Positions 1-64,000 of a DNA stretch of 64,000 nucleotides are shown here, in pieces. The stretch comes from Methanohalobium evestigatum Z-7303. GTDB lineage: Archaea > Halobacteriota > Methanosarcinia > Methanosarcinales > Methanosarcinaceae. The stretch spans positions 2,063,423 through 2,127,422 of the forward strand of contig NC_014253.1 in NCBI RefSeq assembly GCF_000196655.1, given 5' to 3'. How positions within the stretch are numbered: position 1 is the stretch's first letter; each line of letters starts with the position of its first letter. The notes beneath the pieces were generated by a model that saw only the letters and a program-made list of their open reading frames with translations, was not told the origin of the DNA and searched no databases. Made by a program: the position numbers and the translations under genes.

Positions 1-906
1 GGAGCTGACCCTTCACAGGTAAGCAAAGAAGCTCGCAAACGTGGAAGACCCCAACTTGGAACTCTGGGAAGTGGAAACCATTTTCTTGAAGTTCAATATG
101 TAGACAAAATTTATGATGATGTCATAGCCTCTGATTTTGGTCTTGAAGAAGGACAGGTAACAGTTTCAATACACTGCGGATCAAGAGGTGCAGGTCATCA
201 GATATGTTCAGACCATCTTCGGGAACTAACACAGGCTGTCAAAAAATATGGCATTCAATTACCGGACAAACAACTGGCATGTGCTCCTGCAAATTCAAGA
301 GAGGCACAGAATTATTTCAAAGCAATGGCATGTGCTGCCAATTATGCATGGGCGAACAGACAGGTAATCAATCACTGGACAAGGGAAGTTTTTGAAAACA
401 TATTCGGCAAAGATATTGATATGAACCTTGTCTATGATGTGGCACATAACGTAGCCAAACTCGAAGAACACACAATCAATGGAGAAAAGAAACAGGTTTA
501 TGTACACCGTAAAGGAGCTACAAGAGCATTTCCACCAGAACATCCCGAACTATCAGATGACTACCAACAATCCGGTCAGCCAGTATTGATACCGGGTAGT
601 ATGGGTACTCACTCGTTTGTACTCCATGGGACTAAGGATTCAATGGATATATCTTTTGGAAGTGCATGCCACGGTTCAGGACGTCTTATGAGCCGAAAAC
701 ATGCCAAAAAAGAGTTATCAGGTGAAGAGATTCAAAAAGAACTTGCATCAAAAGGCATAACAGTTAAAGTGGCAAACCCAAGAATGATTTCTGAAGAAGC
801 TCCTGAAGCATACAAATCCAGCAGTGAAGTAGTGGATGTTGTTCATGATGTAGGCATAGCCAGAAAAGTAGCAAGACTAAGTCCTGTTGGAGTGATAAAA
901 GGTTAA
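1..906 (+). CDS. rtcB: RtcB RNA ligase (5' end outside the window)
   Basis: Ligates RNA 2',3'-cyclic phosphate or 3'-phosphate ends to 5'-OH ends; in archaea it seals tRNA halves after intron removal. The frame is open from base 1, so the N-terminus lies upstream. The visible part is 301 residues and carries GSGNHFLEV near residue 24 and [10 protein letters not shown] near residue 59, both RtcB metal and guanylate site motifs. It also has [13 protein letters not shown] with a conserved His, and ends with [15 protein letters not shown] and the family-typical tail near LSPVGVIKG. The GSACHGAGR-type region holds the His that forms the GMP adduct in this family. No frameshift is seen. A possible structured RNA element follows the stop codon. 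Confidence 0.95.
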
Positions 907-922
907 GTGAAAAAGTAGGATA

Positions 923-1003
923 GAGGAAACGGTTTTTTGTTTTAAGAGGGGATGAATGGTTTGCTTGGTAACAGTGATATATGCAAGCAATTACCGTTTC
1001 CTC
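923..1003 (+). ncRNA. Nested stem-loop downstream of rtcB (candidate structured RNA)
   Basis: An 11-base inverted repeat (923-933 with 993-1003) encloses a second 7-base perfect repeat (961-967 with 984-990). The 234-base gap between rtcB and the PUA gene otherwise contains no credible ORF. The loop holds the G-rich string GAGGGGATGAATG (945-957), which recurs in reverse orientation in the terminator hairpin near 35.98 kb. It could be a processing or termination signal for rtcB mRNA, or an independent small RNA. There is no U-tract directly after the outer stem, so it is not a simple terminator. Function unknown. Confidence 0.4.
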
Positions 1004-1141
1004 AACATAAGATAAGTTTATTATTATATTTAAAGTTGTTTGATACTTTAGTAATTAATTTATTTAGTATGACCGCTAAACTTATAGTATCCATGAATTG
1101 TTTCAAAAATTATGAACAAAAAATTATCAACGGTTAGGATT

Positions 1142-1576
1142 ATGGCAGATTATCAGTTCTGTAAAGGCTGTGGAGAAAAACTGTTTCCTGAAGATGTCTC
1201 TTTTTTATTGTCCAGAACCGGACGTATTAGACAAATTCTGTACAACAACGAAAGGATAGCAACTGTTAGAGCCAGCGATGGTGTGCTGACGTTGAGTATC
1301 AAAGGAGCAGATACAGTTCATAAATACCTATCAAAACCCAATCAACGAGTAACAATGTGTGAAGAAGCGGTTCCTTTTGTTTCTGCTGGAAAAACGGCTT
1401 TTTCAAAACACGTTATAGATATCGACCCCGAACTCCGTGCAGGTGAAGAAGTACTTGTTGTGGATGAATCCGATAATCTCCTGGCTACTGGACAGCTTAT
1501 ATTGTCACCCGAAGAAATCCATTCGATAGAAAGAGGAAGTGCAGTTGATATAAGGACAGGTGTTCAACAACAATAA
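1142..1576 (+). CDS. PUA-domain protein with N-terminal Cys motif
   Basis: A 144-residue archaeal protein. The N-terminus has a short Cys pair motif (FCKGCGEKL, residues 6-14). The C-terminal half, about residues 65-140, reads as a PUA RNA-binding domain: HVIDIDPELRAGEEVLVVDESDNLLATGQ, then the strand-turn element around EEIHSIERGSAVDIRTG. PUA domains bind tRNA or rRNA in modification enzymes such as archaeosine transglycosylase, but no catalytic domain is present, so this is a stand-alone RNA-binding protein of unknown target. The ATG at 1142 was chosen over one 30 bases upstream because GGTTAGGA just precedes it and the extra residues have no PUA-family character. Confidence 0.75.
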   Translation: MADYQFCKGCGEKLFPEDVSFLLSRTGRIRQILYNNERIATVRASDGVLTLSIKGADTVHKYLSKPNQRVTMCEEAVPFVSAGKTAFSKHVIDIDPELRAGEEVLVVDESDNLLATGQLILSPEEIHSIERGSAVDIRTGVQQQ

Positions 1577-1727
1577 ATAATATTAATAAACCTATATATA
1601 TTATCCAATATTATATTACCCTTTGTAGAAATGTACAACCATGATTTAATTCTAAAAACGCTAAAACGGATTTCCAGGTGTCCGAGTTCTGGAGAGTGAG
1701 ACTATCACCGATACAAAAGAAGATTTT

Positions 1728-2618
1728 TTGAAAAACTTAGTAATTCCTGATAATACAAAAATGGAAGAACATAACATAGTTGTAGATGGTGGAGTCATTG
1801 TTGGGAGCCATTCCAATATCAATTATGGAATCATAGCAAATTCTGCAATACTGGGTGAGAGTGTACAGGTATCAGGTGATTTGACCACTACATCAGAAGT
1901 CAGAATCGATACATTATCAAAAATTGGCGGAAGCGTTAAAACTGACTCTAATGCCTATATTGGCGAACTTGTTTCCATAAATGGTAAACTGATAGTCAAT
2001 GGAGACCTTGATGTTGGAAACAATGTTAAAATCAATGACGGGTTTGTTGCAAAAGGATGGATAATGGTTAGAAACCCTATACCTGTAATGGTGTATCTTT
2101 TTTTATATATCAGTGAACTCCTAAGATTGGGCAAAGATGAGGAAGTTGAAAAAGCTCTTGAAGAACTTTTTGAAGATGAGGAGCTTGAAGAATCAATGGA
2201 ACCCGGTGCAATGGTAGTACCAAACAGTTCAAGGATTTCAATGGATTCTATACATGTTCCGGCACATGCTTCTATAGGTAACAACTGCCGGTTAATCGGA
2301 AATATCCGCTCATCATCGTTTGATATGGGTGATGATACAACACTTTATGGAAGTATTCGAACCCACAATGATATAACCATAGGTAAAAACAATAACATCC
2401 ACGGTAATATCGTATCCAAAAAGAACGTGACTATAGATAAAGAAACCCATATACTTGGTGAAGTCAGTGCCAACACCATTTTCATACATGAGAATGCACG
2501 TGTTGATGGTCTGATGAGAGCACCGGGCGGACTCTCTTTCAAACGTGAAGATGAAATTGAAAACACAAAGGATGATGAAGATACCGATAAAAAGGAGCTT
2601 ATAAAGCTGGATATTTGA
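1728..2618 (+). CDS. Bactofilin-like polymer-forming beta-helix protein (DUF583 type)
   Basis: Repeated short beta-strand units of the kind GDLxVGxNVKIxDG and IHGNIVSKKNVTIDKETHILGEV indicate a right-handed beta-helix as in bactofilins, cytoskeletal or envelope scaffold proteins. Two such segments (about residues 14-113 and 165-275) are separated by a hydrophobic stretch (VMVYLFLYISELL) and a strongly acidic helix (KALEELFEDEELEES). The tail is charged. The start is uncertain. The first standard start in frame is TTG at 1728, which lacks a clear SD. The frame is open back to 1665, and GGAG at 1691-1694 lies before an in-frame ATC at 1704, so translation may begin slightly upstream. Function is inferred from fold only. 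Confidence 0.7.
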   Translation: MKNLVIPDNTKMEEHNIVVDGGVIVGSHSNINYGIIANSAILGESVQVSGDLTTTSEVRIDTLSKIGGSVKTDSNAYIGELVSINGKLIVNGDLDVGNNVKINDGFVAKGWIMVRNPIPVMVYLFLYISELLRLGKDEEVEKALEELFEDEELEESMEPGAMVVPNSSRISMDSIHVPAHASIGNNCRLIGNIRSSSFDMGDDTTLYGSIRTHNDITIGKNNNIHGNIVSKKNVTIDKETHILGEVSANTIFIHENARVDGLMRAPGGLSFKREDEIENTKDDEDTDKKELIKLDI

Positions 2619-2695
2619 TTTTTAAAAAGTTATTCTGTTCTCTGTGCTTTACAAAAGTTTTATTAACTTTTTTGTTTATGTAACTATGAAATAAT

Positions 2696-3226
2696 ATGGA
2701 TCGAGTAGAACTGGACAGATCTTCATTCAAAGCACTTGCATCCGATTCCCGCATTGAAATAATCAAATATCTCAACGAAAAAAGTATGCGGGTAACCGAC
2801 CTTGCTGAAAAAATGCAGTTGTCCAAACCCACCCTTATAGAACATCTGAAAAAACTTGAAGAATCAGGGCTGATTGATAGAGAAAACCGCGGAGAAAAAT
2901 GGGTTTATTATCGCCTGACGGATAAAAGCCGTAATCTGATGGAGCCAAAATCCGACATAAGGGTCAAAATACTATTTGCAACATCAGTTGTAGCATTTAT
3001 ATCAGGATTTGCTCAATTGTACAGGTTTTTTGTCCAGCCCCAGCCAAAAGATGCTGGAATAATGACAGAAGATACCAAAGAAATTCCTGAAAGTGCACCT
3101 GATATTCCCCCGCAGGATGTTGTTTCAGCTATTCCATGGGATGCCGTCATTTTGCTCGGCATTGCTGTAGTATTGACAAGCATCACTATCTGGTACTTTA
3201 AAACAAGAAACTCTCCTCTGGATTAA
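2696..3226 (+). CDS. ArsR-like winged-helix regulator with two membrane segments
   Basis: Residues 8-75 form an ArsR-type winged helix: FKALASDSRIEIIKYL, then the recognition helix MQLSKPTLIEHLKKLEESGL and the wing REKW-VYYRLT-like stretch. Two hydrophobic helices follow (about residues 92-112 and 151-169), separated by a Pro-rich loop, so the DNA-binding domain is tethered to the membrane. Such one-component membrane regulators sense a signal at the cell surface or in the bilayer; the signal is unknown. The gene is convergent with the exported DUF4139 protein, which might be a partner, but nothing in the sequence proves it. Confidence 0.75.
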   Translation: MDRVELDRSSFKALASDSRIEIIKYLNEKSMRVTDLAEKMQLSKPTLIEHLKKLEESGLIDRENRGEKWVYYRLTDKSRNLMEPKSDIRVKILFATSVVAFISGFAQLYRFFVQPQPKDAGIMTEDTKEIPESAPDIPPQDVVSAIPWDAVILLGIAVVLTSITIWYFKTRNSPLD

Positions 3227-3231
3227 TTAAC

Positions 3232-3259
3232 AAAAAAAAGATGGATGAGATATCATCTC
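3232..3259 (-). terminator. Hairpin and T-tract terminating the DUF4139 gene
   Basis: On the minus strand a perfect 16-base palindrome (3244-3259, GATGAGAT with ATCATCTC) is followed by a run of eight T (3239-3232). It sits between two convergent genes and fits an intrinsic-type terminator for the minus-strand gene. Confidence 0.55.
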
Positions 3260-3270
3260 ACCCTAGTTAA

Positions 3271-4665
3271 TTATCTTGGTGATATTTCCTTTTCAGCAGT
3301 GTCAGAATAAGCTCTGACATTATTATTCCTTATATCTTCAGCGACCTCGAATTCTATAGTTTTGTCACTGTTTACACCCACTCTGATATCCCATTCAACA
3401 AAATCAGCGTTTGTTTCAACAGGTTCTACACTGGAATCCAACAATTCACCGAATTCCCACATGTAACGAACCGTAACAGTTTTGGGGTTATTGCCAAAGT
3501 TAGTTATATTTATTTCACCGGTTCTTGTTATGTTGCCTGCATTCCTTGTTTCTTCAAGAATTTCTGTTTCACCTTTTAAATCAAAGGCACTACCAAGATT
3601 GATTTCAACTTCATCACCATCAGGTGTTCTGTCAATTGAACTTTGACCAACCATTACCTGTAAACCATCTTTTTCCTGATAAACATTAACAGTCCCCTTA
3701 GGCAGTGGTTCTTCATTGTTTGCAAAGGTTAAAAACTGCCGGACATTTTCATTTCTACCATGTCTTGAGGTAGTGTACATGAATTCGGTTTTTGAGTCTA
3801 TATTTTTGTCCAGATATTTGGTGGATTGCCGTGAATATGCATCAATTGCAAGCTGTCCGAGTTCATATTTATAAACTCTCCCTACTTTTTGAGGTGCTGA
3901 AACAGACCTCTCAAAACCATCGCTTATAGATGCTCGTTCCTCAGCAAAACCTACATATCTACTACTCATTACCTGTCCTGATATTAAATTGAAGTTTCCA
4001 TCATAGTTTGTATTACTGGGGTTTTTGATTATCATATCTCCACTGAACCTGCTGGAACTATCCGAATCTTTCATGTACAGATCATATGATGCATCCCATG
4101 TAATACCGTTTACCCGGTATCTAAGCTGGAAATCAAAGGAACCACTACCTGAAGATTCAATTCTTGCCATGACTTTTGAATCCGAATCACTGGTTGTTTT
4201 TATCTGGTTGACATTGTTTGTATTAATGTAGGATATTCTCTCATCATTCTCAAGAACCATAAGACCATAAGGATAATTGTCTTCAATTCTTAAAAGCACA
4301 CCTGATACTGTTTTACCGGATGTAAGTTCTATTTCTACTTCTTTACCAATGTTTGTTTTTATATTATCTCTAAAATCCGTTTTTATATCAACAACCTCTA
4401 ATACATCCGAATTTTCAGGTTCAAGTTTTATAGAATCTGGATCAACATTATCTAAATTTTCCATGTCTTCAAGTTCAACCCACTGTACCCCTTGTTCAAG
4501 TTCAAGACTAATGCTTTTTTCTACAATTCCTCCCTGATTTGAATCATAAATCAGATAGTTTTCATTTGAATTTCCGTTCACTCCATTAACCTGAGCAGAT
4601 ACTGCAATCGCAAGTAATGCGACTATTCCAATTATAAGAATAGCTTTTTTTAAGTTATATCTCAT
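3271..4665 (-). CDS. Exported DUF4139-domain protein
   Basis: 464 residues with an N-terminal signal peptide (KKAILIIGIVALLAIAVSAQ, likely cleaved after the Ala-rich end). The body has the DUF4139 pattern: an N-terminal part with ITYLNTNNV-like strands, then RYRVNGITWDASYDLYM (near residue 180) and a C-terminal beta-sandwich with repeated ETRNAGNITRTGEINITN strands. Proteins of this family are surface or secreted and mostly uncharacterised; some carry mucoidy-related or adhesion annotations. No membrane anchor or sorting signal is visible at the C-terminus, so it is probably released or complexed. Ser/Asp/Asn-rich composition fits a halophilic surface protein. Confidence 0.7.
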   Translation of the reverse strand: MRYNLKKAILIIGIVALLAIAVSAQVNGVNGNSNENYLIYDSNQGGIVEKSISLELEQGVQWVELEDMENLDNVDPDSIKLEPENSDVLEVVDIKTDFRDNIKTNIGKEVEIELTSGKTVSGVLLRIEDNYPYGLMVLENDERISYINTNNVNQIKTTSDSDSKVMARIESSGSGSFDFQLRYRVNGITWDASYDLYMKDSDSSSRFSGDMIIKNPSNTNYDGNFNLISGQVMSSRYVGFAEERASISDGFERSVSAPQKVGRVYKYELGQLAIDAYSRQSTKYLDKNIDSKTEFMYTTSRHGRNENVRQFLTFANNEEPLPKGTVNVYQEKDGLQVMVGQSSIDRTPDGDEVEINLGSAFDLKGETEILEETRNAGNITRTGEINITNFGNNPKTVTVRYMWEFGELLDSSVEPVETNADFVEWDIRVGVNSDKTIEFEVAEDIRNNNVRAYSDTAEKEISPR

Positions 4666-4684
4666 TTCATCACCATGTGTGAAC

Positions 4685-6035
4685 TACCGCTGAGCTAAAG
4701 ACTCAGAGGCTTCGAGAGAAGTCTACCTTGAAAGTCTTATTCTCTCTGGGGAGTTCACATCCCCACTATCGATTATCCCTGTAAGAGAATCACCGATTAC
4801 CTTTCTCAGAATGTTCAATGCTCCATTGATATCGGCATTAATCAGTCTACCTGTTGATGACTGGAAGATACCTCTCTTAGATCGTCTACCAAGATATTTC
4901 TTATTTTTTTTGATAGGTTCTAAAGCCAGTGCATCTACCTTGCTGGTATAAGCCTCATCTACTTCGTGATACTTTATACCATGATATTCACACTTAGAAG
5001 CTAATTTATATTTAAACCTAGCAAATGGTATTGTCTGGAAGTTCTGGGTATTCTGCTTTCCGATATTTTGTTCCTGTTTGATTTCTTTGAGTTCTCCAAT
5101 CACAACATTACCAATCTTATTCTCCAGACAATGTTTAACGATATGATTAACGCACTGGTTCATGAAATCATTTATCTTCCAGAATCTATTATTAGAGAAT
5201 CTATCCATTTTGATTCCATTATCTATATTCTGTTTGTCGTAGACTGACTGTAACCTGCTCTTCTCCTTGTTCCACCAGCGGTTGTAAGATTTGATACTCC
5301 TGCCATCTAATATGAATGCAGTCCCGCTGGTCGTTACACAGGTTGCAAAGTTGTCCACTCCAAGATCTATCGATAGATGGCTATTGTAATCAAGTTCAGC
5401 AATCTCCCCATCTTCATGATATACAAATTCTATCTCGAACCATCTACCCTTGTATTTCGGTACGATCCTGACCTGATTGATGTATTGACCTATTATGTTG
5501 TCAGGAATCTTGAAGTATAGATATTTGATTCCATAAGTTCTGTAATAATCCAAACCTAACGATAACCTTATCTTATCATCGATAACCTTCAGTTGATCTT
5601 TCTTGAAAGTACATATGAAGTTACTATCTTTATCCAGATACTTTGGAAGTGAAACTGGTTTCTCATATTCTCCTTTTCTCTTCTTATCCAGAAGTTTGAA
5701 GAACGATTTCATACTGTCATCCACAGTTTCCACAGTATTCTGGGCAACCTGTGATGGCATCATTCTGTAATTCTCGTTTTCTTTGACCGTATGATAAGCA
5801 GTATCTTTATCGAGATATTTGCCATGATTGAAAAAGTACTGTCTAATCGTGTACAACGTGAAATTGTACAGGTTCTTGGATAGTTTGGTCAACCTCTTCA
5901 AAGTTTCATACGTCTGCTTATCAGCACGGAGATGGTTCTTCTGGGTTAGATACATGCATTATACAATCATTTAGCAAAATACTTATCTTTTTTGCCTATT
6001 TATCATACCACGATGCTAAAGACATCGTGGTTTTC
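4685..6035 (-). mobile_element. TnpB-only IS605-type element (element A)
   Basis: The element carries one tnpB gene and no tnpA. Each end has a hairpin with the same 7-base loop, CTAAAGA on the plus strand: stem CTGAG/CTCAG at 4690-4706 and a 9-base stem (ACCACGATG/CATCGTGGT) at 6007-6031. Subterminal hairpins of this kind are bound by the HUH transposase TnpA in IS200/IS605 elements. The downstream region next to the tnpB stop also folds (GGGGA/TCCCC) and is where an omega RNA (reRNA) would be encoded. Exact ends cannot be fixed because these elements make no target duplication. Confidence 0.7.
4723..5955 (-). CDS. tnpB: TnpB RNA-guided nuclease, variant lacking the zinc finger
   Basis: A 410-residue IS605 OrfB protein, full length for the family. 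The split RuvC site is intact: Asp in SIDLGVDNF (near residue 200), Glu in VIGELKEIK (near 290) and Asp in NADINGALNI (near 375). The Cys4 zinc finger found between the second and third motifs of most TnpB proteins is replaced by TSKVDALALEPIKKNKKY, with no Cys pair; this is a known sub-branch of the family. TnpB uses an RNA transcribed from the element's 3' end to cut DNA next to a short target-adjacent motif, helping the element persist. With no TnpA here, movement would depend on a transposase supplied from elsewhere in the genome. Confidence 0.9.
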   Translation of the reverse strand: MYLTQKNHLRADKQTYETLKRLTKLSKNLYNFTLYTIRQYFFNHGKYLDKDTAYHTVKENENYRMMPSQVAQNTVETVDDSMKSFFKLLDKKRKGEYEKPVSLPKYLDKDSNFICTFKKDQLKVIDDKIRLSLGLDYYRTYGIKYLYFKIPDNIIGQYINQVRIVPKYKGRWFEIEFVYHEDGEIAELDYNSHLSIDLGVDNFATCVTTSGTAFILDGRSIKSYNRWWNKEKSRLQSVYDKQNIDNGIKMDRFSNNRFWKINDFMNQCVNHIVKHCLENKIGNVVIGELKEIKQEQNIGKQNTQNFQTIPFARFKYKLASKCEYHGIKYHEVDEAYTSKVDALALEPIKKNKKYLGRRSKRGIFQSSTGRLINADINGALNILRKVIGDSLTGIIDSGDVNSPERIRLSR

Positions 6036-6135
6036 TTCATCTTTATAAAATCATTCTTTTTGTAAGGGAAAGACCTAACAACAAATTTAGAAATATTATC
6101 TACCCTATATACAGCAGCTTAATATGGGACGAGGA

Positions 6136-7740
6136 TACTGACTACTCTCCCACGACTAAATCGTGGGGTTCTTTTGAGAGCCTCAACCTCTTAATAGGTT
6201 GAGCGTTTGCTGATTCATCGGCGGTACTTGCGAACCGATACCGAGACCGGTCGTAGAGGTACCATCTCCACAGCCGTTCATTCCCGCGAGCCCCACGGTA
6301 TGCATTGGGTTATAGTACGATGATTTTGTCAGAATATTGACTGCAGCGTTAAGATCCCTGTCGATTTCTAATCCACATTTACTGCAGTAGAATATTCTAT
6401 CTCCCAATCTCAGTTTCTCTTTTTTCTTGGTTCCGCAATGAGAACAGACCTGTGTAGTATTGTCGGGATTAATCTTGTCTACAATCTTACCTCTCTCAGC
6501 AGCTTTATAGGTTACGTGCTGAACCAGTTTATCCCAGCCTACATCCGATATGATTTGGCTAATCTGTTGTTTTTTATGAGATTTTTTATTTTTAAATCCT
6601 CGAATACAATCAGGTCATATTTCTCCACCAAAAGTTTGCTGAGACAATGTGAGAAATGGTTTCTAGCAGATGCGACTTTCCTGTGAATTCTGTTCACTTT
6701 TTGCTTCTGCTTTTTATAGTTGTTAGATCTGAATTCCATTCTCGACAATCTTCGCTGTTCTTTAACAAGCCTTTTTTCAGCATTTCTGAGGAATTTCGGT
6801 GGTTCGACAAAATCATCGTTTGAAGTTTTTATGAAAGATTTCAGTCCTAAGTCTATGCCAACAGCGTTTGTAGGAGTAGATGGAACTGGGTTTTCTGGCA
6901 ATTCTACTGTCAGATATGCGAACCATTGTTTGCCTTCCTTCTTGAGGGTACAGGTCTTCAGTTCACCATCTGGCAATCTGTCAATATCAATTTTGATGGG
7001 TTTTGATTTACCGGTTATTTTGGATAGGTATAACTTGTTTTCTTCAAGTTTCCACCCGTTTCCATGCTGTTTGTAGCTGAAACTACTGAAATCTTCTTTA
7101 CTCTTGAACTTCGGGTGACCTTTCGGAAGAATTCCATCGTATTTGATAAATCCGGATGAATTGTTCCCACATGGTATGTCTTTCCTCTTGACGAACATCC
7201 CTTTTTTAGGTTTGGTGTTTTTCAGTCTCCCGTTCTTGATATCATCAAAAAACTTGTCATAAGCGGAACATAATCTCTGGAATACATCCAGTCTTACTGA
7301 TGAATGTATAGGATAGTCCAGATTTTTCAGGTATTTTTCCAGAGATGATTTAGATACTGACAGATCAAACCTATCGTATAAATCTACTCTGATGGACAGA
7401 AGATGGTTCCAAATCGACCTGCAGTACTCTAAAGTTTCATCCAGTTTCTTCTCCTGTTCAGGAGTAGGATGTATCTTGAATCTCAGATTCCTGCAGTTTT
7501 GACCTCCTTTTCAAACCATCGACTCCACCCTTTTACTTGATACTGATTATACGTTTTGAAACTATATAATTTTTATCTACTGTTAGCGATTATAATGTTT
7601 ATCATAAAACTTATCAAACATCAACGGGGTTGTTTAATCACTCTTTAAACGGAGTTTAAAGATATCTTTAAATCGTTGATTTAAAGAGAACGACTAAAGT
7701 CGTTGGCTTTCACGTACCCCTGTTGCCCCACTTTCGTAAA
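6136..7740 (-). mobile_element. TnpB-only IS605-type element (element B, decayed gene)
   Basis: The right end has the hairpin CCCACGA-CTAAA-TCGTGGG (6149-6167). The left end has AACGAC-TAAA-GTCGTT (7689-7704) followed by a 30-base stretch at 7701-7730 that is identical to 26680-26709 in element C. The motif CAACGGGGTTGTTT near 7621 also has a counterpart in element C. The left end carries about 40 extra bases with TTTAAACGGAGTTTAAA-like repeats that element C lacks. The element lies directly beside element A with only about 100 bases between them. Confidence 0.7.
6183..7519 (-). pseudogene. tnpB: tnpB pseudogene (nonsense at codon 3 plus frameshift)
   Basis: Translation joins into a complete TnpB of about 445 codons with two lesions. 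The ATG at 7519, preceded by GGTGGAG, is followed by GTT and then TGA (7511-7513), after which the same frame runs on through NLRFKIHPTPEQEKKLDETL and the RuvC Asp (GIDLGLKSF). Near 6550 one base is missing: the frame ends at AKSYRM, while the +1-shifted frame continues as SDVGWDKLVQH with the zinc finger CSHCG...CSKCG and the last RuvC Asp (IDRDLNAAVNI). All catalytic residues survive, so the decay looks recent. Sequencing error could explain one lesion but less easily both. Confidence 0.85.
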
Positions 7741-7832
7741 TATATAAACCAAATTTTGTAATATGAACACATTTATAAATCCAATTACAGGTTTGCTTAT
7801 AATTTTAAAACTATATAATAGAGGGAAAAATA
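7520..7832. other. Gene-free left end of element B and argD promoter region
   Basis: No ORF is credible here. The stretch holds the element B left-end hairpins and, after about 7741, AT-rich DNA with TATA-like strings (TATATAAACC near 7741 and AACTATATAATA near 7810) that could drive argD. The element therefore stops about 90 bases short of argD and may have replaced its original upstream region. Confidence 0.5.
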
Positions 7833-8993
7833 TTGCCCGGGTCAGAAACGTATGAATCAATAGTCAGCAGGGACGAAAAATATGTGATGCAAAATTACAC
7901 CCGCCAGCCAATAGCATTAAAAAAAGGTGAAGGCGCGGTTGTTTATGATGTGGACGACAATCAGTACATTGATTGTCTGGCAGGTATTGCAGTAAACAAT
8001 GTAGGGCACTGCCATCCAAATGTTGTTAATGCGATAAAAAAACAGTCAGAACAATTAATCCATGTGTCCAACCTGTATTATACCCAGATACAGACACAGC
8101 TTGCTGAAAAACTGGTAGAACTTACAGAAATGGACCGCATATTCTTCTGTAATTCAGGGGCTGAAGCAATCGAATCAGCAATGAAACTTGCAAGATCCGT
8201 ATCGAAAAAAACGGATTTTGTGGCGGCTGAACAATCGTTTCACGGACGAACCATAGGGTCGCTCAGTGTGACGCATAAAGAAAAATTCAGAAAACCATTT
8301 GCCCCTTTGATAGAGGATGTAAATTTTGTACCCTATAATGACTCACAGGCAGTTGCAGATTCGATAACTAATAACACCGCCGCAGTAATCGTAGAACCTA
8401 TACAGGGCGAAGGTGGTGTGAATATACCTTCAAATGATTATCTCAAAGAATTACGAAAAATATGTGATGATACAGGTACACTTCTGATATTCGATGAAGT
8501 ACAGACTGGTTTTGGAAGAACCGGTAAATGGTTCTGCAAACAGCATTCAGGTGTACAGCCAGATATAATGGCAATGGCTAAGGCTATGGGTGGCGGTTTT
8601 CCCATAGGTGCAATCGCATCAAAAGAGGGTATTACCTTTGATAAAGGCGAACATGCATCTACATTCGGAGGTAACCCCCTTGCCTGTGCAGCATCACTTG
8701 GAGCAATAAGAGCCATAGAAGATGATTCTTTGGTACAGCGTTCAAAAGAACTTGGAGACTATTTTGTAGAACGTCTTAAAAACATTTCACGTGATGATGT
8801 AGTGGAGGTACGTGGTAGAGGCCTTATGATAGGTATGGAACTAAAATCTGATTGTAAAAAAATTTTGAATTATGCACGTGAGAACGGTGTACTTTTAAAC
8901 TGTACCTCAGATTCAGTATTGCGTATAGTCCCTCCTCTTGTTATAACCAGTGAGCAGATAGACAAGGTGGTGGACGTAATTGAGCAGGCGTAA
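7833..8993 (+). CDS. argD: Acetylornithine aminotransferase
   Basis: PLP-dependent class III aminotransferase of arginine synthesis, converting N-acetylglutamate semialdehyde and glutamate to N-acetylornithine and 2-oxoglutarate. At 386 residues it has normal length. Visible signatures: [16 protein letters not shown] (near 106), SFHGRT (136), [12 protein letters not shown] (220-231) and the Schiff-base lysine K250 in [10 protein letters not shown]. The start is TTG at 7833, supported by GAGGG seven bases upstream; no ATG lies near the N-terminus. It overlaps hisC by 14 bases, indicating cotranscription. A role in lysine synthesis or 4-aminobutyrate conversion cannot be excluded from sequence alone. 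Confidence 0.93.
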
Positions 8994-10077
8994 CCTCATT
9001 AAAGACGGTATAAAAAATATACCAGAATATGTACCCGGTAAAACCATTGATGAGATTGCTCTCTCATATGGGCTTGACCCTGACACCATAATAAAACTGG
9101 GTTCTAATGAAAATCCACTTGGACCATCACCAGAGGCTGTGGATGCACTTGACAGATACAAGCATCTTTATCAATTAAGTGTTTATCCATCTGCAGATTC
9201 AGGAGAACTTGTAGAGGCACTTTCTGGTTACACTGGATATCCTGAATCAAATATCGTTGCATCCGGTCCCGGAATGGACGGGTTAATTGATAACCTGATG
9301 CGTCTTGTCATCTCACAGGGAGATGAAGTTATAATTCCCACACCTACCTTTTCCTATTATGAAATTGCAGCACGTGCAAACGGGGCAGTACCAGTATTTG
9401 TTAAAAGGGATAATGAATTCCAGATAGATTCAGAATCTGTGCTTAAAGCAGAAACCCCACGTACCAAGATGATATTTATTTGTTCACCAAATAACCCGTC
9501 CGGTGACCTTATAGATGAAAAAAAACTTCGCAGGATAGCCGAATCCACGAAAGGACTTGTTTTTGTGGATGAAGCATATGTTGAATTTGCAGACAGGAAT
9601 ATGGCAAACCTTGTCGATGACTATGATAACCTCATAATAGGCAGGACTTTTTCAAAGGCATTTGGTCTGGCTGGTATGAGAATCGGGTACGGTATTATGC
9701 CAAAGTGGCTGAAATCCGAATACATGAGGATCTCGACACCTTTTAACTTAAGTGGTCCATCAATAACAGCAGGCATTGCTGCTCTATCAGATACCAAACA
9801 TCTGAAACAAAGTGTTGAACTGGCAAGGAAAGGACGGAAATATCTTAAAGATAATATACCATTTAATGTATATAATTCTCAGGCTAATTTTGTTCTTGTG
9901 GACGTTGCTCCCCAAAAAGCTAAGGATGTATGTGAGCGGCTTCTTGAAGAAGGTATCATTGTCCGGGACTGCACATCATTCAGGGATGCAGGTGATTCAT
10001 TGATTCGTGTAACAGTAGGAACAAAAGACCAGAATAAACGAGTTGTAGAAGCCTTTAAAAATCAATATCCGGGTTGA
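8980..10077 (+). CDS. hisC: Histidinol-phosphate aminotransferase
   Basis: Transfers an amino group from glutamate to imidazole acetol phosphate in histidine synthesis. A 365-residue fold-type I aminotransferase with [12 protein letters not shown] (39-50), [11 protein letters not shown] (167-176), [10 protein letters not shown] (194-203) and the PLP lysine K226 in [18 protein letters not shown], all diagnostic for HisC. The TTG start at 8980 lies inside the end of argD, so the two aminotransferases are translationally coupled. The following nuclease gene begins two bases after its stop, extending the operon. Confidence 0.92.
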
Positions 10078-10079
10078 TT

Positions 10080-10844
10080 ATGCTCACCAGTACTTATATA
10101 CACATTCCAAAAATAGGTAAATCTACCGAACATAAAATATGGGCGTCAGGAATTACAACATGGGAGGACTTTGTAAAATACCATGATTCAGTTCCCCTCC
10201 CAGAATCCAAGCGAAATATTATACTTGAAGGTATAGATGAGTCAATGGAACGGCTGGATAAAAGGGACACCGAGTTTTTTGCAAACTGCCTGCCAAATTC
10301 AGAGCACTGGAGAGGTTTTCGATACTTTTTGGATTCTGTTGCCTATGTAGATATAGAAACCACTGGTTTGTCAAATACACATGACCATATAACAGTAGTA
10401 GGTGTTTATAACGGCAACCAAACTAAAACTTTCGTGCATGGAATCAATCTTGATGACGTTGCGGATGAATTGAACAAATACGAATTTATTGTAACATACA
10501 ACGGCGCATGTTTTGACCTCCCATTTATTAGAAAAGAATTTCCTGAACTGGAATTTAACCAGCTTCATGTCGACCTGATATATCCGCTAAAAAAACTCGG
10601 ATATAAAGGAGGCCTCAAGCAGGCAGAAGAAAAGCTTGGGATATCGAGAAGTGATAACACTACAAAAATGTCAGGACTTGATGCAGTGAAGTTGTGGAAC
10701 AGATATCAAAAAGGCGACAATGATGCTCTTGACCTGTTGCTTGAATACAATCGCGAAGATATAGTTAACCTTGAAACAATATTAAGCACAATACATTCCA
10801 GATTAATTGACAAAACGTTTTCTGACGCGAAAAAACAATTCTAA
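10080..10844 (+). CDS. RNase H-like exonuclease domain protein (YprB type)
   Basis: About 254 residues with a DnaQ/RNase H-like exonuclease core. Motif I is AYVDIETTGL (near residue 90), motif II is the Asn/Asp region TYNGACFDLPFI (near 140), and the third acidic site is EYNREDIVNLETI near the C-terminus (D in YNREDI). This is the ribonuclease H-like fold annotated as RNase_H_2 or YprB and found in bacteria and archaea, sometimes in DNA-repair contexts. The N-terminal 80 residues resemble a helix-hairpin-like helper domain (HKIWASGITTWEDFV). ATG at 10080 is preferred to an in-frame TTG at 10074. It sits between hisC and uvrC; a repair link with uvrC is possible but unproven. Confidence 0.75.
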   Translation: MLTSTYIHIPKIGKSTEHKIWASGITTWEDFVKYHDSVPLPESKRNIILEGIDESMERLDKRDTEFFANCLPNSEHWRGFRYFLDSVAYVDIETTGLSNTHDHITVVGVYNGNQTKTFVHGINLDDVADELNKYEFIVTYNGACFDLPFIRKEFPELEFNQLHVDLIYPLKKLGYKGGLKQAEEKLGISRSDNTTKMSGLDAVKLWNRYQKGDNDALDLLLEYNREDIVNLETILSTIHSRLIDKTFSDAKKQF

Positions 10845-10868
10845 AAACATCAAAGTTTTCCAACAAAT

Positions 10869-12680
10869 ATGTCTTCTGATTTTGATATATCCAAGTTTCC
10901 AGACCTTCCCGGTGTATATCTGATGAAAGATAATTCAGATACAGTGATATATATCGGGAAAGCACGTTCACTTAAAAAGAGGGTCAGTCAGTATTTCCAG
11001 TCCCAGAAATATCATTCTCCTAAAACCAGAACACTTGTAAAACATATAGCTGATATTGAATACATTGTTACCCAATCCGAAGTAGAAGCACTGATTACAG
11101 AAGCAAGCCTTATAAAAAAGCACAAACCCAGATACAATGTCCGTCTAAAAGATGATAAACGCTACCCCTACATCAAAATAACCAATTCAAAATATCCGCG
11201 AATATACCTTACACGGCGACGTTTGATGGATAACGCTCTCTATTTTGGACCCTATACAAACGCAGGTGCAGCACGCAAGACCCTTGATATAATATCAAGA
11301 ATTTTTAAAGTACGTAAGTGTAAGACAAAAATTGATGATGATAAAACTCATTCAAGACCCTGCCTTAATTATCATATCAAACGTTGCCTCGGTCCCTGTA
11401 CAGGTGCAGTCAGCGAAACAGTGTATCAAGAAGAACTAAATTCTGCTATCAGATTCCTGAAAGGCGAAAGTGATGAACTGGTAAAAGAGCTTGAAGACAA
11501 GATGTACCAATTATCACTCAACCAGGAATATGAAGCTGCAAGCGTGGTCCGCGACCAGATCGAGGCTCTAAAAAACCTGACACAACAACAGGTGGCAATA
11601 TCAGGAACAGATGAAAGGGATGTAATATCTACAGCTGTTGATGAAAATGCGGTATATATCCAGCTTTTCTATATAAGAAACGGGAATCTTGTAGGTAGAT
11701 CGCAATTCACAATGGACAGGGGTGATGATGAAGTATCCATTCCTGAAGTTTTATCAGGTTTTATCAAACAGTATTACCAGGATTCACCTGTACCACCTGA
11801 AATTCTGGTTCAGTATGACATCCCTGAAAAAGATTTGATAAAAAAATGGCTTTATGAAAAATCAGGGTTGCATGTTGATATTCATGTACCCTTAAAAGGT
11901 GACAAAAAACGAATCCTTGACCTTGCCGCCAAAAACGCTGAAATGTCCATGAAACAGGAACAGTTAAAAAAAGACCACCAACATCCCAACGAAGTGCTTG
12001 AAAACCTGAAAACTGATTTATCGCTTGAAACACTTCCCTATCACATAGAAGGATTTGATATTTCCAATATATCAGGTACAGATGCAGTAGGTTCATTGGT
12101 GGTATTTGAAAATGGTGTTCCTGCAAACAGCAAATACCGCCAGTTCAACATCAAAAATGTTGAAGGCATAGATGATTTTGCAATGATGGCTGAAGTGGTG
12201 CATCGAAGATTCAGCCGGATTTTAGATGAAAATAAACCCCTTCCAGACCTTATACTCATCGATGGTGGTCCCGGTCAGGTCAGTGCTGCAAAAGGTTCTC
12301 TTGACAATTTAAACCTTGACAATATACCTTTGATTGGTCTTGCAAAACAGTATGAACATATAATAACTCCCGAGAACAAAGTAATAATTCTTTCTCAAAA
12401 ATCAGATTCAATGAAACTTCTTATGAGGATACGTGACGAAGCTCATCGGTTTGCAGTTTCATCCCACCGAAGAAAACGCACTGCAAAACTTACTCATTCA
12501 GCTCTTGATGGTATCCCGGGAATAGGTGAATCAAAAAAACGCGCATTGTTGGAACATTTTGGGACAGTTGATAATATAATTAACGCATCAATTAAAGACC
12601 TGAAACAAGTTGAAGGTATCAGTAATAACCTGGCACAAAAAATTGTGGATTATTTTGAAAACGATGATAATAAAAAATGA
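10869..12680 (+). CDS. uvrC: Excinuclease ABC subunit C
   Basis: Makes the 3' and 5' incisions beside a bulky DNA lesion after UvrAB loading. 603 residues in the normal domain order: GIY-YIG nuclease at the N-terminus (PGVYLMKDNSDTVIYIGKA, residues 14-32, then R and E further on), a Cys-containing middle part (RPCLNYHIKRCLGPC), a UVR helix (VKELEDKMYQLSLNQEYEAASVVRDQI near 200-230), the RNase H-like nuclease (HIEGFDISNISG and LILIDGGPGQVSAA) and two C-terminal helix-hairpin-helix motifs (LDGIPGIGESKKRALLEHFG). UvrA and UvrB are not in the window. Methanosarcinales acquired bacterial UvrABC by transfer, which is known for the group. Confidence 0.95.
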   Translation: MSSDFDISKFPDLPGVYLMKDNSDTVIYIGKARSLKKRVSQYFQSQKYHSPKTRTLVKHIADIEYIVTQSEVEALITEASLIKKHKPRYNVRLKDDKRYPYIKITNSKYPRIYLTRRRLMDNALYFGPYTNAGAARKTLDIISRIFKVRKCKTKIDDDKTHSRPCLNYHIKRCLGPCTGAVSETVYQEELNSAIRFLKGESDELVKELEDKMYQLSLNQEYEAASVVRDQIEALKNLTQQQVAISGTDERDVISTAVDENAVYIQLFYIRNGNLVGRSQFTMDRGDDEVSIPEVLSGFIKQYYQDSPVPPEILVQYDIPEKDLIKKWLYEKSGLHVDIHVPLKGDKKRILDLAAKNAEMSMKQEQLKKDHQHPNEVLENLKTDLSLETLPYHIEGFDISNISGTDAVGSLVVFENGVPANSKYRQFNIKNVEGIDDFAMMAEVVHRRFSRILDENKPLPDLILIDGGPGQVSAAKGSLDNLNLDNIPLIGLAKQYEHIITPENKVIILSQKSDSMKLLMRIRDEAHRFAVSSHRRKRTAKLTHSALDGIPGIGESKKRALLEHFGTVDNIINASIKDLKQVEGISNNLAQKIVDYFENDDNKK

Positions 12681-12878
12681 TAATTTTTAGAATATATATT
12701 TTAAAAAATGTATACTTTTATGGAATTGATTTTGTACAAAATTTTAACAAATGAATCTATCAAATAGCAAAACTTAAAACATAATGCATCCAAATTAAAT
12801 TTATGACAGTTTCCAAGTAAATAGTGCTGTTTATGTAACGATTGATTAATAAAGGCCAAGTTTAAGGGAGTGTAATTA

Positions 12879-13610
12879 ATGGTCAAAGAAATTAAATTCG
12901 GCAGAATCTCCAGAACTGCTAATGTCAGAATGTTAAATGACATGCATGATGTTCTTTACGATAAAAAACAGATGAGTATTAAAAAAAACCCTGAATTGTA
13001 TTACATGTATCGCGACCTTTATAAAGATGATTACGATTTTGAAACTATTAAAAAACATAACCTAAGATATGATATTACAGTCATCCCTCCAAAAATGATA
13101 GGCAGAGAATATGTAAAAACAGCAGGTCACTGCCATCCAAAAGTTCCAGACACAGATGTATCTTATCCAGAAGTATATCAGATTCTGGAAGGATATGCCA
13201 CATACCTTTTACAAAAAATGGAGGGTGGTAAAGTAGAAGATGTAGTGGTTATCAATGCACAGGCAGGTGATTATGTCGTTATACCTCCTGATTACTGTCA
13301 TATAACAATCAATACATCTGATGAAACTCTTAAAATGGCCAACTGGGTATGCCGTGAATTTTCCTCCATCTATGACCCCATAAAACAGCGTAGTGGCGGT
13401 GCCTATTACCTCCTTGATACTGGATTTATCAAAAATCCGGAATATTATAAAGTACCACAGATACGATACCTGTCTCCAGTAGAATACCCTAAATTTGGTC
13501 TTAATAATGGACAGGATATGTATAACCTAGTAACAGGCATAGGAAAATTAAAATTCTTAACGTCCCCCCTGGAATATATGGATGACTTTGATTATATAAT
13601 CGGAAACTGA
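12879..13610 (+). CDS. pgi: Cupin-type glucose-6-phosphate isomerase
   Basis: Interconverts glucose 6-phosphate and fructose 6-phosphate. It is the archaeal cupin isomerase, unrelated to the classical enzyme. 243 residues. The metal ligands expected for the family are present: H84 and H86 in TAGHCHPKV, E98 in YPEVYQILEG, and H141 in PDYCHITIN. An SD (GGGAG) precedes the ATG. It stands alone with AT-rich DNA on both sides. The C-terminal region is about 50 residues longer than the Pyrococcus enzyme, a feature expected in Methanosarcina relatives. Confidence 0.88.
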   Translation: MVKEIKFGRISRTANVRMLNDMHDVLYDKKQMSIKKNPELYYMYRDLYKDDYDFETIKKHNLRYDITVIPPKMIGREYVKTAGHCHPKVPDTDVSYPEVYQILEGYATYLLQKMEGGKVEDVVVINAQAGDYVVIPPDYCHITINTSDETLKMANWVCREFSSIYDPIKQRSGGAYYLLDTGFIKNPEYYKVPQIRYLSPVEYPKFGLNNGQDMYNLVTGIGKLKFLTSPLEYMDDFDYIIGN

Positions 13611-13679
13611 TACACAACAGTAGTTCTGGTTAATTGACCATACAAAAATGAGAGTTGTAGGATACAACAGAGGAATAAG

Positions 13680-14453
13680 ATGCAAAAACAGGAAAATAAA
13701 AAAGATTACCAAGTACAGTTTACTTTATCCAAAATTGTAAACCTGATGTTCAGTACAACCTATGACCCAAAAACTGGCAAAGGTGATGTTATCGCCAATG
13801 TTTCAATTATAAACAAGCATGACCTAAACAGAGTACTTGAAATATTTAAAACCGCCATGATGAGTGGTTTGACTGTTAGCCCTTTTATAAAAATTCTACA
13901 TGAAGGAGAAAGCATTGGAGATTTAACTATCAAAGAAGGTAAAATCGGTCTTGCAACAATGTGCAGTATAACAATTGATGGCATATTGTTAAAAAGAGGC
14001 ATCCTTGTCAACCCAAAATTTGGAGGGCTGGTTCAGATTGAAGAAGGGTCACCTGTACGTTTTACCGATGTTTTAACCTATGCAAGTACCTCTATAGACC
14101 CACTGGAAGCCCTGATGTCACAGGAGATTACCTCAGTAACACAGATGATTAGTACAGGGTCTGGTAAGATTTTGGCAAACCTTAGAGAAGTACCTATAGC
14201 TGCACGATATGATATAGACCATGTACTTTCTGATATTATGGATGCAGGACTTAGCGGAATACTGGAAGTTGGAGAACCGAATCGAAAGATACTGGACGTT
14301 CCAATTGAAAGAGACCACCTTGGTATTGTTGTTATAGGTGGTACTAACCCCATGGCAATTGTGAGAGAACACGGCATACCCATTGAAACAAATGCAATGT
14401 CTACTATTGTTGATATCACAGAAATGAGCGATATTAAAGATATTAATCTATAA
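13680..14453 (+). CDS. nrpRII: NrpR-domain protein without HTH (NrpRII type)
   Basis: 257 residues consisting of one NrpR regulatory domain (DUF128): [17 protein letters not shown], then a repeated beta-rich core ending in [37 protein letters not shown]. In Methanosarcina species nitrogen control is split between NrpRI, which carries a winged helix and this domain, and NrpRII, which has the domain only and bridges NrpRI to the general transcription factors; 2-oxoglutarate releases repression. The lack of any winged helix at the N-terminus here matches NrpRII. NrpRI is not in the window. SD GAGGAATAAG precedes the ATG. Confidence 0.8.
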
Positions 14454-14471
14454 CCTAAATACATTCATCGG

Positions 14472-15653
14472 TTAGCCTACAAGTGATGTTATCTGGGAAA
14501 CGGCATCAATAAATGTATCAATTTCTTCCTGTGTATTGTACAAACCTACCGATGCCCTTACCGCACCATCAACATTAAGAGCCTGTAGGGCTGGCATAGC
14601 ACAATGGTGACCGCTTCGTACACATATACCTTTTGTCTCATCCAGTATCATGGCTACATCATGAGAATTTAGCCCAGCTATATTAAAAGGGACTACTCCA
14701 CTGCGATCCTCAGGTCCATATATTTCTACATATGGCATTTCTGAAAGTTTGGAAGCCATATCCTTGACAAGAGATTTTTCATGTTTTTCAATATTACTTA
14801 TCCCTAAATCATGGACATATTCAACACCTTTTCCAAGACCAATAACACCTGGTATATTGGGTGTTCCGGATTCAAATTTTGTGGGACACGGTTCTATGTC
14901 AAAACCAGAAGTAGTTACTGAATGTACCATTCCCCCACCAAAATAGGATGGGTCTAAATTTTCTGGTTCTTTAACATATAAAATACCTGTACCCTGTGGA
15001 CCCAGTAAACCTTTATGACCGGATGCTGCAAAAAAGTCACAGCCAATAGAACCCACATCAACAGGGAAATGGCCGACAGATTGAGCTCCATCTATCAAAA
15101 CCATTGCTCCATTTTTATGCGAAATTCGGGTTATCTGTTTGATATCCTGCACTGAACCGAAAATATTTGATACATGGGTTACTGCGACAAGTCTTGTTCT
15201 TTCAGTTATAGAATCATATATATCATCAGGGTTAACAATACCTGTATCATCAGGCGATACAACAGTCACATCAACCCCGCAATCTTTTAGATTCATCCAT
15301 GGTAGAAGGTTGGAATGGTGTTCCAAGGATGTGGTTACAATGTGGTCACCGGAATTCCAGCCCATTCCAAGTGCTACTATATTTATGCTTTCAGTAGCAT
15401 TTTTCGTCATTATGGTTTTTGAAGATTCAACATTCAAAAAACCGGCTACTTTTTCACGTGAATCTTCATAATGATTGGTTGATTCCCGAGCTAAGCGGTG
15501 TGCTCCTCTACCATAACTTCCAGAGTATTTATAGAAATAATCGTTTATGGCTGAAACTACCTGTACAGGTGTCTGCGTTGTAGCTGCACTGTCCAGATAT
15601 ATAACATTATCCAGAACAGGAAAATCTTTCCGAATTTCAAAAATGTCGTACAT
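14472..15653 (-). CDS. sufS: Cysteine desulfurase, SufS/CsdA class
   Basis: PLP enzyme that removes sulfur from cysteine as an enzyme persulfide for Fe-S clusters or thio-modification. 393 residues. LDSAATTQTP (20-29), TKNATESIN (83-91), SLEHHSNLLPW (109-119), PLP lysine K214 in ASGHKGLLGPQGTG, and catalytic C351 in VRSGHHCAMP are all present, placing it in the class II SufS group. It is cotranscribed with a 52-residue protein whose stop lies 44 bases upstream and is divergent from ycaO-tfuA. Supply of sulfur for the thioamidation reaction is therefore a reasonable inference, though a general Fe-S role is equally compatible. Confidence 0.92.
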   Translation of the reverse strand: MYDIFEIRKDFPVLDNVIYLDSAATTQTPVQVVSAINDYFYKYSGSYGRGAHRLARESTNHYEDSREKVAGFLNVESSKTIMTKNATESINIVALGMGWNSGDHIVTTSLEHHSNLLPWMNLKDCGVDVTVVSPDDTGIVNPDDIYDSITERTRLVAVTHVSNIFGSVQDIKQITRISHKNGAMVLIDGAQSVGHFPVDVGSIGCDFFAASGHKGLLGPQGTGILYVKEPENLDPSYFGGGMVHSVTTSGFDIEPCPTKFESGTPNIPGVIGLGKGVEYVHDLGISNIEKHEKSLVKDMASKLSEMPYVEIYGPEDRSGVVPFNIAGLNSHDVAMILDETKGICVRSGHHCAMPALQALNVDGAVRASVGLYNTQEEIDTFIDAVSQITSLVG

Positions 15654-15697
15654 AGCTTTATATTATTCAACAGGATGAAAAATAAAGTTTTTGCAGG

Positions 15698-15856
15698 TTA
15701 TTTTGCCTGTAAACCACCGACCATAAAATCATAAAGTTCTCTATCTTCTTTATCCAGTTTCTTTTTTGTACGCCCACAAACGACCATGTGACAGATTTGT
15801 TTTGGATTGCGTTTTTTATCTACCTGATTGTTCTTTGTTACCACTAACTTCTTCAT
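15698..15856 (-). CDS. 52-residue basic protein with two Cys, upstream of sufS
   Basis: Start at 15856 with a perfect AGGAGG SD seven bases upstream, stop at 15698-15700. The product is basic (many Lys/Arg), has CHMVVC (Cys 22 and 27) and ends in DRELYDFMVGGLQAK. It does not match a family I can name. The strong SD, orderly codon use, and position directly ahead of sufS and opposite ycaO-tfuA support a real gene. It could be a sulfur-handling or RNA-binding partner; the two closely spaced Cys could carry a persulfide or metal, which is speculation. Confidence 0.7.
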   Translation of the reverse strand: MKKLVVTKNNQVDKKRNPKQICHMVVCGRTKKKLDKEDRELYDFMVGGLQAK

Positions 15857-16038
15857 TGATAATACCTCCTGTCTTCATGAATTATTCAAATATACCCCGC
15901 TGAAAATCTTCACACAAAAATATTTGCCAAGTAATTACAAGCGTTAAACACTATACTACTCAATTATCGCATATAAAGCTAACGGTTGGAATCAGTCATC
16001 GTAAGGTATAAACAAATGCAACATCGTTTTAGTAAAAC
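15857..16038. promoter_or_regulatory. Divergent promoter region between the sufS unit and ycaO-tfuA
   Basis: 182 AT-rich bases between the divergent units. GCATATAAAGCT at 15969-15980 is a good TATA-box candidate for ycaO, with transcription expected near 16000. No obvious operator palindrome is seen. Confidence 0.45.
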
Positions 16039-17319
16039 ATGTCAATAATAAATGTTAATCAATCCCTTAAATATCATGAAGGGTCACAGCGAGTATATGA
16101 TGAAGATACCACTCTTGAAAAAACAAAGTCCCAGCTTAAAAAAATCGGAGTTACGCGTATAGCAGATATAACTCATCTTGACAGAGTGGGTATTCCTGTC
16201 TATTCTGCAATCAGACCATGTGCTGCTAAAGGTGCTATATCTGTTTATTCCGGAAAAGGTGTTACTTCCACCCAAGCCAGGATTTCTGCAATGATGGAAG
16301 GATTTGAAAGGTGCCTGGCAGAAAAAAAAGATATGAACAATAACATACAGGAAGATATCCCTGGCGATGAATTTGTTGATTCCTTTGATAATATAAAAGA
16401 AACATACTATATAGTAAACCCTGCAAAACTTCTCATATCAGAAGATGTAAGAACAGATGACATGATAGAATGGACCAGTGGATGGGACTTGATAAATGAT
16501 AATGAAATCTATGTTCCATCAAATTCAGTCTATCACCCCTACGATGCCACAAACCAGTGTGTGAAACTGTTCAGAAGCAACACAAATGGTCTTGCAGCAG
16601 GTAATGTGATAGAAGAAGCAGTACTTCACGGATTACTGGAAGTTACTGAAAGAGATGCCTTAAGTATTGCAGAAATGAACAGAAACCCCGGTAAAAGGTT
16701 AATGCTTGATGAAGATGATGGCATAAGTTATGAACTAATGCAAAAATTCAATGATGCAGGTATTAATGTCAGACTCTGGGTTCCCTATCATGATACTGAA
16801 ATTACAACGGTGGTTGCATCGGTTGATGATGCTCAATTAAAAGATCCCGCAATGCTTGTGATGGGTGCTGGAGCTCATCTAAACCCGGAAATTGCCACCA
16901 TAAGAGCCCTTAACGAAGTCGCACAATCAAGGGTTGTACAGATTCATGGTGCAAGAGAGGATACTGAAAGGGACAAATTCGTCCGTAATATCGGATATGA
17001 ACGCATGAAAAGAATGAATGGCTTCTGGTATAAAGATGAAGATATAGATACCACCACATTAAAAGATTTAAACGATTTGTCCAGAAATTCGCCAGCAGAA
17101 AATATTAATACCGTGATTGACCAGCTCAAAAATTTAGTTGATAACGTGGTTGTGGTCAATCTATCAAGGGAAAGCGTAAATATTCCGGTAGTAAGAGTTA
17201 TTATACCTACCTTTGAAATGTATACACTTGACAGAGAAAGAGTTGGCAAAAGGAAAAACATCGCACTGAAAAAAATCAGAAGAAAAGGCGAAAAAACATG
17301 GAACCACAAACGAGTTTGA
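16039..17319 (+). CDS. ycaO: YcaO-domain protein for McrA thioamidation
   Basis: YcaO enzymes phosphorylate a backbone amide with ATP to allow its conversion to a thioamide. Paired with TfuA in methanogens they convert a glycine of methyl-coenzyme M reductase alpha subunit to thioglycine, shown genetically in Methanosarcina acetivorans. 426 residues. Recognisable motifs are KGVTSTQARISAMMEGFERCLAEK (near residue 75), with ATP/Mg-binding Glu, NGLAAGNVIEEAVLHGLLEVTERDALSI (near 185), and EVAQSRVVQIHGAREDTERDKF (near 295). It lacks a Pro-rich tail typical of some azoline-forming YcaO proteins. tfuA overlaps its end by 22 bases. Confidence 0.9.
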   Translation: MSIINVNQSLKYHEGSQRVYDEDTTLEKTKSQLKKIGVTRIADITHLDRVGIPVYSAIRPCAAKGAISVYSGKGVTSTQARISAMMEGFERCLAEKKDMNNNIQEDIPGDEFVDSFDNIKETYYIVNPAKLLISEDVRTDDMIEWTSGWDLINDNEIYVPSNSVYHPYDATNQCVKLFRSNTNGLAAGNVIEEAVLHGLLEVTERDALSIAEMNRNPGKRLMLDEDDGISYELMQKFNDAGINVRLWVPYHDTEITTVVASVDDAQLKDPAMLVMGAGAHLNPEIATIRALNEVAQSRVVQIHGAREDTERDKFVRNIGYERMKRMNGFWYKDEDIDTTTLKDLNDLSRNSPAENINTVIDQLKNLVDNVVVVNLSRESVNIPVVRVIIPTFEMYTLDRERVGKRKNIALKKIRRKGEKTWNHKRV

Positions 17320-17990
17320 ATATAAAAAAACCGAAAAATCCCAGAATTACTGTTTTTGCAGGCACAAGCATAACCCATGAGGATGCTAAAGAAATACTCA
17401 ATGCTGACTATAAACCTCCTGTTTACAGGTGTAACATCGATAAGGCGATGAAAGAAGGATACAACATTATCGGAATTATCGATGGAGTATTCTTTGATAA
17501 AGCGGCTGTTTCCCACAAAGAGATAATAAAAGCACTCAAAAACAATGTCATCGTTGTGGGTGGATGTAGTATGGGTGCTTTACGTGCATCAGAACTTGAT
17601 GATTATGGAATGATAGGCGCAGGAAAAATATATGAACAGTACAGGGATGGTGTTATAGAGGCTGACGATGAGGTGGCTGTTGCTACAAATCCTGATACCT
17701 TTGAACCTGTATCCAAACCTCTGATAAATATCAGGCAAACTCTGAAAGCGGCATATGAAGATGATATTATTGATGATAAAACCTACAGCAACTTGATAGA
17801 AATTGCAAAACATACCTATTATCCATACAGAAGCTACACTGGTATTATTAAACAGGCTGTCAAAAATAATATCCTTACAAAGAAAGATAGCAACAATATT
17901 TTGCGGTATTGCAGAGAAAATGAGATAGATATTAAACGTCAAGATGCAATTGCAGTTCTTAATACCATAATAGAAATCGTTGATAGCTAA
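17298..17990 (+). CDS. tfuA: TfuA-like partner of YcaO
   Basis: 230 residues with the TfuA core: ITVFAGTSITHEDAKEIL (residues 17-34), IDGVFFDKAAVSHKEIIKALKNN, and VVGGCSMGALRASELDDYGMIGAGKIYEQYRDGVIEADDEVAV (near 90-135). TfuA is thought to support the YcaO reaction by delivering or activating sulfide for thioglycine formation in McrA. It overlaps ycaO and is certainly cotranscribed. The GCSMGALR stretch resembles a nucleophile-elbow motif and includes a conserved Cys. A sulfur source gene (cysteine desulfurase) is divergent just upstream of ycaO. Confidence 0.88.
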   Translation: MEPQTSLNIKKPKNPRITVFAGTSITHEDAKEILNADYKPPVYRCNIDKAMKEGYNIIGIIDGVFFDKAAVSHKEIIKALKNNVIVVGGCSMGALRASELDDYGMIGAGKIYEQYRDGVIEADDEVAVATNPDTFEPVSKPLINIRQTLKAAYEDDIIDDKTYSNLIEIAKHTYYPYRSYTGIIKQAVKNNILTKKDSNNILRYCRENEIDIKRQDAIAVLNTIIEIVDS

Positions 17991-18011
17991 AAAAGAAAAA
18001 AGGTTTGTGGT

Positions 18012-19211
18012 TTACTTAGAGTATTTTCTTCTTACAAGGTAAAACACTAAAAGCAAGCCAGCAATTGAATAAATCGCCTCGAAACCTGGCTCTTCTTCTG
18101 GCGGTTGGGCATTTATAACTTCATCAAACCTTTCTTCTGAATTATTCAGATAACTAATAGCCATTTCCATATTATGGACACCAAGACTTCCATCTTCCTC
18201 AACCGCTGTCATGTAATACAGTGCATTATTAAATACAGCTTGTTGTTCCTGATATATCTGAGTTCCATTCAATTCTTCCAGTGATTCTTCAGCATTTTCC
18301 CGTTTTGTTTCAAGGTCTTGAAGCCTACTGGATATCCTTGACTGCTGGTTTTCTATAACACCTGATAGTTCAGCCCCGTGACATCTGGAACAATTATTTG
18401 TAGACTCTGAATCCACAACCAATGAAACATTCATATCGAATGTATGTCCGGTCTCTGCCGATTCATTTGTAGTTTCATTGAATGGTTTGGCACCCATATG
18501 ACAGTCCACACACCCTATTTCTACAGGATGCTCACCATTTACATAACTGGAATTGCTGTATATATCCCACTGAGTGTATCTGGCTATTGTTGTCTCTCCA
18601 TCTGGTTCTGCACCACGGGAATTATGGCAGTTAGAACATAGTTTTACTTCATCTTCTACATGTAACCCGGTTGAATGCGGCTCATGACAGGCCACGCATG
18701 TAAGTCTCCATTCTTCCACATCTGAAGGATTTGGCAGGTTTTCCTCATTAAAATCATGAACATCTGCACCTTCAAGGTTTACAACTGCTCCTTCAGTACT
18801 TTTACAAGCCACACAATCATCAGAATCCTGAACAAATGGTTCGGTTACATCTGACGGTTCAGAATGGCTTGCCATGTTTTCTGTATCAAAATCATCCTTT
18901 GAATACTCGTCCCACTCATCAAATATTGGTTTATGTGGTTCATTATGGCATTTTCCACATAACTCAGCCGAATAATTCATACCCGGGTCTATTTCAGTGG
19001 GATTATCTATATGTGCTTCATAACCTTCTTCTGGTGGGCTATGACAGACTTCACAGCCTACATCCGATTCATTTAAACCGGAATGATTTGACATGTTCCA
19101 TGTTTCATAAACATCCGGATGACACTGACTACAGTCCTCTGGATTCAATGCCATGGATGTTGTTGTCATCAATATTAATATAGTCACCACAACAAAAAGA
19201 TATTTTTTCAT
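18012..19211 (-). CDS. Octahaem c-type cytochrome with CxxCK fourth site and PGF-CTERM tail
   Basis: 399 residues. Signal peptide at residues 1-21. Haem motifs: CSQCH 27, CEVCH 53, CGKCH 85, CVACK 133, CVACH 172, CSNCH 192, CVDCH 234, CSRCH 274. The Lys-ligated motif in fourth place matches the catalytic haem of octahaem nitrite reductases. The C-terminal helices with DGSLGVHNMEMAISYL resemble the NrfA/hydroxylamine-oxidoreductase helical domain. The end has PGF (375-377), a hydrophobic helix and RRKYSK, the PGF-CTERM signal cut by archaeosortase before lipid attachment. So it is an outer-face membrane cytochrome. It could reduce nitrite, hydroxylamine or a sulfur oxyanion, or be an electron carrier; substrate is not decided. 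The known methanogen cytochrome MmcA has seven haems. No cytochrome-maturation gene is nearby. Confidence 0.85.
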   Translation of the reverse strand: MKKYLFVVVTILILMTTTSMALNPEDCSQCHPDVYETWNMSNHSGLNESDVGCEVCHSPPEEGYEAHIDNPTEIDPGMNYSAELCGKCHNEPHKPIFDEWDEYSKDDFDTENMASHSEPSDVTEPFVQDSDDCVACKSTEGAVVNLEGADVHDFNEENLPNPSDVEEWRLTCVACHEPHSTGLHVEDEVKLCSNCHNSRGAEPDGETTIARYTQWDIYSNSSYVNGEHPVEIGCVDCHMGAKPFNETTNESAETGHTFDMNVSLVVDSESTNNCSRCHGAELSGVIENQQSRISSRLQDLETKRENAEESLEELNGTQIYQEQQAVFNNALYYMTAVEEDGSLGVHNMEMAISYLNNSEERFDEVINAQPPEEEPGFEAIYSIAGLLLVFYLVRRKYSK

Positions 19212-19373
19212 ACACCCTCCCCTCTGTATTGTGCTTTATGGATAAGTTTATCAAAACCGATATAAAAATTTACTCTGATTGATTAACGGTTATATTATAT
19301 TAAAAATGAGAAAAAATATATAACATAAATTTGTGTGTGATGAAAACAAAACCATAAACGGAGATTGTAAAAT

Positions 19374-20060
19374 ATGGATATTGATAACATAAGGAAAATT
19401 GGTTCTGACCTTAAAAAGGTATACAAACTCAAAACATCACCTGTTGCAGTAAAACTTGTTTCCAGCACACAGGAAATTCCAGAAGGTATTGAAAGAATAC
19501 AGGAACCTACCCGGCACTGCCAGATGATAGATAATGTCAGGCAGACAGGAACAAGTTTTTATACGCTTGTAGAAGACCAGAAATGTAAAGGTGGTGCTGC
19601 GGTCATGGGTCTTCGGGAGATGGATGGAAAACTTGCAAAAGGAGAAGTCTATTATAAACTCGGTGCTTTTGAAACTTCCAATGCAGCACGACGTACAATG
19701 CAAAAAGTGCCTAGAGTTCCTGCTGATTCTGTAAAAGCTGTAATCTACGAACCTCTTGAAAAAGCGGAATTCATACCTGATGTTGTAGTTTTAATCGGAA
19801 CTCCAAAACAAATGATGCAAATATCCCAATCCCTTTTGTACAAACAGGGAGGCAGAATCAATGCAGATTTTGCAGGTAAACAGAGCCTCTGTGCAGATGG
19901 TGTAGCAGAGCCATATATGAGTGGTCAGGTATGTGTTACTGTTGGATGTGGAGGAAGTAGGAAACATACACAAATAAATGAAGATGAAATGGCAATAGGT
20001 ATCCCACTGGAACAATTGGAAGATTTAGCCGATTCTGCAGAAAAAATGTTTGGAAAATAA
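19374..20060 (+). CDS. DUF169 protein
   Basis: 228 residues of the DUF169 family, found mostly in methanogens and anaerobes, function unknown. Features: LKTSPVAVKLVSS (residues 19-31), an invariant-looking RHCQMIDNVRQTG, CKGGAAVMGL with a conserved Cys, and a C-terminal Cys-rich part (SLCADGVAEPYMSG, GCGGSRKHTQINEDEMAIGIPLEQL). A paralogue lies at 31868-32569 with the same order of motifs, about 40 percent alike by eye. Conserved Cys could bind a metal or Fe-S cluster. SD GGAGATTG precedes the ATG. Confidence 0.8.
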   Translation: MDIDNIRKIGSDLKKVYKLKTSPVAVKLVSSTQEIPEGIERIQEPTRHCQMIDNVRQTGTSFYTLVEDQKCKGGAAVMGLREMDGKLAKGEVYYKLGAFETSNAARRTMQKVPRVPADSVKAVIYEPLEKAEFIPDVVVLIGTPKQMMQISQSLLYKQGGRINADFAGKQSLCADGVAEPYMSGQVCVTVGCGGSRKHTQINEDEMAIGIPLEQLEDLADSAEKMFGK

Positions 20061-20067
20061 ACGTTAA

Positions 20068-20096
20068 GTGGTTTTATAAACCACCAAAATTTTGTT
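20068..20096 (+). terminator. Terminator hairpin between convergent genes
   Basis: GTGGTTT-TAT-AAACCAC (20068-20084) followed by a T-rich run on the plus strand (AAAATTTTGTTT) and A/T-rich on the other strand. It lies between the convergent DUF169 and GYD genes and could serve both. Confidence 0.5.
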
Positions 20097-20105
20097 TATT
20101 GCTAT

Positions 20106-20390
20106 TTATTCAAAGGCACTGGTAAACTCGTGCATAGGTATTGCGGTATAGGTTTTGGTCTTAATACTACCCCTTGATGCGAGTTCAACAGCAGCTTTTG
20201 ATACTGAGCTTTCGTCTTCTGCTTCTACAATATTCAGAAAATCAAAATCCCCCAGTACAAAGAACTGCTCAAGCACTTTTACACCCATTTGTTCAAGTTC
20301 ATCATTTACTTCTTTTACCCTTTTAGGGTTATTTTTTAAAGTTCTTGCACCTTCATCTGTTAATTGAGATATCATCACATATTTAGGCAT
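20106..20390 (-). CDS. GYD-domain small protein
   Basis: 94 residues of the GYD family (ferredoxin-like alpha-beta fold): MPKYVMISQLTDEGARTLKNNPKRVKEVNDELEQMG, then the LEQFFVLGDFDFLNIVEAED strand that gives the family its name (here as G-D-F-D), and TYTAIPMHEF at the end. Small dimeric barrels of this type bind ligands or act as unknown stress-related enzymes. SD AGGAGG is immediately upstream. It is downstream and opposite to the DUF169 gene, with no operon partners. Confidence 0.8.
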   Translation of the reverse strand: MPKYVMISQLTDEGARTLKNNPKRVKEVNDELEQMGVKVLEQFFVLGDFDFLNIVEAEDESSVSKAAVELASRGSIKTKTYTAIPMHEFTSAFE

Positions 20391-20809
20391 AACAAACCTC
20401 CTAAATCCCCAGTATAAATAATCTATATTTTAACATAAATAACTTATTCTGTGTCCTGTTAATTTTACACCGTTGATATTTTGTTCATATTCACCCAAAA
20501 TATATTAAGAAACATAGAAAGGGTATAATATAACACCATTAACCACAGCCGCGAAAAAGTTAAATAACGAATAGAACATATGTTATATAACTGCGGGACA
20601 CCTATACCCCCACTCACCAACCCCCTCTACGTCGTTCTCAGGGATTGAACTATTTTCTTGTCCCGCAGCCTTGGATGTGTATATTGTGTATACACGTATT
20701 TAAAATTACTGATAATATATTATTATAGGATAAATGAATTAACAACATACAAATGTGGTAAGATTTCCAGATTTCTAATATTATAATATACTTTTAAATG
20801 AACACCTGG
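20391..20809. other. Gene-free region with a long perfect stem-loop
   Basis: A 419-base AT-rich gap. No ORF or tRNA is credible. The central part holds the 10-base stem described separately (20591-20668). Upstream on the plus strand GTTAAATAAC (20559-20568) lies about 26 bases before the stem, the correct distance for an archaeal TATA box. Confidence 0.5.
20591..20668 (+). ncRNA. Candidate small RNA: 10-bp stem with C-rich loop
   Basis: CTGCGGGACA (20591-20600) pairs perfectly with TGTCCCGCAG (20659-20668) across a 58-base loop. The loop includes a C-rich string at 20609-20623 (CCCACTCACCAACCC) that differs by one base from 51581-51595. This GC-rich block stands out from its AT-rich surroundings. 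A TATA-like sequence at 20559-20568 would start transcription at the stem. Strand is not certain. No Rfam family was recognised. Confidence 0.4.
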
Positions 20810-21463
20810 TTACTTCAACACTTCACCTGTTTGTGTATACCAAAGATAAAGGTCAAGTTCTGCAGGAGTTAAACTCGCCTCTTCCGCCAGTGAACTAAAC
20901 ACCTGTTCAATGTTGTAGTACTTTTTCCTTGTAAGCGTTTTTGGAACTTCTATCAGACCACTGTTGCTCAAAATACGCAGTATATGCTTATCAAGAATAG
21001 CCAGATGTTTGTAACCAACATTTCTAAGAAAGTGACTGGATTCCTTGTATCCGATTCCCTTGATTTTTTTGACAATCCATTCACGTGCAGTAAATTCATT
21101 TTCCATAGAAGTGATTTTATCCCTGATATCTGCTGCATTATCTCTGGCAAGTATTATGTATTCAGCCCTTTTTTCATAAAACCGGTGACCCATTTGCTTC
21201 AAGACTGTGGATAGTTCTTTTTGATCATAGGTCAGGAAACCATCATTTTCTTTCATATAATCCTGAATATCAATTCCCAGCCTTGCACTTGAATTGGCTG
21301 TTAGAAGACAGAAACAGAGTTCATTGAACCATTCTTTATTGCCTTTTTTATAAAGGGATTCAAATTCACGGATTCGTTTGTCCACTATTTCTGATATATC
21401 GTCTGCTTTCAAATCTTCAACAATTCTTATTAGGTCTTTTCTGGATTCAATATTCAATTTCAA
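20810..21463 (-). CDS. ogg: 8-oxoguanine DNA glycosylase/lyase, archaeal Ogg2 type
   Basis: Removes 8-oxoguanine and nicks the abasic site. 217 residues, the length of Ogg2 enzymes. The helix-hairpin-helix GPD region is WIVKKIKGIGYKESSHFLRNVGYKHLAILDKHIL (near residues 127-160). It contains the catalytic Lys in GYKESSHF and the Asp in LDKHIL. The last residues LYLWYTQTGEVLK correspond to the C-terminal Lys-ended tail that recognises the oxidised base. The TTG start is supported by AGGTGT five bases upstream. It follows znuB by 21 bases and may be read from the metal-transport operon. Confidence 0.85.
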   Translation of the reverse strand: MKLNIESRKDLIRIVEDLKADDISEIVDKRIREFESLYKKGNKEWFNELCFCLLTANSSARLGIDIQDYMKENDGFLTYDQKELSTVLKQMGHRFYEKRAEYIILARDNAADIRDKITSMENEFTAREWIVKKIKGIGYKESSHFLRNVGYKHLAILDKHILRILSNSGLIEVPKTLTRKKYYNIEQVFSSLAEEASLTPAELDLYLWYTQTGEVLK

Positions 21464-21484
21464 ATTTACACCTGTAATTATACT

Positions 21485-22306
21485 TTAACTTAAAAGATTG
21501 TTTATTTTTCCTTTCACAAGAGAATATGCAAAATAAAACACGGACATAACCAGAATAATGGTCGCACCGGATGGTATATCATATAAATAGGATATCCCAA
21601 GTCCTCCTGTGCTAAATATAGCACCAAATAATACTGACAAAATCATCATCCTCTTAAAATCGGAAGTCATCTGACGGCTTAATGCTGCAGGTATTGTTAA
21701 AAGTGCTATTACAAGAATGATACCCACAACTCTTACCAGAACCATCACTGTGAGTGCTATCATACACAAAAGCAGATAATAAAGTTTCTCTGCCGGGACT
21801 CCCATCACAGTTGTCATTTCCTCATCAAAACTAATTGCCAGGAACTCCTTATAGAATATATAGACAACTGAAACAATGACCACATCCAGTATCAACATCA
21901 ATATTACATCAAAAACAGGTACCGTAAGTATGTTACCAAAAAGATAGGTCATGAGGTTGGGCGCATAACCAGGTGTCAGGTTCAAAAAAACAATACCTAT
22001 TGCCATCCCACTTGCCCAGAGTATGCCGATTGCTGAATCCTCTGGCAAACTGGAACGTTTTGTAATCCATCCTATACCAAGTGCAGATGCAATTCCAAAA
22101 GGTAAAATTCCAAGAATAGGATTAAATCCGAGATAATATCCCATACCTATACCCCCGAAAGATGCATGAGCTATCCCTCCTCCTATAAACACTATACGTT
22201 TTACAACAACATAAGCTCCGATGATTCCACAGGCTATACTGGCAAGTATTGCCGCAAACAGTGCATTTCTCATGAATTCATACTGGAGGAGTATATCTAC
22301 CACCAT
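21485..22306 (-). CDS. znuB: Metal ABC transporter permease, ZnuB/MntB family
   Basis: Membrane subunit of a zinc or manganese importer. 273 residues with about eight or nine hydrophobic helices, starting [27 protein letters not shown] and including [18 protein letters not shown], the ABC-3 family signature near residue 42. It lies 13 bases downstream of znuC in the same operon. Nothing distinguishes zinc from manganese substrate; the DtxR-type regulator at the head of the operon makes manganese or iron possible. Confidence 0.87.
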
Positions 22307-22318
22307 TCTAAATCTCCG

Positions 22319-23080
22319 TCAATGGTCTTTGAGCACCCTGTGTGGAACACCGTGAGCTATCATTTCTACTGGACAGTGATAGGCAGCTTCCAGGTCTTCA
22401 TGGGATATTTCTTTCGAGCCGTGATAGAACAATTTACGATTAAGACATGCTACCTTATCTACATGTAATGATACAGCAGTTAAATCATGAGTCACCATGA
22501 TTATCGCCATATCTTTTTTCAGTTTTGATAGTAATTCATATAACTCTCCCTGCATATGTGTATCAAGTCCTGCACTTGGTTCATCAAGCAGCAATACTTC
22601 TGGTTCCGCTGCCAGTGCCCTTGCTATAAATACTCGCTGTCTCTGACCACCTGATAGTTTACCTATCTGATGGTTGGCATAATCCTCCATATTTACAGTT
22701 TTCAATGCTTTATTAGCCTTGAACTTGTCCTCACTGCTATAACGTTTCAAAATGCCTGTATGTCCCATGCGACCCATGAGGACAACATCCCATACACTTA
22801 TAGGGAAATCATAATCAAAAGAACTATGTTGTGGAACATAACCCACATATTTACGATTTTTTGCAGGACTTTCACCAAACAGTTTCACCTTTCCATTACT
22901 CGGTTTTATCAACCCAAGTATTACTTTCAATAAAGTAGTCTTACCTCCCCCGTTTGGTCCAATTATAGCCAGTAGGTCTCTGGGTTGTTCTATTGTCAGG
23001 TTAATATCTTCAAGCACAGGTATATTACCATAGTGCACCCAGACATTGCTGAGTTCAACTGCATTATCATATGTTCCCAT
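22319..23080 (-). CDS. znuC: Metal ABC transporter ATP-binding protein
   Basis: 253-residue ATPase of the ZnuC/MntA group. Walker A GPNGGGKTTLLK (near 39), Q-loop GYVPQHSSFDYDFPISV (near 78), signature LSGGQRQRVFIARALA (near 138), Walker B VLLLDEPSAGLD and the switch His in IMVTHDL. The last 15 residues contain HGVPHRVLKDH, a His-bearing tail. Good SD (AAGGGGGATTAA). It energises uptake through the neighbouring permease and receives metal from the lipoprotein encoded just upstream. Confidence 0.92.
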   Translation of the reverse strand: MGTYDNAVELSNVWVHYGNIPVLEDINLTIEQPRDLLAIIGPNGGGKTTLLKVILGLIKPSNGKVKLFGESPAKNRKYVGYVPQHSSFDYDFPISVWDVVLMGRMGHTGILKRYSSEDKFKANKALKTVNMEDYANHQIGKLSGGQRQRVFIARALAAEPEVLLLDEPSAGLDTHMQGELYELLSKLKKDMAIIMVTHDLTAVSLHVDKVACLNRKLFYHGSKEISHEDLEAAYHCPVEMIAHGVPHRVLKDH

Positions 23081-23097
23081 TTAATCCCCCTTCATGG

Positions 23098-23955
23098 TTA
23101 CTGATTAAAATTTTCTGCAAAAACTTCAGAAACATTTCTGAGATTGGATACATAATCCTTTGCAAGCGGGTCTAATGTTACAACTTTTCCGTTGACTTCA
23201 TTTGCAATTGATTCAGCACTGGATGTACTAAACTGTTCCTGTACATATATTACAGAAATGTTTTTCTTCTTTGCAATATCTACTAATTGCTGTAATTCCT
23301 TTGCACTTGGTTCCTTGCCTTCTGATTCAACAGGTATCATGTCTAAACCATATTCTTGTGCAAAATAACCCCATGTAGGATGATAAACCATAAAACTTTG
23401 GTTTTCGTATTCTGATAATGTATTATTTATGTAGAAATCCAGTTCATCCAGTTTCTGTATGTATTTATCTTTATTCTGTGAATAATAATCCTTATTTTCA
23501 GGGTCGACCTGAATAAGACCTTCATAGATATTCTCAACCATTGTTTTGGCATTTTCAGGAGATGTCCAAACATGGGGGTCATTGTTTCTAATAGTTATAC
23601 CATCTGATGAATTTACAATCAACATTTCATCATTAACTGAACTGATTTTATTCATCCAGGACCTTTCAAATGGTAGCCCTGAACCCAGTTTTGCATACAT
23701 CAAAGCGTTACTTAAATCTCTTAATTGTCCCGAAGTTGGTTCATGTGTTGCCGGATTTGCTCCGGGAGGTATCATTACTATTGTATTAACTTTTTCTCCG
23801 CCTATCTGCTCCACAAATTCAGCCTGTGGAAGTATGCTGACTGCAACCGTTATATTTCCATCATCTTTTTGGGTTTGAGTCTGTTCTGAACATCCAGTTA
23901 CAAACAATACAGCGATTACCAATACAACAGACAGCAGTTTATAATATTGATTCAT
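23098..23955 (-). CDS. znuA: Metal-binding lipoprotein of the ABC transporter
   Basis: 285-residue cluster A-I solute-binding protein. The N-terminus is a lipoprotein signal with lipobox FVTGC (Cys 22). Metal ligands appear as H in GANPATHEPTSGQL (near residue 66), H in NNDPHVWTSPENAKTM (near 128), H in MVYHPTWGYFAQEYGL (near 191) and acidic D in VVTLDPLAKDY near 265. It lacks the His-rich loop common in zinc-specific ZnuA, which leaves manganese or iron open. It is the second gene of the dtxR-znuACB operon. Confidence 0.9.
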   Translation of the reverse strand: MNQYYKLLSVVLVIAVLFVTGCSEQTQTQKDDGNITVAVSILPQAEFVEQIGGEKVNTIVMIPPGANPATHEPTSGQLRDLSNALMYAKLGSGLPFERSWMNKISSVNDEMLIVNSSDGITIRNNDPHVWTSPENAKTMVENIYEGLIQVDPENKDYYSQNKDKYIQKLDELDFYINNTLSEYENQSFMVYHPTWGYFAQEYGLDMIPVESEGKEPSAKELQQLVDIAKKKNISVIYVQEQFSTSSAESIANEVNGKVVTLDPLAKDYVSNLRNVSEVFAENFNQ

Positions 23956-24022
23956 AGCAATTCCTTTTAATTATTGATATATATGAAACTTATTTGGTAT
24001 CTATGAAAATTTGATGACGACT

Positions 24023-24457
24023 TTAATCAACGAGTTCACAGCTGTCATGTTTAATCTCCCCACAGTTGCTTAACTGAGGATGACCCATTGACTTACAGAT
24101 TCTATCTACTGCATATTTTGAAACATGTCCCTCAAATCGTGATACTTCCTCACATGCATCATTTGTGGACAAACCGTAATGGCTGAGTAAAAGACTAAGA
24201 ATTCTGTGCCTCCTTAACAGAAATTCTGCATATTCTCGACCGTATTCAGTAAGACAAACCCCCCTATAAGGTACATGGTTCACGTAACCACTTTTTGTAA
24301 GTTCATTGATTACTTTGGTGGTTGTAGATGGATCTACGTTTAATTGTGAAGATATATCTGTTGTCCTCACTGTTTCGTCCTTTTCAAGCAAAAATTTAAG
24401 ATACTGTATTTTCCGAGGTGTTAGTTCAAGCCCTGTAAATTTTCCCATAATTAACAA
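24023..24457 (-). CDS. DtxR/MntR-family metal-dependent repressor
   Basis: 144 residues. The N-terminal winged helix is TPRKIQYLKFLLEKDETVRTTDISSQLNVDPSTTTKVINELTKSGYV (13-59), with wing YRGVCLTEYGREYAEFLLRRHRIL; the dimerisation domain has CEEVSRFEGHVSKYAVDRI and SMGHPQLSNCGEI with Cys/His/Glu positions usual for the metal sites. It heads the metal-uptake operon (68 bases ahead of znuA), so feedback repression by Mn, Fe or Zn is the likely logic. The ORF has two possible ATG starts three codons apart (MLIMGKF); the second fits homologues slightly better. Confidence 0.85.
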   Translation of the reverse strand: MLIMGKFTGLELTPRKIQYLKFLLEKDETVRTTDISSQLNVDPSTTTKVINELTKSGYVNHVPYRGVCLTEYGREYAEFLLRRHRILSLLLSHYGLSTNDACEEVSRFEGHVSKYAVDRICKSMGHPQLSNCGEIKHDSCELVD

Positions 24458-24612
24458 ATAATCAAATAAAGCATTTATATTTTGTGTATAAGAACAAAAA
24501 TAGCCACAATATTTGGTATTGCTCCAAAAATGTTATTATTAATGATTTTTTATAATAAACACCAAAAGCAATAAATAACTAAATCGGCTACTTAACGTTT
24601 AGGGGGAATTAC

Positions 24613-24906
24613 ATGGTTACAACACAAGTTCCCTGGACATTTGCATGTGCAGATGAAAAAGGGGAGAATTTAAACATTGAAATCGACTTGCCTGGCATAA
24701 ATAAGGAAAATATTGACTTTAAGATGCATGATAACAGTTATACTGTAAGAGCTGTCAATGACGATATTAAATATGCAGGAACCTTTCCTACCTGCTGCCC
24801 GGTGATACCAGAAAAAGCAGTAGCCAAATACACCAACGAGAAACTTATTATTACTGTTCCATTCCAGGAACCTCATATGAAATCAATCGATTTAGAAATA
24901 GATTGA
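24613..24906 (+). CDS. Hsp20-like alpha-crystallin fold protein, copy 1
   Basis: 97 residues with the minimal alpha-crystallin core: FACADEKGENLNIEIDLPGINKENI (10-34), a central strand block, and KLIITVPFQEP near the end. It is shorter than true small heat-shock proteins and lacks the C-terminal IxI tail. Two Cys groups (ACAD near residue 11 and CCPV near 58) are conserved in the paralogue next door, which is unusual for Hsp20 proteins and may point to redox or metal sensitivity. SD GGGGG before the start. The neighbours, a second copy and a ferredoxin, are in line. Confidence 0.75.
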   Translation: MVTTQVPWTFACADEKGENLNIEIDLPGINKENIDFKMHDNSYTVRAVNDDIKYAGTFPTCCPVIPEKAVAKYTNEKLIITVPFQEPHMKSIDLEID

Positions 24907-24974
24907 TAAGGATTATTAAACCAATAACTTAAGTAGATAAACCAGAATATTGTCAAAAGGGGGAGTATAAAATA

Positions 24975-25277
24975 ATGGCTGAAGACCAATTAATACAGAC
25001 ACCATGTGTTTATGCATGTGCAGATGAAAAGGGAGATAATTTAAACATCGAAATCGACCTTCCGGGCGTGAAAAAAGATAATATTGAATTCAAAATAACA
25101 GAGGATAGTTTTGCCGTCAGAGCAAACAACACCGACATTAAATATGTCGGCAGTTTTGCTGTATGCTGTCCGGTTATGCCTGATAAAGCTGTTGCAAAAT
25201 ATTCCAATGATAAACTCATTGTCACAGTACCGTTTAAAGAATTACATGAAACTCCTGTAGAAGTTAAAGTACAGTAA
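24975..25277 (+). CDS. Hsp20-like alpha-crystallin fold protein, copy 2
   Basis: 100 residues, roughly 60 percent identical by eye to the preceding gene, so a tandem duplicate. It keeps YACADEKGDNLNIEIDLPG and the CCPVMPDKAVAKY block. The IEIDLPGVKKDNI element is the best match to the Hsp20 family. SD GGGGGAGT. It ends 25 bases before a ferredoxin gene with its own SD, suggesting a three-gene operon. Confidence 0.75.
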   Translation: MAEDQLIQTPCVYACADEKGDNLNIEIDLPGVKKDNIEFKITEDSFAVRANNTDIKYVGSFAVCCPVMPDKAVAKYSNDKLIVTVPFKELHETPVEVKVQ

Positions 25278-25302
25278 TAAATACAAATAAAGAAGGAGAA
25301 AA

Positions 25303-25506
25303 ATGTATCCAGTAATAGACTACAGTGTATGTGAAGGGGATCTTGCTTGTTATGAAGTATGTCCTGTAGACCTGTTTGATGTTGGCAACAACGAAGAAAA
25401 AGAAATAGAGGTTGCTGTTGTTGCACGACCCGAAGACTGTATTGAATGTGAACAATGTATAGAAGTGTGCCCGGTGGATGCTGTAAGACTGGTTGAAGAT
25501 GAATGA
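25303..25506 (+). CDS. Dicluster ferredoxin with one CxxD site
   Basis: 67 residues. The second cluster motif is standard (CIECEQCIEVCP, 4Fe-4S). The first reads CEGDLACYEVCP: the second Cys is Asp, as in the ferredoxin of Pyrococcus furiosus, so this site could hold a convertible 3Fe-4S/4Fe-4S cluster. It carries electrons for an unknown partner. The GAAGGAG SD and the tandem Hsp20-like genes upstream indicate cotranscription. An IS element begins about 20 bases after its stop codon and may have cut off downstream genes. Confidence 0.88.
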   Translation: MYPVIDYSVCEGDLACYEVCPVDLFDVGNNEEKEIEVAVVARPEDCIECEQCIEVCPVDAVRLVEDE

Positions 25507-25525
25507 TAATGTTATATACAAAATA

Positions 25526-26720
25526 CTGACGTACTCCCACGGATAAATCCGTGGGGTTCTGTGGTCGGTGGGCGTCACACCGTTGCCACTTGCGGGGCGC
25601 CAGTACTCCCGTACGATGCATCTCTGTCTGCACCGCATTGATCTCCGGTGCGCATAGCTATATTGAACGCCGCGTTTGCGTCCGCATGATCAACGTGTCC
25701 ACAATGAAGACACTTGAATGAATCTCCATTTCTAATACCCAGATAACCACATCTACTGCAGTTCTGCGAAGTATATTCGGGTTTTACAAATTCAATTTTG
25801 ACTCCAAGCAGCCTGGCTTTGTATTCCAACATAAATTGTAGTTGATAGAACGACCAGCTGTGCAGGGAGTATTTGAACGATTTTTTACATTTCACAGAAT
25901 CCCTTATACCTTTCAGGTTCTCCATCCTGATACCACAGTTATTGGCAGCAGCGGTTTCCACTATCCTGGAACTGATTTTTTGGTTCAGATCCCTGACAAT
26001 CCTTGACTCTCTGTCATTGACCTGTTTAACCTTCTTGTATTTTCCTTTGACCTGTAGTTTCCTACGGTCGTTTTTATATTTCAGATGTATATGCTGTGCT
26101 TTTTTACCCAGTTTCCATACTTTACCAGTCTTCGGGTTAGACATCACAGCTATATGTCCGGTTGTATTCAAATCGACACCCAGATAATCCTCCGGTTCTA
26201 TTTGTTCTCTCTCAGGCACGGTCACCGACACATAAACGTATTTCTCACCGATTTCAATCTGGTTGATTTTTTCAAAATTATCAGGAAAATAATACCTCAA
26301 ATCAAGTTTAAGAGGAGTTATCCTTATTTTTCTCTCATTCCTGTTTAACTTTACACTCTGGTTAGGTATTGTCAGTTTAACACTATTTACCTTTTTAGCG
26401 GATTTATCTTTAGCATATTTATTGAGAATCTGGTTTGAAATAGCCGATTTCAATCCGATATGCTTGACATCTTTAGATGAACGGGTACGATATTTGACAC
26501 CATATTCGGCTACTTGCTTAGCTTTTGCAAGTTCTTCAGAGAAATCCCGATCATGTTTGATTTTATAAGTTAGTATCAAATATCATCGCCTCTGTTAAAA
26601 GATACGGGCTGATAGAATAAAATAATTATGGTTAATAAATCAATAACCAACGAGGTTGTTTCATCCAACGGTTAGATACCGTTGGCTTTCACGTACCCCT
26701 GTTGCCCCATCTTCGTAAAT
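25526..26720 (-). mobile_element. TnpB-only IS605-type element (element C)
   Basis: The right-end hairpin is CCCACGGAT-AA-ATCCGTGGG (25536-25555). The left-end hairpin is CAACGGT-TAGAT-ACCGTTG (26666-26684), followed by 30 bases identical to element B (26680-26709 versus 7701-7730). CAACGAGGTTGTTT at 26650-26663 also matches element B with one change. It is inserted between a ferredoxin gene and the end of a metallo-beta-lactamase gene, with only eight bases between the left end and the latter's stop codon. Confidence 0.75.
25575..26579 (-). CDS. tnpB: TnpB RNA-guided nuclease with zinc finger
   Basis: 334 residues. RuvC catalytic residues are present: Asp in YLGVDLNTTGHIA (near 134), Glu in GIRMENLKGIRD (near 217) and Asp in DHADANAAFNIAM (near 303). 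The zinc finger CSRCGYLGIRNGDSFKCLHCG lies between the last two. The N-terminus is short and lacks the HPTPEQEKKL-type helix seen in the element B protein; the two TnpB sequences are only distantly related although their element ends are almost the same. No tnpA gene accompanies it. The GC content of the gene's 3' end is slightly higher than the surroundings, as expected for the omega RNA region. Confidence 0.9.
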   Translation of the reverse strand: MILTYKIKHDRDFSEELAKAKQVAEYGVKYRTRSSKDVKHIGLKSAISNQILNKYAKDKSAKKVNSVKLTIPNQSVKLNRNERKIRITPLKLDLRYYFPDNFEKINQIEIGEKYVYVSVTVPEREQIEPEDYLGVDLNTTGHIAVMSNPKTGKVWKLGKKAQHIHLKYKNDRRKLQVKGKYKKVKQVNDRESRIVRDLNQKISSRIVETAAANNCGIRMENLKGIRDSVKCKKSFKYSLHSWSFYQLQFMLEYKARLLGVKIEFVKPEYTSQNCSRCGYLGIRNGDSFKCLHCGHVDHADANAAFNIAMRTGDQCGADRDASYGSTGAPQVATV

Positions 26721-26728
26721 GTGTTTTT

Positions 26729-27385
26729 TCAAATATGAATGCTAACTCCTGACCCAATTTCCATAAATGAGTCTGGATACAACTTTGCTATTTTATTTTT
26801 ATTAGATGTGCAGTGACCTGCAGCAATTAATTTTAAATTTTTGAGTAAATTATATTCCTCGCTTCCGTGAAGCCCACCTATAATTCCTGCTACATCACCA
26901 TAAACAGATGCTTTTTCCATTATGTTTGTTAATCCGGGATGTGCACAACCTGTTATCACATACACTCCAGCACTTGTTTCCAGTAAAAGAGCTTGTTCCT
27001 TGATTTTATTACCGAGTTTTCCGGTCGTATATATAGATGGATGTATCTCGGTGGGCTGTGATATTTCTATTAATTTGGCTCGCGAAGATATTTCGTCTTT
27101 AAGATATTTGGAAAATGATTCAGGAACATAGACCTCAAGGTCTGGATTGGCATTAAGGATAGATGTAAGTCCACCCATATGATCCCAGTGGTGGTGAGAC
27201 AGCACAACTTTTCCAATTTCTAATGGTGAGACATCCAACATCTTTAAATTGTGAATTAGCAAGTAACCATCCCAGCCCGTATCAAATAGAATTTTGGATT
27301 GACCTGTATCTATCAGGCAGGAAAAACCCCACCCACTAAGGAATCCATTAATTGCATTATTATCATATACTACTGTTAATTTCAT
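26729..27385 (-). CDS. Metallo-beta-lactamase fold hydrolase
   Basis: 218 residues. Metal-binding motif LSHHHWDHMGG (near residues 63-73), a further His in TGCAHPGLTN (near 148), and a final His in GLHGSEE/AAGHCTSNK. The overall pattern is that of the archaeal group annotated as 7,8-dihydropterin-6-yl-methyl aminobenzene phosphate synthase-like, though that activity is a weak prediction. It is the last gene of the minus-strand half of the cluster and starts 14 bases after the DUF1847 gene. Substrate unknown. Confidence 0.75.
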   Translation of the reverse strand: MKLTVVYDNNAINGFLSGWGFSCLIDTGQSKILFDTGWDGYLLIHNLKMLDVSPLEIGKVVLSHHHWDHMGGLTSILNANPDLEVYVPESFSKYLKDEISSRAKLIEISQPTEIHPSIYTTGKLGNKIKEQALLLETSAGVYVITGCAHPGLTNIMEKASVYGDVAGIIGGLHGSEEYNLLKNLKLIAAGHCTSNKNKIAKLYPDSFMEIGSGVSIHI

Positions 27386-27399
27386 TTTTATTGCCTCAT

Positions 27400-27966
27400 T
27401 TATAAATTAAATCGGTTTTTAAGATAATAGCCAGAATAAATTGCACCCAGAGGATTGTGTGCAAGCATTCTATCCTTTACCACCAAGACAGTTACAGGTG
27501 CGTTTGAATTGTTGTTGAAAAGTATATCATGCCCAATACAAAGTCCAAGCTGGATATTTAAATCGGTTTTATTATTGTTCAGTACCATGGCTTGTGCTTT
27601 AGGATTACATGTAACTTCGAAACCTTTGTCATGAAATTTGTCCAAGTCATATTCATCTTTACTAGTACCACATACCTTACAGCAGACAGAATACACATCA
27701 AACTCTTTAGATAAAATATTATGAACAATATTTGCTTCGTTTTCCAAACCTATACAGAAAGCAATTCCCAGTTTTTTGTAGTTCATTTTTTTGGCGTATA
27801 GAACAACTTCTTCAATTCTAGTTTTTTCCATATAATATCTAGATTCTATCTGAGAAGATATTTTCATCGACTTGTAATCTTTTCCTTTATATGTAATGTT
27901 GTCAGCAATGTTTGTGCAATCTCTACCCTGAGTGCATTGCTTATCTATACATAAAGCACACCGCAT
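27400..27966 (-). CDS. DUF1847 cysteine-rich protein
   Basis: 188 residues of the DUF1847 family. The N-terminus has a Cys cluster (MRCALCIDKQCTQGRDC) that could bind iron-sulfur or zinc. Further Cys occur as CCKVCGTSKDEYD (near 95), TCNPKAQA and LGLCIGHDILF. The core (KKLGIAFCIGLENEANIV, VLVVKDRMLAHNP) is a Rossmann-like domain. It is known from genomes of strict anaerobes; function not established. Cotranscribed with MinD-type ATPases and NifX-like proteins, so a metal-cluster role is plausible by association. Confidence 0.75.
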   Translation of the reverse strand: MRCALCIDKQCTQGRDCTNIADNITYKGKDYKSMKISSQIESRYYMEKTRIEEVVLYAKKMNYKKLGIAFCIGLENEANIVHNILSKEFDVYSVCCKVCGTSKDEYDLDKFHDKGFEVTCNPKAQAMVLNNNKTDLNIQLGLCIGHDILFNNNSNAPVTVLVVKDRMLAHNPLGAIYSGYYLKNRFNL

Positions 27967-27995
27967 ATTAACTGTTCCTTTATTTTAAATAGTTT

Positions 27996-28853
27996 TTAAA
28001 GCCTTTGTGTTACACGTTCCCAGATATCCCTGATTGTCCTTGATAAATCACTATCAGAATACTCAATAATTGTTTTTTCCTGTATCATGGCTTCAACTGG
28101 TATAGTGTCGTAAGGTATCTTACCCACAACTTCAACCCCTTTTTCCCTGCAGTAATCTTCTATAACTCGAGTATTTTCCACATTTATATCATATTTATTT
28201 ATGCAGACAAGAGTTGGTATATCAAAATAATTTGTCACTTCCAATATTCTTTTAAAATCATGAATTCCTGATATACTAGGTTCTGTAACGACAAGAGTCA
28301 TATTAACTCCTGTAATAGAAGAAATAACAGAACAACCTGTTCCTGGTGGCCCATCTATAAGGATTAAATCACTGTTATATTTTTCAGCGAGTTCACTGGA
28401 TGTGTTCCTAACAGCAGTGATAAGTTTTCCACTTGCTTCTTCACCTGCTTTCAGGTTTGCATGACTCATTGGTCCATATCTTGTACTGGATTTATAATAT
28501 TTGCCTGATATCCTGTCATTAAGAGATATCGCATCTTCTGGACATATATATTCACATACACCGCAACCTTCACAAATAAAAGTATTTACATTAAAATCCT
28601 CCGTGATAGCATCAAACCTACAATAAGATTTACACAATCCACATTCTGTACAAAGATTATTGTTAACATAAGCCACCTTTGAACCTATGAATTCGAAAGT
28701 CTCCATTATTTCAGGGTTCAATATCAGGTAAATATCTGCGGCATCCACATCACAATCAGATATAACTGCATTCTCTGCAAGTGAAGCAAAAGCTGACGTG
28801 AGAGTAGTCTTCCCGGTTCCTCCTTTTCCGCTTATCACCGTAAGTTGTTTCAT
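27996..28853 (-). CDS. MinD/NBP35-type ATPase with inserted 2[4Fe-4S] domain, second copy
   Basis: 285 residues. Deviant Walker A SGKGGTGKTTLT (8-19), then a bacterial-ferredoxin insertion with two canonical four-Cys motifs (CTECGLCKSYC and CEGCGVCEYICP, residues 68-105), then switch II LIDGPPGTGCSVI (near 175). ATPases of this class, as in the Desulfovibrio ORP locus, use ATP to mediate assembly or transfer of metal clusters. The neighbouring gene encodes a paralogue with the same design; the two may form a heterodimer. Located between the other ATPase and DUF1847. Confidence 0.88.
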   Translation of the reverse strand: MKQLTVISGKGGTGKTTLTSAFASLAENAVISDCDVDAADIYLILNPEIMETFEFIGSKVAYVNNNLCTECGLCKSYCRFDAITEDFNVNTFICEGCGVCEYICPEDAISLNDRISGKYYKSSTRYGPMSHANLKAGEEASGKLITAVRNTSSELAEKYNSDLILIDGPPGTGCSVISSITGVNMTLVVTEPSISGIHDFKRILEVTNYFDIPTLVCINKYDINVENTRVIEDYCREKGVEVVGKIPYDTIPVEAMIQEKTIIEYSDSDLSRTIRDIWERVTQRL

Positions 28854-28868
28854 ACTATTACCTTGACC

Positions 28869-29711
28869 TTAGTATTTATCAATTGATTGTATACTCTCAA
28901 ACATCTGTGCAAATTGTTTTTTCCATTCAGGCATTTTTTGTACAAATGGAATTCCATTTGAATACAACTGTGCTATGTTCTTATCATAGGGTATTTTCAT
29001 CAAAACCGGAATATTTTCAGAATAGCAAAATTCCTCTACTTTACTGTCACCAACATCACAACGATTGATAATTATACCAAAAGGAATGCCTAACTCTCGT
29101 ACAACATCAAGAGTGAGTAAGAGATCATGGTACCCAAAAGGTGTAGGCTCTGTAACAAGGATACAGTAGTCAGTATCTTCAAGGGTAGCTATTGCAGGAC
29201 AAGCTGTTCCAGGAGGAGCATCAATTATTGTATTTTTATTTTTATTAATGTTTTTTTTAAGGTCTTTTATCACAGGTGATGCCATTGCCTCCCCTATATT
29301 TAGCAGACCCTGGAAAAACTCTAAATTCCCATATTCAGTTTCTGATTTTTCAATTGTACCAATACTTCGTTTTTCTTCGTCAATTGCGTCCATTGGACAG
29401 ACTATTCCACATCCACCACATCCATGGCAAAGAGTGTTGAAAAGCATTATATCTCCGGGCAATACTGCAATAGCATTAAACTGACAAAAATCCGCACATT
29501 TTCCACAAAAATTACAGTTATTTTTGTCAATTACAGGTGTTAAAATATTAACATCATCTTTTTTTACAAGATTGTATCCAAGAAAAATATTACAGTTGGG
29601 TTCTTCTACATCACAGTCAAGCAATTGGGCATCATCCAAAGAAAGTGCCAAATTAACTGAAATCGTTGTTTTACCAGTACCCCCTTTCCCACTTGCTATT
29701 GCAATGTTCAT
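28869..29711 (-). CDS. MinD/NBP35-type ATPase with inserted 2[4Fe-4S] domain, first copy
   Basis: 280 residues. Walker A ASGKGGTGKTTIS (6-17), ferredoxin insertion with CNFCGKCADFC and CHGCGGCGIVCP (about 66-110), switch region IIDAPPGTACPAI (near 165) where the usual GPPGTG is APPGTA. It starts 15 bases before the next ATPase gene, so the pair is cotranscribed. The design matches the paired iron-sulfur ATPases encoded with the orange protein in sulfate-reducing bacteria. Acts in the cytoplasm; client protein unknown, with the adjacent NifX-like proteins as first candidates. Confidence 0.88.
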   Translation of the reverse strand: MNIAIASGKGGTGKTTISVNLALSLDDAQLLDCDVEEPNCNIFLGYNLVKKDDVNILTPVIDKNNCNFCGKCADFCQFNAIAVLPGDIMLFNTLCHGCGGCGIVCPMDAIDEEKRSIGTIEKSETEYGNLEFFQGLLNIGEAMASPVIKDLKKNINKNKNTIIDAPPGTACPAIATLEDTDYCILVTEPTPFGYHDLLLTLDVVRELGIPFGIIINRCDVGDSKVEEFCYSENIPVLMKIPYDKNIAQLYSNGIPFVQKMPEWKKQFAQMFESIQSIDKY

Positions 29712-29746
29712 GTTATCTCCTTTTTAAAATTTGAAATATCTGGTTA

Positions 29747-30106
29747 TTAATGCTGATGCGATTTACATGCATTTTCTTTTGTTGCCTCTTCCAGATTTCC
29801 AGTATTCCATAATTTAAGGGCGTCTTTTACTGTTCCTTTTGCCCCCACATATACATCTATACAATAATTTTCAAACATGTTTATAGCTCCTGGACCAATT
29901 CCTGAGCATAACATTACTTCTACCCCTGATTCGGATAAAATTTCAGGAGGTTTCCTTGTACCACCCATATGTTCCCCTATGTTTGGAAGTACTTCTACCG
30001 TGTTGGTATCAGTATCTACAAGAGTATAATATGAGGCCCGTCCAAAATGTTCACATATTGAAGCCTCAAAACATCCATTATCATTGGAAGGTATACATAC
30101 TTTCAT
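29747..30106 (-). CDS. NifX/NifB-C-like metal-cluster protein, copy 2
   Basis: 119 residues, the dinitrogenase iron-molybdenum cofactor domain (PF02579 type) that also forms the ORP metal protein. CIPSNDNGCFEASICEHFGRASYYTLVDTDT (3-33) includes the family's EHFGRA motif with a His; GIGPGAINMFENY follows. Three early Cys (3, 12, 18) and a C-terminal CKSHQH give extra thiol/imidazole ligands not seen in the neighbour. It is cotranscribed with a second copy upstream (15 bases) and ATPases downstream. Binds a metal cluster by family analogy. Confidence 0.85.
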   Translation of the reverse strand: MKVCIPSNDNGCFEASICEHFGRASYYTLVDTDTNTVEVLPNIGEHMGGTRKPPEILSESGVEVMLCSGIGPGAINMFENYCIDVYVGAKGTVKDALKLWNTGNLEEATKENACKSHQH

Positions 30107-30120
30107 GAAATCACCTATAG

Positions 30121-30489
30121 TTATCTATTCATTCCATTATGAGCTTTTACTGTTGGAGCATCTGGCTCGTCAAGCAATCCTGCTTTAAAATCATCGATTG
30201 CCTTTCTGATTGTACCTGAAGCTCCAGTATATACATTAATATTGGCTTTAGAAAGTACTGAAAATGCATTAGGTCCCACATTACCAGTTATTAAAGCATC
30301 TATGTCCTTATCTACAATAGCCTGTGCAGCTTTTATACCCGCTCCTCCAGGTGCTGATTCACCAGGATTTTCGAATACTTCAAATTCCATTGATTCAGAA
30401 TCTGCAAGAACAATATACTGAGACCTCCCAAATCTTGGATCCAGTGGTTCATCCAGATTTTTACCTTTAGCTGTAATACCTATTATCAT
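30121..30489 (-). CDS. NifX/NifB-C-like metal-cluster protein, copy 1
   Basis: 122 residues of the same domain: ITAKGKNLDEPLDPRFGRSQYIVLAD (4-29), with the RFGRS motif at the ligand site, and LITGNVGPNAFSVLSKANINVYTG (66-88). It has no Cys, so metal binding would use other ligands or be shared with its partner; the orange protein of Desulfovibrio also binds its Mo-Cu cluster non-covalently. It is first in the minus-strand operon, with SD GAGGTATAAAA, and is divergent from the DUF134 regulator. Confidence 0.85.
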   Translation of the reverse strand: MIIGITAKGKNLDEPLDPRFGRSQYIVLADSESMEFEVFENPGESAPGGAGIKAAQAIVDKDIDALITGNVGPNAFSVLSKANINVYTGASGTIRKAIDDFKAGLLDEPDAPTVKAHNGMNR

Positions 30490-30544
30490 TTTTATACCTC
30501 AATTCCTATATAGATTATTTTCGTATTTTACACATAAGTGATTA

Positions 30545-30604
30545 ATTATATAAATTTAATTGATAACCTTTATATAATTTCTCACATGAGAGATATTAGG
30601 TGAT
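30545..30604 (+). promoter_or_regulatory. Promoter with palindrome and SD for the DUF134 unit
   Basis: TTTATATAAT (30569-30578) is a TATA candidate. It is followed at once by the palindrome TCTCA-CA-TGAGA (30580-30591), a likely operator, and by AGGTGAT (30598-30604), complementary to the 3' end of archaeal 16S rRNA. The intergenic region also serves the divergent nifX-like operon, so a regulator bound here could control both. Confidence 0.5.
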
Positions 30605-30607
30605 AAT

Positions 30608-30916
30608 ATACCAGGCAGACCCAGGTATCCCAGACGTGTTGAATATAAACCAAAGATTGACTATTTTAAACCCAGAGGAGTGCCCCTTTCAGAACTTGAG
30701 GTTGTATCTTTAACAGTTGAAGAGGTTGAAGCTTTACGTCTGGTTGATTTAGAAGAAATGCAACAGGAAGAAGCAGCCCAAAAAATGGGCATATCAAGAC
30801 GTGCTTTCTGGGAAGACATCCAGAATGTAAGGAAAAAAATAGCGTTTGCACTGACCAATGGTAAAGCAATAGAAATTAAAGGTGGGACTCACACCCACCT
30901 CAACGATGAAAACTAA
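30608..30916 (+). CDS. DUF134 helix-turn-helix protein, apparent AUA start
   Basis: 102 residues if begun at ATA 30608. DUF134 proteins begin with a short RPR..RRV motif and continue [13 protein letters not shown]. Both parts are here ([14 protein letters not shown] then [16 protein letters not shown]), but the codon in the expected Met position is ATA. The frame is closed a few codons upstream and the first standard start is GTG at 30680, which would remove the conserved N-terminus. AGGTGAT lies three bases before the ATA. The HTH is [30 protein letters not shown] probable regulator of the two divergent operons. Confidence 0.8.
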
Positions 30917-30951
30917 TAATTTTGATTTTATACAATTAAAGGTGAAATCAT

Positions 30952-31845
30952 ATGTCTAAAGAATTCATTTCAACTGAAGATGTAGCAAAAACTAATCCAA
31001 ATGAAGCAAAAGGTAAAGAAGAAAAGACAAAATCAAAATCACCAATAGGGACTGTGAATTTGGATGGTGTGAAGAATAAAATAATGATAATGAGCGGGAA
31101 AGGTGGTGTCGGGAAAAGTACAATCGCCGCATATCTTGCATCAAGTCTGGCAAAACGTGGATACAGGGTTGGTTTACTGGACTCAGATATTCATGGACCC
31201 AGTATTCCAAAGATGTTTGGTCTGGAAAACAAGAAACCAGAAGTTGATGAAAAGGGAATAGTTCCTGTACCAGTCTCTGAAAACTTAAAAGTAATGTCTA
31301 TAGCATTTTTGTTGGAAGGAGAAGACTTCCCTGTTATCTGGCGTGGACCTGCCAAAATGGGTGCTATAAAACAATTTTTACAGGAAGTTTCATGGGGTGT
31401 ACTTGATTTTCTCATAATTGACCTCCCTCCTGGTACTGGTGATGAACCACTAAGTATTGCACAATTGATTTCGGATTTTGACGGTGCCATAGTGGTCACA
31501 ACACCACAGGATGTAGCCCTTACAAGTGTAAGGAAATCAATAAATTTCCTGGACCTTGTTGATGTCCCTGTGATTGGATTGGTTGAAAATATGAGTGGAG
31601 TTATTTGTCCCAGCTGTGGTGATGAGATAGAAGTATTTGGTGGAGGTGGTGTTGAAAAAGCTGCATCAGATTTTGGAATATCGGTACTTGCAGAATTACC
31701 CATTGAACCCCAAGTATCCCAAAAAGCCGACACAGGTGCTACCTATTCCTATGAAGGAAACGAATCAGAGTGGGACAGGAGGTTCAGCAATGTTGTAGAT
31801 TCTATTGAAAAACTGGAAAATAATACTAAAAACGATGGAAACTAA
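30952..31845 (+). CDS. Mrp/NBP35 (ApbC) family iron-sulfur carrier ATPase
   Basis: 297 residues. Walker A MSGKGGVGKSTIAAYLA (near residue 47), LLDSDIHGPSIPKMFG (near 77), switch II LIIDLPPGTGDEPLSIAQ (near 150), and the Cys pair GVICPSCGDEIEVFGGGG (near 219), which bridges a labile 4Fe-4S cluster across the dimer. The first 35 residues are Lys/Glu-rich linker. ApbC/NBP35 proteins transfer Fe-S clusters to apoproteins. Directly downstream of DUF134 and divergent from MinD-type ATPases, so it may hand clusters into the same pathway; a general housekeeping role is the alternative. Confidence 0.9.
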   Translation: MSKEFISTEDVAKTNPNEAKGKEEKTKSKSPIGTVNLDGVKNKIMIMSGKGGVGKSTIAAYLASSLAKRGYRVGLLDSDIHGPSIPKMFGLENKKPEVDEKGIVPVPVSENLKVMSIAFLLEGEDFPVIWRGPAKMGAIKQFLQEVSWGVLDFLIIDLPPGTGDEPLSIAQLISDFDGAIVVTTPQDVALTSVRKSINFLDLVDVPVIGLVENMSGVICPSCGDEIEVFGGGGVEKAASDFGISVLAELPIEPQVSQKADTGATYSYEGNESEWDRRFSNVVDSIEKLENNTKNDGN

Positions 31846-31867
31846 ATATTAAAAGGGAGTTATGATT

Positions 31868-32569
31868 ATGAATTATGCCAAAGCAAGTCAAAAACTTGTG
31901 GACTTACTTAATCTAACAGGTAAGCCCGTTGCAGTCTCATTGTTAAAACAAGAAGAAGATATTCCACACGGTTTGGAGGAAGTTTCAAACCCTGAAAGAT
32001 ACTGTCAGATGTTACAGAAAGCCCGGCTAAATGAAATCACAAGTTTTGCAACTATAGATAAACATGCATGCAAAGGTGGTGCTGCAGCAGTAGGTTTGCA
32101 GGATTATCCTGACAAACTCAAAAGCGGGAAATTGTATGTAGACAAACTTGGAAAAGAGGTTTCATACAGCGTTGCCAAGCGTGTGGTTGCAAATATGCCA
32201 AGACCGGAGCCTGGATCCACAATTGCCACAGTTATTTCTCCATTGGATAATACAGCCACAAGACCAGATGTTATAATTGTTATAGGCAACACTCTGGTAG
32301 CCAGAAGGATTGCTCAAGCTATTATATATAAACATGGTGGGAGAATGACTGCAAATTTTGCAGGTATTCAGTCAACTTGCGCAGATGCTACCGGGTCACC
32401 GTACATAACCGGTGAAGTAAATATATCTATCGGTTGTGATGGAGCAGCCAAAAACGCAGGTCTCAAAGATGATGAAATGGTTGTAGGGATTCCAGAAGAA
32501 ATTTTGGAGGATGTTGTTAACGTACTGGACATGAAAGCAAATGAATGGGATAAATGGATGAAATCCTGA
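31868..32569 (+). CDS. DUF169 protein, second copy
   Basis: 233 residues, paralogous to the gene at 19374. Shared motifs: GKPVAVSLLKQEEDIPHGLEEVSNPERYCQML, ACKGGAAAVGLQDYP, KHGGRMTANFAGIQSTCADATGSPYITG and NISIGCDGAAKNAGLKDDEMVVGIP. ATG 31868 is preferred because GGGAG (31855-31859) is eight bases upstream; another ATG at 31862 is only two bases from it. It closes the operon DUF134-mrp. Cys 45, 64, 169 and 191 are all near counterparts in the other copy. Function unknown; metal-cluster association is inferred from neighbours. Confidence 0.8.
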   Translation: MNYAKASQKLVDLLNLTGKPVAVSLLKQEEDIPHGLEEVSNPERYCQMLQKARLNEITSFATIDKHACKGGAAAVGLQDYPDKLKSGKLYVDKLGKEVSYSVAKRVVANMPRPEPGSTIATVISPLDNTATRPDVIIVIGNTLVARRIAQAIIYKHGGRMTANFAGIQSTCADATGSPYITGEVNISIGCDGAAKNAGLKDDEMVVGIPEEILEDVVNVLDMKANEWDKWMKS

Positions 32570-32597
32570 TTTTTGTATTCAGGACATCTCCCTAAAA

Positions 32598-33509
32598 TTA
32601 TTTGGTTGTTATTTCACAACCGTTTTCGGTTACTATAACTGTATGTTCAGCCTGGGACACCAAACCCCCCTCGATTTCTTTAAGTACAGGATAAGACCTT
32701 ATTGCTCCTGCCTTTTCAAGCTGTAAAAGTGCAAAATCAAGGCTTTTGGTACTGGATTGAAGCCACCGCTTTGCAAACGGTAATGTCCTGTATTTTTCAA
32801 CTTCCTTCATAAGCTTCCTTGCTGCCGGCAAGCGTACTGATTTTTTGTCTATAAGACTGTATATTTCAGCCCACGGACCATTACCTATTTTACCTGCACC
32901 ATCAGTTGCAAAAGGTTCTATTGCAATTATATCCCCTTCATTGAGTACAATGCCCTGATCAACATGTCTGTTTGGTATAGAAGGAGATGCATGAGCAATA
33001 TACCGCTCAAGACCATGCCCTGTCAGGTTAACAACCGGTTTGAAGCCGTAACCTGTTATTGCATCTTCTATAACTCTTCCAATTTCTGCAGTGTTAACTC
33101 CGCTTTTAATAACATCTATTGCTGAATTAAGGGCATCCTCTGAAGCTTTTACAAGGTCGTTATTACCCGAAAGATCAACTGTTACCGCTGAATCCGCAAT
33201 ATATCCATCCAGATGAACTCCCATATCAAGTTTCACCATATCGTCACCAAACACCGAATCATCGTCTATTGATGGTGTAGCATGAGCAGCTTCATCATTC
33301 CTTGATATATTACATGGAAATGCAGGCTGACCACCTAAATCAACGATTGTTTGTTCTACTGAATCGGCAACTTCCAGAAGTTTCTCACCTTTTTTAACCC
33401 GTTTTTTACCTTCTTCTCTTGCTTTTGACAGTATATCTCCGGCATCCATATATTTCTGGATTATTTCTTCTTCAGAGTACTGTTTTAAGTTATTATCATC
33501 CGATTTCAT
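32598..33509 (-). CDS. map: Methionine aminopeptidase, type II
   Basis: Removes N-terminal Met from new proteins. 303 residues of the archaeal type II class, including the helical insertion (residues 225-265) typical of it. Dimetal ligands: Asp in KLDMGVHLDGYIADSAVTVDL (near 95 and 106), His in NLTGHGLERY (near 165), Glu in AIEPFATDG (near 198) and Glu in QAEHTVIV near the C-terminus. A His, HATPS near 76, fits the substrate site. It is preceded on the same strand by another M24 peptidase, 12 bases apart, likely one operon. Confidence 0.93.
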   Translation of the reverse strand: MKSDDNNLKQYSEEEIIQKYMDAGDILSKAREEGKKRVKKGEKLLEVADSVEQTIVDLGGQPAFPCNISRNDEAAHATPSIDDDSVFGDDMVKLDMGVHLDGYIADSAVTVDLSGNNDLVKASEDALNSAIDVIKSGVNTAEIGRVIEDAITGYGFKPVVNLTGHGLERYIAHASPSIPNRHVDQGIVLNEGDIIAIEPFATDGAGKIGNGPWAEIYSLIDKKSVRLPAARKLMKEVEKYRTLPFAKRWLQSSTKSLDFALLQLEKAGAIRSYPVLKEIEGGLVSQAEHTVIVTENGCEITTK

Positions 33510-33521
33510 ATTAGATCATCC

Positions 33522-34709
33522 TTATACAACAAACTTCTTTTCAAATTCAGTCAGATTCCTGCACCCTTTTTCAGTAACAACCACTATATCTTCAATACGC
33601 ACTCCTCCAATATCAGGATAATATAAACCCGGTTCTACCGTTATCACATTACCGGATTCAAGTTGGTTTTCATTATCTCCCAGGCTTGGAAGTTCATGCA
33701 CTTCCAGACCTACACCATGACCCGTTGAATGAAGGAAACCGGATTTTAATTTTGGATTATTACGGACAGTATCATATCCTTTTTCTTCAAAAACATCACA
33801 TACTGCATTATGGATTTCATTGCATAAAACCCCTGGTTTTACAAGTTCAAGTGCCTTGTTCTGGGCTTCAATTACTGCATCATACATATCTTTTAGCTGT
33901 CTGGAAGGAGTACCTTTAACCACTGTACGACTCATATCTGAAAAATATCGGTTGGTTTTACTCCGAGGGAATATATCAATAATAATCGGTTCGTTTACTT
34001 TTAAAGTGCCTTCACCCATCCAATGAGGGGTAGACGACTGTTTTCCACATGCTACAATTGTAGTTTCAGCTTCACAACCAAAATCAAGAAGCCTATGTTC
34101 GATGGCATTGCGTACGTATTCAGATGTAAGTTCAACACCTTCATTATAGAGTACACCATCAGATTCTGATGAATTTGAAATCAGATTTACTGCTGTATCC
34201 ATTGCTTCTTCACAGGCATTCTGGACTGTTTCAATATTTGTTATTTCTGATTCACTTTTTTTTGTCCTCATATCTTTGAAAGGGCTTTTTATGGGCATGA
34301 ACCAGAACCCCTGCTCTTTAAGGGTTTGTGCAATGAAAAATGGAAAGTTGTGCGGCACACCAATTTTTCTGATTCCTTCTTTACCAAGAAGCTCACCGAG
34401 TGTGTCACTGAAAGCAATAGATGGGTCAGATCTGGATTTTATTTTGGACCGATAATCATAATCCTGTGTTGTTCTTATATTTGTTATCCGTGATTCGTTC
34501 TCAGCTCGTTCACGCTCCATTTCTGATACCAGTAATATTTCATCCCCACTGTTTTTCTGCAAATATGTGAACTTATCAGATGCAAAAAAACCGGTTGTAT
34601 AATACATATCAGCATTATGAGGTTCGCCGATCATCATATAGGCATCGAGTCCTTTTTTTGAAAGTGTGTTCGAGATATCCATATTATTTTGTTCCTGTAT
34701 TTGCTTCAT
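33522..34709 (-). CDS. M24-family Xaa-Pro peptidase
   Basis: 395 residues with an N-terminal creatinase-like domain (about 1-165) and a C-terminal metallopeptidase domain. Ligands: IDIFPRSKTNRYFSDMSRT (two Asp near 240-250), HSTGHGVGLEVHELPSLG (His near 320), TVEPGLYYPDIGGVRIEDIVVV (Glu pair near 355-370). It cleaves an N-terminal residue before proline, probably in peptide turnover. The ORF begins at ATG 34709, but an ATG at 34682 (MDISNTL) fits homologous starts better. Cotranscribed with map. Confidence 0.88.
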   Translation of the reverse strand: MKQIQEQNNMDISNTLSKKGLDAYMMIGEPHNADMYYTTGFFASDKFTYLQKNSGDEILLVSEMERERAENESRITNIRTTQDYDYRSKIKSRSDPSIAFSDTLGELLGKEGIRKIGVPHNFPFFIAQTLKEQGFWFMPIKSPFKDMRTKKSESEITNIETVQNACEEAMDTAVNLISNSSESDGVLYNEGVELTSEYVRNAIEHRLLDFGCEAETTIVACGKQSSTPHWMGEGTLKVNEPIIIDIFPRSKTNRYFSDMSRTVVKGTPSRQLKDMYDAVIEAQNKALELVKPGVLCNEIHNAVCDVFEEKGYDTVRNNPKLKSGFLHSTGHGVGLEVHELPSLGDNENQLESGNVITVEPGLYYPDIGGVRIEDIVVVTEKGCRNLTEFEKKFVV

Positions 34710-34980
34710 GTAATCTGATTTATTGATACTAATACAAATTTGTTGTTAAAATTAGACCTTACAATATAAATTGCACATTTGTGCATTAAGCAAAAAGTAA
34801 TACATATTAATCCTTTTTACTTTAACAATTAAAAATATGGATCTATTCAATTTAAATCCTCTGATTCTCCCCATTAACAAAATGCAGGTGGTACCTACCC
34901 AAACAGCACATATAAAATTTTAAATAACTTAGATTTAATATTATTAATTTAACTATAGAGATATCCAAGAAGGAATTATT
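34710..34980. other. Gene-free AT-rich region
   Basis: No ORF, hairpin or tRNA stands out. The stretch before 34981 carries TTTAACTATAGAG and AAGAAGG, the SD of the following small gene. Confidence 0.5.
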
Positions 34981-35199
34981 ATTGGAACATCTGATTATAA
35001 AAGAGTATATCTCATAAATACATCTGAAATTGAGTCTATAGAAATACCTATCTGGTATTTGAGAGATAACAGATTATTACTTCCCGACAGGACACATTTA
35101 CTTCATGAAACGAGAGACTCATTTTTGCTACTTGATTCCTTTAATAACAGCATCTGGATACCGAAAGATGTTGTAGAGGTAATATCTGGATTTGAATAA
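34981..35199 (+). CDS. Small protein of 72 residues, apparent AUU start, paralogue 1
   Basis: The frame (GTSDYKRVYLINTSEIESIEIP...) is open from 34948 and has no ATG, GTG or TTG before the body of the protein. AGAAGG (34968-34973) is followed by ATT ATT ATT, the last at 34981, seven bases downstream. The protein has RLLLPDRTHLLHETRDSF and LLDSFNNSIWIPKDVVEV. The next gene has the same layout: SD, ATA ATA ATT, TTDY, and LDSYRQGVWIPKWVVE near its C-terminus. The match supports both being genuine genes with a non-standard start. Function unknown; the WIPKxVVE segment reads like a DNA- or ligand-binding beta-strand pair but is not a family I recognise. Confidence 0.55.
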   Translation: MGTSDYKRVYLINTSEIESIEIPIWYLRDNRLLLPDRTHLLHETRDSFLLLDSFNNSIWIPKDVVEVISGFE

Positions 35200-35285
35200 A
35201 AACCTTAATATATTAATTGTAGCTTAATTAAAAAGCATAGGATATATGTAATATACCCTTTATTTTATTAGGGGAGGGGATAATA

Positions 35286-35546
35286 ATTGCAAAAACTACA
35301 GATTACATTATGGTGTTGATTGAAAAGACACCTGAATATGAATTACGTTTTAGGATAAACAAAGATTATCTGGAACAAAACAACATTGAATTCAATCATA
35401 TATCCAAGGTCCTTAATGAAATCAATGATGAATATTTGATGCTGGACTCATATCGACAGGGTGTTTGGATACCAAAATGGGTAGTCGAATCTGAAAAAGT
35501 GATGATTAATAATGATTTAGATGCAGACGATGATACACTCAAATAA
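35286..35546 (+). CDS. Small protein of 86 residues, apparent AUU start, paralogue 2
   Basis: Tandem paralogue of the gene at 34981. GGGGAGGGG (35271-35279) lies six bases before ATT 35286, whereas the first ATG (35310) is about 30 bases from any SD. Starting at ATT adds residues aligned with paralogue 1 (AKTTDY versus GTSDYK). The C-terminal half has LNEINDEYLMLDSYRQGVWIPKWVVESEKVMI and an acidic tail. If AUU is the start, initiation should be weak and may be regulated, as for infC in bacteria. No neighbour explains a role. Confidence 0.6.
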   Translation: MAKTTDYIMVLIEKTPEYELRFRINKDYLEQNNIEFNHISKVLNEINDEYLMLDSYRQGVWIPKWVVESEKVMINNDLDADDDTLK

Positions 35547-35876
35547 TTAATCAATTATCTGATTTAACGATATCATATTAACGTGCTCTTTTTCCTGAAA
35601 ATTATAGCGGTATAGAGGTAGGTATAACCCACCTCCCACGGAGTTATCCAATTTGTTCAATCTATTGGACAACCATGACAATTCCATCTACTTATTTAAG
35701 TTTTAATATCTATACAAATAAGGTCAAAATTCCTTATCTTTATTAAAGCAAAAAAGTAATTATTAATTTCTCTGTATACCGTTTTTGTATTTAACCATTT
35801 AAAAATGCGATTATTTTCACACTGCTTGGCTCTTGTTTAAATATTAAGAAATCATATTGGGGTATTGGTGATAGAA
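35547..35876. other. Gene-free region with hairpins
   Basis: Contains an imperfect hairpin at 35615-35635 (GAGGTAGGT with ACCCACCTC) and TCCAAT...ATTGGA at 35648-35672. The segment around 35626-35638 includes a C-rich run (ACCCACCTCCCACG) resembling those at 20609 and 51581. TATA-like AT-rich DNA precedes the 28-codon ORF. No gene seen. Confidence 0.5.
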
Positions 35877-35963
35877 ATGGATGAGTATTTCGAGGAATTG
35901 TTCCAGAGAGCCAAGTACTATGAGCAGTTTGAAGACATCGACAGAAAACTGTATCTAAAATAA
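35877..35963 (+). CDS. 28-residue small protein
   Basis: ATG at 35877 with GGTGAT four bases upstream; 28 codons then TAA. The peptide is acidic at the front (MDEYFEELFQ), amphipathic in the middle (RAKYYEQFEDIDRK) and ends in LYLK. It looks helical. An 8-10 bp terminator hairpin with a T-run follows after two bases, so the ORF is a discrete transcription unit with ribosome signals at both ends. It matches nothing known to me. A leader peptide or small regulatory peptide are both open. The chance of a good SD, short ORF and terminator appearing in order is small but not nil. Confidence 0.5.
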   Translation: MDEYFEELFQRAKYYEQFEDIDRKLYLK

Positions 35964-35965
35964 TG

Positions 35966-36018
35966 AGGCTGGTGAATCATTCATCCCCTCTCTTTCCCTT
36001 TACCAGCCTTTTCTTTTT
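35966..36018 (+). terminator. Terminator after the 28-residue ORF
   Basis: AGGCTGGT (35966-35973) pairs with ACCAGCCT (36002-36009), extendable by two bases with a G-U pair, and is followed by TTTTCTTTTTT. The loop contains a 19-base string (35976-35994) shared with one mismatch with 51506-51524, and in reverse complement with the loop at 944-957. Confidence 0.65.
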
Positions 36019-36061
36019 TAGAAATATAAAAATCTACTAAGTCATTACGGTAGTATAGAAC

Positions 36062-36487
36062 AAGAAACTGGTGGTTCTGGATGGTTTTGCAGATGAGAAA
36101 TATATTAACAGGCAGATTTAATTACCTGTTCTCTTTTGATGATACAGGTACAGGGATTCCTTAAGAAAAACAGGACGAATTTGTATCATTTAAACAGGTG
36201 GATTCTGGTACCAATCGAAAGTCATGATGAACAGGGACGCTCTTTTCAGTCAGGACGAACAATCGAGATAATCAAGGTTTAATAGAAAATTCGAGAACCT
36301 GAAGACAGATGAAGCCATGATCGCGTTTCCGACCAAGGTCTTTACTGATGTTATGAAGATGCCTTATTATGGGAATGGAGAAGACTTCGGTCGGATAATC
36401 TACAGAGGTAAAATCAGGCATGTGAAAAGTGAGAGGGAATCGAAAGTCAAACCGCATGAATCCGATGTTGAAGCTGTTATTTTATAA
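36062..36487 (+). pseudogene. Remnants of an unrecognised gene in several frames
   Basis: Short coding-like pieces follow each other in different frames. KKLVVLDGFADEKYINRQI ends at 36120; an ATG at 36139 opens 47 codons (QVQGFLKKNRTN, RWILVPIESHDEQGR) to TAA 36282; and from about 36288 to 36487 ENLKTDEAMIAFPTKVFTD... ends in DVEAVIL. The segments have richer G/C codon use than neighbours. The likely explanation is a decayed, possibly transferred gene. The family was not recognised. It abuts the 3' end of the PAS kinase. Confidence 0.45.
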
Positions 36488-38737
36488 TTAACTGCTATAA
36501 AATTCGATGATAAATTTTGTACCATTGCTTGTATCCAGTTCAAAATTACCGTTAAGCTGGTCGACCAGACTGTTCACAAGCTGGAGTCCAAGCGATTCGG
36601 ACTCTTTTATATTTACATTCTCTGATATACCCCTGCCGTTATCGGCTATTATCAAGATATTATACCCTTCTTCATCCTGAGAGAGTTTTATAGTTACCTC
36701 ACCTGATTCATCTTCAGAAAACGCATATTTTAGCGAATTGGACACGATTTCATTGATAAGCATTCCAAAAGGTATAATTGTATCAAGTTCGAAATATATG
36801 TTCTGAACATCGATATTCAGACTGATATTTCCTCCATCGTATAAACCTTTAAGATGATTAACAAGGTCATTCACATAATCATTCAGGTCTATATTTTCCA
36901 GATGGTTTGTCCGATATAGTTTTTCATGGACAAGTGCCATCGAAACCACACGGTTTTGTGTATCCTTGAATGCTTCATACACCTCTTCATCATCAAATTT
37001 TTCTGACTGAAGGCTGAGCAAACTGGAAATCACCTGAAGGTTGTTTTTTACCCGGTGGTGAAGTTCCAGTTCCCTCATTCTTTCTGCATTTTTGATTTGT
37101 TCTGTTTTATCCTGAACACGTTTTTCAAGTTCTCTATTTATCTTTTCAAGTTGTTCGGAATATTTTTTTAACTTTTTTCTATTTTTGACTCTTTCTGTAA
37201 TATCATTGAGTATTTTGATAATCCCTATTATATTACCATTTGAATCCCTTACAGGGTCAGCACTCACATGAAATACTCTAAAATCAGGAGTACCCATAGT
37301 ACCTTCACTATGTTCTCCTGTTTTAATGCAGGCTTCAACAGGACAGTTCTCACATATAGTATTAACATTGGCTCCAATCCATAGTTTATAACAGCGCATT
37401 CCTATTATATCATTATAGTCCAGTCCTAGATGATCAAAAGCAGCTTTATTACACCATATTATGTTGTAATTAAGGTCCTGATAGGTGATCTGTTCAGAGG
37501 TGGAATTGAGGATGACTTCTTTTTCTTTTTCTGATTTGTACAATTTCTCATACATTTGCTTTCTTTCAGTGATATCCAGTGAACTGCCAACTATACCAAT
37601 AACATTTCCTTCAAAATCATAATAGGGTACTTTGGATGTAAGAGCCCATCTTTTTTCACCTTCGGGTGTAGTATAACTTTCTTCTAAATTATATACAGGC
37701 TCACCGGCTTCCATAACTGATGTATCATATGAACGGTATTTTTCTGCTTCTTTTTCTGGGAACAAATCAAAATCAGTTTTACCTTTTATATTTTCAACTG
37801 TAGAATCTACCACTTTACAAAAAGCATCGTTTACTGTGAGATAATTCAATTTGTTGTCTTTTAAATATACTAAAGCAGGTGTAGATGATAGCAGTGCTTT
37901 TTGTTCTTTTATCTTCCTCTGAATCAATCTCTCTGCATGTTTCCTCTCAGTTATATCACGGGCGACACTAAGGATGGCAGGTTTACCCTCATATTTAATA
38001 AAAGTTGAATTGATTTCTACAGGTAATTTTTTGCCGTTTCTTTTTATATGTACAGATTCAAATACTTTTTGTCTATTTTCAATTATTTTTTGAATTTGTT
38101 TTTTGGTATTAATTTCATTATACAAACAGTCTATATCCGCAGTATGCAGAGAAAGAAGTTCCTGTTTGGAATATCCAAGTCTGTTGGCAGTGGTTTTATT
38201 GATATCGAGGATATAACCATCTATATCTAAGATAAAAACAGCATCATTCAGGTTGTTATATAGGTAATAAAAATCATCTACTTTCTTCTGAAGTTCATCT
38301 TTTAATTTTTCATTTTTTGTAACATCCTGCATGGTAAAATGTATCTTCACAGGTTTAGTAGAATCAAACCGTGTAATCTTCCCATAAACTTTTATGTAAC
38401 GTATTTCCCCATTGTCCTGGCAAATAATCCTATGTTTTATAGAGTAGGGTTTATAGTTATCAATTGCATTTTGGAGGTCTGCTTTTACAGCTGGTAAATC
38501 ATCAGGATGGACAATATTTAAACTTTCATCCAAGGACATTTGTTCTTTTTTCACGCCCAGTATTTTCTTCCATCCTTCAGAGAGAGTAGCTACATCATGT
38601 TCTATGTCCCATTCAGCACTTCCAATACCCAGCATATCTTCTGCTTCAGAAAATGTACTGTGTAATTTTTTGTTTTCTTCACGCAACGCTTTAATTTCAG
38701 TTAAAAGTTCATTTTTGGATAAATCTTCATCTTCTAT
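36488..38737 (-). CDS. PAS-repeat sensor histidine kinase (HisKA_2/HATPase)
   Basis: Four PAS domains in tandem (roughly residues 35-140, 150-270, 275-395, 395-520), each closing with a DITERK-type PAC end. The fourth has CENCPVEAC, a Cys-rich loop as in haem- or redox-responsive methanogen kinases. A coiled coil (about 525-560) leads to the HisKA_2 phosphoacceptor (LELHHRVKNNLQVISSLLSLQS, second His) and HATPase N box NEIVSNSLKYAF and G box NGRGIS. No membrane segment, so it is a soluble cytoplasmic sensor. The first standard start is TTG 38686 without an SD. GGGGAGG at 38746-38752 lies eight bases before an in-frame ATA at 38737, which I use as start; it adds 17 residues. No response regulator is adjacent. 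Confidence 0.85.
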   Translation of the reverse strand: MEDEDLSKNELLTEIKALREENKKLHSTFSEAEDMLGIGSAEWDIEHDVATLSEGWKKILGVKKEQMSLDESLNIVHPDDLPAVKADLQNAIDNYKPYSIKHRIICQDNGEIRYIKVYGKITRFDSTKPVKIHFTMQDVTKNEKLKDELQKKVDDFYYLYNNLNDAVFILDIDGYILDINKTTANRLGYSKQELLSLHTADIDCLYNEINTKKQIQKIIENRQKVFESVHIKRNGKKLPVEINSTFIKYEGKPAILSVARDITERKHAERLIQRKIKEQKALLSSTPALVYLKDNKLNYLTVNDAFCKVVDSTVENIKGKTDFDLFPEKEAEKYRSYDTSVMEAGEPVYNLEESYTTPEGEKRWALTSKVPYYDFEGNVIGIVGSSLDITERKQMYEKLYKSEKEKEVILNSTSEQITYQDLNYNIIWCNKAAFDHLGLDYNDIIGMRCYKLWIGANVNTICENCPVEACIKTGEHSEGTMGTPDFRVFHVSADPVRDSNGNIIGIIKILNDITERVKNRKKLKKYSEQLEKINRELEKRVQDKTEQIKNAERMRELELHHRVKNNLQVISSLLSLQSEKFDDEEVYEAFKDTQNRVVSMALVHEKLYRTNHLENIDLNDYVNDLVNHLKGLYDGGNISLNIDVQNIYFELDTIIPFGMLINEIVSNSLKYAFSEDESGEVTIKLSQDEEGYNILIIADNGRGISENVNIKESESLGLQLVNSLVDQLNGNFELDTSNGTKFIIEFYSS

Positions 38738-39272
38738 CTGAAATTCCTCCCCTTTTAAAAGTAAAACTATAATGCTAAATTATACATTAATATTTGATAC
38801 ATTATAAATATTTACATTATCTCGTTTATATTATTAAATTAAAAAGTGCAACTGAAGGAGTTTTATAATCAGTGAGCCCCAATTTAGGAATGAAGGAAAT
38901 AGTTCTAATCTCAAGGTTTCTTGTTATCTCTGAAAAATGTACAGGTGGTTTTTAATTTTCCATAAGCATATAATTATCACAATCGAAAATCATCTAATTG
39001 TTCTCATCAGAATAGTCAGCATCTTGTATTAACTTTTTAGTTGTTTTACTTGCTTGCCCTAATCTATAAATCACCTATATATGTGTTCTAAAAATTTAAA
39101 TTCATATCAGGCAGTGTGAAAGCAATTTTTCCAAATTTGTAGGGTAAATTTTATAGAAGATGCATAAGAAATTGAATAATGTAGAATTTACGTTCTACGA
39201 AACTTTTATTTATCCGTCATTATATAATAATACAGGATTTAGTCAACCGTAAAAATCTCCCGGTATAAATCA
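38738..39272. other. Gene-free region between divergent kinase and dtdA
   Basis: 535 AT-rich bases. Only very short ORFs (under 25 codons) occur and none has an SD. TTATATAATAATAC at about 39220 may be the TATA box of dtdA. No strong hairpin or repeat is seen. Confidence 0.5.
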
Positions 39273-40718
39273 ATGATAAACACCACAAATCAAAAGATAG
39301 ATATGAAAAACGGATCTAAGATAACTATTATCTGTTCTTCAGTCGATCAGGCAAGTCAGAATATCAAAGACCATCTGCTTACATTAAATAACTGGCAGCA
39401 AATAAAACACCCTAAGGAATTGGAAAATTCTGGTGTCAGTTCCATCTATGAATCTGGTAATTTCAGGATAGTAGAACTGGACATGCATCATATTAAATCA
39501 GATGGTATAGATAAAAATCTGGATGAACATGGATTTCCATCATACCTCCTCATTTTTGCATCCAAACATAGGAGTAAAGATGGGTACAAATTGTTAACCG
39601 CCCATTTTACAGGTAACACGGGAACTGCTGATTATGGAGGAAACCCCAAACAACTGGCGGTAGCAGCACCTTATGCCATGCGGGCGATTCTTACAGAGAT
39701 AAAAAAACAATCTGAAAATTTGGATTATGATGTGTCAATGGAAGCCACGCATCATGGTCCTTCCGAATTAAAAACACCGTCTGTATATGTTGAAATCGGA
39801 AGTACACAAAGACAGTGGAAAGACTCTGAACCGGGAAGGATAATAGCTGATGCAATATTATCGGTTGATTTTGATAAGTGCAAACATTGTCCGGTTGCAC
39901 TGGGTTTTGGTGGAGGGCATTATGCCAAACGTCAATCGAAATTGCTGTTTGAAACTTACACCACATTTGGACATATCATTCCAGATTACCAACTGGAAAA
40001 TGTTGATATGGATATAGTCAGGCAGGCAATTAATAAATCAAGTCCTGATTTTGTTTATTTTGACAGGAAATCAATGTCTACAAAGGAACGAAACCGAATA
40101 ATGGATATTGTTAAACCACTGGAAATGGATGTTTTGCGGGAAAGTAATATCAGAGAGATGGATGGAATACCTTGGCAGTTTTTCAAACGCTTATATGATA
40201 AAACAATGAGTCTGTGCCCAGATTCAAACCTCAAATTAACTGACAGGTTTAAAAACAGATTAAAAACAATAAACACCAGTGATTTACCTGTTGAAGCTGC
40301 TATTATAGATGAGAATTTGTTAAAAGAGACCGAAAAAATTAGCAGGGACCAAATTATAAAATATTTGCAGAATCAGGAAATAGCATATGTAGAAAACGCC
40401 AATTCAACCCTTGCAAATGTTATTATTGGTGTTGACAGACAAGAAGTGAAAACAATTGCTAACAATCTGGTAAGACAATGTATAAACTTTATTGAGAAAA
40501 AACATGAAATCGAATATTCACCAGAAGGGAATATATTATATATTGTAAATAAAAGATTTAATCCAGAACTTGCCCGTAAAATGGGAGTTTCTGACGGTCC
40601 CTCGTTTGGTAAACTGGCAAATGGACAACCAGTTACTGTAAATGGAAAACAGATAGAACCAGAATCAGTACATGAGGTAAACAGAAAATCAATTAATTTA
40701 AACACAATGATTACTTAA
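39273..40718 (+). CDS. dtdA: D-aminoacyl-tRNA deacylase, archaeal DtdA type
   Basis: Hydrolyses D-amino acids wrongly attached to tRNA. 481 residues, longer than the 270-residue Pyrococcus enzyme because of a C-terminal extension (about residues 290-480) usual for Methanosarcinales. The DTD2 core is visible: IICSSVDQASQNI (near 18), LLIFASKHRSKDG (near 92), LTAHFTGN, MEATHHGPSELKTPSVYVEIGSTQRQW (near 155) and GFGGGHYAKRQ near 210. The HH pair and other His form the zinc site. The end of the extension includes KMGVSDGPSFGKLANGQPV. The gene is 48 bases upstream of ftsZ on the same strand. Confidence 0.88.
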   Translation: MINTTNQKIDMKNGSKITIICSSVDQASQNIKDHLLTLNNWQQIKHPKELENSGVSSIYESGNFRIVELDMHHIKSDGIDKNLDEHGFPSYLLIFASKHRSKDGYKLLTAHFTGNTGTADYGGNPKQLAVAAPYAMRAILTEIKKQSENLDYDVSMEATHHGPSELKTPSVYVEIGSTQRQWKDSEPGRIIADAILSVDFDKCKHCPVALGFGGGHYAKRQSKLLFETYTTFGHIIPDYQLENVDMDIVRQAINKSSPDFVYFDRKSMSTKERNRIMDIVKPLEMDVLRESNIREMDGIPWQFFKRLYDKTMSLCPDSNLKLTDRFKNRLKTINTSDLPVEAAIIDENLLKETEKISRDQIIKYLQNQEIAYVENANSTLANVIIGVDRQEVKTIANNLVRQCINFIEKKHEIEYSPEGNILYIVNKRFNPELARKMGVSDGPSFGKLANGQPVTVNGKQIEPESVHEVNRKSINLNTMIT

Positions 40719-40766
40719 ATATATAACATAATATAATTTATATTTCATTATATCGGAGGATACAAT

Positions 40767-41870
40767 ATGGATTCTATAGTAGAAGAAGCAATGGCACGTT
40801 CTGCACAGGAAGAACGAACTAATCCAAATAACCCAGAGGAAAACGACGTTAACGCTGAACTCGAGGAAATGTTAAATCAGTTACAGACAAATATCAAAGT
40901 TATAGGTTGCGGAGGAGGAGGTTCTAATAGTATTGCACGTATGCTGGATGAAGGAATACAGGGTGCAGAACTTCTTGCTTTGAATACTGATGCACAGCAT
41001 CTTTTAAATACAAATGCCGACAACAAAATCCTTATCGGTAAGAAGAAAACCAAAGGACTTGGTGCAGGAAGTCTTCCACAAATAGGAGAGGATGCGGCAC
41101 TTGAAAGTGTGGAAGAGCTTAACCAGACAGTCCAAGGCAGTGATATGGTGTTCATCACTGCAGGACTTGGTGGTGGTACAGGCACAGGGTCGGCACCAGT
41201 TGTAGCAGAGGCAGCCCGTGATGCAGGTGCACTGACAATCGCAGTCGTATCACTGCCGTTTGGAGTAGAAGGTGAAGTTAGACGTACCAATGCTGAAGCA
41301 GGTCTTGAAAGACTGCGTGATGTTGCCGATACCGTAATAGTGGTCCCTAATGATAAATTACTTGAAGTAGTTCCAAGACTACCGCTACAGGCAGCGTTCA
41401 AAGTATCGGACGAAGTTCTTATGAGAGCTGTCAAAGGAATAACCGAGCTTATCACAAAACCGGGACTTGTCAACCTTGACTTTGCCGATGTTAGAACCGT
41501 TATGCAAAACGGCGGTGTTGCAATGATTGGTCTCGGAGAATCCGATGATGAAAACAAGGGAGTTGAATCAGTACAGAAAGCACTCAGAAGTCCACTGCTT
41601 GATTTGGATATATCAGGTGCAACGTCAGCCCTTGTTAATGTAGTCGGTGGTCAGGATATGACTGTTTCTGAAGCTGAAAGTGTGGTACAGGAAGTATACA
41701 ACCGGATAGATCCAAGTGCCAGACTCATATGGGGTGCACAGGTTGACCCTGAACTTGAACAGACTGTGCGCACAATGATAGTTGTTACAGGAGTAAAATC
41801 TCCCCAGATATATGGACAGGGGAGTGCACAGAACGTGACCCGGAGATACGGTATTGATTTTGTGAAATAA
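40767..41870 (+). CDS. ftsZ: Cell division GTPase FtsZ
   Basis: Tubulin-like GTPase that builds the division ring. 367 residues. N-terminal tail of about 45 residues (Glu/Asn-rich), then [17 protein letters not shown], the tubulin signature [13 protein letters not shown] (near residue 132), T7 loop [13 protein letters not shown] (near 231) which activates GTP hydrolysis, and the C-terminal [22 protein letters not shown]. Short tail YGIDFVK. It is followed by secE and nusG, the conserved euryarchaeal order. SD CGGAGG; the promoter likely includes the TTAAATATATAAC at about 40714. Confidence 0.96.
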
Positions 41871-42048
41871 GATATTGGTTATCCATACCAATACTTTTTT
41901 AATTGATCATTGTATATTTCACCGAATCGAAAACTATTTTTATGGTAGATATTATCTACCATCACCTACCATTATTAGCTTATTAATGCGTCATAGTTTT
42001 AAATATTTGTATACCCATCAATAACATTTGTAATTATAATTAACATAA

Positions 42049-42273
42049 GTGGTTGTGAATAATTTGGCAGACAACAAGTTTAATACGGACAAACTAAATA
42101 TTAACCCTCGCCAGAAATTAAGGTCGTATCTCAGGGTGATGAAGTTAACAAAAAAACCCTCCAGAGATGAATTTTTAATGATTGCAAAAGTTGCTGGTGC
42201 AGGTATACTGGCTGCTGGATTTGTCGGTTTTGTTATCTATATCCTGATGACAGAAATACCTCAATGGGTGTAA
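42049..42273 (+). CDS. secE: Preprotein translocase subunit SecE
   Basis: Single-span gamma subunit of the Sec61/SecYE channel. 74 residues from GTG, or 69 if TTG 42064 is used. LRSYLRVMKLTKKPSRDEFLMIAKVAGAGILAAGFVGFVIYILM has the amphipathic helix followed by the membrane span, as in all SecE/Sec61-gamma proteins. It sits between ftsZ and nusG as in many Euryarchaeota, which supports the call despite its small size. Start codon choice is uncertain; both have weak SD support. Confidence 0.88.
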   Translation: MVVNNLADNKFNTDKLNINPRQKLRSYLRVMKLTKKPSRDEFLMIAKVAGAGILAAGFVGFVIYILMTEIPQWV

Positions 42274-42277
42274 TTTT

Positions 42278-42751
42278 ATGAGTGAAGAAAGCGAAGACGA
42301 ATCAGCCATATTTGTCGTGAAAACAACTGCTAATCAGGAGCGTTCAGTTGCAAATATGGTTGCTCAAGTAACAAGAAAGGATAAACTTGATATCAGGGCT
42401 GTAATTGCTCCTGATGAACTCAAGGGTTACGTGCTGGTAGAAGCACTTGATTCTGCTACAGTAGAACAGGCAATACAGCGAGTACCTCATGCTAAAGCGC
42501 TTGTTAAAGGTCAATCCAGTATTGATGAAATCACTCATTTTCTGACTCCAAAACCAACAGTAACAGGAATTACAGAAGGCACAATAATAGAAATAACATC
42601 TGGACCATTCAAAGGCGAAAAAGCACGTGTAAAACGCGTGGATGAAGGTCATGAAGAAATAACTGTTGAACTATTTGATGCAGTTATACCAATACCTATA
42701 ACAATACGTGGTGACACGGTAAGGGTATTGAAGAAGGAAGAAAAAGTTTAA
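42278..42751 (+). CDS. nusG: Transcription elongation factor Spt5/NusG
   Basis: 157 residues. N-terminal NGN domain (IFVVKTTANQERSVANMVAQ..., residues 10-90) and C-terminal KOW domain (GTIIEITSGPFKGEKARVKRVDEGHEEITVEL, about 103-134). Binds RNA polymerase with Spt4 to increase processivity and couples with ribosomes. It starts four bases after secE. The spacing and order with secE and L11 match the archaeal secE-nusG-rpl11 block. Confidence 0.95.
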   Translation: MSEESEDESAIFVVKTTANQERSVANMVAQVTRKDKLDIRAVIAPDELKGYVLVEALDSATVEQAIQRVPHAKALVKGQSSIDEITHFLTPKPTVTGITEGTIIEITSGPFKGEKARVKRVDEGHEEITVELFDAVIPIPITIRGDTVRVLKKEEKV

Positions 42752-42816
42752 ATTTAATCAACTCTCATTCGAACTTCCAGTTTATCAGATAATCAAATTA
42801 AATATGGTGATATAAA

Positions 42817-43296
42817 ATGACAAATGTTGTTGAAGCATTAGTTCCAGGAGGTAAAGCAACACCTGGACCACCACTGGGTCCTGCACTTGGACCGTTGGGA
42901 ATCAATATAAAAGATGTAATAGCACAGATAAACGAGAAAACAAAAGAATACAACGGAATGGATGTTCCTGTAAAAGTCATCGTAGATGATGATAAAAATG
43001 TTGAAGTTGAAGTAGGAACACCACCCACATCTGCGCTGATTATGAAAGAAGTGGGAATTGAGAAGGGTACAGGAGACACCTACAATGTTGTTGGTAACCT
43101 ATCAATGGATCAGATAATGAAGATTACACGCCTTAAAAGAGAGGATGTTCTTTCATATTCATTTAAGAATGCTATGAAAGAGATAGTGGGTACCTGTGTT
43201 CCTATCGGTGTTACAGTTGAAGGTATGAGCCCGAAAGATTGTCAAAAAGCTATTGATCAGGGCAAATTTGATGATACTATAGAAGCCGAAGGATAA
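42817..43296 (+). CDS. rpl11: Large ribosomal subunit protein uL11
   Basis: 159 residues. PGGKATPGPPLGPALGPLGINIKDV (residues 10-34) is the Pro-rich L11 N-terminal element contacting the GTPase-centre rRNA. The C-terminal domain has KEIVGTCVPIGVTVEGMSPKD. Part of the GTPase-associated centre with the L10/L12 stalk encoded downstream. SD GGTGAT five bases before the ATG. Confidence 0.96.
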   Translation: MTNVVEALVPGGKATPGPPLGPALGPLGINIKDVIAQINEKTKEYNGMDVPVKVIVDDDKNVEVEVGTPPTSALIMKEVGIEKGTGDTYNVVGNLSMDQIMKITRLKREDVLSYSFKNAMKEIVGTCVPIGVTVEGMSPKDCQKAIDQGKFDDTIEAEG

Positions 43297-43320
43297 TTGA
43301 CCGTAAAGTTTAAAAGAATT

Positions 43321-43436
43321 GCTTAAATACTGTAGAATCTATTATAGTAAATAGAGATAGATATCATATCTATTTCTCTATTGTTTTACAAACCGTAGGA
43401 GACCGAAACGGTCAAAATTACTACGGGAGGGTAGAA
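43321..43436 (+). promoter_or_regulatory. rpl1 promoter and L1-binding autoregulatory leader
   Basis: GCTTAAATAC (43321-43330) is a good TATA box, with transcription expected near 43348. A long inverted repeat covers 43349-43383. Just before the start codon CCGTAG (43393-43398) pairs with CTACGG (43421-43426) and encloses GACCG-AAA-CGGTC (43401-43413). This leaves an asymmetric internal loop with GA on one side and AAAATTA on the other, the form of L1-binding sites in ribosomal protein mRNAs and 23S rRNA. The 3' half of the stem runs straight into the SD GGGAGGG, so protein L1 bound here would block initiation. Confidence 0.7.
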
Positions 43437-44078
43437 ATGGCAGATCAAAGTACAATAGATGCTGTTAATAAATTATTGGAAGAATCACCAAACCGCAATT
43501 TTCCTGAAAGTGTGGATTTGGCGATTAACCTAAAAAACCTTGACTTAAGTAAACCCCATAACCGGGTCGATAAAGAAATCTCGTTGCCTCATGGTTTGGG
43601 TAAATCAAGAAATGTATGTGTTTTTGCTAAAGGAGAAGTAGGTCTTAAAGCAAAAGATGCAGGTGCAAAGTACGTTTTTTCAGACGAAGATATTGATGAC
43701 CTCGCATCTGACAAAAAGAGGGCTAAAAGCCTGGCAAAAGAATGCGACCTCTTTATTGCAGAAGCCCAGTATATGCCAACCATAGGTAAAGCACTGGGAA
43801 CTGTTTTGGGTCCCAGAGGAAAAATGCCGACTCCTTTGACTCCAAATAAAGACGTCTCCGAACTTATCAAAAGTGCACAAAACACAGTTCATGTAAGGTC
43901 AAAGGATAACCCAAGTTTCCACGTTTCAGTAGGACAAAGAAACGAAGAGCCAGACAAACTGGCTGATAATATTGATGCTGTTATAAGTGGAGTTGAAAAC
44001 TCGTTGGAAAAAGGAAGACAGAATTTAAGGTCGGTTTATGTTACTACTACCATGGGTAGTTCTGTGAAGGTGGTATGA
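43437..44078 (+). CDS. rpl1: Large ribosomal subunit protein uL1
   Basis: 213 residues. Motifs MPTIGKALGTVLGPRGKMPTPL (near 115-136) and DNIDAVISGVENSLEKGRQNLRSVYVTTTMGSSVKV at the end define L1. It forms the mobile E-site stalk that moves deacylated tRNA and is also a translational repressor of its own operon in archaea and bacteria. The leader just upstream contains the matching target structure. Its stop overlaps the start of rpl10 (ATGATGG), coupling the two. Confidence 0.95.
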   Translation: MADQSTIDAVNKLLEESPNRNFPESVDLAINLKNLDLSKPHNRVDKEISLPHGLGKSRNVCVFAKGEVGLKAKDAGAKYVFSDEDIDDLASDKKRAKSLAKECDLFIAEAQYMPTIGKALGTVLGPRGKMPTPLTPNKDVSELIKSAQNTVHVRSKDNPSFHVSVGQRNEEPDKLADNIDAVISGVENSLEKGRQNLRSVYVTTTMGSSVKVV

Positions 44079-45118
44079 TGGAGGCAACAGCGGAGGAAGT
44101 ACATCACACTGAGCATGTGCCTCAATGGAAAATTGAAGAAGTTGAGGATATTAAAAACCTTATCCAGTCATATTCATTATTCGGAATCGTTAGCATAAGC
44201 GGTATTCCTGCAAAACAGCTACAGGTCATGCGAAGAGAACTTAAGGACATAGCTGTTTTGAAAGTATCCAGAAATACCCTCGTAACAAGGGCACTGGAAA
44301 AGGCCGGTGGAACTGCTAAGGATTTAGAAGATTATGTTGATGCACAGATAGGACTTATATTTACAAATGAAAATCCGTTCAAGATTTACAAAATACTTGA
44401 AAAGAGTAAATCTCCTTCACCAATAAAACCCGGTGCAATAGCTCCCAAGGATATTGTTGTAGAAGAAGGTGCAACTGGATTCCCACCGGGACCAATTATC
44501 GGTGACCTACAATCTGTTGGTATACCGGCTGCAATAGATTCTGGTAAAGTCAGTATAAGTGAGACAACTACTGTTGCCAGAGAAGGAGATAAGGTGTCTC
44601 AAAAATTGGCAGCTATGTTGAATCGCCTTGAAATATATCCTGATGAAGTAGGACTTGATCTCAAGGCGACAACATATGAAGGTTCTATATTCACATCTGA
44701 TCAACTGGCAATAGATGTAGACCAATACTTCTCTGACTTTACAACAGCAGTACGTCAGGCGTTTAATCTGTCTGTCAATGCCGCTTATCCGACAGCCGAA
44801 AATATCACAACTCTTATATCAAAAGGTGTGTCCGAGGCAAGAAACCTTGGTGTCAATGCAACCATTATAGAGCCACAGCTTATGGATACACACCTAAGTA
44901 AAGCATATTCACAGATGCTGTCGGTAGCACAGATTGTATATGATAAAGATGAAAATGCAGTTGATGATGATTTAAAACAAACACTTACATCGGCTGCAAC
45001 ATCCAAACAGGAAACAGAATCAGGACCAACAACTGAAGAGGAGACAAAAGAATCAGAAGAAGAGGAAGAAAGCGAAGAAGAGAGTGGCATGGCTGGACTT
45101 GGTTCACTCTTTGGCTAA
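44075..45118 (+). CDS. rpl10: Large ribosomal subunit protein uL10 (P0)
   Basis: 347 residues. N-terminal rRNA-binding domain (IEEVEDIKNLIQSYSLFGIVSI...), the archaeal/eukaryal insertion domain (about 110-185, ATGFPPGPIIGDLQSVGIPA), then spine helices for L12 dimers, and an acidic tail ending [20 protein letters not shown]. The last residues match the end of L12 ([11 protein letters not shown]), the element that recruits elongation factors. Stalk base protein. It overlaps rpl1 by four bases. A second start ATG lies three bases further on. Confidence 0.95.
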   Translation: MMEATAEEVHHTEHVPQWKIEEVEDIKNLIQSYSLFGIVSISGIPAKQLQVMRRELKDIAVLKVSRNTLVTRALEKAGGTAKDLEDYVDAQIGLIFTNENPFKIYKILEKSKSPSPIKPGAIAPKDIVVEEGATGFPPGPIIGDLQSVGIPAAIDSGKVSISETTTVAREGDKVSQKLAAMLNRLEIYPDEVGLDLKATTYEGSIFTSDQLAIDVDQYFSDFTTAVRQAFNLSVNAAYPTAENITTLISKGVSEARNLGVNATIIEPQLMDTHLSKAYSQMLSVAQIVYDKDENAVDDDLKQTLTSAATSKQETESGPTTEEETKESEEEEESEEESGMAGLGSLFG

Positions 45119-45236
45119 TCTTCCTTTATTCGGATAAAATTTAAAACTTAAAAACAAATTATAGTAATCATTGATTTACAAAATATTATATAATTTGACA
45201 ATGTAGTCTAACGCTAATAAAATATAGGTGATTTAA

Positions 45237-45557
45237 ATGGAATATATATATGCAGCACTTTTATTACACAACGCTGGAAAAGACATAACAGAAGATACAG
45301 TTAAAAATGTACTTGATGCAGCAGGCATAGAAGTCGATGATGCACGTGTAAAGGCACTTGTAGCCGCACTCGAAGATGTAGACATCGAAGAAGCAATGTC
45401 ACAGGCAGCTTTCGCAGCACCAGCTGCAGGAGGATCATCACCATCAGGCGAAAGTGGCGGTGCAGCTGAAGAATCCGCAGCTGAAGAAAAAGAAGAAGAG
45501 GAAGAAGAGGAATCCGAAGAAAGCGGAATGGCTGGACTCGGTGCACTCTTTGGCTAA
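45237..45557 (+). CDS. rpl12: Large ribosomal subunit protein P1/L12
   Basis: 106 residues. Helical N-terminal dimerisation domain ([45 protein letters not shown]), Ala/Gly hinge, acidic segment and factor-binding tail [11 protein letters not shown]. It is 118 bases after rpl10 with an apparent promoter of its own (TATTATATAATTT about 45182-45194) and SD AGGTGAT. A separate promoter fits the need for several L12 copies per ribosome. A clear terminator follows. Confidence 0.95.
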
Positions 45558-45585
45558 ATCTGTCTGGAAAACAAGTAAGATTTTA

Positions 45586-45610
45586 CCTGCAAAATCCTTT
45601 GCAGGTTTTT
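45586..45610 (+). terminator. Terminator of the ribosomal stalk operon
   Basis: CCTGCAAA-ATCC-TTTGCAGG (45586-45605) is a perfect 8-bp stem followed by TTTTT and further T-rich DNA. It lies 28 bases after rpl12. Confidence 0.8.
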
Positions 45611-45957
45611 ATTTCTACTTTTAGCAACAGTTAGTTGCAGAATATTAAAGAAAATGTCGGTCTTATTTTGAGCTATCCCCTACTTAATTATGGAAGCTTG
45701 AGGAGAGCTCACTATAAAAATTTGTTTTAAACCAGATGGTGATAGGCTAGAATTATATACATGCAAACAAAAAAAACACCAGTTTTTAGAGTAACATTTG
45801 CAACTTTTTTGAATATTTGTCCTTCCATCGCCGTATTCACCTCTGATTTACTTTTAAAATAAATAATGCTACACTTCTAAATAAAAAATTATCGGTCATA
45901 CAAATTTGTAAGTTATTTATATACTCCCGAAACTCTATTTGTATAATGGTGATAGTT
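45611..45957. other. Gene-free region between the stalk operon and HIT gene
   Basis: About 350 bases. Only an unlikely 33-codon ORF (from about 45761) without an SD is present. GTTATTTATATAC at 45912-45924 is a TATA candidate for the HIT gene. Confidence 0.5.
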
Positions 45958-46371
45958 ATGGATTGTTTATTTTGTAAGATAATATCAGGTGAAATTCCAT
46001 CCAGCAAGGTTTATGAAGATGAATCTGTATACGCATTTCTTGATATAGCACCGTCGTCCATCGGGCATACACTGATTATGCCAAAAAAACATATAGAAAA
46101 TTTCAATGAAATGTCTCCTGAAGATGCGGCATCATTTTTTAAATCAGTTAACAAAATTGCAAAAGGTGTTGAAAAAGGAGTTTCTGCAGATGGTTCAAAT
46201 ATAGGGCTCAATAACGGCACAGTTGCAGGACAAGAAGTGCCGCATGTACATATCCATCTGATACCAAGATACGAAAGTGATGGGGGAGGAGGAATGAAAT
46301 CAATAGTTCACACAAACCCAGAAACTGATAATCTGGACGAAATTGCTGCCAGAATAAAAGATGCATTTTGA
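45958..46371 (+). CDS. HIT-family nucleotide hydrolase
   Basis: 137 residues. Zinc-type N-terminal CLFCKIISGEIPSSKVYEDE (residues 3-22) and the histidine triad VPHVHIHLIPRYESD (near 98) in the pattern HxHxHxx. Acts on nucleoside phosphoramidates or adenylated substrates. ATG 45958 is chosen because GGTGAT lies four bases before it; an ATG 12 bases upstream would include this SD in the coding region. The DUF-free neighbours give no functional hint. Convergent with the TPR gene. Confidence 0.92.
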   Translation: MDCLFCKIISGEIPSSKVYEDESVYAFLDIAPSSIGHTLIMPKKHIENFNEMSPEDAASFFKSVNKIAKGVEKGVSADGSNIGLNNGTVAGQEVPHVHIHLIPRYESDGGGGMKSIVHTNPETDNLDEIAARIKDAF

Positions 46372-46379
46372 TAATTATT

Positions 46380-47765
46380 TTATTTTACAAGTGATTTAAA
46401 ATCTTCACGGTTCTGTATTTTCTTAAAATCTGCATCTTTTTTTGCTCTTTCTTTATAATAACTGTCATATTCAATTGCAAATTTTAAATACAACAAAGCA
46501 CTGTCAGCATCATCTAATAACGAATATACACAGGACATATTGTACCATGCATTGGCATATTTTGGATTGATGTTTAAGGCTTTATCATAGGCTTTTAATG
46601 CTTTGTTATATTGACCCATATAGGTGTATATAAGCCCTTTACTGGTCAATGTCACTTCATCTTCGGGGTTTAGTTCCAGAGATTTGTTGTATGCTTCCAA
46701 AGCTTCATTATACATTTGCATTTTGGTTAATAAAAACCCTTTATTGTACCAGACAATTGATTTATTCGGGTTTAGTTCCAGAGATTTGTTGTATGCTTTC
46801 AGAGCTTCATCATATTTTCCAAACTCTTCAAGAATAGTACCCTTGTAAAACCATGCCAAATCATATTCTGGATTTAATTCCAGTGAATTATTGTAAGAAT
46901 CTAATGCTTTTTCACTATGCTCCTGTATTTTTAGAATATAGCCTTTCTTTGCCCAGAAATAGCCGCTTTCAGGGTTTAATTTGATTGCTCTGTTATAAGA
47001 TTGTAGAGCATCTTCATACAGGTTAAGTTTTTCCTGTACAATACCTTTGTAATCCCATGTTTCTTCATTATCTGGATTTATTGTGATAGCCTTGTTAAAG
47101 GCTTTGAGGGCATCTTCATACCTTTCAAGTTTGTTTAATGTATGTCCTTTATTAATCCATGCAGTTTCATTATCAGGATTTATTTCAAGGGCTTTGTCAT
47201 ATGATTCCAGTGCTTTTTCATATTTTTCCAAACCATCATATAATATACCTTTTTCAATCCAGATAAAATCATCTTCGGGGTTTAAATCACTGGCTTTTTT
47301 GAAAGTTTCCAGAGCCAGATCATAATGGTTGAGGTTTTTAAGTGATAATCCTTTACTTTTCCATGCGACACTGTCTTCAGGGCTAATTTTTGCGGCTTCA
47401 TCAAAAGCTTCTGTAGCCTCTTCATAACGTTCAAGAGCCGTTAAAGCAATGCCTTTTCCAATCCATCCAATATTATCATCAGGTTTGATGTCAACAACTT
47501 TGCTGAACGCTTCCAGTGCTTCTTCATGCTTTTCAAGTGTATTAAGTTCAAATCCTTTATTCTTCCATGCGGTTACGTCTCTGGGATTTAATTTTAGAGC
47601 CCTATTGAAAATATTTAGTGCATCTTTGTGTCTATTGGCGTACCTGTACAATTCGCCTTCTTTAACCAAACTTTTAGTTTTTCTGATTTTGTTAAGATAA
47701 AAGAACAAGGGAATTAATATAACAACAATCAGTAAAATAAGTATAATCTGTATATTCCCAATCAT
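46380..47765 (-). CDS. TPR-repeat protein with N-terminal membrane anchor
   Basis: 461 residues. An N-terminal hydrophobic helix (IQIILILLIVVILIPLFFYL) anchors it, followed by about twelve 34-residue tetratricopeptide repeats with consensus AWxxKGxxLxxLxxYEEALxAYxKALELNPxD. This is a superhelical scaffold for protein binding on the cytoplasmic face. Partners unknown. Several repeats are nearly identical in DNA, notably 46669-46699 and 46769-46799, so the array has recently expanded by duplication or is under gene conversion. Convergent with the HIT gene. Confidence 0.85.
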   Translation of the reverse strand: MIGNIQIILILLIVVILIPLFFYLNKIRKTKSLVKEGELYRYANRHKDALNIFNRALKLNPRDVTAWKNKGFELNTLEKHEEALEAFSKVVDIKPDDNIGWIGKGIALTALERYEEATEAFDEAAKISPEDSVAWKSKGLSLKNLNHYDLALETFKKASDLNPEDDFIWIEKGILYDGLEKYEKALESYDKALEINPDNETAWINKGHTLNKLERYEDALKAFNKAITINPDNEETWDYKGIVQEKLNLYEDALQSYNRAIKLNPESGYFWAKKGYILKIQEHSEKALDSYNNSLELNPEYDLAWFYKGTILEEFGKYDEALKAYNKSLELNPNKSIVWYNKGFLLTKMQMYNEALEAYNKSLELNPEDEVTLTSKGLIYTYMGQYNKALKAYDKALNINPKYANAWYNMSCVYSLLDDADSALLYLKFAIEYDSYYKERAKKDADFKKIQNREDFKSLVK

Positions 47766-47977
47766 AATATCCCTTTATAAATCCGGTTTCATCTAACCTC
47801 TAGGTATTATATAACTAACAAACACAATAGTTTCTGAAGTTGTAAAATAATATTATAATGATTCAATAAATATATTTTCATTCATGTATTATATAAAAAC
47901 CAGTAAGGTTGAAACATTATATCAGTTCTACCTACCAATTCTCTTATATAAACAGATAAACTACTACCATTATAAGG

Positions 47978-48940
47978 ATGAAATCTTTCAAAACCCCTTT
48001 ACAGGCATTCTGGCAGCTTAAAATTAGAAAAAGACCTTTTGTATTATCTCATGCCATAAATTCACAGTGCAACATGCGATGCAAGTTCTGTGAATACTGG
48101 AAGGAAGATAAAGTGGAAATGAGTACAGATGAAGTATTCAGAATGCTTGATGATGCAAAATCTTTCGGGATAGGGATTTACAATGCATGGACAGTTGAGC
48201 CGCTTTTAAGAGATGACCTTTCATCAATTCTTGAACATGCGCACCGTCTTGGTATGATGACATCTCTGATAACAAATGGAAAGCTTCTTGAAAAAAAACT
48301 TGATGAGCTGGAATACCTGGATTTGCTTTCTGTTTCTGTTGATGGGTTGGATAGTTATAAAGAAATAAGAGGTATTGATATTGAAACTATACTTCCTGGG
48401 ATAAAAAAGGCAAAAGAAAGGCTACCTCTTATGATTAATTGTGTTATCAGTGGTAAGAATCTGGATGATATTGTTGACCTGATAAATCTGGCAGATGAAC
48501 TTGGAGTCAAAATATCCTTTGAGCCCATGTATGAATTTGAAGGTATTTCAGAAGAGGTGTGGGATGAGTTCGGCATTAAGGATGTGGATAAGTATCAACG
48601 CACAGTTGACAAGATAATCCAGATGAAAAAACAGGGTTATCCAATAATCAATTCTTTAACCTATCTTAAAATGGTTAGAGATTTGGATATGGATTATAAA
48701 TGCCATGCTAATGATGTTATTCTAAATATAGCAGAGGATGGTACTATAGAGGATTGTAGGGTTCACAGAAATAAACTGGGTTATATAAATGAAGGGATAG
48801 AAAACGTCTGGAGCTCATCAAGACATAATGTAAGAGAAACTGCAAACCAATGTAGGGGTTGTCTGTTTTTTGGCTATGTTGAAAATAGTTTACTCTACGA
48901 ACTTAAACCTGAAGTAATGAAAAATTATGACTGGATGTGA
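47978..48940 (+). CDS. Radical SAM protein
   Basis: 320 residues. N-terminal CNMRCKFC motif (CxxxCxxC, near residue 31) for the SAM-binding 4Fe-4S cluster; after the barrel, a C-terminal part with CRVHRNKLGYINEGIENVWSSS and QCRGCLFFGY provides extra Cys as in SPASM/twitch-domain enzymes. The substrate is unknown. ATG is preceded by AAGG. It is not in an obvious operon; the gene after it is convergent. It resembles the HpnH/MoaA-like groups only in general form. Confidence 0.85.
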   Translation: MKSFKTPLQAFWQLKIRKRPFVLSHAINSQCNMRCKFCEYWKEDKVEMSTDEVFRMLDDAKSFGIGIYNAWTVEPLLRDDLSSILEHAHRLGMMTSLITNGKLLEKKLDELEYLDLLSVSVDGLDSYKEIRGIDIETILPGIKKAKERLPLMINCVISGKNLDDIVDLINLADELGVKISFEPMYEFEGISEEVWDEFGIKDVDKYQRTVDKIIQMKKQGYPIINSLTYLKMVRDLDMDYKCHANDVILNIAEDGTIEDCRVHRNKLGYINEGIENVWSSSRHNVRETANQCRGCLFFGYVENSLLYELKPEVMKNYDWM

Positions 48941-48944
48941 TCTG

Positions 48945-49730
48945 TTAATTTTTTAACAATTGAACATTTATTTTGTCATTTACATCGACGTTCAGTTTAT
49001 TTGCAGCATTACCCTTGTTAACTGAAACTTCAAAGAATCCACTGCTTGATATAAGGGCAATTAGTTCTTTCTCATTTACAAATCCATAGCTCTGCAGGAG
49101 AGGTATTGTTTTGTTGAATATCTTTAAATATGTTCCAAACTCAGCGAGTTTAAATATTGTTTCTGCAGGTATGTTGGTTATAATATTTCCAAAATCATCG
49201 ATATATATTATTCTACCTTCAACAGTATCGTTTTGCAATTTAGCTTTTCCAAAATCCAAATCAATATAATCATCAATTCTATGACCAACATTTTCGATAT
49301 TTAGACCATTTGAAATATGTGCTCCCACAGGGGCGAATATATCACGTCCGTGAAAAGTGGCCGAAATTTTAGAACCTGTCAAACTCTTGTTTGTAATATC
49401 AAAAACTTCAAAATTATTGTTTTCTATTTTACGTGCGGCAGGTATCATAAGCCCATTATCAGGTCCTACAAAATAGTGACCTCCTGCACGTATTGCAACA
49501 GGTCTGCGTTCTGTACCAACACCAGGGTCAACGACTCCGATATGGACGGTCCCTTCTGGGAAATATTCAACTATTGAATATAGAGAAAATGCACCTGTAT
49601 ATATGTCAGCTTGAGGTATTGAATGAGTGATGTCTACGATATCGACACTATCATTTATTTTTAAAATTACGCCTTTCATTGCGGCAGGATACAGTGAACC
49701 AAAATCAGTAAGAAGCGTAATAACCGCCAT
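48945..49730 (-). CDS. SAM hydroxide adenosyltransferase (DUF62)
   Basis: 261 residues. ITLLTDFG (4-11), DITHSIPQADIYTGAF, VVDPGVGTERRPVAIR (near 66) and the FVGPDNGLMIPAAR stretch (near 90) define the SAM-dependent halogenase/hydroxide adenosyltransferase fold; archaeal members cleave SAM to adenosine and methionine using water. The C-terminal beta-barrel is present (GRIIYIDDFGNIITNIP). No regulation seen. Divergent from no gene; convergent with the radical SAM gene. Confidence 0.87.
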   Translation of the reverse strand: MAVITLLTDFGSLYPAAMKGVILKINDSVDIVDITHSIPQADIYTGAFSLYSIVEYFPEGTVHIGVVDPGVGTERRPVAIRAGGHYFVGPDNGLMIPAARKIENNNFEVFDITNKSLTGSKISATFHGRDIFAPVGAHISNGLNIENVGHRIDDYIDLDFGKAKLQNDTVEGRIIYIDDFGNIITNIPAETIFKLAEFGTYLKIFNKTIPLLQSYGFVNEKELIALISSSGFFEVSVNKGNAANKLNVDVNDKINVQLLKN

Positions 49731-49810
49731 ATACCAAAGATTAGTCTGGTTTTATAAACAGTTATTGATTATTACAGTATAGAATAAATAAAAAAAGTAA
49801 GGTAAAAGCA

Positions 49811-51091
49811 TTACTTTGCAAGGTCGTAGTGCTGGTTTACAATTTTAAGAGCACAGAAGTCTCCGCACATAGTGCAGGCGTCTTCATCTTCTGGAGCTCT
49901 GTCATTTCTGATGGTTCTTGCAGTCTGGGAGTCAATGGCAAGACTGTACATTTTTTCCCAGTCAAGGTTGCAGCGTGCACGTGCCATATCAAGGTCATTG
50001 TCTCTTTTGCCAAGTTTTACCATGTCTCCTACATGAGCAGCAATCTTTGAGGCTTTGACACCCTCTCTTACATCATCAACGTTTGGAAGTGCAAGATGTT
50101 CTGCAGGGGTGACGTAACACAGGAAATCACATCCGGCTGCACTTGAAGCAGAGGCACCAATGGATGTAACAATATGGTCCTGTCCTGGTGCTACATCAGT
50201 GACCAGTGGTCCAAGCATATAGAATGGTCTGTTTCCGCTCATGGATTTCATGAGTTTGACATTGGTCTCGATTTCGTCCATTGGTACGTGACCAGGACCT
50301 TCAACTATTACCTGCACACCTTCGTTCTGCGCCTGCTCAGCAAGTTCAGTGTTTATAATCAATTCCTGAATTTGTGCTCTATCAGTAGCATCATGGACTG
50401 CACCTGCACGCATTCCATTGCCCATTGAGAGAACTACTTCGTGTTCTTTCAGGATTTCAAGCAAGTAATCAAATTCACTGTAGAGAGGGTTTTCTTTTTC
50501 ATTGTAAAGCATCCATGTACTCATGAATGCACCGCCTCTGGAACAGAGTCCTCCGTAACGGCCATGTTTTTTAAGCCTGTCCAGTGTGATGTTGTTAACT
50601 CCAGTGTGTATAGCCATGAAATTTGTACCAAGTTTTGCCTGTTCTTCGGTAGCTTTGAACAGGTCATCTTCGGTCATGTCAGTAATAGAACCGCGTTTTT
50701 GTGCAGCTTCTATGAATGCCTGATAGAGTGGTACAGACCCAACTGACAAGGATGTATTATCAACAACTTCTTTCCTTACCTCAAGGAAATCTCCGCCTGT
50801 ACCAAGTTCCATGAGAGTGTCTGCACCAGCTTCTTCTGCAGCTTTTGCTTTTTCAACCTCCAAACCTATGTTGGAAATATCGGATGATGAGCCGATAGAA
50901 GCATTCACTTTTGTTGAAAGCCCTTCACCAATTCCACAAAGTTTAACATCTCTGTAGGGAGAGGTGGGTATAACAATCCTTCCGTTGGCTATTCCTCTTC
51001 TTATATACTCAGGGTCAAGACCCTCTTTTTGTGCAACAACTTTCATTTCATCTGTTATTTTTCCATTGACTGCATCTTCTAATAGTGTCAT
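49811..51091 (-). CDS. thiC: Phosphomethylpyrimidine synthase ThiC
   Basis: Radical SAM enzyme that rearranges aminoimidazole ribonucleotide to the thiamine pyrimidine precursor. 426 residues, the shorter archaeal form without the N-terminal extension of bacterial ThiC. Motifs: NASIGSSSD (63-71), GTVNIT-like HTGVNNITLDRLKKHGR, SRGGAFMSTWML (near 184), EGPGHVPMDEIETNV (near 262) and the 4Fe-4S site CTMCGDFC near the C-terminus. SD GAGGTCT. The 5' region does not contain a recognisable TPP riboswitch. Confidence 0.95.
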   Translation of the reverse strand: MTLLEDAVNGKITDEMKVVAQKEGLDPEYIRRGIANGRIVIPTSPYRDVKLCGIGEGLSTKVNASIGSSSDISNIGLEVEKAKAAEEAGADTLMELGTGGDFLEVRKEVVDNTSLSVGSVPLYQAFIEAAQKRGSITDMTEDDLFKATEEQAKLGTNFMAIHTGVNNITLDRLKKHGRYGGLCSRGGAFMSTWMLYNEKENPLYSEFDYLLEILKEHEVVLSMGNGMRAGAVHDATDRAQIQELIINTELAEQAQNEGVQVIVEGPGHVPMDEIETNVKLMKSMSGNRPFYMLGPLVTDVAPGQDHIVTSIGASASSAAGCDFLCYVTPAEHLALPNVDDVREGVKASKIAAHVGDMVKLGKRDNDLDMARARCNLDWEKMYSLAIDSQTARTIRNDRAPEDEDACTMCGDFCALKIVNQHYDLAK

Positions 51092-51824
51092 AAGTAGACC
51101 TCATTAAAGTTAACTTTGTTATTGTTCGTTTCTATGCAAATATTTTATTTAAAACTTGTCAAAAAATATTCTTTAGTTTTAATCAAGTAAATTTGATTTA
51201 AAATTTATTGGTAATGAATTGCTATAGGAATATAAACAAATTCAGTTTCTTAAATCTTTGATAATGATTTGTTTAATATTGTATTATATAACTAAAAGGC
51301 TATTATAAAAATAAATAGTTCAGTTTAAATTTATAAAACTATTTAAGCAATAGTGATAACTCAAATTTTTCTGTAGTAAAAACCCAAAAAGGTATTATAT
51401 CTTGGGTTATATTATTGTTATAATAGTAGTTTAGTGGTATAATTTATATTATTAAACTACCAGTGATGAAGAAAGGTAACTGTTTGGAATATGTTTGTAT
51501 AATAGATCATTCCTCCCCTCTCTTCAATATAAAATAAGGATAAGAGGCATCGTAATATACATATGCCCCATAGTAAATAACCCACTCCCCAACCCGCATT
51601 GGATTGAGAGCCTCCCCTTGACTCTCAATCGCAGGTTTTCGGATCGAAAGAAAAACCACTAAAACTTTCGACCACGTATCCTTTCTAAGGTTGTAATCGT
51701 ATTTAACAAAAACGCTAACTAAAATTTAACAGCGTTGAAAATTTTAACGCCTTTAAATATTATACCGGTTTATTTAATATCAAACCCAATAAGTTTTTTA
51801 TCCTTTTATTTCTAAAAGGCTTGT
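51092..51824. other. Long gene-free region with inverted repeats
   Basis: 733 AT-rich bases with no gene. There is GTAGTTTA...TAAACTAC (51426-51460). A GC-richer patch at 51575-51640 has a C-rich run (51581-51595) and hairpin GATTGAGAG/CTCTCAATC (51602-51630). The string at 51506-51524 repeats that in the terminator at 35976-35994. CGAAAG...CTTTCG also occurs near 51645-51672. A transcribed RNA is possible but not shown. No THI-box sequence (CTGAGA with ACCTGATC) is seen upstream of thiC. Confidence 0.45.
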
Positions 51825-52154
51825 ATGAGGATATGGGATATACCTCCTGATAAATTATGCCGAAATCATTTACTTGGCGAACATAGAGAATTACATGCAT
51901 TGTGGTCGATAATTATTAACAACAAAAAGGCTTATTCTAATCATCCTGAAACTCTACGCTGGAAGGATAAACTTAGAGCCCTGCATTTGAGACATGAAAA
52001 ACTGGTCGAAGAAATGGATAAAAGAGGATATAATCATCAATCCCCACTTGATGTCAGGTTTGCTACAGGCAGTGATACACAAGATGAATTCATAGATTCT
52101 TATGAGAAGCAGGTAAAGATTTTGAAAGAAAAAAATTGCGGATGTAGTGTTTAA
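51825..52154 (+). CDS. Pyrimidine-dimer DNA glycosylase, T4 endonuclease V-like
   Basis: 109 residues of the Pyr_excise family. MRIWDIPPDKLCRNHLLGEHRELHALW (1-27) has the N-terminal region with Arg near position 2-3 and the HLLGEHREL helix holding the catalytic Glu; TRWKDKLRALHLRHEKLVEEMDKRGYNHQSPL follows. In T4 endonuclease V the N-terminal threonine amine forms the Schiff base; in these homologues processing of the Met would be needed, and Arg-2 replaces Thr, so chemistry may differ. Likely excises UV photoproducts. The tail has CGCSV. Confidence 0.82.
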   Translation: MRIWDIPPDKLCRNHLLGEHRELHALWSIIINNKKAYSNHPETLRWKDKLRALHLRHEKLVEEMDKRGYNHQSPLDVRFATGSDTQDEFIDSYEKQVKILKEKNCGCSV

Positions 52155-52162
52155 ATTTAAGC

Positions 52163-53089
52163 TTATTTTTTATTTATTGAACGAAGATTACGTATTGTTT
52201 CTCTGTGAAGTGATACAACCAAATCGCTCATTAACCCGAATATGAACATCTGTATACCCGAGATAATAAGAAGTGCTGTAAGAATTGTCAGAGGCAGATG
52301 GGTAATCCCTTTTATCCATTCAATTACCACAAAAATGCCCGAAAGTGTGCCAAGAATAATTAGCACTGCACCGATGGCACCAAAATAAAACATAGGATTG
52401 TGCATTTTTGCAAGTTTGTATATTGTCATTCCTATTCTGAAACCATCTTTTAGCGGGTTGAGTTTGGTATCGGCATCCTCATGTCTTGCCAGATAAGTGA
52501 TTGGAACTTCAACCACAATAAATTCTTTTTTGATGCTTTCAATCGTCATTTCTGATTCAATTTCAAAACCGGTTTCTTTAAGTTCCAGTGTTTTGATAGC
52601 TTCATGGGTAAAGGCACGGTATCCAGACAGGATATCATTCAATTTTTTCCGATATGCATAACTGAATAATTTATTAAGAGCCCGGTTTCCTATAAGGTTT
52701 AGTCGGGTAAAAGCGTCAGGTTCAAAATTTGCAAAACGGTTACCTATAACATGTTCTGCTTCTCCATTTAGTATTGGAGATAGCATTGCATGAATATCCG
52801 ATGGTAGATACGTTCCGTCCCCGTCTACCATCACAACATATTCACTTTCTATTATGTTGAAAGCTTCCTGTACCGCCTGACCTTTACCCTTACCGCTCTG
52901 GACAACTATACTGGCTCCTTCTCCTTCTGCCAGTTCACAGGTTCTATCTGTGCTGTTGCCGTCGATAACGAATATATTGTCAAATCCTTCAGATTTGAAA
53001 CCCCTTATTATTTCTACAATGGTAGATTCTTCATTAAGGGTGGGTATTAGTATACAAACGTTTTCGTTTTCTGGTGTACTCACATTCAT
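52163..53089 (-). CDS. Family 2 glycosyltransferase with two C-terminal membrane helices
   Basis: About 308 residues. GT-A domain: ILIPTLNEESTIVEIIRGF (near the N-terminus), IDGNSTDRTCELAEGEG, VMVDGDGTY as the DXD metal site, and IGNRFANFEPDAFTRLNLIGNRALNKLFS and DILSGYRAFTHEAI. This is the dolichyl-phosphate sugar transferase/AglD-like branch; membrane helices at the end (FYFGAIGAVLIILGTLSGIFVV and LTILTALLIISGIQMFIFGLM) hold it at the membrane. Involved in N-glycosylation or lipid-linked sugar supply. The track ORF begins at 53113 inside tbp, but AAAGGG precedes ATG 53089 and GTG 53083; I use 53089. Confidence 0.87.
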   Translation of the reverse strand: MNVSTPENENVCILIPTLNEESTIVEIIRGFKSEGFDNIFVIDGNSTDRTCELAEGEGASIVVQSGKGKGQAVQEAFNIIESEYVVMVDGDGTYLPSDIHAMLSPILNGEAEHVIGNRFANFEPDAFTRLNLIGNRALNKLFSYAYRKKLNDILSGYRAFTHEAIKTLELKETGFEIESEMTIESIKKEFIVVEVPITYLARHEDADTKLNPLKDGFRIGMTIYKLAKMHNPMFYFGAIGAVLIILGTLSGIFVVIEWIKGITHLPLTILTALLIISGIQMFIFGLMSDLVVSLHRETIRNLRSINKK

Positions 53090-53093
53090 CCCT

Positions 53094-53657
53094 TTACAGG
53101 AGCCCCATACCATCTAACTGGTTTCTTACCACTTCTACCCCGCGTTCACAGTGATCAGGGGATTTACCTCCGGTAACGACCAGTTTTCCTGAACTAAATA
53201 TCAAAACTACAACTTTTGGGTCATCAATACGATATACTAAACCAGGGAACTGTTCGGGTTCATACTCTATGTTTTCAAGACCAAGACCTATAGCAATAGC
53301 ATTCAGATTGAGTACTGCATGCAGGTCAGCAGATGCCACAATATTCTGAACAGTAATTACAGGGTCTTTGATGGTTTCAATACCGATGTCATTGAGTTTT
53401 TTAGCCATGTTCCCGATAACAACATGCACGTCATCCACATTTTTGGCACCTGTGCAGACAACTTTACCAGAAGTGAAAACAAGGAAAGCAGCTTTTGGAT
53501 TGGAAACCCTGTATACAAGACCCGGGAATTTTTGTTTGTTGTATTCTGCGCCTTCAAATTCGGCTTCTATTTTTGTTAAATCAAATTCTTCTGCAAGTTT
53601 GGTGGAAGCCACCACGTTTTCGATTTTGATGTTGTAATCCTCTTTATAATCTGCCAT
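53094..53657 (-). CDS. tbp: TATA-box binding protein
   Basis: 187 residues with two saddle-shaped repeats: [63 protein letters not shown], then [63 protein letters not shown]. It binds the TATA element with TFB to start archaeal transcription. The acidic tail typical of some archaeal TBPs is short. Downstream glycosyltransferase overlaps or abuts. A second TBP elsewhere in the genome is possible, as Methanosarcina species have three. Confidence 0.97.
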
Positions 53658-53907
53658 ATTTTTGGTCCTGAATATTTGATTAAACTATATTTTTTATATC
53701 CTTATATATAATAGCAAAAAGTAATTTATTCATTTATAAAAGTTACTTAAATACATGTTTCTTTTAAAAATGTTTTGGATATTTGTAATTACAACATCGC
53801 AAAATTATAGTATTAAAAGTAAAAATATATATTTTAAAATTAGAAGTATGAAACAATAGGGGCACAGTCCTTTAATGCCCCTATATAAATTTATAATCCA
53901 GCAGGGT

Positions 53908-54147
53908 TTATAAGTTTGCTCTATCTACAATAGTGTCTGCTACTTCTTTTGCACTGTTAAATGGGAAATCATCTTCTTTTAGTAGTTTTCCTGCTTCTCC
54001 AGCGGTGACTTCAACATCTCCTGATTTGCAGGTTGTATCTGCTCCTTCAGGGAATGCGTTCAATAATTCTTCAGGTATGTTTATCGGAAAATCTACACTC
54101 TGGAGAGCTCCTTTTATCTGTTCATGGATGTCATCTTTGACACTCAT
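53908..54147 (-). CDS. MTH865-like family small protein
   Basis: 79 residues that match the MTH865 family by pattern: [63 protein letters not shown]. The Methanothermobacter member has an EF-hand-like helical fold in structure. Function unknown. The single Cys and the acidic surface are conserved. SD TGGTGAT nine bases before ATG. An isolated gene with 250 bases of AT-rich DNA upstream of tbp's start. Confidence 0.82.
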
Positions 54148-54273
54148 ATTTTATCACCAATACCATATATTATCAGTCATAAATATATAGTTAATCGTTA
54201 TAATTATATACTAAGAACTTATTTAGTGTATGACAATAACTTAGTTTTGATATAGATTTATGGAGGTCCATCA

Positions 54274-55026
54274 ATGGCTACTGTTGACACTGAATATAAA
54301 AACGAACTCCGGGAAATAAAAGAGGAAATCAGTTCCATGCGTAAGGAATTCAACCGTTTTTTTGAATATTCGAATCAACAATATCTTGAACAAATATTGC
54401 AGGATATGAAGAACAACTTTTCCAGAATACTGATTGATTATGTTGTCGAGGACAGCAAAAACTCACTTAATGACAATATGGTACAGGACTGTAAGATGAA
54501 AGATTTTTGTGAATCAATATTTAATGATTTTCTGCAGGAAACTGCCCAACTATTAAACAATGACAGTGTGGGCCCGGGAACAATCGAGCAGTATTATGAA
54601 CAATTTAATGAATTGAAAAAAGAAAAAGCAAAGTATCCAAAATGTGAGACATGTTTTTCTGAGGCTGCAAAACTGTTTGAAAAACAGATTAATCTCATGC
54701 GTTCATTAAAGATATATGAAAAAGAAGATGATAAAGAAAATATTCAAAATCTTCCCGTGGAAGAGGTTGTTAAAGACGTATGTGACCCCATAGCGAATAA
54801 ACAAAGGCTTACGATATTAAAATCTATTGCAACCGATACAAAAAGTTTCACACAGCTATCCAAATTAACAGGTCTTAATGGCGGTAACCTGCTCTTTCAT
54901 CTCGACAAACTTCTTAATTCAGGTATGATACAGCAAAGAAGTGAAAGGGGAGACTATATTATAACTGGGAAAGGATACGCAACATTAAAAGGAATATTCA
55001 ATATTTATTCGCAAATAAAACTATAA
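54274..55026 (+). CDS. Winged-helix transcription regulator with coiled-coil front
   Basis: 250 residues. The N-terminal 60 residues form a coiled coil (NELREIKEEISSMRKEFNRFFEY), the middle part is helical with KCETCF (near 125) and DCKMKDFC (near 73) that could bind a metal, and the C-terminal 80 residues are an ArsR-like winged helix: DVCDPIANKQRLTILKSIATDTKSFTQLSKLTGLNGGNLLFHLDKLLNSGMIQQ. Ligand and targets unknown. SD GGAGGTCC. It is convergent with scpB. Confidence 0.78.
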   Translation: MATVDTEYKNELREIKEEISSMRKEFNRFFEYSNQQYLEQILQDMKNNFSRILIDYVVEDSKNSLNDNMVQDCKMKDFCESIFNDFLQETAQLLNNDSVGPGTIEQYYEQFNELKKEKAKYPKCETCFSEAAKLFEKQINLMRSLKIYEKEDDKENIQNLPVEEVVKDVCDPIANKQRLTILKSIATDTKSFTQLSKLTGLNGGNLLFHLDKLLNSGMIQQRSERGDYIITGKGYATLKGIFNIYSQIKL

Positions 55027-55045
55027 TACTGATAAAACATCAGTT

Positions 55046-56167
55046 TTAACCTTCGACGTTTTTCAGTCCATTGATTATTGCATCATATCTTTTACAGACT
55101 CTGTCAATCAGATGGATGTCGGGTTGATGGGTGGGAACAAGTATATCCGCATTTTTACCAATTTCCTCACCATTACTTGATTCGCCATAATCAGGCCCGA
55201 TTAAAATACCATCGGCGGATACACTGAGTCTGAGGTCATTCACCAGTCTTGCTACCATATTTGTTTCTGGTTTGACTTTACGGCTGATGACAAGTGCTTT
55301 TGATGAATATTTCTCTTTTAAATCCCTGATATAATCGATGCTTTCCTGTGATTTATCACTGTCTGATATGTTTTCCAGTTTCTTTATCGATTCAATCAGA
55401 TCGTCGAAAGTAGTAGAGCTAACTTCGATGATTTCTCCATCGTAATATCCTTCTACATTTTCTGAATATCCTTTCGGAATAATAAGTTTGTAAACATCCT
55501 CCAGTGAATCGATATCATCTTCAGTTGGGTTATAGATATTAATGACTCTGTAATCTTCGATTCCGCACAGTTCCATAATTGATTCGTACATCGGGGTGAC
55601 CGCTATAACCTTCCTCCCAAGCCATCTGTCAAGACCCTTCTGTCCGCTCTGTTCACGGGAAAGTTCTATAATTTTTTGTTTTATCGATTCAGGGTCATTG
55701 GATTCAAGTCCAAAATAATCGGCAAAAAGTGGAGTGGTTTCAAGTAACTTTGTCCTTCCATATGCATTTGTGCGGATAAATCCTCTATCATGGAGTTCTT
55801 TAACATGGTCATAGGCAGAATTACCTCTTAAATCTACAAGGTCGGATTGGGTGATGGGTTGGTGGTAAGCTATCATGGAAAGGGTTCTAAGTATAGGTGA
55901 ACTGAGTTCTCTTGGAGCAAGTTTGCTGACAAGTTCGCTAAATTCAGGTTTAACCTGCATCACATATCTTTCTCCAAGATCCAGTATTTCAAGTCCAGTA
56001 TCACTACCATTGTATTCTTCAATAAGTGTTTGAACAACCGATATGGTATGTTTTTTGGATTTGCTTATAATTCTTGTGAGTGTCTGTATATCAACTGTAT
56101 TACCGGCGGCAAAAAGTGCTGCTTCGATAATTTGTTTGTCTCTTGATTTTTTGTTCTCATCAGCCAT
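55046..56167 (-). CDS. scpB: Condensin subunit ScpB
   Basis: 373 residues, much longer than the usual 180-250. The first 170 residues contain the two winged helices of ScpB (IIEAALFAAGNTVDIQTLTRI, and LVSKLAPRELSSPILRTLSMIAYHQPITQSDLVDLRGNSAYDHVKELHDRGFI). The extra 200 residues (from KVIAVTPMYESIMELCGIEDYRVINIYNP, including AINGLKNVEG at the end) contain DUF2240-free, Rossmann-like sequence that I cannot assign. It is part of the SMC-ScpAB complex that compacts and segregates chromosomes; encoded with scpA and smc. Confidence 0.85.
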   Translation of the reverse strand: MADENKKSRDKQIIEAALFAAGNTVDIQTLTRIISKSKKHTISVVQTLIEEYNGSDTGLEILDLGERYVMQVKPEFSELVSKLAPRELSSPILRTLSMIAYHQPITQSDLVDLRGNSAYDHVKELHDRGFIRTNAYGRTKLLETTPLFADYFGLESNDPESIKQKIIELSREQSGQKGLDRWLGRKVIAVTPMYESIMELCGIEDYRVINIYNPTEDDIDSLEDVYKLIIPKGYSENVEGYYDGEIIEVSSTTFDDLIESIKKLENISDSDKSQESIDYIRDLKEKYSSKALVISRKVKPETNMVARLVNDLRLSVSADGILIGPDYGESSNGEEIGKNADILVPTHQPDIHLIDRVCKRYDAIINGLKNVEG

Positions 56168-56175
56168 AAAACATC

Positions 56176-57039
56176 TTACCCTTCGGACACTCCATTACCG
56201 GGAAATATATAAAGTTCTCCAAAAAGCTCCTCCTGATTCAATTTAATTTTTCTGTCAGCAGCAAGAAACAGAAGGGACAGATAGGTCATGACTTTTTCAG
56301 AACGTTCACCATAGGATATTTCGGAAAAAGAAGTGTAGCTCTTGTTTTGAAACATTTCTTCCAGTTTTTCGTACAAACCTTCCGCACGACCGGTAATATC
56401 TTCCTCATGTGCAATATCAAGTACTTCATCAGTAGAGGATTGTTCCTTTTCCTCTTTTCTATCTATCTCTTTTTTACTGTGATTTCGCTCTTTTCTTCTG
56501 GACTCTACTTTTTCAGCCTTTTTTAGTTCTGTAACGAGTTCATTTAAAGTAACAGGACGCTTGGAATTTCGCCTTACAGGAAGATTTGGAACAGGGTAAT
56601 CCTCTACTTCTGAAAATTCGATTTCACCATCCATTTCCAGAGAATCGGGCTCTTCGTCCTCATCCTCTTCTTCTTCCTGGATGATTCCGGTGGATTTCAT
56701 ACGAAGTAAAACGGAAGCATAAAGCAAGGTTCTTGCTGATATCCTTAAATCCATCAGTTTCATCTGTTCAATCTTGTCCAGAAATTTATCTGTAATATCA
56801 ACAATATCAATATCCCATGGATCGATATCTCCATCATTTGCAAGATTTACCAGCATTTCAACAGGTTCATTCATTACATCATCGGATAACTCAATCTGGG
56901 ATTCATCCAGACCAAGCATCTGAAAAGTTTTTATGTATTCAGGGTCATGGTTGGTATCGTTTTTATTTTCCCCAAATGAACCTGATTCAATTTCGTATAC
57001 GTTTTTTGATACCTGATCTGTTTCCACGTTTTTCACCAC
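56176..57039 (-). CDS. scpA: Condensin subunit ScpA (kleisin)
   Basis: About 287 residues. EPVEMLVNLANDGDIDPWDIDIVDITDKFLDKIEQMKLMDLRISARTLLYASVLLRMKS is the N-terminal SMC-neck-binding helix set; an acidic/basic linker follows, then the C-terminal winged helix (EKVMTYLSLLFLAADRKIKLNQEELFGELYI). It bridges SMC heads and binds ScpB. The open frame continues into smc to 57123; GTG 57039, four bases after the smc stop codon, is the most natural start and gives the expected N-terminus length. Eight bases from scpB. Confidence 0.88.
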   Translation of the reverse strand: MVKNVETDQVSKNVYEIESGSFGENKNDTNHDPEYIKTFQMLGLDESQIELSDDVMNEPVEMLVNLANDGDIDPWDIDIVDITDKFLDKIEQMKLMDLRISARTLLYASVLLRMKSTGIIQEEEEDEDEEPDSLEMDGEIEFSEVEDYPVPNLPVRRNSKRPVTLNELVTELKKAEKVESRRKERNHSKKEIDRKEEKEQSSTDEVLDIAHEEDITGRAEGLYEKLEEMFQNKSYTSFSEISYGERSEKVMTYLSLLFLAADRKIKLNQEELFGELYIFPGNGVSEG

Positions 57040-57043
57040 AGTT

Positions 57044-60000
57044 TCAATACAGTTTAACGCCTGTGATACTGGTATTGTTATTCTCCTGCATGGTAACTCC
57101 AAGAGTCCTTGAAGCAGATTCAATCATGGGCTTCCGGAGTGAGACCACTATAAACTGAGCACCGTTCACGGATTTTTTAATACGCTGTGCGACCCTTTCA
57201 GAATTAGCACCATCAAGGAACATATCGATTTCATCAAAGGCATAGAATGGAGCTGGACGATAAGATTGGATTGCAAAAACAAATGCAAGAGCCGTCAGGC
57301 TTTTTTCTCCACCTGACATTGCTTCCAGACGTTGCAGGCTTTTGTCTTTGGGCTGGGCTTTAAGAGTAAGTCCTCCAGAAAACGGCTCTTCATAATTATC
57401 AAGAGCCAGTTCACCTGTTCCATCTGAAAGTTCATTGAATATGGATGAGAAAGCTTTATTTATTCCATTAAATGTCTCCATGAACGTTTCTTTTTTGAGG
57501 TTTTCATATTGCTCTATACGTTCCAGAATCTGCTCCCTTTCATTTGAAAGGGTGTCTCTTCGGTTTTTCATCTCTTCATGTCTATTCAAAACCTCATCAT
57601 ACTCATCGATAGCTCGCATATTGACAGGTTCAAGGTCTTCCATGGCTTTTTCAATCGATGCAATCCTTGTACGTACTGTTTCATAGTTGGGGACTTCTTC
57701 AGTTTCCTCAATTCCTCGCTGTTCCAGTTCGCTTCTTAATTCATCTATTTGCTCTTTAAGAGAACTTTTTGTAGATTCAAGTGCCTGAAGTCGGTTACTT
57801 GCATTCTCAAATTTGGATTTGATGGAATTATAATCTTTTTTGAGGTTGTCATATTCGGTTTGTTTGTTCGCCCTCTCGTCCTGTAATTCTTTGAGTTCAT
57901 CACCCAGCTCTTTTTCCCTTTCCTGTTTACTGGCAAGACTATCTTCCAGTTCTTTGATTTTTTCTTTAAAGGATTCAATACGACCTTGATGGCTTGATTT
58001 TTTCTCATCAAGCTCTTCAATGAGTTCCCTATCATCGCTAATTCTTTTGTTGGCGTATTCAAGGTCAAGATTCAATGAATTGATATTACTGTCAGTATCA
58101 CGTATACGTCCCTCCAGTCTCTGGATTTCTTCGTTCAGATTATCAGCTTTTTCATTGAGTTCGGGTATTTCAGAATCGGCAAGTTCTTCTTCAAGTTCTG
58201 ATATTTTCTCATCAAGTTCGTTTTCTTTTTTGGTTTTCTCATCCTTATCTGCAACGACCTTATCCATCTCTTCTTTGAGTTCTTTACGTGATTCTTCTAT
58301 TTCTTCAAGTTCTTTGTTTTTGGATTCTATGAATTGGGATAGTCGTTCCTCTCTGCTTGAGATTTCCTCAAGTTGCATCTGTTTTTTGGATATTTCATTT
58401 TCGTGATTGTTGATTTCCTGCTTAACATCAGAAATCTGGCTTTCAACATCATCAAGTTTTTTGATTGTGTTGTTGCGTTTGGAATCGTATTCGGTGATTT
58501 TTTCTGCTATTTTTGTAAGTTTTTCCTTCTCAGCCGCGGCAAATGAAAGACCTGAACGCTGCTGTTTGGACCCGCCACTCATGGCTCCGCTTTTTTCGAC
58601 AAGTTCTCCATCAAGGGTTACTATTCGGAGTCCGCCCATCAGTTTGCGGGCGTTTTCCAAACTATCCATTACCAGAGTATCTCTGAATACGTACCAGAAA
58701 GCAGGTTCAAATTTATCATCAAAATCAATAAGATCTATCGCATAACCAACAACACCTTTTTTATCCGAGAGGTCTTTGTAAGGTCTGCGTTTTTCAAGTT
58801 TTGTTAGAGGGAGAAATGTTGCTCTTCCAGCTTTATACCGCTTTAAATATTCGATTGCTTCTGATGCATCTTCATCATTTTCAGTAACAACAGCCTGCAT
58901 ACGTCCGCCTGCAGCTATCTGAAGAGCGGTAGAATATTTTTCGTCTGCCTGTCCCAGTTCAGCAATAGTTCCATAGATTCCCTGAAGTTCCTTGTTATTT
59001 TTTGCAGATATGACCGTATCAACCGCTTTTGAGTATTTGCTGTTTTCCTCTGCAGCACGGACTCGGGCTTCAACTTGTGCATATTCCTGCTGGTGCTTTC
59101 GGAGTTCTTCTTCATGTTCATTCAATATTTCTTTAAGCTGGGAGCGGTTGCTTTCAAGGTCATCGAGGTCTTTGTTCAGTGACTCGATTTTTTCGTTCAG
59201 TTTATCAATTTCATGTTGAACAGAGCGGGTATCGCTATCTGAAGATTCGATTTTTTCTTTAGAATCTTGTATTTCGTTTTCTATATCCCTTTTTTCTGCG
59301 GATTTACGTCTTACTGCATCAAGCAAACGGTTTTCTTCGCGAATCAGTTCACTTTTTTCATTCTTAATTTGTTCACGTTCATTTTTGAGTTCAGACAGTT
59401 TGTCCCGGGTTTCGGCAAATTTGGCATCAACATCATTGATTTTGCTCTGCAGAAGTTTCAGTTCGTTTTTACGTTCGCTGAGTTCAGAATTGATACTTTC
59501 TTTGCGTATTTCTTCATCATTGATTTTTGATTCAAGTTCTTCAACCTTAGATTTTGCATCATCAATATCTACAAGGGTCTTACGTCGTCGGGTATCTATG
59601 TCCTGTATTTCGTTTTCAGCAATTTCAATACTGCCATTACACCTTGAAATCTCTCCCCTTATCTCTTCAATATCCTTTTTTATCTGGATTTGTTCCTTTT
59701 CACCCATATTCTGGATTTGGTTTGTAAGGTCAGAGAGGGTTTTTTCAAGTTCTTGTAGCTGTTCATTCTTTTCATCCAGTGATTTTTGTAGTTCTTCTAC
59801 TGAATTGTTCTTGGATTCAATATCACTGTTTACAGATTCAAGCTCTTTTTTTGCATCCTTTAATTTTGAAAGGATTACAAAACCTTCATACTTTGCTTTT
59901 TCCTGTTTCAATGATTGGTATTTAAGTGCCTGATCCCGTTCATCCTTGAGTTTATCAAGCTGATTGTTAACTTCTTCGATTATAATGTCTACTCTTTCAA

Positions 60001-60574
60001 TGTGTTCTCGAACGGTTTCAAGTTCATTCATCGCTCTTTCTTTTTTATTATCAAATTCGGATACACCCGCGATTTCATCGATGATTTTTCTCCTTTCTAC
60101 AGGGGTCATGGTTATAATCTGGGTGACATCTCCCTGCATGACAACATTGTATCCTTCGGGTGTAACTTTTGCTTTGGCGAGATAATTATGAATGTCTTTC
60201 AAACTTACAGATTTTCCATTAAAATAAAAATAGCTGTAATACCCACTTCCCGTTTCCTTTATTTTTCGCGTAATCTCAACTTCATCAGCTTCCACAGGCA
60301 TTTCATTGTCTGAGTTGTCAAAACGGATTTTAACCTGTGCGTACTGTGGCTTATTACTGGAATCGGGATTATAAATCAGGTCTGTAAGTTTTTCAGCACG
60401 CATAGTTCTTGAATTGGACAGACCCAATGCAAACAGGATACCATCAATTATGTTTGATTTGCCACTTCCGTTTGGTCCGGATATGGTTGTAAAATCATCA
60501 AAAAATGGTATCTTTACCTTTTTACCAAAGGATTTGAAATTCAGGAATTCAATTTCCTTTATGTACACGTGCAA
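57044..60574 (-). CDS. smc: Chromosome segregation ATPase SMC
   Basis: 1176 residues, the usual size. Walker A GPNGSGKSNIIDGILFALGL (35-54), long antiparallel coiled-coil arms, a hinge at about 510-680 (GIYGTIAELGQADEKYSTALQIAAGGRMQAVV and the GGLRIVTLDGELVEKSGAMSGGSK dimerisation element), signature LEAMSGGEKSLTALAFVFAIQ and Walker B PFYAFDEIDMFLDG near the C-terminus. Binds and organises DNA in an ATP-dependent ring with ScpA/ScpB, whose genes directly follow. Glu/Lys-rich coil with acid bias. Starts 12 bases after a coiled-coil gene. Confidence 0.97.
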   Translation of the reverse strand: MHVYIKEIEFLNFKSFGKKVKIPFFDDFTTISGPNGSGKSNIIDGILFALGLSNSRTMRAEKLTDLIYNPDSSNKPQYAQVKIRFDNSDNEMPVEADEVEITRKIKETGSGYYSYFYFNGKSVSLKDIHNYLAKAKVTPEGYNVVMQGDVTQIITMTPVERRKIIDEIAGVSEFDNKKERAMNELETVREHIERVDIIIEEVNNQLDKLKDERDQALKYQSLKQEKAKYEGFVILSKLKDAKKELESVNSDIESKNNSVEELQKSLDEKNEQLQELEKTLSDLTNQIQNMGEKEQIQIKKDIEEIRGEISRCNGSIEIAENEIQDIDTRRRKTLVDIDDAKSKVEELESKINDEEIRKESINSELSERKNELKLLQSKINDVDAKFAETRDKLSELKNEREQIKNEKSELIREENRLLDAVRRKSAEKRDIENEIQDSKEKIESSDSDTRSVQHEIDKLNEKIESLNKDLDDLESNRSQLKEILNEHEEELRKHQQEYAQVEARVRAAEENSKYSKAVDTVISAKNNKELQGIYGTIAELGQADEKYSTALQIAAGGRMQAVVTENDEDASEAIEYLKRYKAGRATFLPLTKLEKRRPYKDLSDKKGVVGYAIDLIDFDDKFEPAFWYVFRDTLVMDSLENARKLMGGLRIVTLDGELVEKSGAMSGGSKQQRSGLSFAAAEKEKLTKIAEKITEYDSKRNNTIKKLDDVESQISDVKQEINNHENEISKKQMQLEEISSREERLSQFIESKNKELEEIEESRKELKEEMDKVVADKDEKTKKENELDEKISELEEELADSEIPELNEKADNLNEEIQRLEGRIRDTDSNINSLNLDLEYANKRISDDRELIEELDEKKSSHQGRIESFKEKIKELEDSLASKQEREKELGDELKELQDERANKQTEYDNLKKDYNSIKSKFENASNRLQALESTKSSLKEQIDELRSELEQRGIEETEEVPNYETVRTRIASIEKAMEDLEPVNMRAIDEYDEVLNRHEEMKNRRDTLSNEREQILERIEQYENLKKETFMETFNGINKAFSSIFNELSDGTGELALDNYEEPFSGGLTLKAQPKDKSLQRLEAMSGGEKSLTALAFVFAIQSYRPAPFYAFDEIDMFLDGANSERVAQRIKKSVNGAQFIVVSLRKPMIESASRTLGVTMQENNNTSITGVKLY

Positions 60575-60586
60575 CCTCTTTAAAAA

Positions 60587-61393
60587 TTATTTGTCATTAG
60601 TGATAATTTCAGCATCTTCGTCTTCTCTATGTTCAACTTTTTCTTCAGGTTCGGGATTATGAGTAGATGAATCATCTCCATCGGCAACAATATATTCATT
60701 GCTTTTTCTTTTCGGTCTTCCTTTTTTTGATGAGCCCTTTTCTCCACTCTCAGCAATTATATATTCAGAACTGTTTTCCATAGTGGGATTTTTCTTGTGG
60801 TTTTTCTCCCCACTTTCAGCAATTATATATTCGGGTTCTACAGAAACGTTGTTTTCATTTTCTTGTTGCTCTTGAGGTTGTATAGTATCGATTTCCTGTA
60901 TTTGTGTATAACTACCAGAAGCACTTTCATCAATGTTCTGGTCTTTTCTTCCTGTAAATTTTTTTGTATATTCTGATATTTTTGATCCTGAGGTTTCGCC
61001 TGAAAAGCCTGCATAGCCGCTATCAATACCGTTAGAATCAAGGGATTTTGTATTTGAAGAATTACCAGATTCATAGCCATTCGAGGTTGGAGTTTGGGAT
61101 TGATTTTCGAGATTTTTAAGAATTGATTTTTGGTCCAGCAATTCTTCCATCATGCCTTCAAGTGTTTTTCCAAGTTCCTTGACCTTATCTTCAATTTTGC
61201 TCACACGTTTCTCCAGTTCTTCTACATTTTCTGTTGAGCCGTTGTTTTCAAGGTTGTTAATATCAAGCTCCTGATGAATTTCCTCGATGATTGAATCTTT
61301 GAGTGAATCTTTTATTTTTTTGATTTCCTGCTCTTTATCAGCGACCTGTTTTTCAAGCCTTTCAATAACAAAATCCCTGTTTTCATTGCCCAT
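60587..61393 (-). CDS. Coiled-coil protein between rad50 and smc, with repeated EYIIAESGEK
   Basis: 268 residues. The N-terminal 95 form a coiled coil (RLEKQVADKEQEIKKIKDSLKDSI; EELEKRVSKIEDKVKELGKTLEGMM). The remainder is low-complexity, Ser/Asn/Glu-rich and probably disordered, and holds three near copies of a short motif: EYIIAESGEK at two sites and EYIVADGDD at a third. Repeated linear motifs in a disordered tail are typical of docking sites. I do not recognise a named family. The gene is cotranscribed with smc (12 bases), so a role in chromosome maintenance is a fair inference. Confidence 0.7.
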   Translation of the reverse strand: MGNENRDFVIERLEKQVADKEQEIKKIKDSLKDSIIEEIHQELDINNLENNGSTENVEELEKRVSKIEDKVKELGKTLEGMMEELLDQKSILKNLENQSQTPTSNGYESGNSSNTKSLDSNGIDSGYAGFSGETSGSKISEYTKKFTGRKDQNIDESASGSYTQIQEIDTIQPQEQQENENNVSVEPEYIIAESGEKNHKKNPTMENSSEYIIAESGEKGSSKKGRPKRKSNEYIVADGDDSSTHNPEPEEKVEHREDEDAEIITNDK

Positions 61394-61495
61394 ATTTTAT
61401 GTTACCTCGTAAATTCATTCATCCCTCAAATTTTATATATTTAATCTTATAAGATTTTTATGTACGTAGAGATATGATATAAGTTGTGGTTGTTT

Positions 61496-64000
61496 TTATT
61501 TTGCAGAAATCATGGATGTATTTGTAACAGGGTCTTTTTCCACCTGATATACGTAATCAGCAGAATCGATTAAACTTTCGTCATGGGATACTATCAGAAT
61601 CTGTCCTACTCCAGAATCCCTCATCATATCAATAAGTTTTATAAGCTGGTGGATATGCCCTCTGTCAAGGAAAACAGTCGGTTCATCAAGTATTAGAGGT
61701 GGCAATTCTGAACTGCTGGAACTGTTGCTGACACCATATGATAAGAGCCTGTAAATGGCACATCTAAGAACCAGATTGAATATTGCCCGTTCTCCACCAC
61801 TTAATAGTTTGGGGTCAAGCGGGGTGCCGTCTTTTTCATAAATGGTGAAATTATAATCAGAATCGAGCCGTATATGTGAGTAAGCATTGTTGGAATACAT
61901 GAAAGTGAATATTTCATTTATCAATGAATCCAGTGCTTTTATATTCTTCTCACGGAGGTTGGCACGGATACGCATATACATATTTTCAAGAGATTCAGAA
62001 TCTTCATAGACACTATTAAGGTAATTTTTTTTATTTTCCAGATATTGTAAATCTTTGTGCAGGTTGTTCAGGCGGTTAATTTCGTTTTCCAGTCGACCGG
62101 CTTCTTTGAGAACGCTGTCTTTATCCTGGTATAATTTATCAATTTCGTTCGTAATGTTTTGATGGGCGCTTTCATATTGTTTGAGTGTTTTTCTCAAACC
62201 ATCTATGTCAACATCACCCATTTTATCCTTTATTTCTTTTAACCGCTCTCTGCGTTCTGTAATTTGGCTGTCAAGTAGAGATGCGTTATCTTGGTTGCTT
62301 TTTATCTTGTATTCCAGCTGATTTATATCGCTCTGGATTTTTTCGTATTCGTTGAGGTTGTTTCGGATATTTTTAACAATATCAAGACTATTCAGAACTT
62401 TCTGATGTTCTTTTCCTGCAGTCTCTTCTTTTTGTTTCAGGGTCAATATTTCTTTGTTAAGTTCATCGATTAATCCATTGACTTCCTTTTTGCGGTTTTC
62501 AAGTTCATTGATATTTGTTTTTTCCTCTTCTATGTTGTTGTTATAATCTTCTATCTGTTTTTTTAGCGATTCGATTTTGTTCTGGATTATCTGTATCTCA
62601 TTTTGACTATCGTTGATAGTTTTACTGTATTTTCTGGCGGTTTTTACTTTTTTCAGTCTCTCCTGCACACTTTTTAAATCTTCTCTGGTTTTTGAAAGCT
62701 GTTCCTCGAGGGATTTTTTCTGTTTTTCATCCTCTGATGTAGATTCTTCAATGCTGGAGTTTTTCAAATCCTGTCCGCATGTGGGGCATTTACCCTTTTC
62801 GAGCAATTTTTTATGTTCGTTTAAACGTTTTTCCACTTCTGATATCGAGGTCTGGAGTTCACGTTCTCTGCCATGAAGGTCTTTTTGCTGGTCGTTTAGA
62901 AGCTCCATAGTGTCATCGATGTTGTCCAGTTTATCCTCGGTAAATCCAAGGGATATTGCGTTTTCAAGCGCAGTCTTTTTCTTGTTTTCCCATTCTTTCA
63001 TGGAAATTTCAAAATTTTCGATTTCTTTTTGAACCGATTCTACGGATTCTTTCTTTTTCTGGATATTTTTATTACTTTCAGTAATCTGTTTGTCAATATC
63101 TTTTAAGGTATCATTTTTGAGTTTCAGTTCATTTTCCTTGATAGCCCGGTTACTGGATACAGTATTCAGATTTTCTCTTGCAACCCGTTCTTCTTCTTCC
63201 TTTTTATTTACAGTGTTTTCAATGTCATCAATATTGAAATCGATTTGGTTTTCAAGTTCTGAATTTTTATCTTGGAGTTGTTTTAAATACTGGCGCTTTT
63301 TGCTGATATCTGCTTTTATATCCTCGATATCCTTATACATCTGGGTTTTTTTGGTGTTGAAATCCTGAATTTCTTCGTTTATCGATTTCTTTTTCTCTTC
63401 CAGTTCTGAATAGGTAGTAATACTGTTATTAAGTTCATCGATTTTGGATTTGGCGCTATCTTTTTTCTGATTGAGTTCATCGATTTTGGACTGTATATTT
63501 TTGGATTTTTCTCTGAGTTTGTTCAGGTTTTCATAGGGGTTTTCATTTTTAATCTTTTCAATTTCAGACTCTGTGTTTTTGATTCGATTATCCACATCTC
63601 TTAAATGCCGTTTTACACCTTTTTTAGCATTGCTGGCTCGTTCTCGATAATGTTCCAGTTTTCCGATTTGTAATAGGTCATCGATCATATTCTGGCGTTC
63701 TTTAGGGGTTGCATTAATGAGTATATCAATTTCACCCTGCCTTATGTACACACAATTTCTGTACGCTTCTTCATCCATGTTGAGTAATTTGCAAACAGCA
63801 TCATAAGTCTGGGTAGCTTGGTCTACCACTATATTACCATTGGATTTAAATACGGATTTAGAATTGTAAGCCCTATCATTTTTAGTATCGTATCTGAAAC
63901 CCTGCTCGATTATGTATTCATTTCCATTTTGTTCCAGTTCCAGATATATACTGGCTTTTGAAGCACCCTTGCGTATCATATCTGCCAGAACATATTCTTT
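61496..64000 (-). CDS. rad50: DNA double-strand break repair ATPase Rad50 (N-terminus outside)
   Basis: The frame is open to base 64000, so the first residues, with Walker A, lie beyond the window; 834 codons remain. KLLNMDEEAYRNCVYIRQGEIDILINATPKERQNMIDDLLQI is the typical Q-loop region; CPTCGQ is the zinc hook (near the middle of the coil); signature LSGGERAIFNLVLRCAIYRLLS and Walker B LILDEPTVFLDRGHIHQLIKL with D-loop follow; then LIVSHDESLIDSADYVYQVEKD. Works with Mre11 nuclease, whose gene probably lies just outside on the same strand. Ends 100 bases ahead of the coiled-coil gene. Confidence 0.96.
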   Translation of the reverse strand, partial: KEYVLADMIRKGASKASIYLELEQNGNEYIIEQGFRYDTKNDRAYNSKSVFKSNGNIVVDQATQTYDAVCKLLNMDEEAYRNCVYIRQGEIDILINATPKERQNMIDDLLQIGKLEHYRERASNAKKGVKRHLRDVDNRIKNTESEIEKIKNENPYENLNKLREKSKNIQSKIDELNQKKDSAKSKIDELNNSITTYSELEEKKKSINEEIQDFNTKKTQMYKDIEDIKADISKKRQYLKQLQDKNSELENQIDFNIDDIENTVNKKEEEERVARENLNTVSSNRAIKENELKLKNDTLKDIDKQITESNKNIQKKKESVESVQKEIENFEISMKEWENKKKTALENAISLGFTEDKLDNIDDTMELLNDQQKDLHGRERELQTSISEVEKRLNEHKKLLEKGKCPTCGQDLKNSSIEESTSEDEKQKKSLEEQLSKTREDLKSVQERLKKVKTARKYSKTINDSQNEIQIIQNKIESLKKQIEDYNNNIEEEKTNINELENRKKEVNGLIDELNKEILTLKQKEETAGKEHQKVLNSLDIVKNIRNNLNEYEKIQSDINQLEYKIKSNQDNASLLDSQITERRERLKEIKDKMGDVDIDGLRKTLKQYESAHQNITNEIDKLYQDKDSVLKEAGRLENEINRLNNLHKDLQYLENKKNYLNSVYEDSESLENMYMRIRANLREKNIKALDSLINEIFTFMYSNNAYSHIRLDSDYNFTIYEKDGTPLDPKLLSGGERAIFNLVLRCAIYRLLSYGVSNSSSSSELPPLILDEPTVFLDRGHIHQLIKLIDMMRDSGVGQILIVSHDESLIDSADYVYQVEKDPVTNTSMISAK

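Follow-up and report, generated by a model that had tools for sequence, protein, structure and literature searches.

A putative OcwA-like multihaem surface reductase with a CxxCK haem motif in Methanohalobium evestigatum

We analysed a stretch of 64,000 nucleotides (hereafter the window) from the 2.41 Mb, two-contig genome of Methanohalobium evestigatum, a salt-loving, methane-making archaeon. A stand-alone gene in the window encoded a multihaem cytochrome c (P0001; Table 1). The initial annotation, made from the sequence alone, had described eight c-haem motifs with CVACK as the fourth, and the reading frame of 399 amino acids on the minus strand bore this out (seven CxxCH, one CxxCK). The plus strand of the same interval (18012–19211) contained many stop codons. 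The highest haem-motif count in 20,000 shuffles of P0001 was two, so the eight motifs are not a product of chance. A copy 95% identical to P0001 was present in a Methanohalobium metagenome-assembled genome (MAG), in keeping with the methanogen host that had been assumed. Comparison of the two copies gave a dN of 0.021, a dS of 0.144 and a dN/dS of 0.15, indicating that the gene is under selection. The same ratio ruled out an artefact or a pseudogene. Among open-licence papers, none was found that names the protein.

The gene converged with tfuA/ycaO-type genes, named from reading the sequences. These YcaO-like and TfuA-like genes overlapped (window positions 16039–17990) and adjoined the cytochrome gene on the opposite strand. 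The neighbours were not conserved in the loci of other genera, and no operon or electron-donor module was found beside the gene. A remote CxxCH homologue (L102, genome G207) was the sole locus that preceded genes for an Fe–S protein and an NrfD-like membrane protein, as judged by sequence reading. It was a nonahaem protein with CX3CH (CIDPNCH) as the last motif, and its locus (4130–7180) had an Nrf-like arrangement. Elsewhere in the window, two small tandem paralogous genes (24613–25277; 97 and 100 amino acids) were Hsp20-like in appearance, and a gene for a TnpB-like transposon protein lay on the minus strand (25575–26579).

Table 1. Features of the P0001 gene and its product, in window coordinates.
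Feature	Position	Strand	Basis
Octahaem cytochrome c gene P0001, 399 aa, ATG to TAA	18012..19211	minus	motif/ORF reading; stand-alone
Likely ribosome-binding site GGAGGG, directly 5' of ATG	19215..19220	minus	sequence reading
Signal peptide, residues 1–21	19149..19211	minus	KK, then hydrophobic stretch ending TTSMA
Haem 1, C27SQCH	19119..19133	minus	
Second haem, C53EVCH (nonahaem haem 3)	19041..19055	minus	
Third haem, C85GKCH (nonahaem haem 4)	18945..18959	minus	
Fourth haem, C133VACK, Lys137; proposed open reactive haem (nonahaem/OcwA haem 5, NrfA haem 1)	18801..18815	minus	
Fifth haem, C172VACH, then EPH179 as proposed distal ligand	18684..18698	minus	
Sixth haem, C192SNCH	18624..18638	minus	
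Arg211-Tyr212, putative distal pocket facing the Lys haem	18576..18581	minus	aligned with OcwA HHP loop and NrfA Gln263-His264
Seventh haem, C234VDCH	18498..18512	minus	
Eighth haem, C274SRCH	18378..18392	minus	
C-terminal three-helix bundle, residues 281–366, NrfA/HAO/OcwA type; distal ligand candidate H346	18114..18371	minus	model helices pLDDT 92–98; OcwA alignment
PGF-CTERM sorting tail, residues 375–396: PGF, hydrophobic helix, RRK	18024..18089	minus	Pfam PF18204

Residue A21 of the signal peptide was invariant in alignment A1. The C-terminal tail scored 34.6 bits with the Pfam model of PGF-CTERM (cut-off 18.8) and 13.5 bits with the NCBIfam model, below the cut-off of 24.5. The genome encoded archaeosortase A (ArtA; 272 bits, cut-off 75), so P0001 combined the PGF, the hydrophobic helix and the basic end of an ArtA substrate with a genome that carries the enzyme. 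The processing signal read from the sequence was thus upheld by Pfam, with NCBIfam under its cut-off, and by the presence of ArtA. The lipid anchor proposed with it is likely on the same grounds, and P0001 is likely lipid-anchored at the outer face. With regard to maturation, a search of the genome for a second CcmF or an NrfE-type lyase for the CxxCK haem found only the one CcmF. Because attachment of the CxxCK haem in Shewanella proceeds without NrfE (PMC12285233), a single CcmF is no obstacle to a Lys-ligated haem.

The family profile, searched against the PDB, matched OcwA of Thermincola potens (PDB 6i5b; 2.5e-48), OmhA (5.4e-41), ONR (8.5e-20), NrfA (9.4e-20) and MccA (1.5e-16); c554 and HAO were matched as well. 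OcwA ranked first for both the CxxCK-clade and the CxxCH-clade profile when these were run separately. An AlphaFold model of residues 20–372, with 42 sequences in the alignment, reached a pLDDT of 85.6 and a pTM of 0.84. An earlier run with 27 close sequences had given a pLDDT of 54, with the core below 50, and improved once remote archaeal homologues were added. The C-terminal helices were modelled with a pLDDT above 90, and the loop directly before CVACK (residues 123–131) with less than 50. In VIA-align comparisons, with Z differences under one treated as ties, the model matched ONR (8rv0) with a Z of 20.3 (315 residues aligned) and OcwA with 19.9 (291 aligned, 27% identity), next to TvNiR (about 19.5), NrfA (17–18.4) and OmhA (17.0). 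HAO (12–13.5, about 13) and MccA (11.5) had the same superfamily fold at lower values than the others.

The haem-motif order, the ligands and the C-terminal helix bundle all agreed with the NrfA/ONR/OcwA superfamily. Fold, haem architecture and superfamily membership of P0001 are well supported and very probably correct. The C-terminal helical segment of the NrfA/HAO kind noticed earlier corresponded to the three-helix bundle of the model. The proposed likeness to octahaem nitrite reductases held for the fold, which was of the NrfA/ONR type over nearly the whole protein, but the nearest solved relative by sequence was OcwA and not ONR. The Pfam model Cytochrom_C552 (NrfA) matched 28 of 42 family members; hmmscan did not report P0001 for it, and the genome search summed several pieces to 28–29 bits (cut-off 24.1). 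In a search of 11 genomes for a separate NrfA gene, only the P0001 locus exceeded the PF02335 cut-off. Kletzin et al. (2015) placed archaeal cytochromes that lack bacterial counterparts, and that they modelled on ONR 3f29, in a multihaem cluster 1 (PMC4429474); by this description the cluster resembles the P0001 family. By haem count, P0001 with its eight differs from MmcA, a cytochrome with seven haems that is tied to Rnf.

At a loose threshold, which also let in tail-only matches, 40 of the 112 genomes of the same family contained homologues. Full-length homologues occurred in five genera of the family, Methanohalobium and Methanococcoides among them; we presume that genus g9 is Methanohalophilus-type, g10 Methanolobus-type and families f3 and f5 ANME-type. 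Remoter homologues came from the same order (f3, f5), from G207 and from two family-f15 genomes, which we take to be perhaps Methanonatronarchaeia. The bacterial homologues found were remote.

Most relatives had nine haem motifs, the Lys haem being number five; the haem missing from P0001 (nonahaem haem 2) would fall between H43 and C53. The 'number four' position of the Lys haem in P0001 results from the secondary disappearance of haem 2. With the trait columns excluded from tree building, the presence of haem 2 required five changes. The deletion boundaries differed between Methanohalobium (HSGLNESDVGC), L012/L014 (HAGSEATIDPISC) and Methanococcoides (HGSASC), which argues for independent losses. 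As reconstructed from these sequences, the octahaem form arose from a nonahaem ancestor when haem 2 was lost, which happened independently on several occasions. A decayed motif, CGHCM, was present in L104. One clade of Methanolobus-type paralogues, kept in five genomes, was without haem 5. In the proposal of Costa et al. (2019), octahaem cytochromes descend from OcwA-like nonahaem ancestors that lost either haem 2 (HAO) or haem 5 (MccA) (PMC6703420), and both routes are visible in the P0001 family.

CVACK aligned with CIQCK of ONR and CWSCK of E. coli NrfA, that is, with their catalytic CxxCK position, in agreement with its designation as a catalytic-type motif in the initial annotation. In a 40-row alignment, the haem-5 position held Lys in 28 rows, His in five, Gln in one and Met in one, and was deleted in five. 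The Lys rows were all the methanogen-clade rows that keep haem 5, L104 included. Absence of the Lys from all relatives had been named as grounds for rejecting a catalytic haem; the residue was instead present in 28/28 methanogen homologues with this haem retained. In OcwA and the remoter archaeal relatives the motif there was CxxCH, so that CxxCK marks the methanogen clade among the sequences aligned. The distribution points to a gain of the Lys in the methanogen clade or a loss elsewhere, two directions between which the tree cannot decide because the remote rows sit on long branches. Haem 5 of the ANME-type relatives was CxxCH or decayed, so the wider family as a whole does not require the Lys. 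Two ANME-like MAGs (L072, L073) carried CLKCQ and CMKCM at this haem, with the proximal His lost and the Cys pair kept. A broken copy in genus g9 (L023, G030:C18) had a TGA and an altered motif where the CxxCK haem should be, and a TAG in place of a conserved Trp; either gene decay or a sequencing error would explain it.

Seven non-motif His residues (43, 67, 116, 179, 228, 256 and 346) were invariant in a 27-row alignment. Since their number equals that of the CxxCH haems, counting suggests that the Lys haem is probably without a distal His. An open, Lys-ligated reactive haem in P0001 is accordingly rather probable from the sequence comparison.

The second-sphere residues of NrfA are Arg, Tyr and His (PMC12285233). 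An octahaem nitrite reductase pocket with this triad had been set as the check on P0001, and all three residues were absent at the aligned positions. The catalytic Arg of NrfA lies about 20 residues before the Lys, a region that aligned with MASHSEPSD of P0001; SHSEP was invariant in A1, and residues 90–137, from the third haem motif to CVACK, contained no Arg at all. For the catalytic Tyr, CHVEYY of NrfA aligned with CHNSRG, and the alignment showed no conserved Tyr across the family. The catalytic His position was occupied by Tyr212 in P0001 and by His in most relatives. The pocket pair was HH, RH or LH in relatives (HH in L020–L022, L070–L073 and L104), RY in P0001, L011, L079 and L080, FY in the g5 rows and SY in L014. 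All 35 rows that have haem 5 carried H or Y at residue 212; the five rows without this haem, all of one clade, carried G. This covariation supports the placement of the loop over haem 5, although it represents a single evolutionary event.

These residues bear on the suggestion that P0001 is a true ONR-like nitrite or hydroxylamine reductase that detoxifies nitrite, NO or hydroxylamine by reducing them to ammonium. ONR (TvNiR 2ot4/3rkh; Trichlorobacter ammonificans 8rv0) reduces nitrite to ammonium and has a stable hexamer and a calcium site. Like P0001, it has eight haems with the CxxCK haem as the fourth, and the fold is shared over the full length (Z 19–20). The motif context CKST(E/D) also resembles CKSSD of ONR and CKSPD of E. 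coli NrfA, and the pocket His is retained in the rows of Methanohalophilus type and of Methanococcoides and in some of the Methanolobus-type rows. With NrfA itself, a pentahaem protein (E. coli 1gu6), haems 4–8 of P0001 correspond to haems 1–5, the CxxCK standing in the same place; P0001 has three more N-terminal haems and lacks the triad. However, P0001 is shorter than ONR (399 versus about 520 amino acids) and more weakly related to it by sequence than to OcwA. It has neither the catalytic Arg nor the Tyr after the haem-3 equivalent, and Tyr212 replaces the His. No nitrate or nitrite genes were seen adjoining its gene, and OcwA, whose pocket is His-His, reduces nitrite slowly (PMC6703420). 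The nitrite-reductase reading thus kept its fold, its CxxCK position and its conserved Lys but lost its active-site residues. We consider it unlikely, and less likely than an OcwA-like surface terminal reductase; with the canonical pocket missing, nitrite would be expected to react slowly if at all, as it does with OcwA.

A terminal reductase at the cell surface, OcwA passes electrons to shuttles and solid acceptors and also reduces nitrite (kcat 1 per min) and hydroxylamine (PMC6703420). Among the solved structures it gave the closest profile match and one of the two best fold matches. It shares with P0001 the three-helix C-terminal bundle with D-GS-G-HN and a pocket loop, HHPxxEM, that aligns with (R/L/H)(H/Y)x(Q/N)WEM of the family. 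The surface location is a further likeness, which for P0001 is predicted from the signal peptide and the PGF-CTERM tail. In contrast, OcwA has nine haems, CxxCH at haem 5 and an extra beta domain. Its open haems are 2 and 5, with His-His over the latter; P0001 has eight motifs (many family members have nine), is without haem 2, and has CxxCK, the Arg211-Tyr212 pocket and the PGF-CTERM anchor.

The closest solved relatives, OcwA and OmhA, are both surface cytochromes. Together with the likely outer-face location, this would also fit a cytochrome for extracellular electron transfer (to humics, quinone shuttles, minerals or partner cells) with the Lys haem as a leftover, and the haem-5-deleted Methanolobus-type paralogues do persist. 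Yet the Lys and the pocket H/Y were strictly kept wherever haem 5 stays, with the low dN/dS reported above. An unused site should drift, and this conservation weakens the leftover explanation, which we regard as doubtful. Reduction of sulfur compounds (sulfite, thiosulfate or polysulfide) at the Lys haem is highly improbable. The superfamily does include the sulfite reductase MccA, and ONR reduces sulfite too (PMC8840924). However, MccA was the weakest of the listed structural relatives, its active site is haem 2, which P0001 has lost, and OcwA does not reduce sulfite (PMC6703420). In HAO, the catalytic P460 haem is cross-linked to a Tyr.

Some nine- and ten-haem relatives contained an in-frame TAG. 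It occupied one shared alignment column, which lies between haems 2 and 3 and precedes a Tyr. The seven genomes concerned belong to two genera: G007, G008 and G009 of genus g5 (loci L032, L035, L036) and G038, G042, G050 and G058 of g10 (L079–L082). The paralogues L075–L078 in G059–G062 had Met in this column, and P0001 itself was without the TAG. The frame 3' of the TAG was under purifying selection, with omega values of 0.15–0.31 over both genera that are rough where dS exceeds 1; the G050 copy was truncated. The TAG state needed three changes on the tree. All these genomes contained pylS, and pyrrolysine is the simplest, and a probable, reading of the conserved TAG. No relevant link between pyrrolysine and multihaem cytochromes was found in open-licence papers, and to our knowledge a genetically encoded pyrrolysine near an open haem would be new for c-type cytochromes. 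The CcmF gene of G017 (L107, G017:C1:1125693-1126541) also had one in-frame TAG within the match, perhaps pyrrolysine too.

We hypothesize that P0001, whatever its substrate, acts as an OcwA-like terminal reductase that is lipid-anchored at the surface and has a reactive haem with Lys as ligand, and give this reading, which draws on sequence and model, a probability of roughly 0.6. P0001 would be an exported octahaem oxidoreductase of the NrfA/ONR/OcwA superfamily, from an archaeal OcwA-like lineage in which Lys (CxxCK) stands in place of the His of the reactive haem. A wire of seven putative bis-His haems would link the membrane side with the fourth haem and supply it with electrons. This haem would have Lys137 as the proximal ligand and no distal protein ligand, and Arg211 and Tyr212 would lie over its open face, where OcwA has His-His. 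With the fold and the Lys haem shared, the usual active-site residues absent and a nine-haem ancestry, P0001 probably represents a separate kind of terminal reductase at the surface. We put forward more tentatively a distinct class of Lys-haem enzymes, descended from a nonahaem CxxCK ancestor and with its own pocket (Arg/His plus His/Tyr), that may catalyse a reaction other than ammonium-forming nitrite reduction and have pyrrolysine near a second open haem in some members.

So far, a nonahaem CxxCK ancestor that would connect OcwA-like with octahaem enzymes has been put forward only hypothetically. In the P0001 family, CxxCK is already found in nine-haem members and both haem losses occur among close relatives, making the evolution of HAO-, ONR- and MccA-type enzymes testable on close homologues. 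If our reading is true, methanogens of salty habitats would own an outer-face multihaem reductase that lies outside known methanogenesis and has a reactive haem of the nitrite-reductase type.
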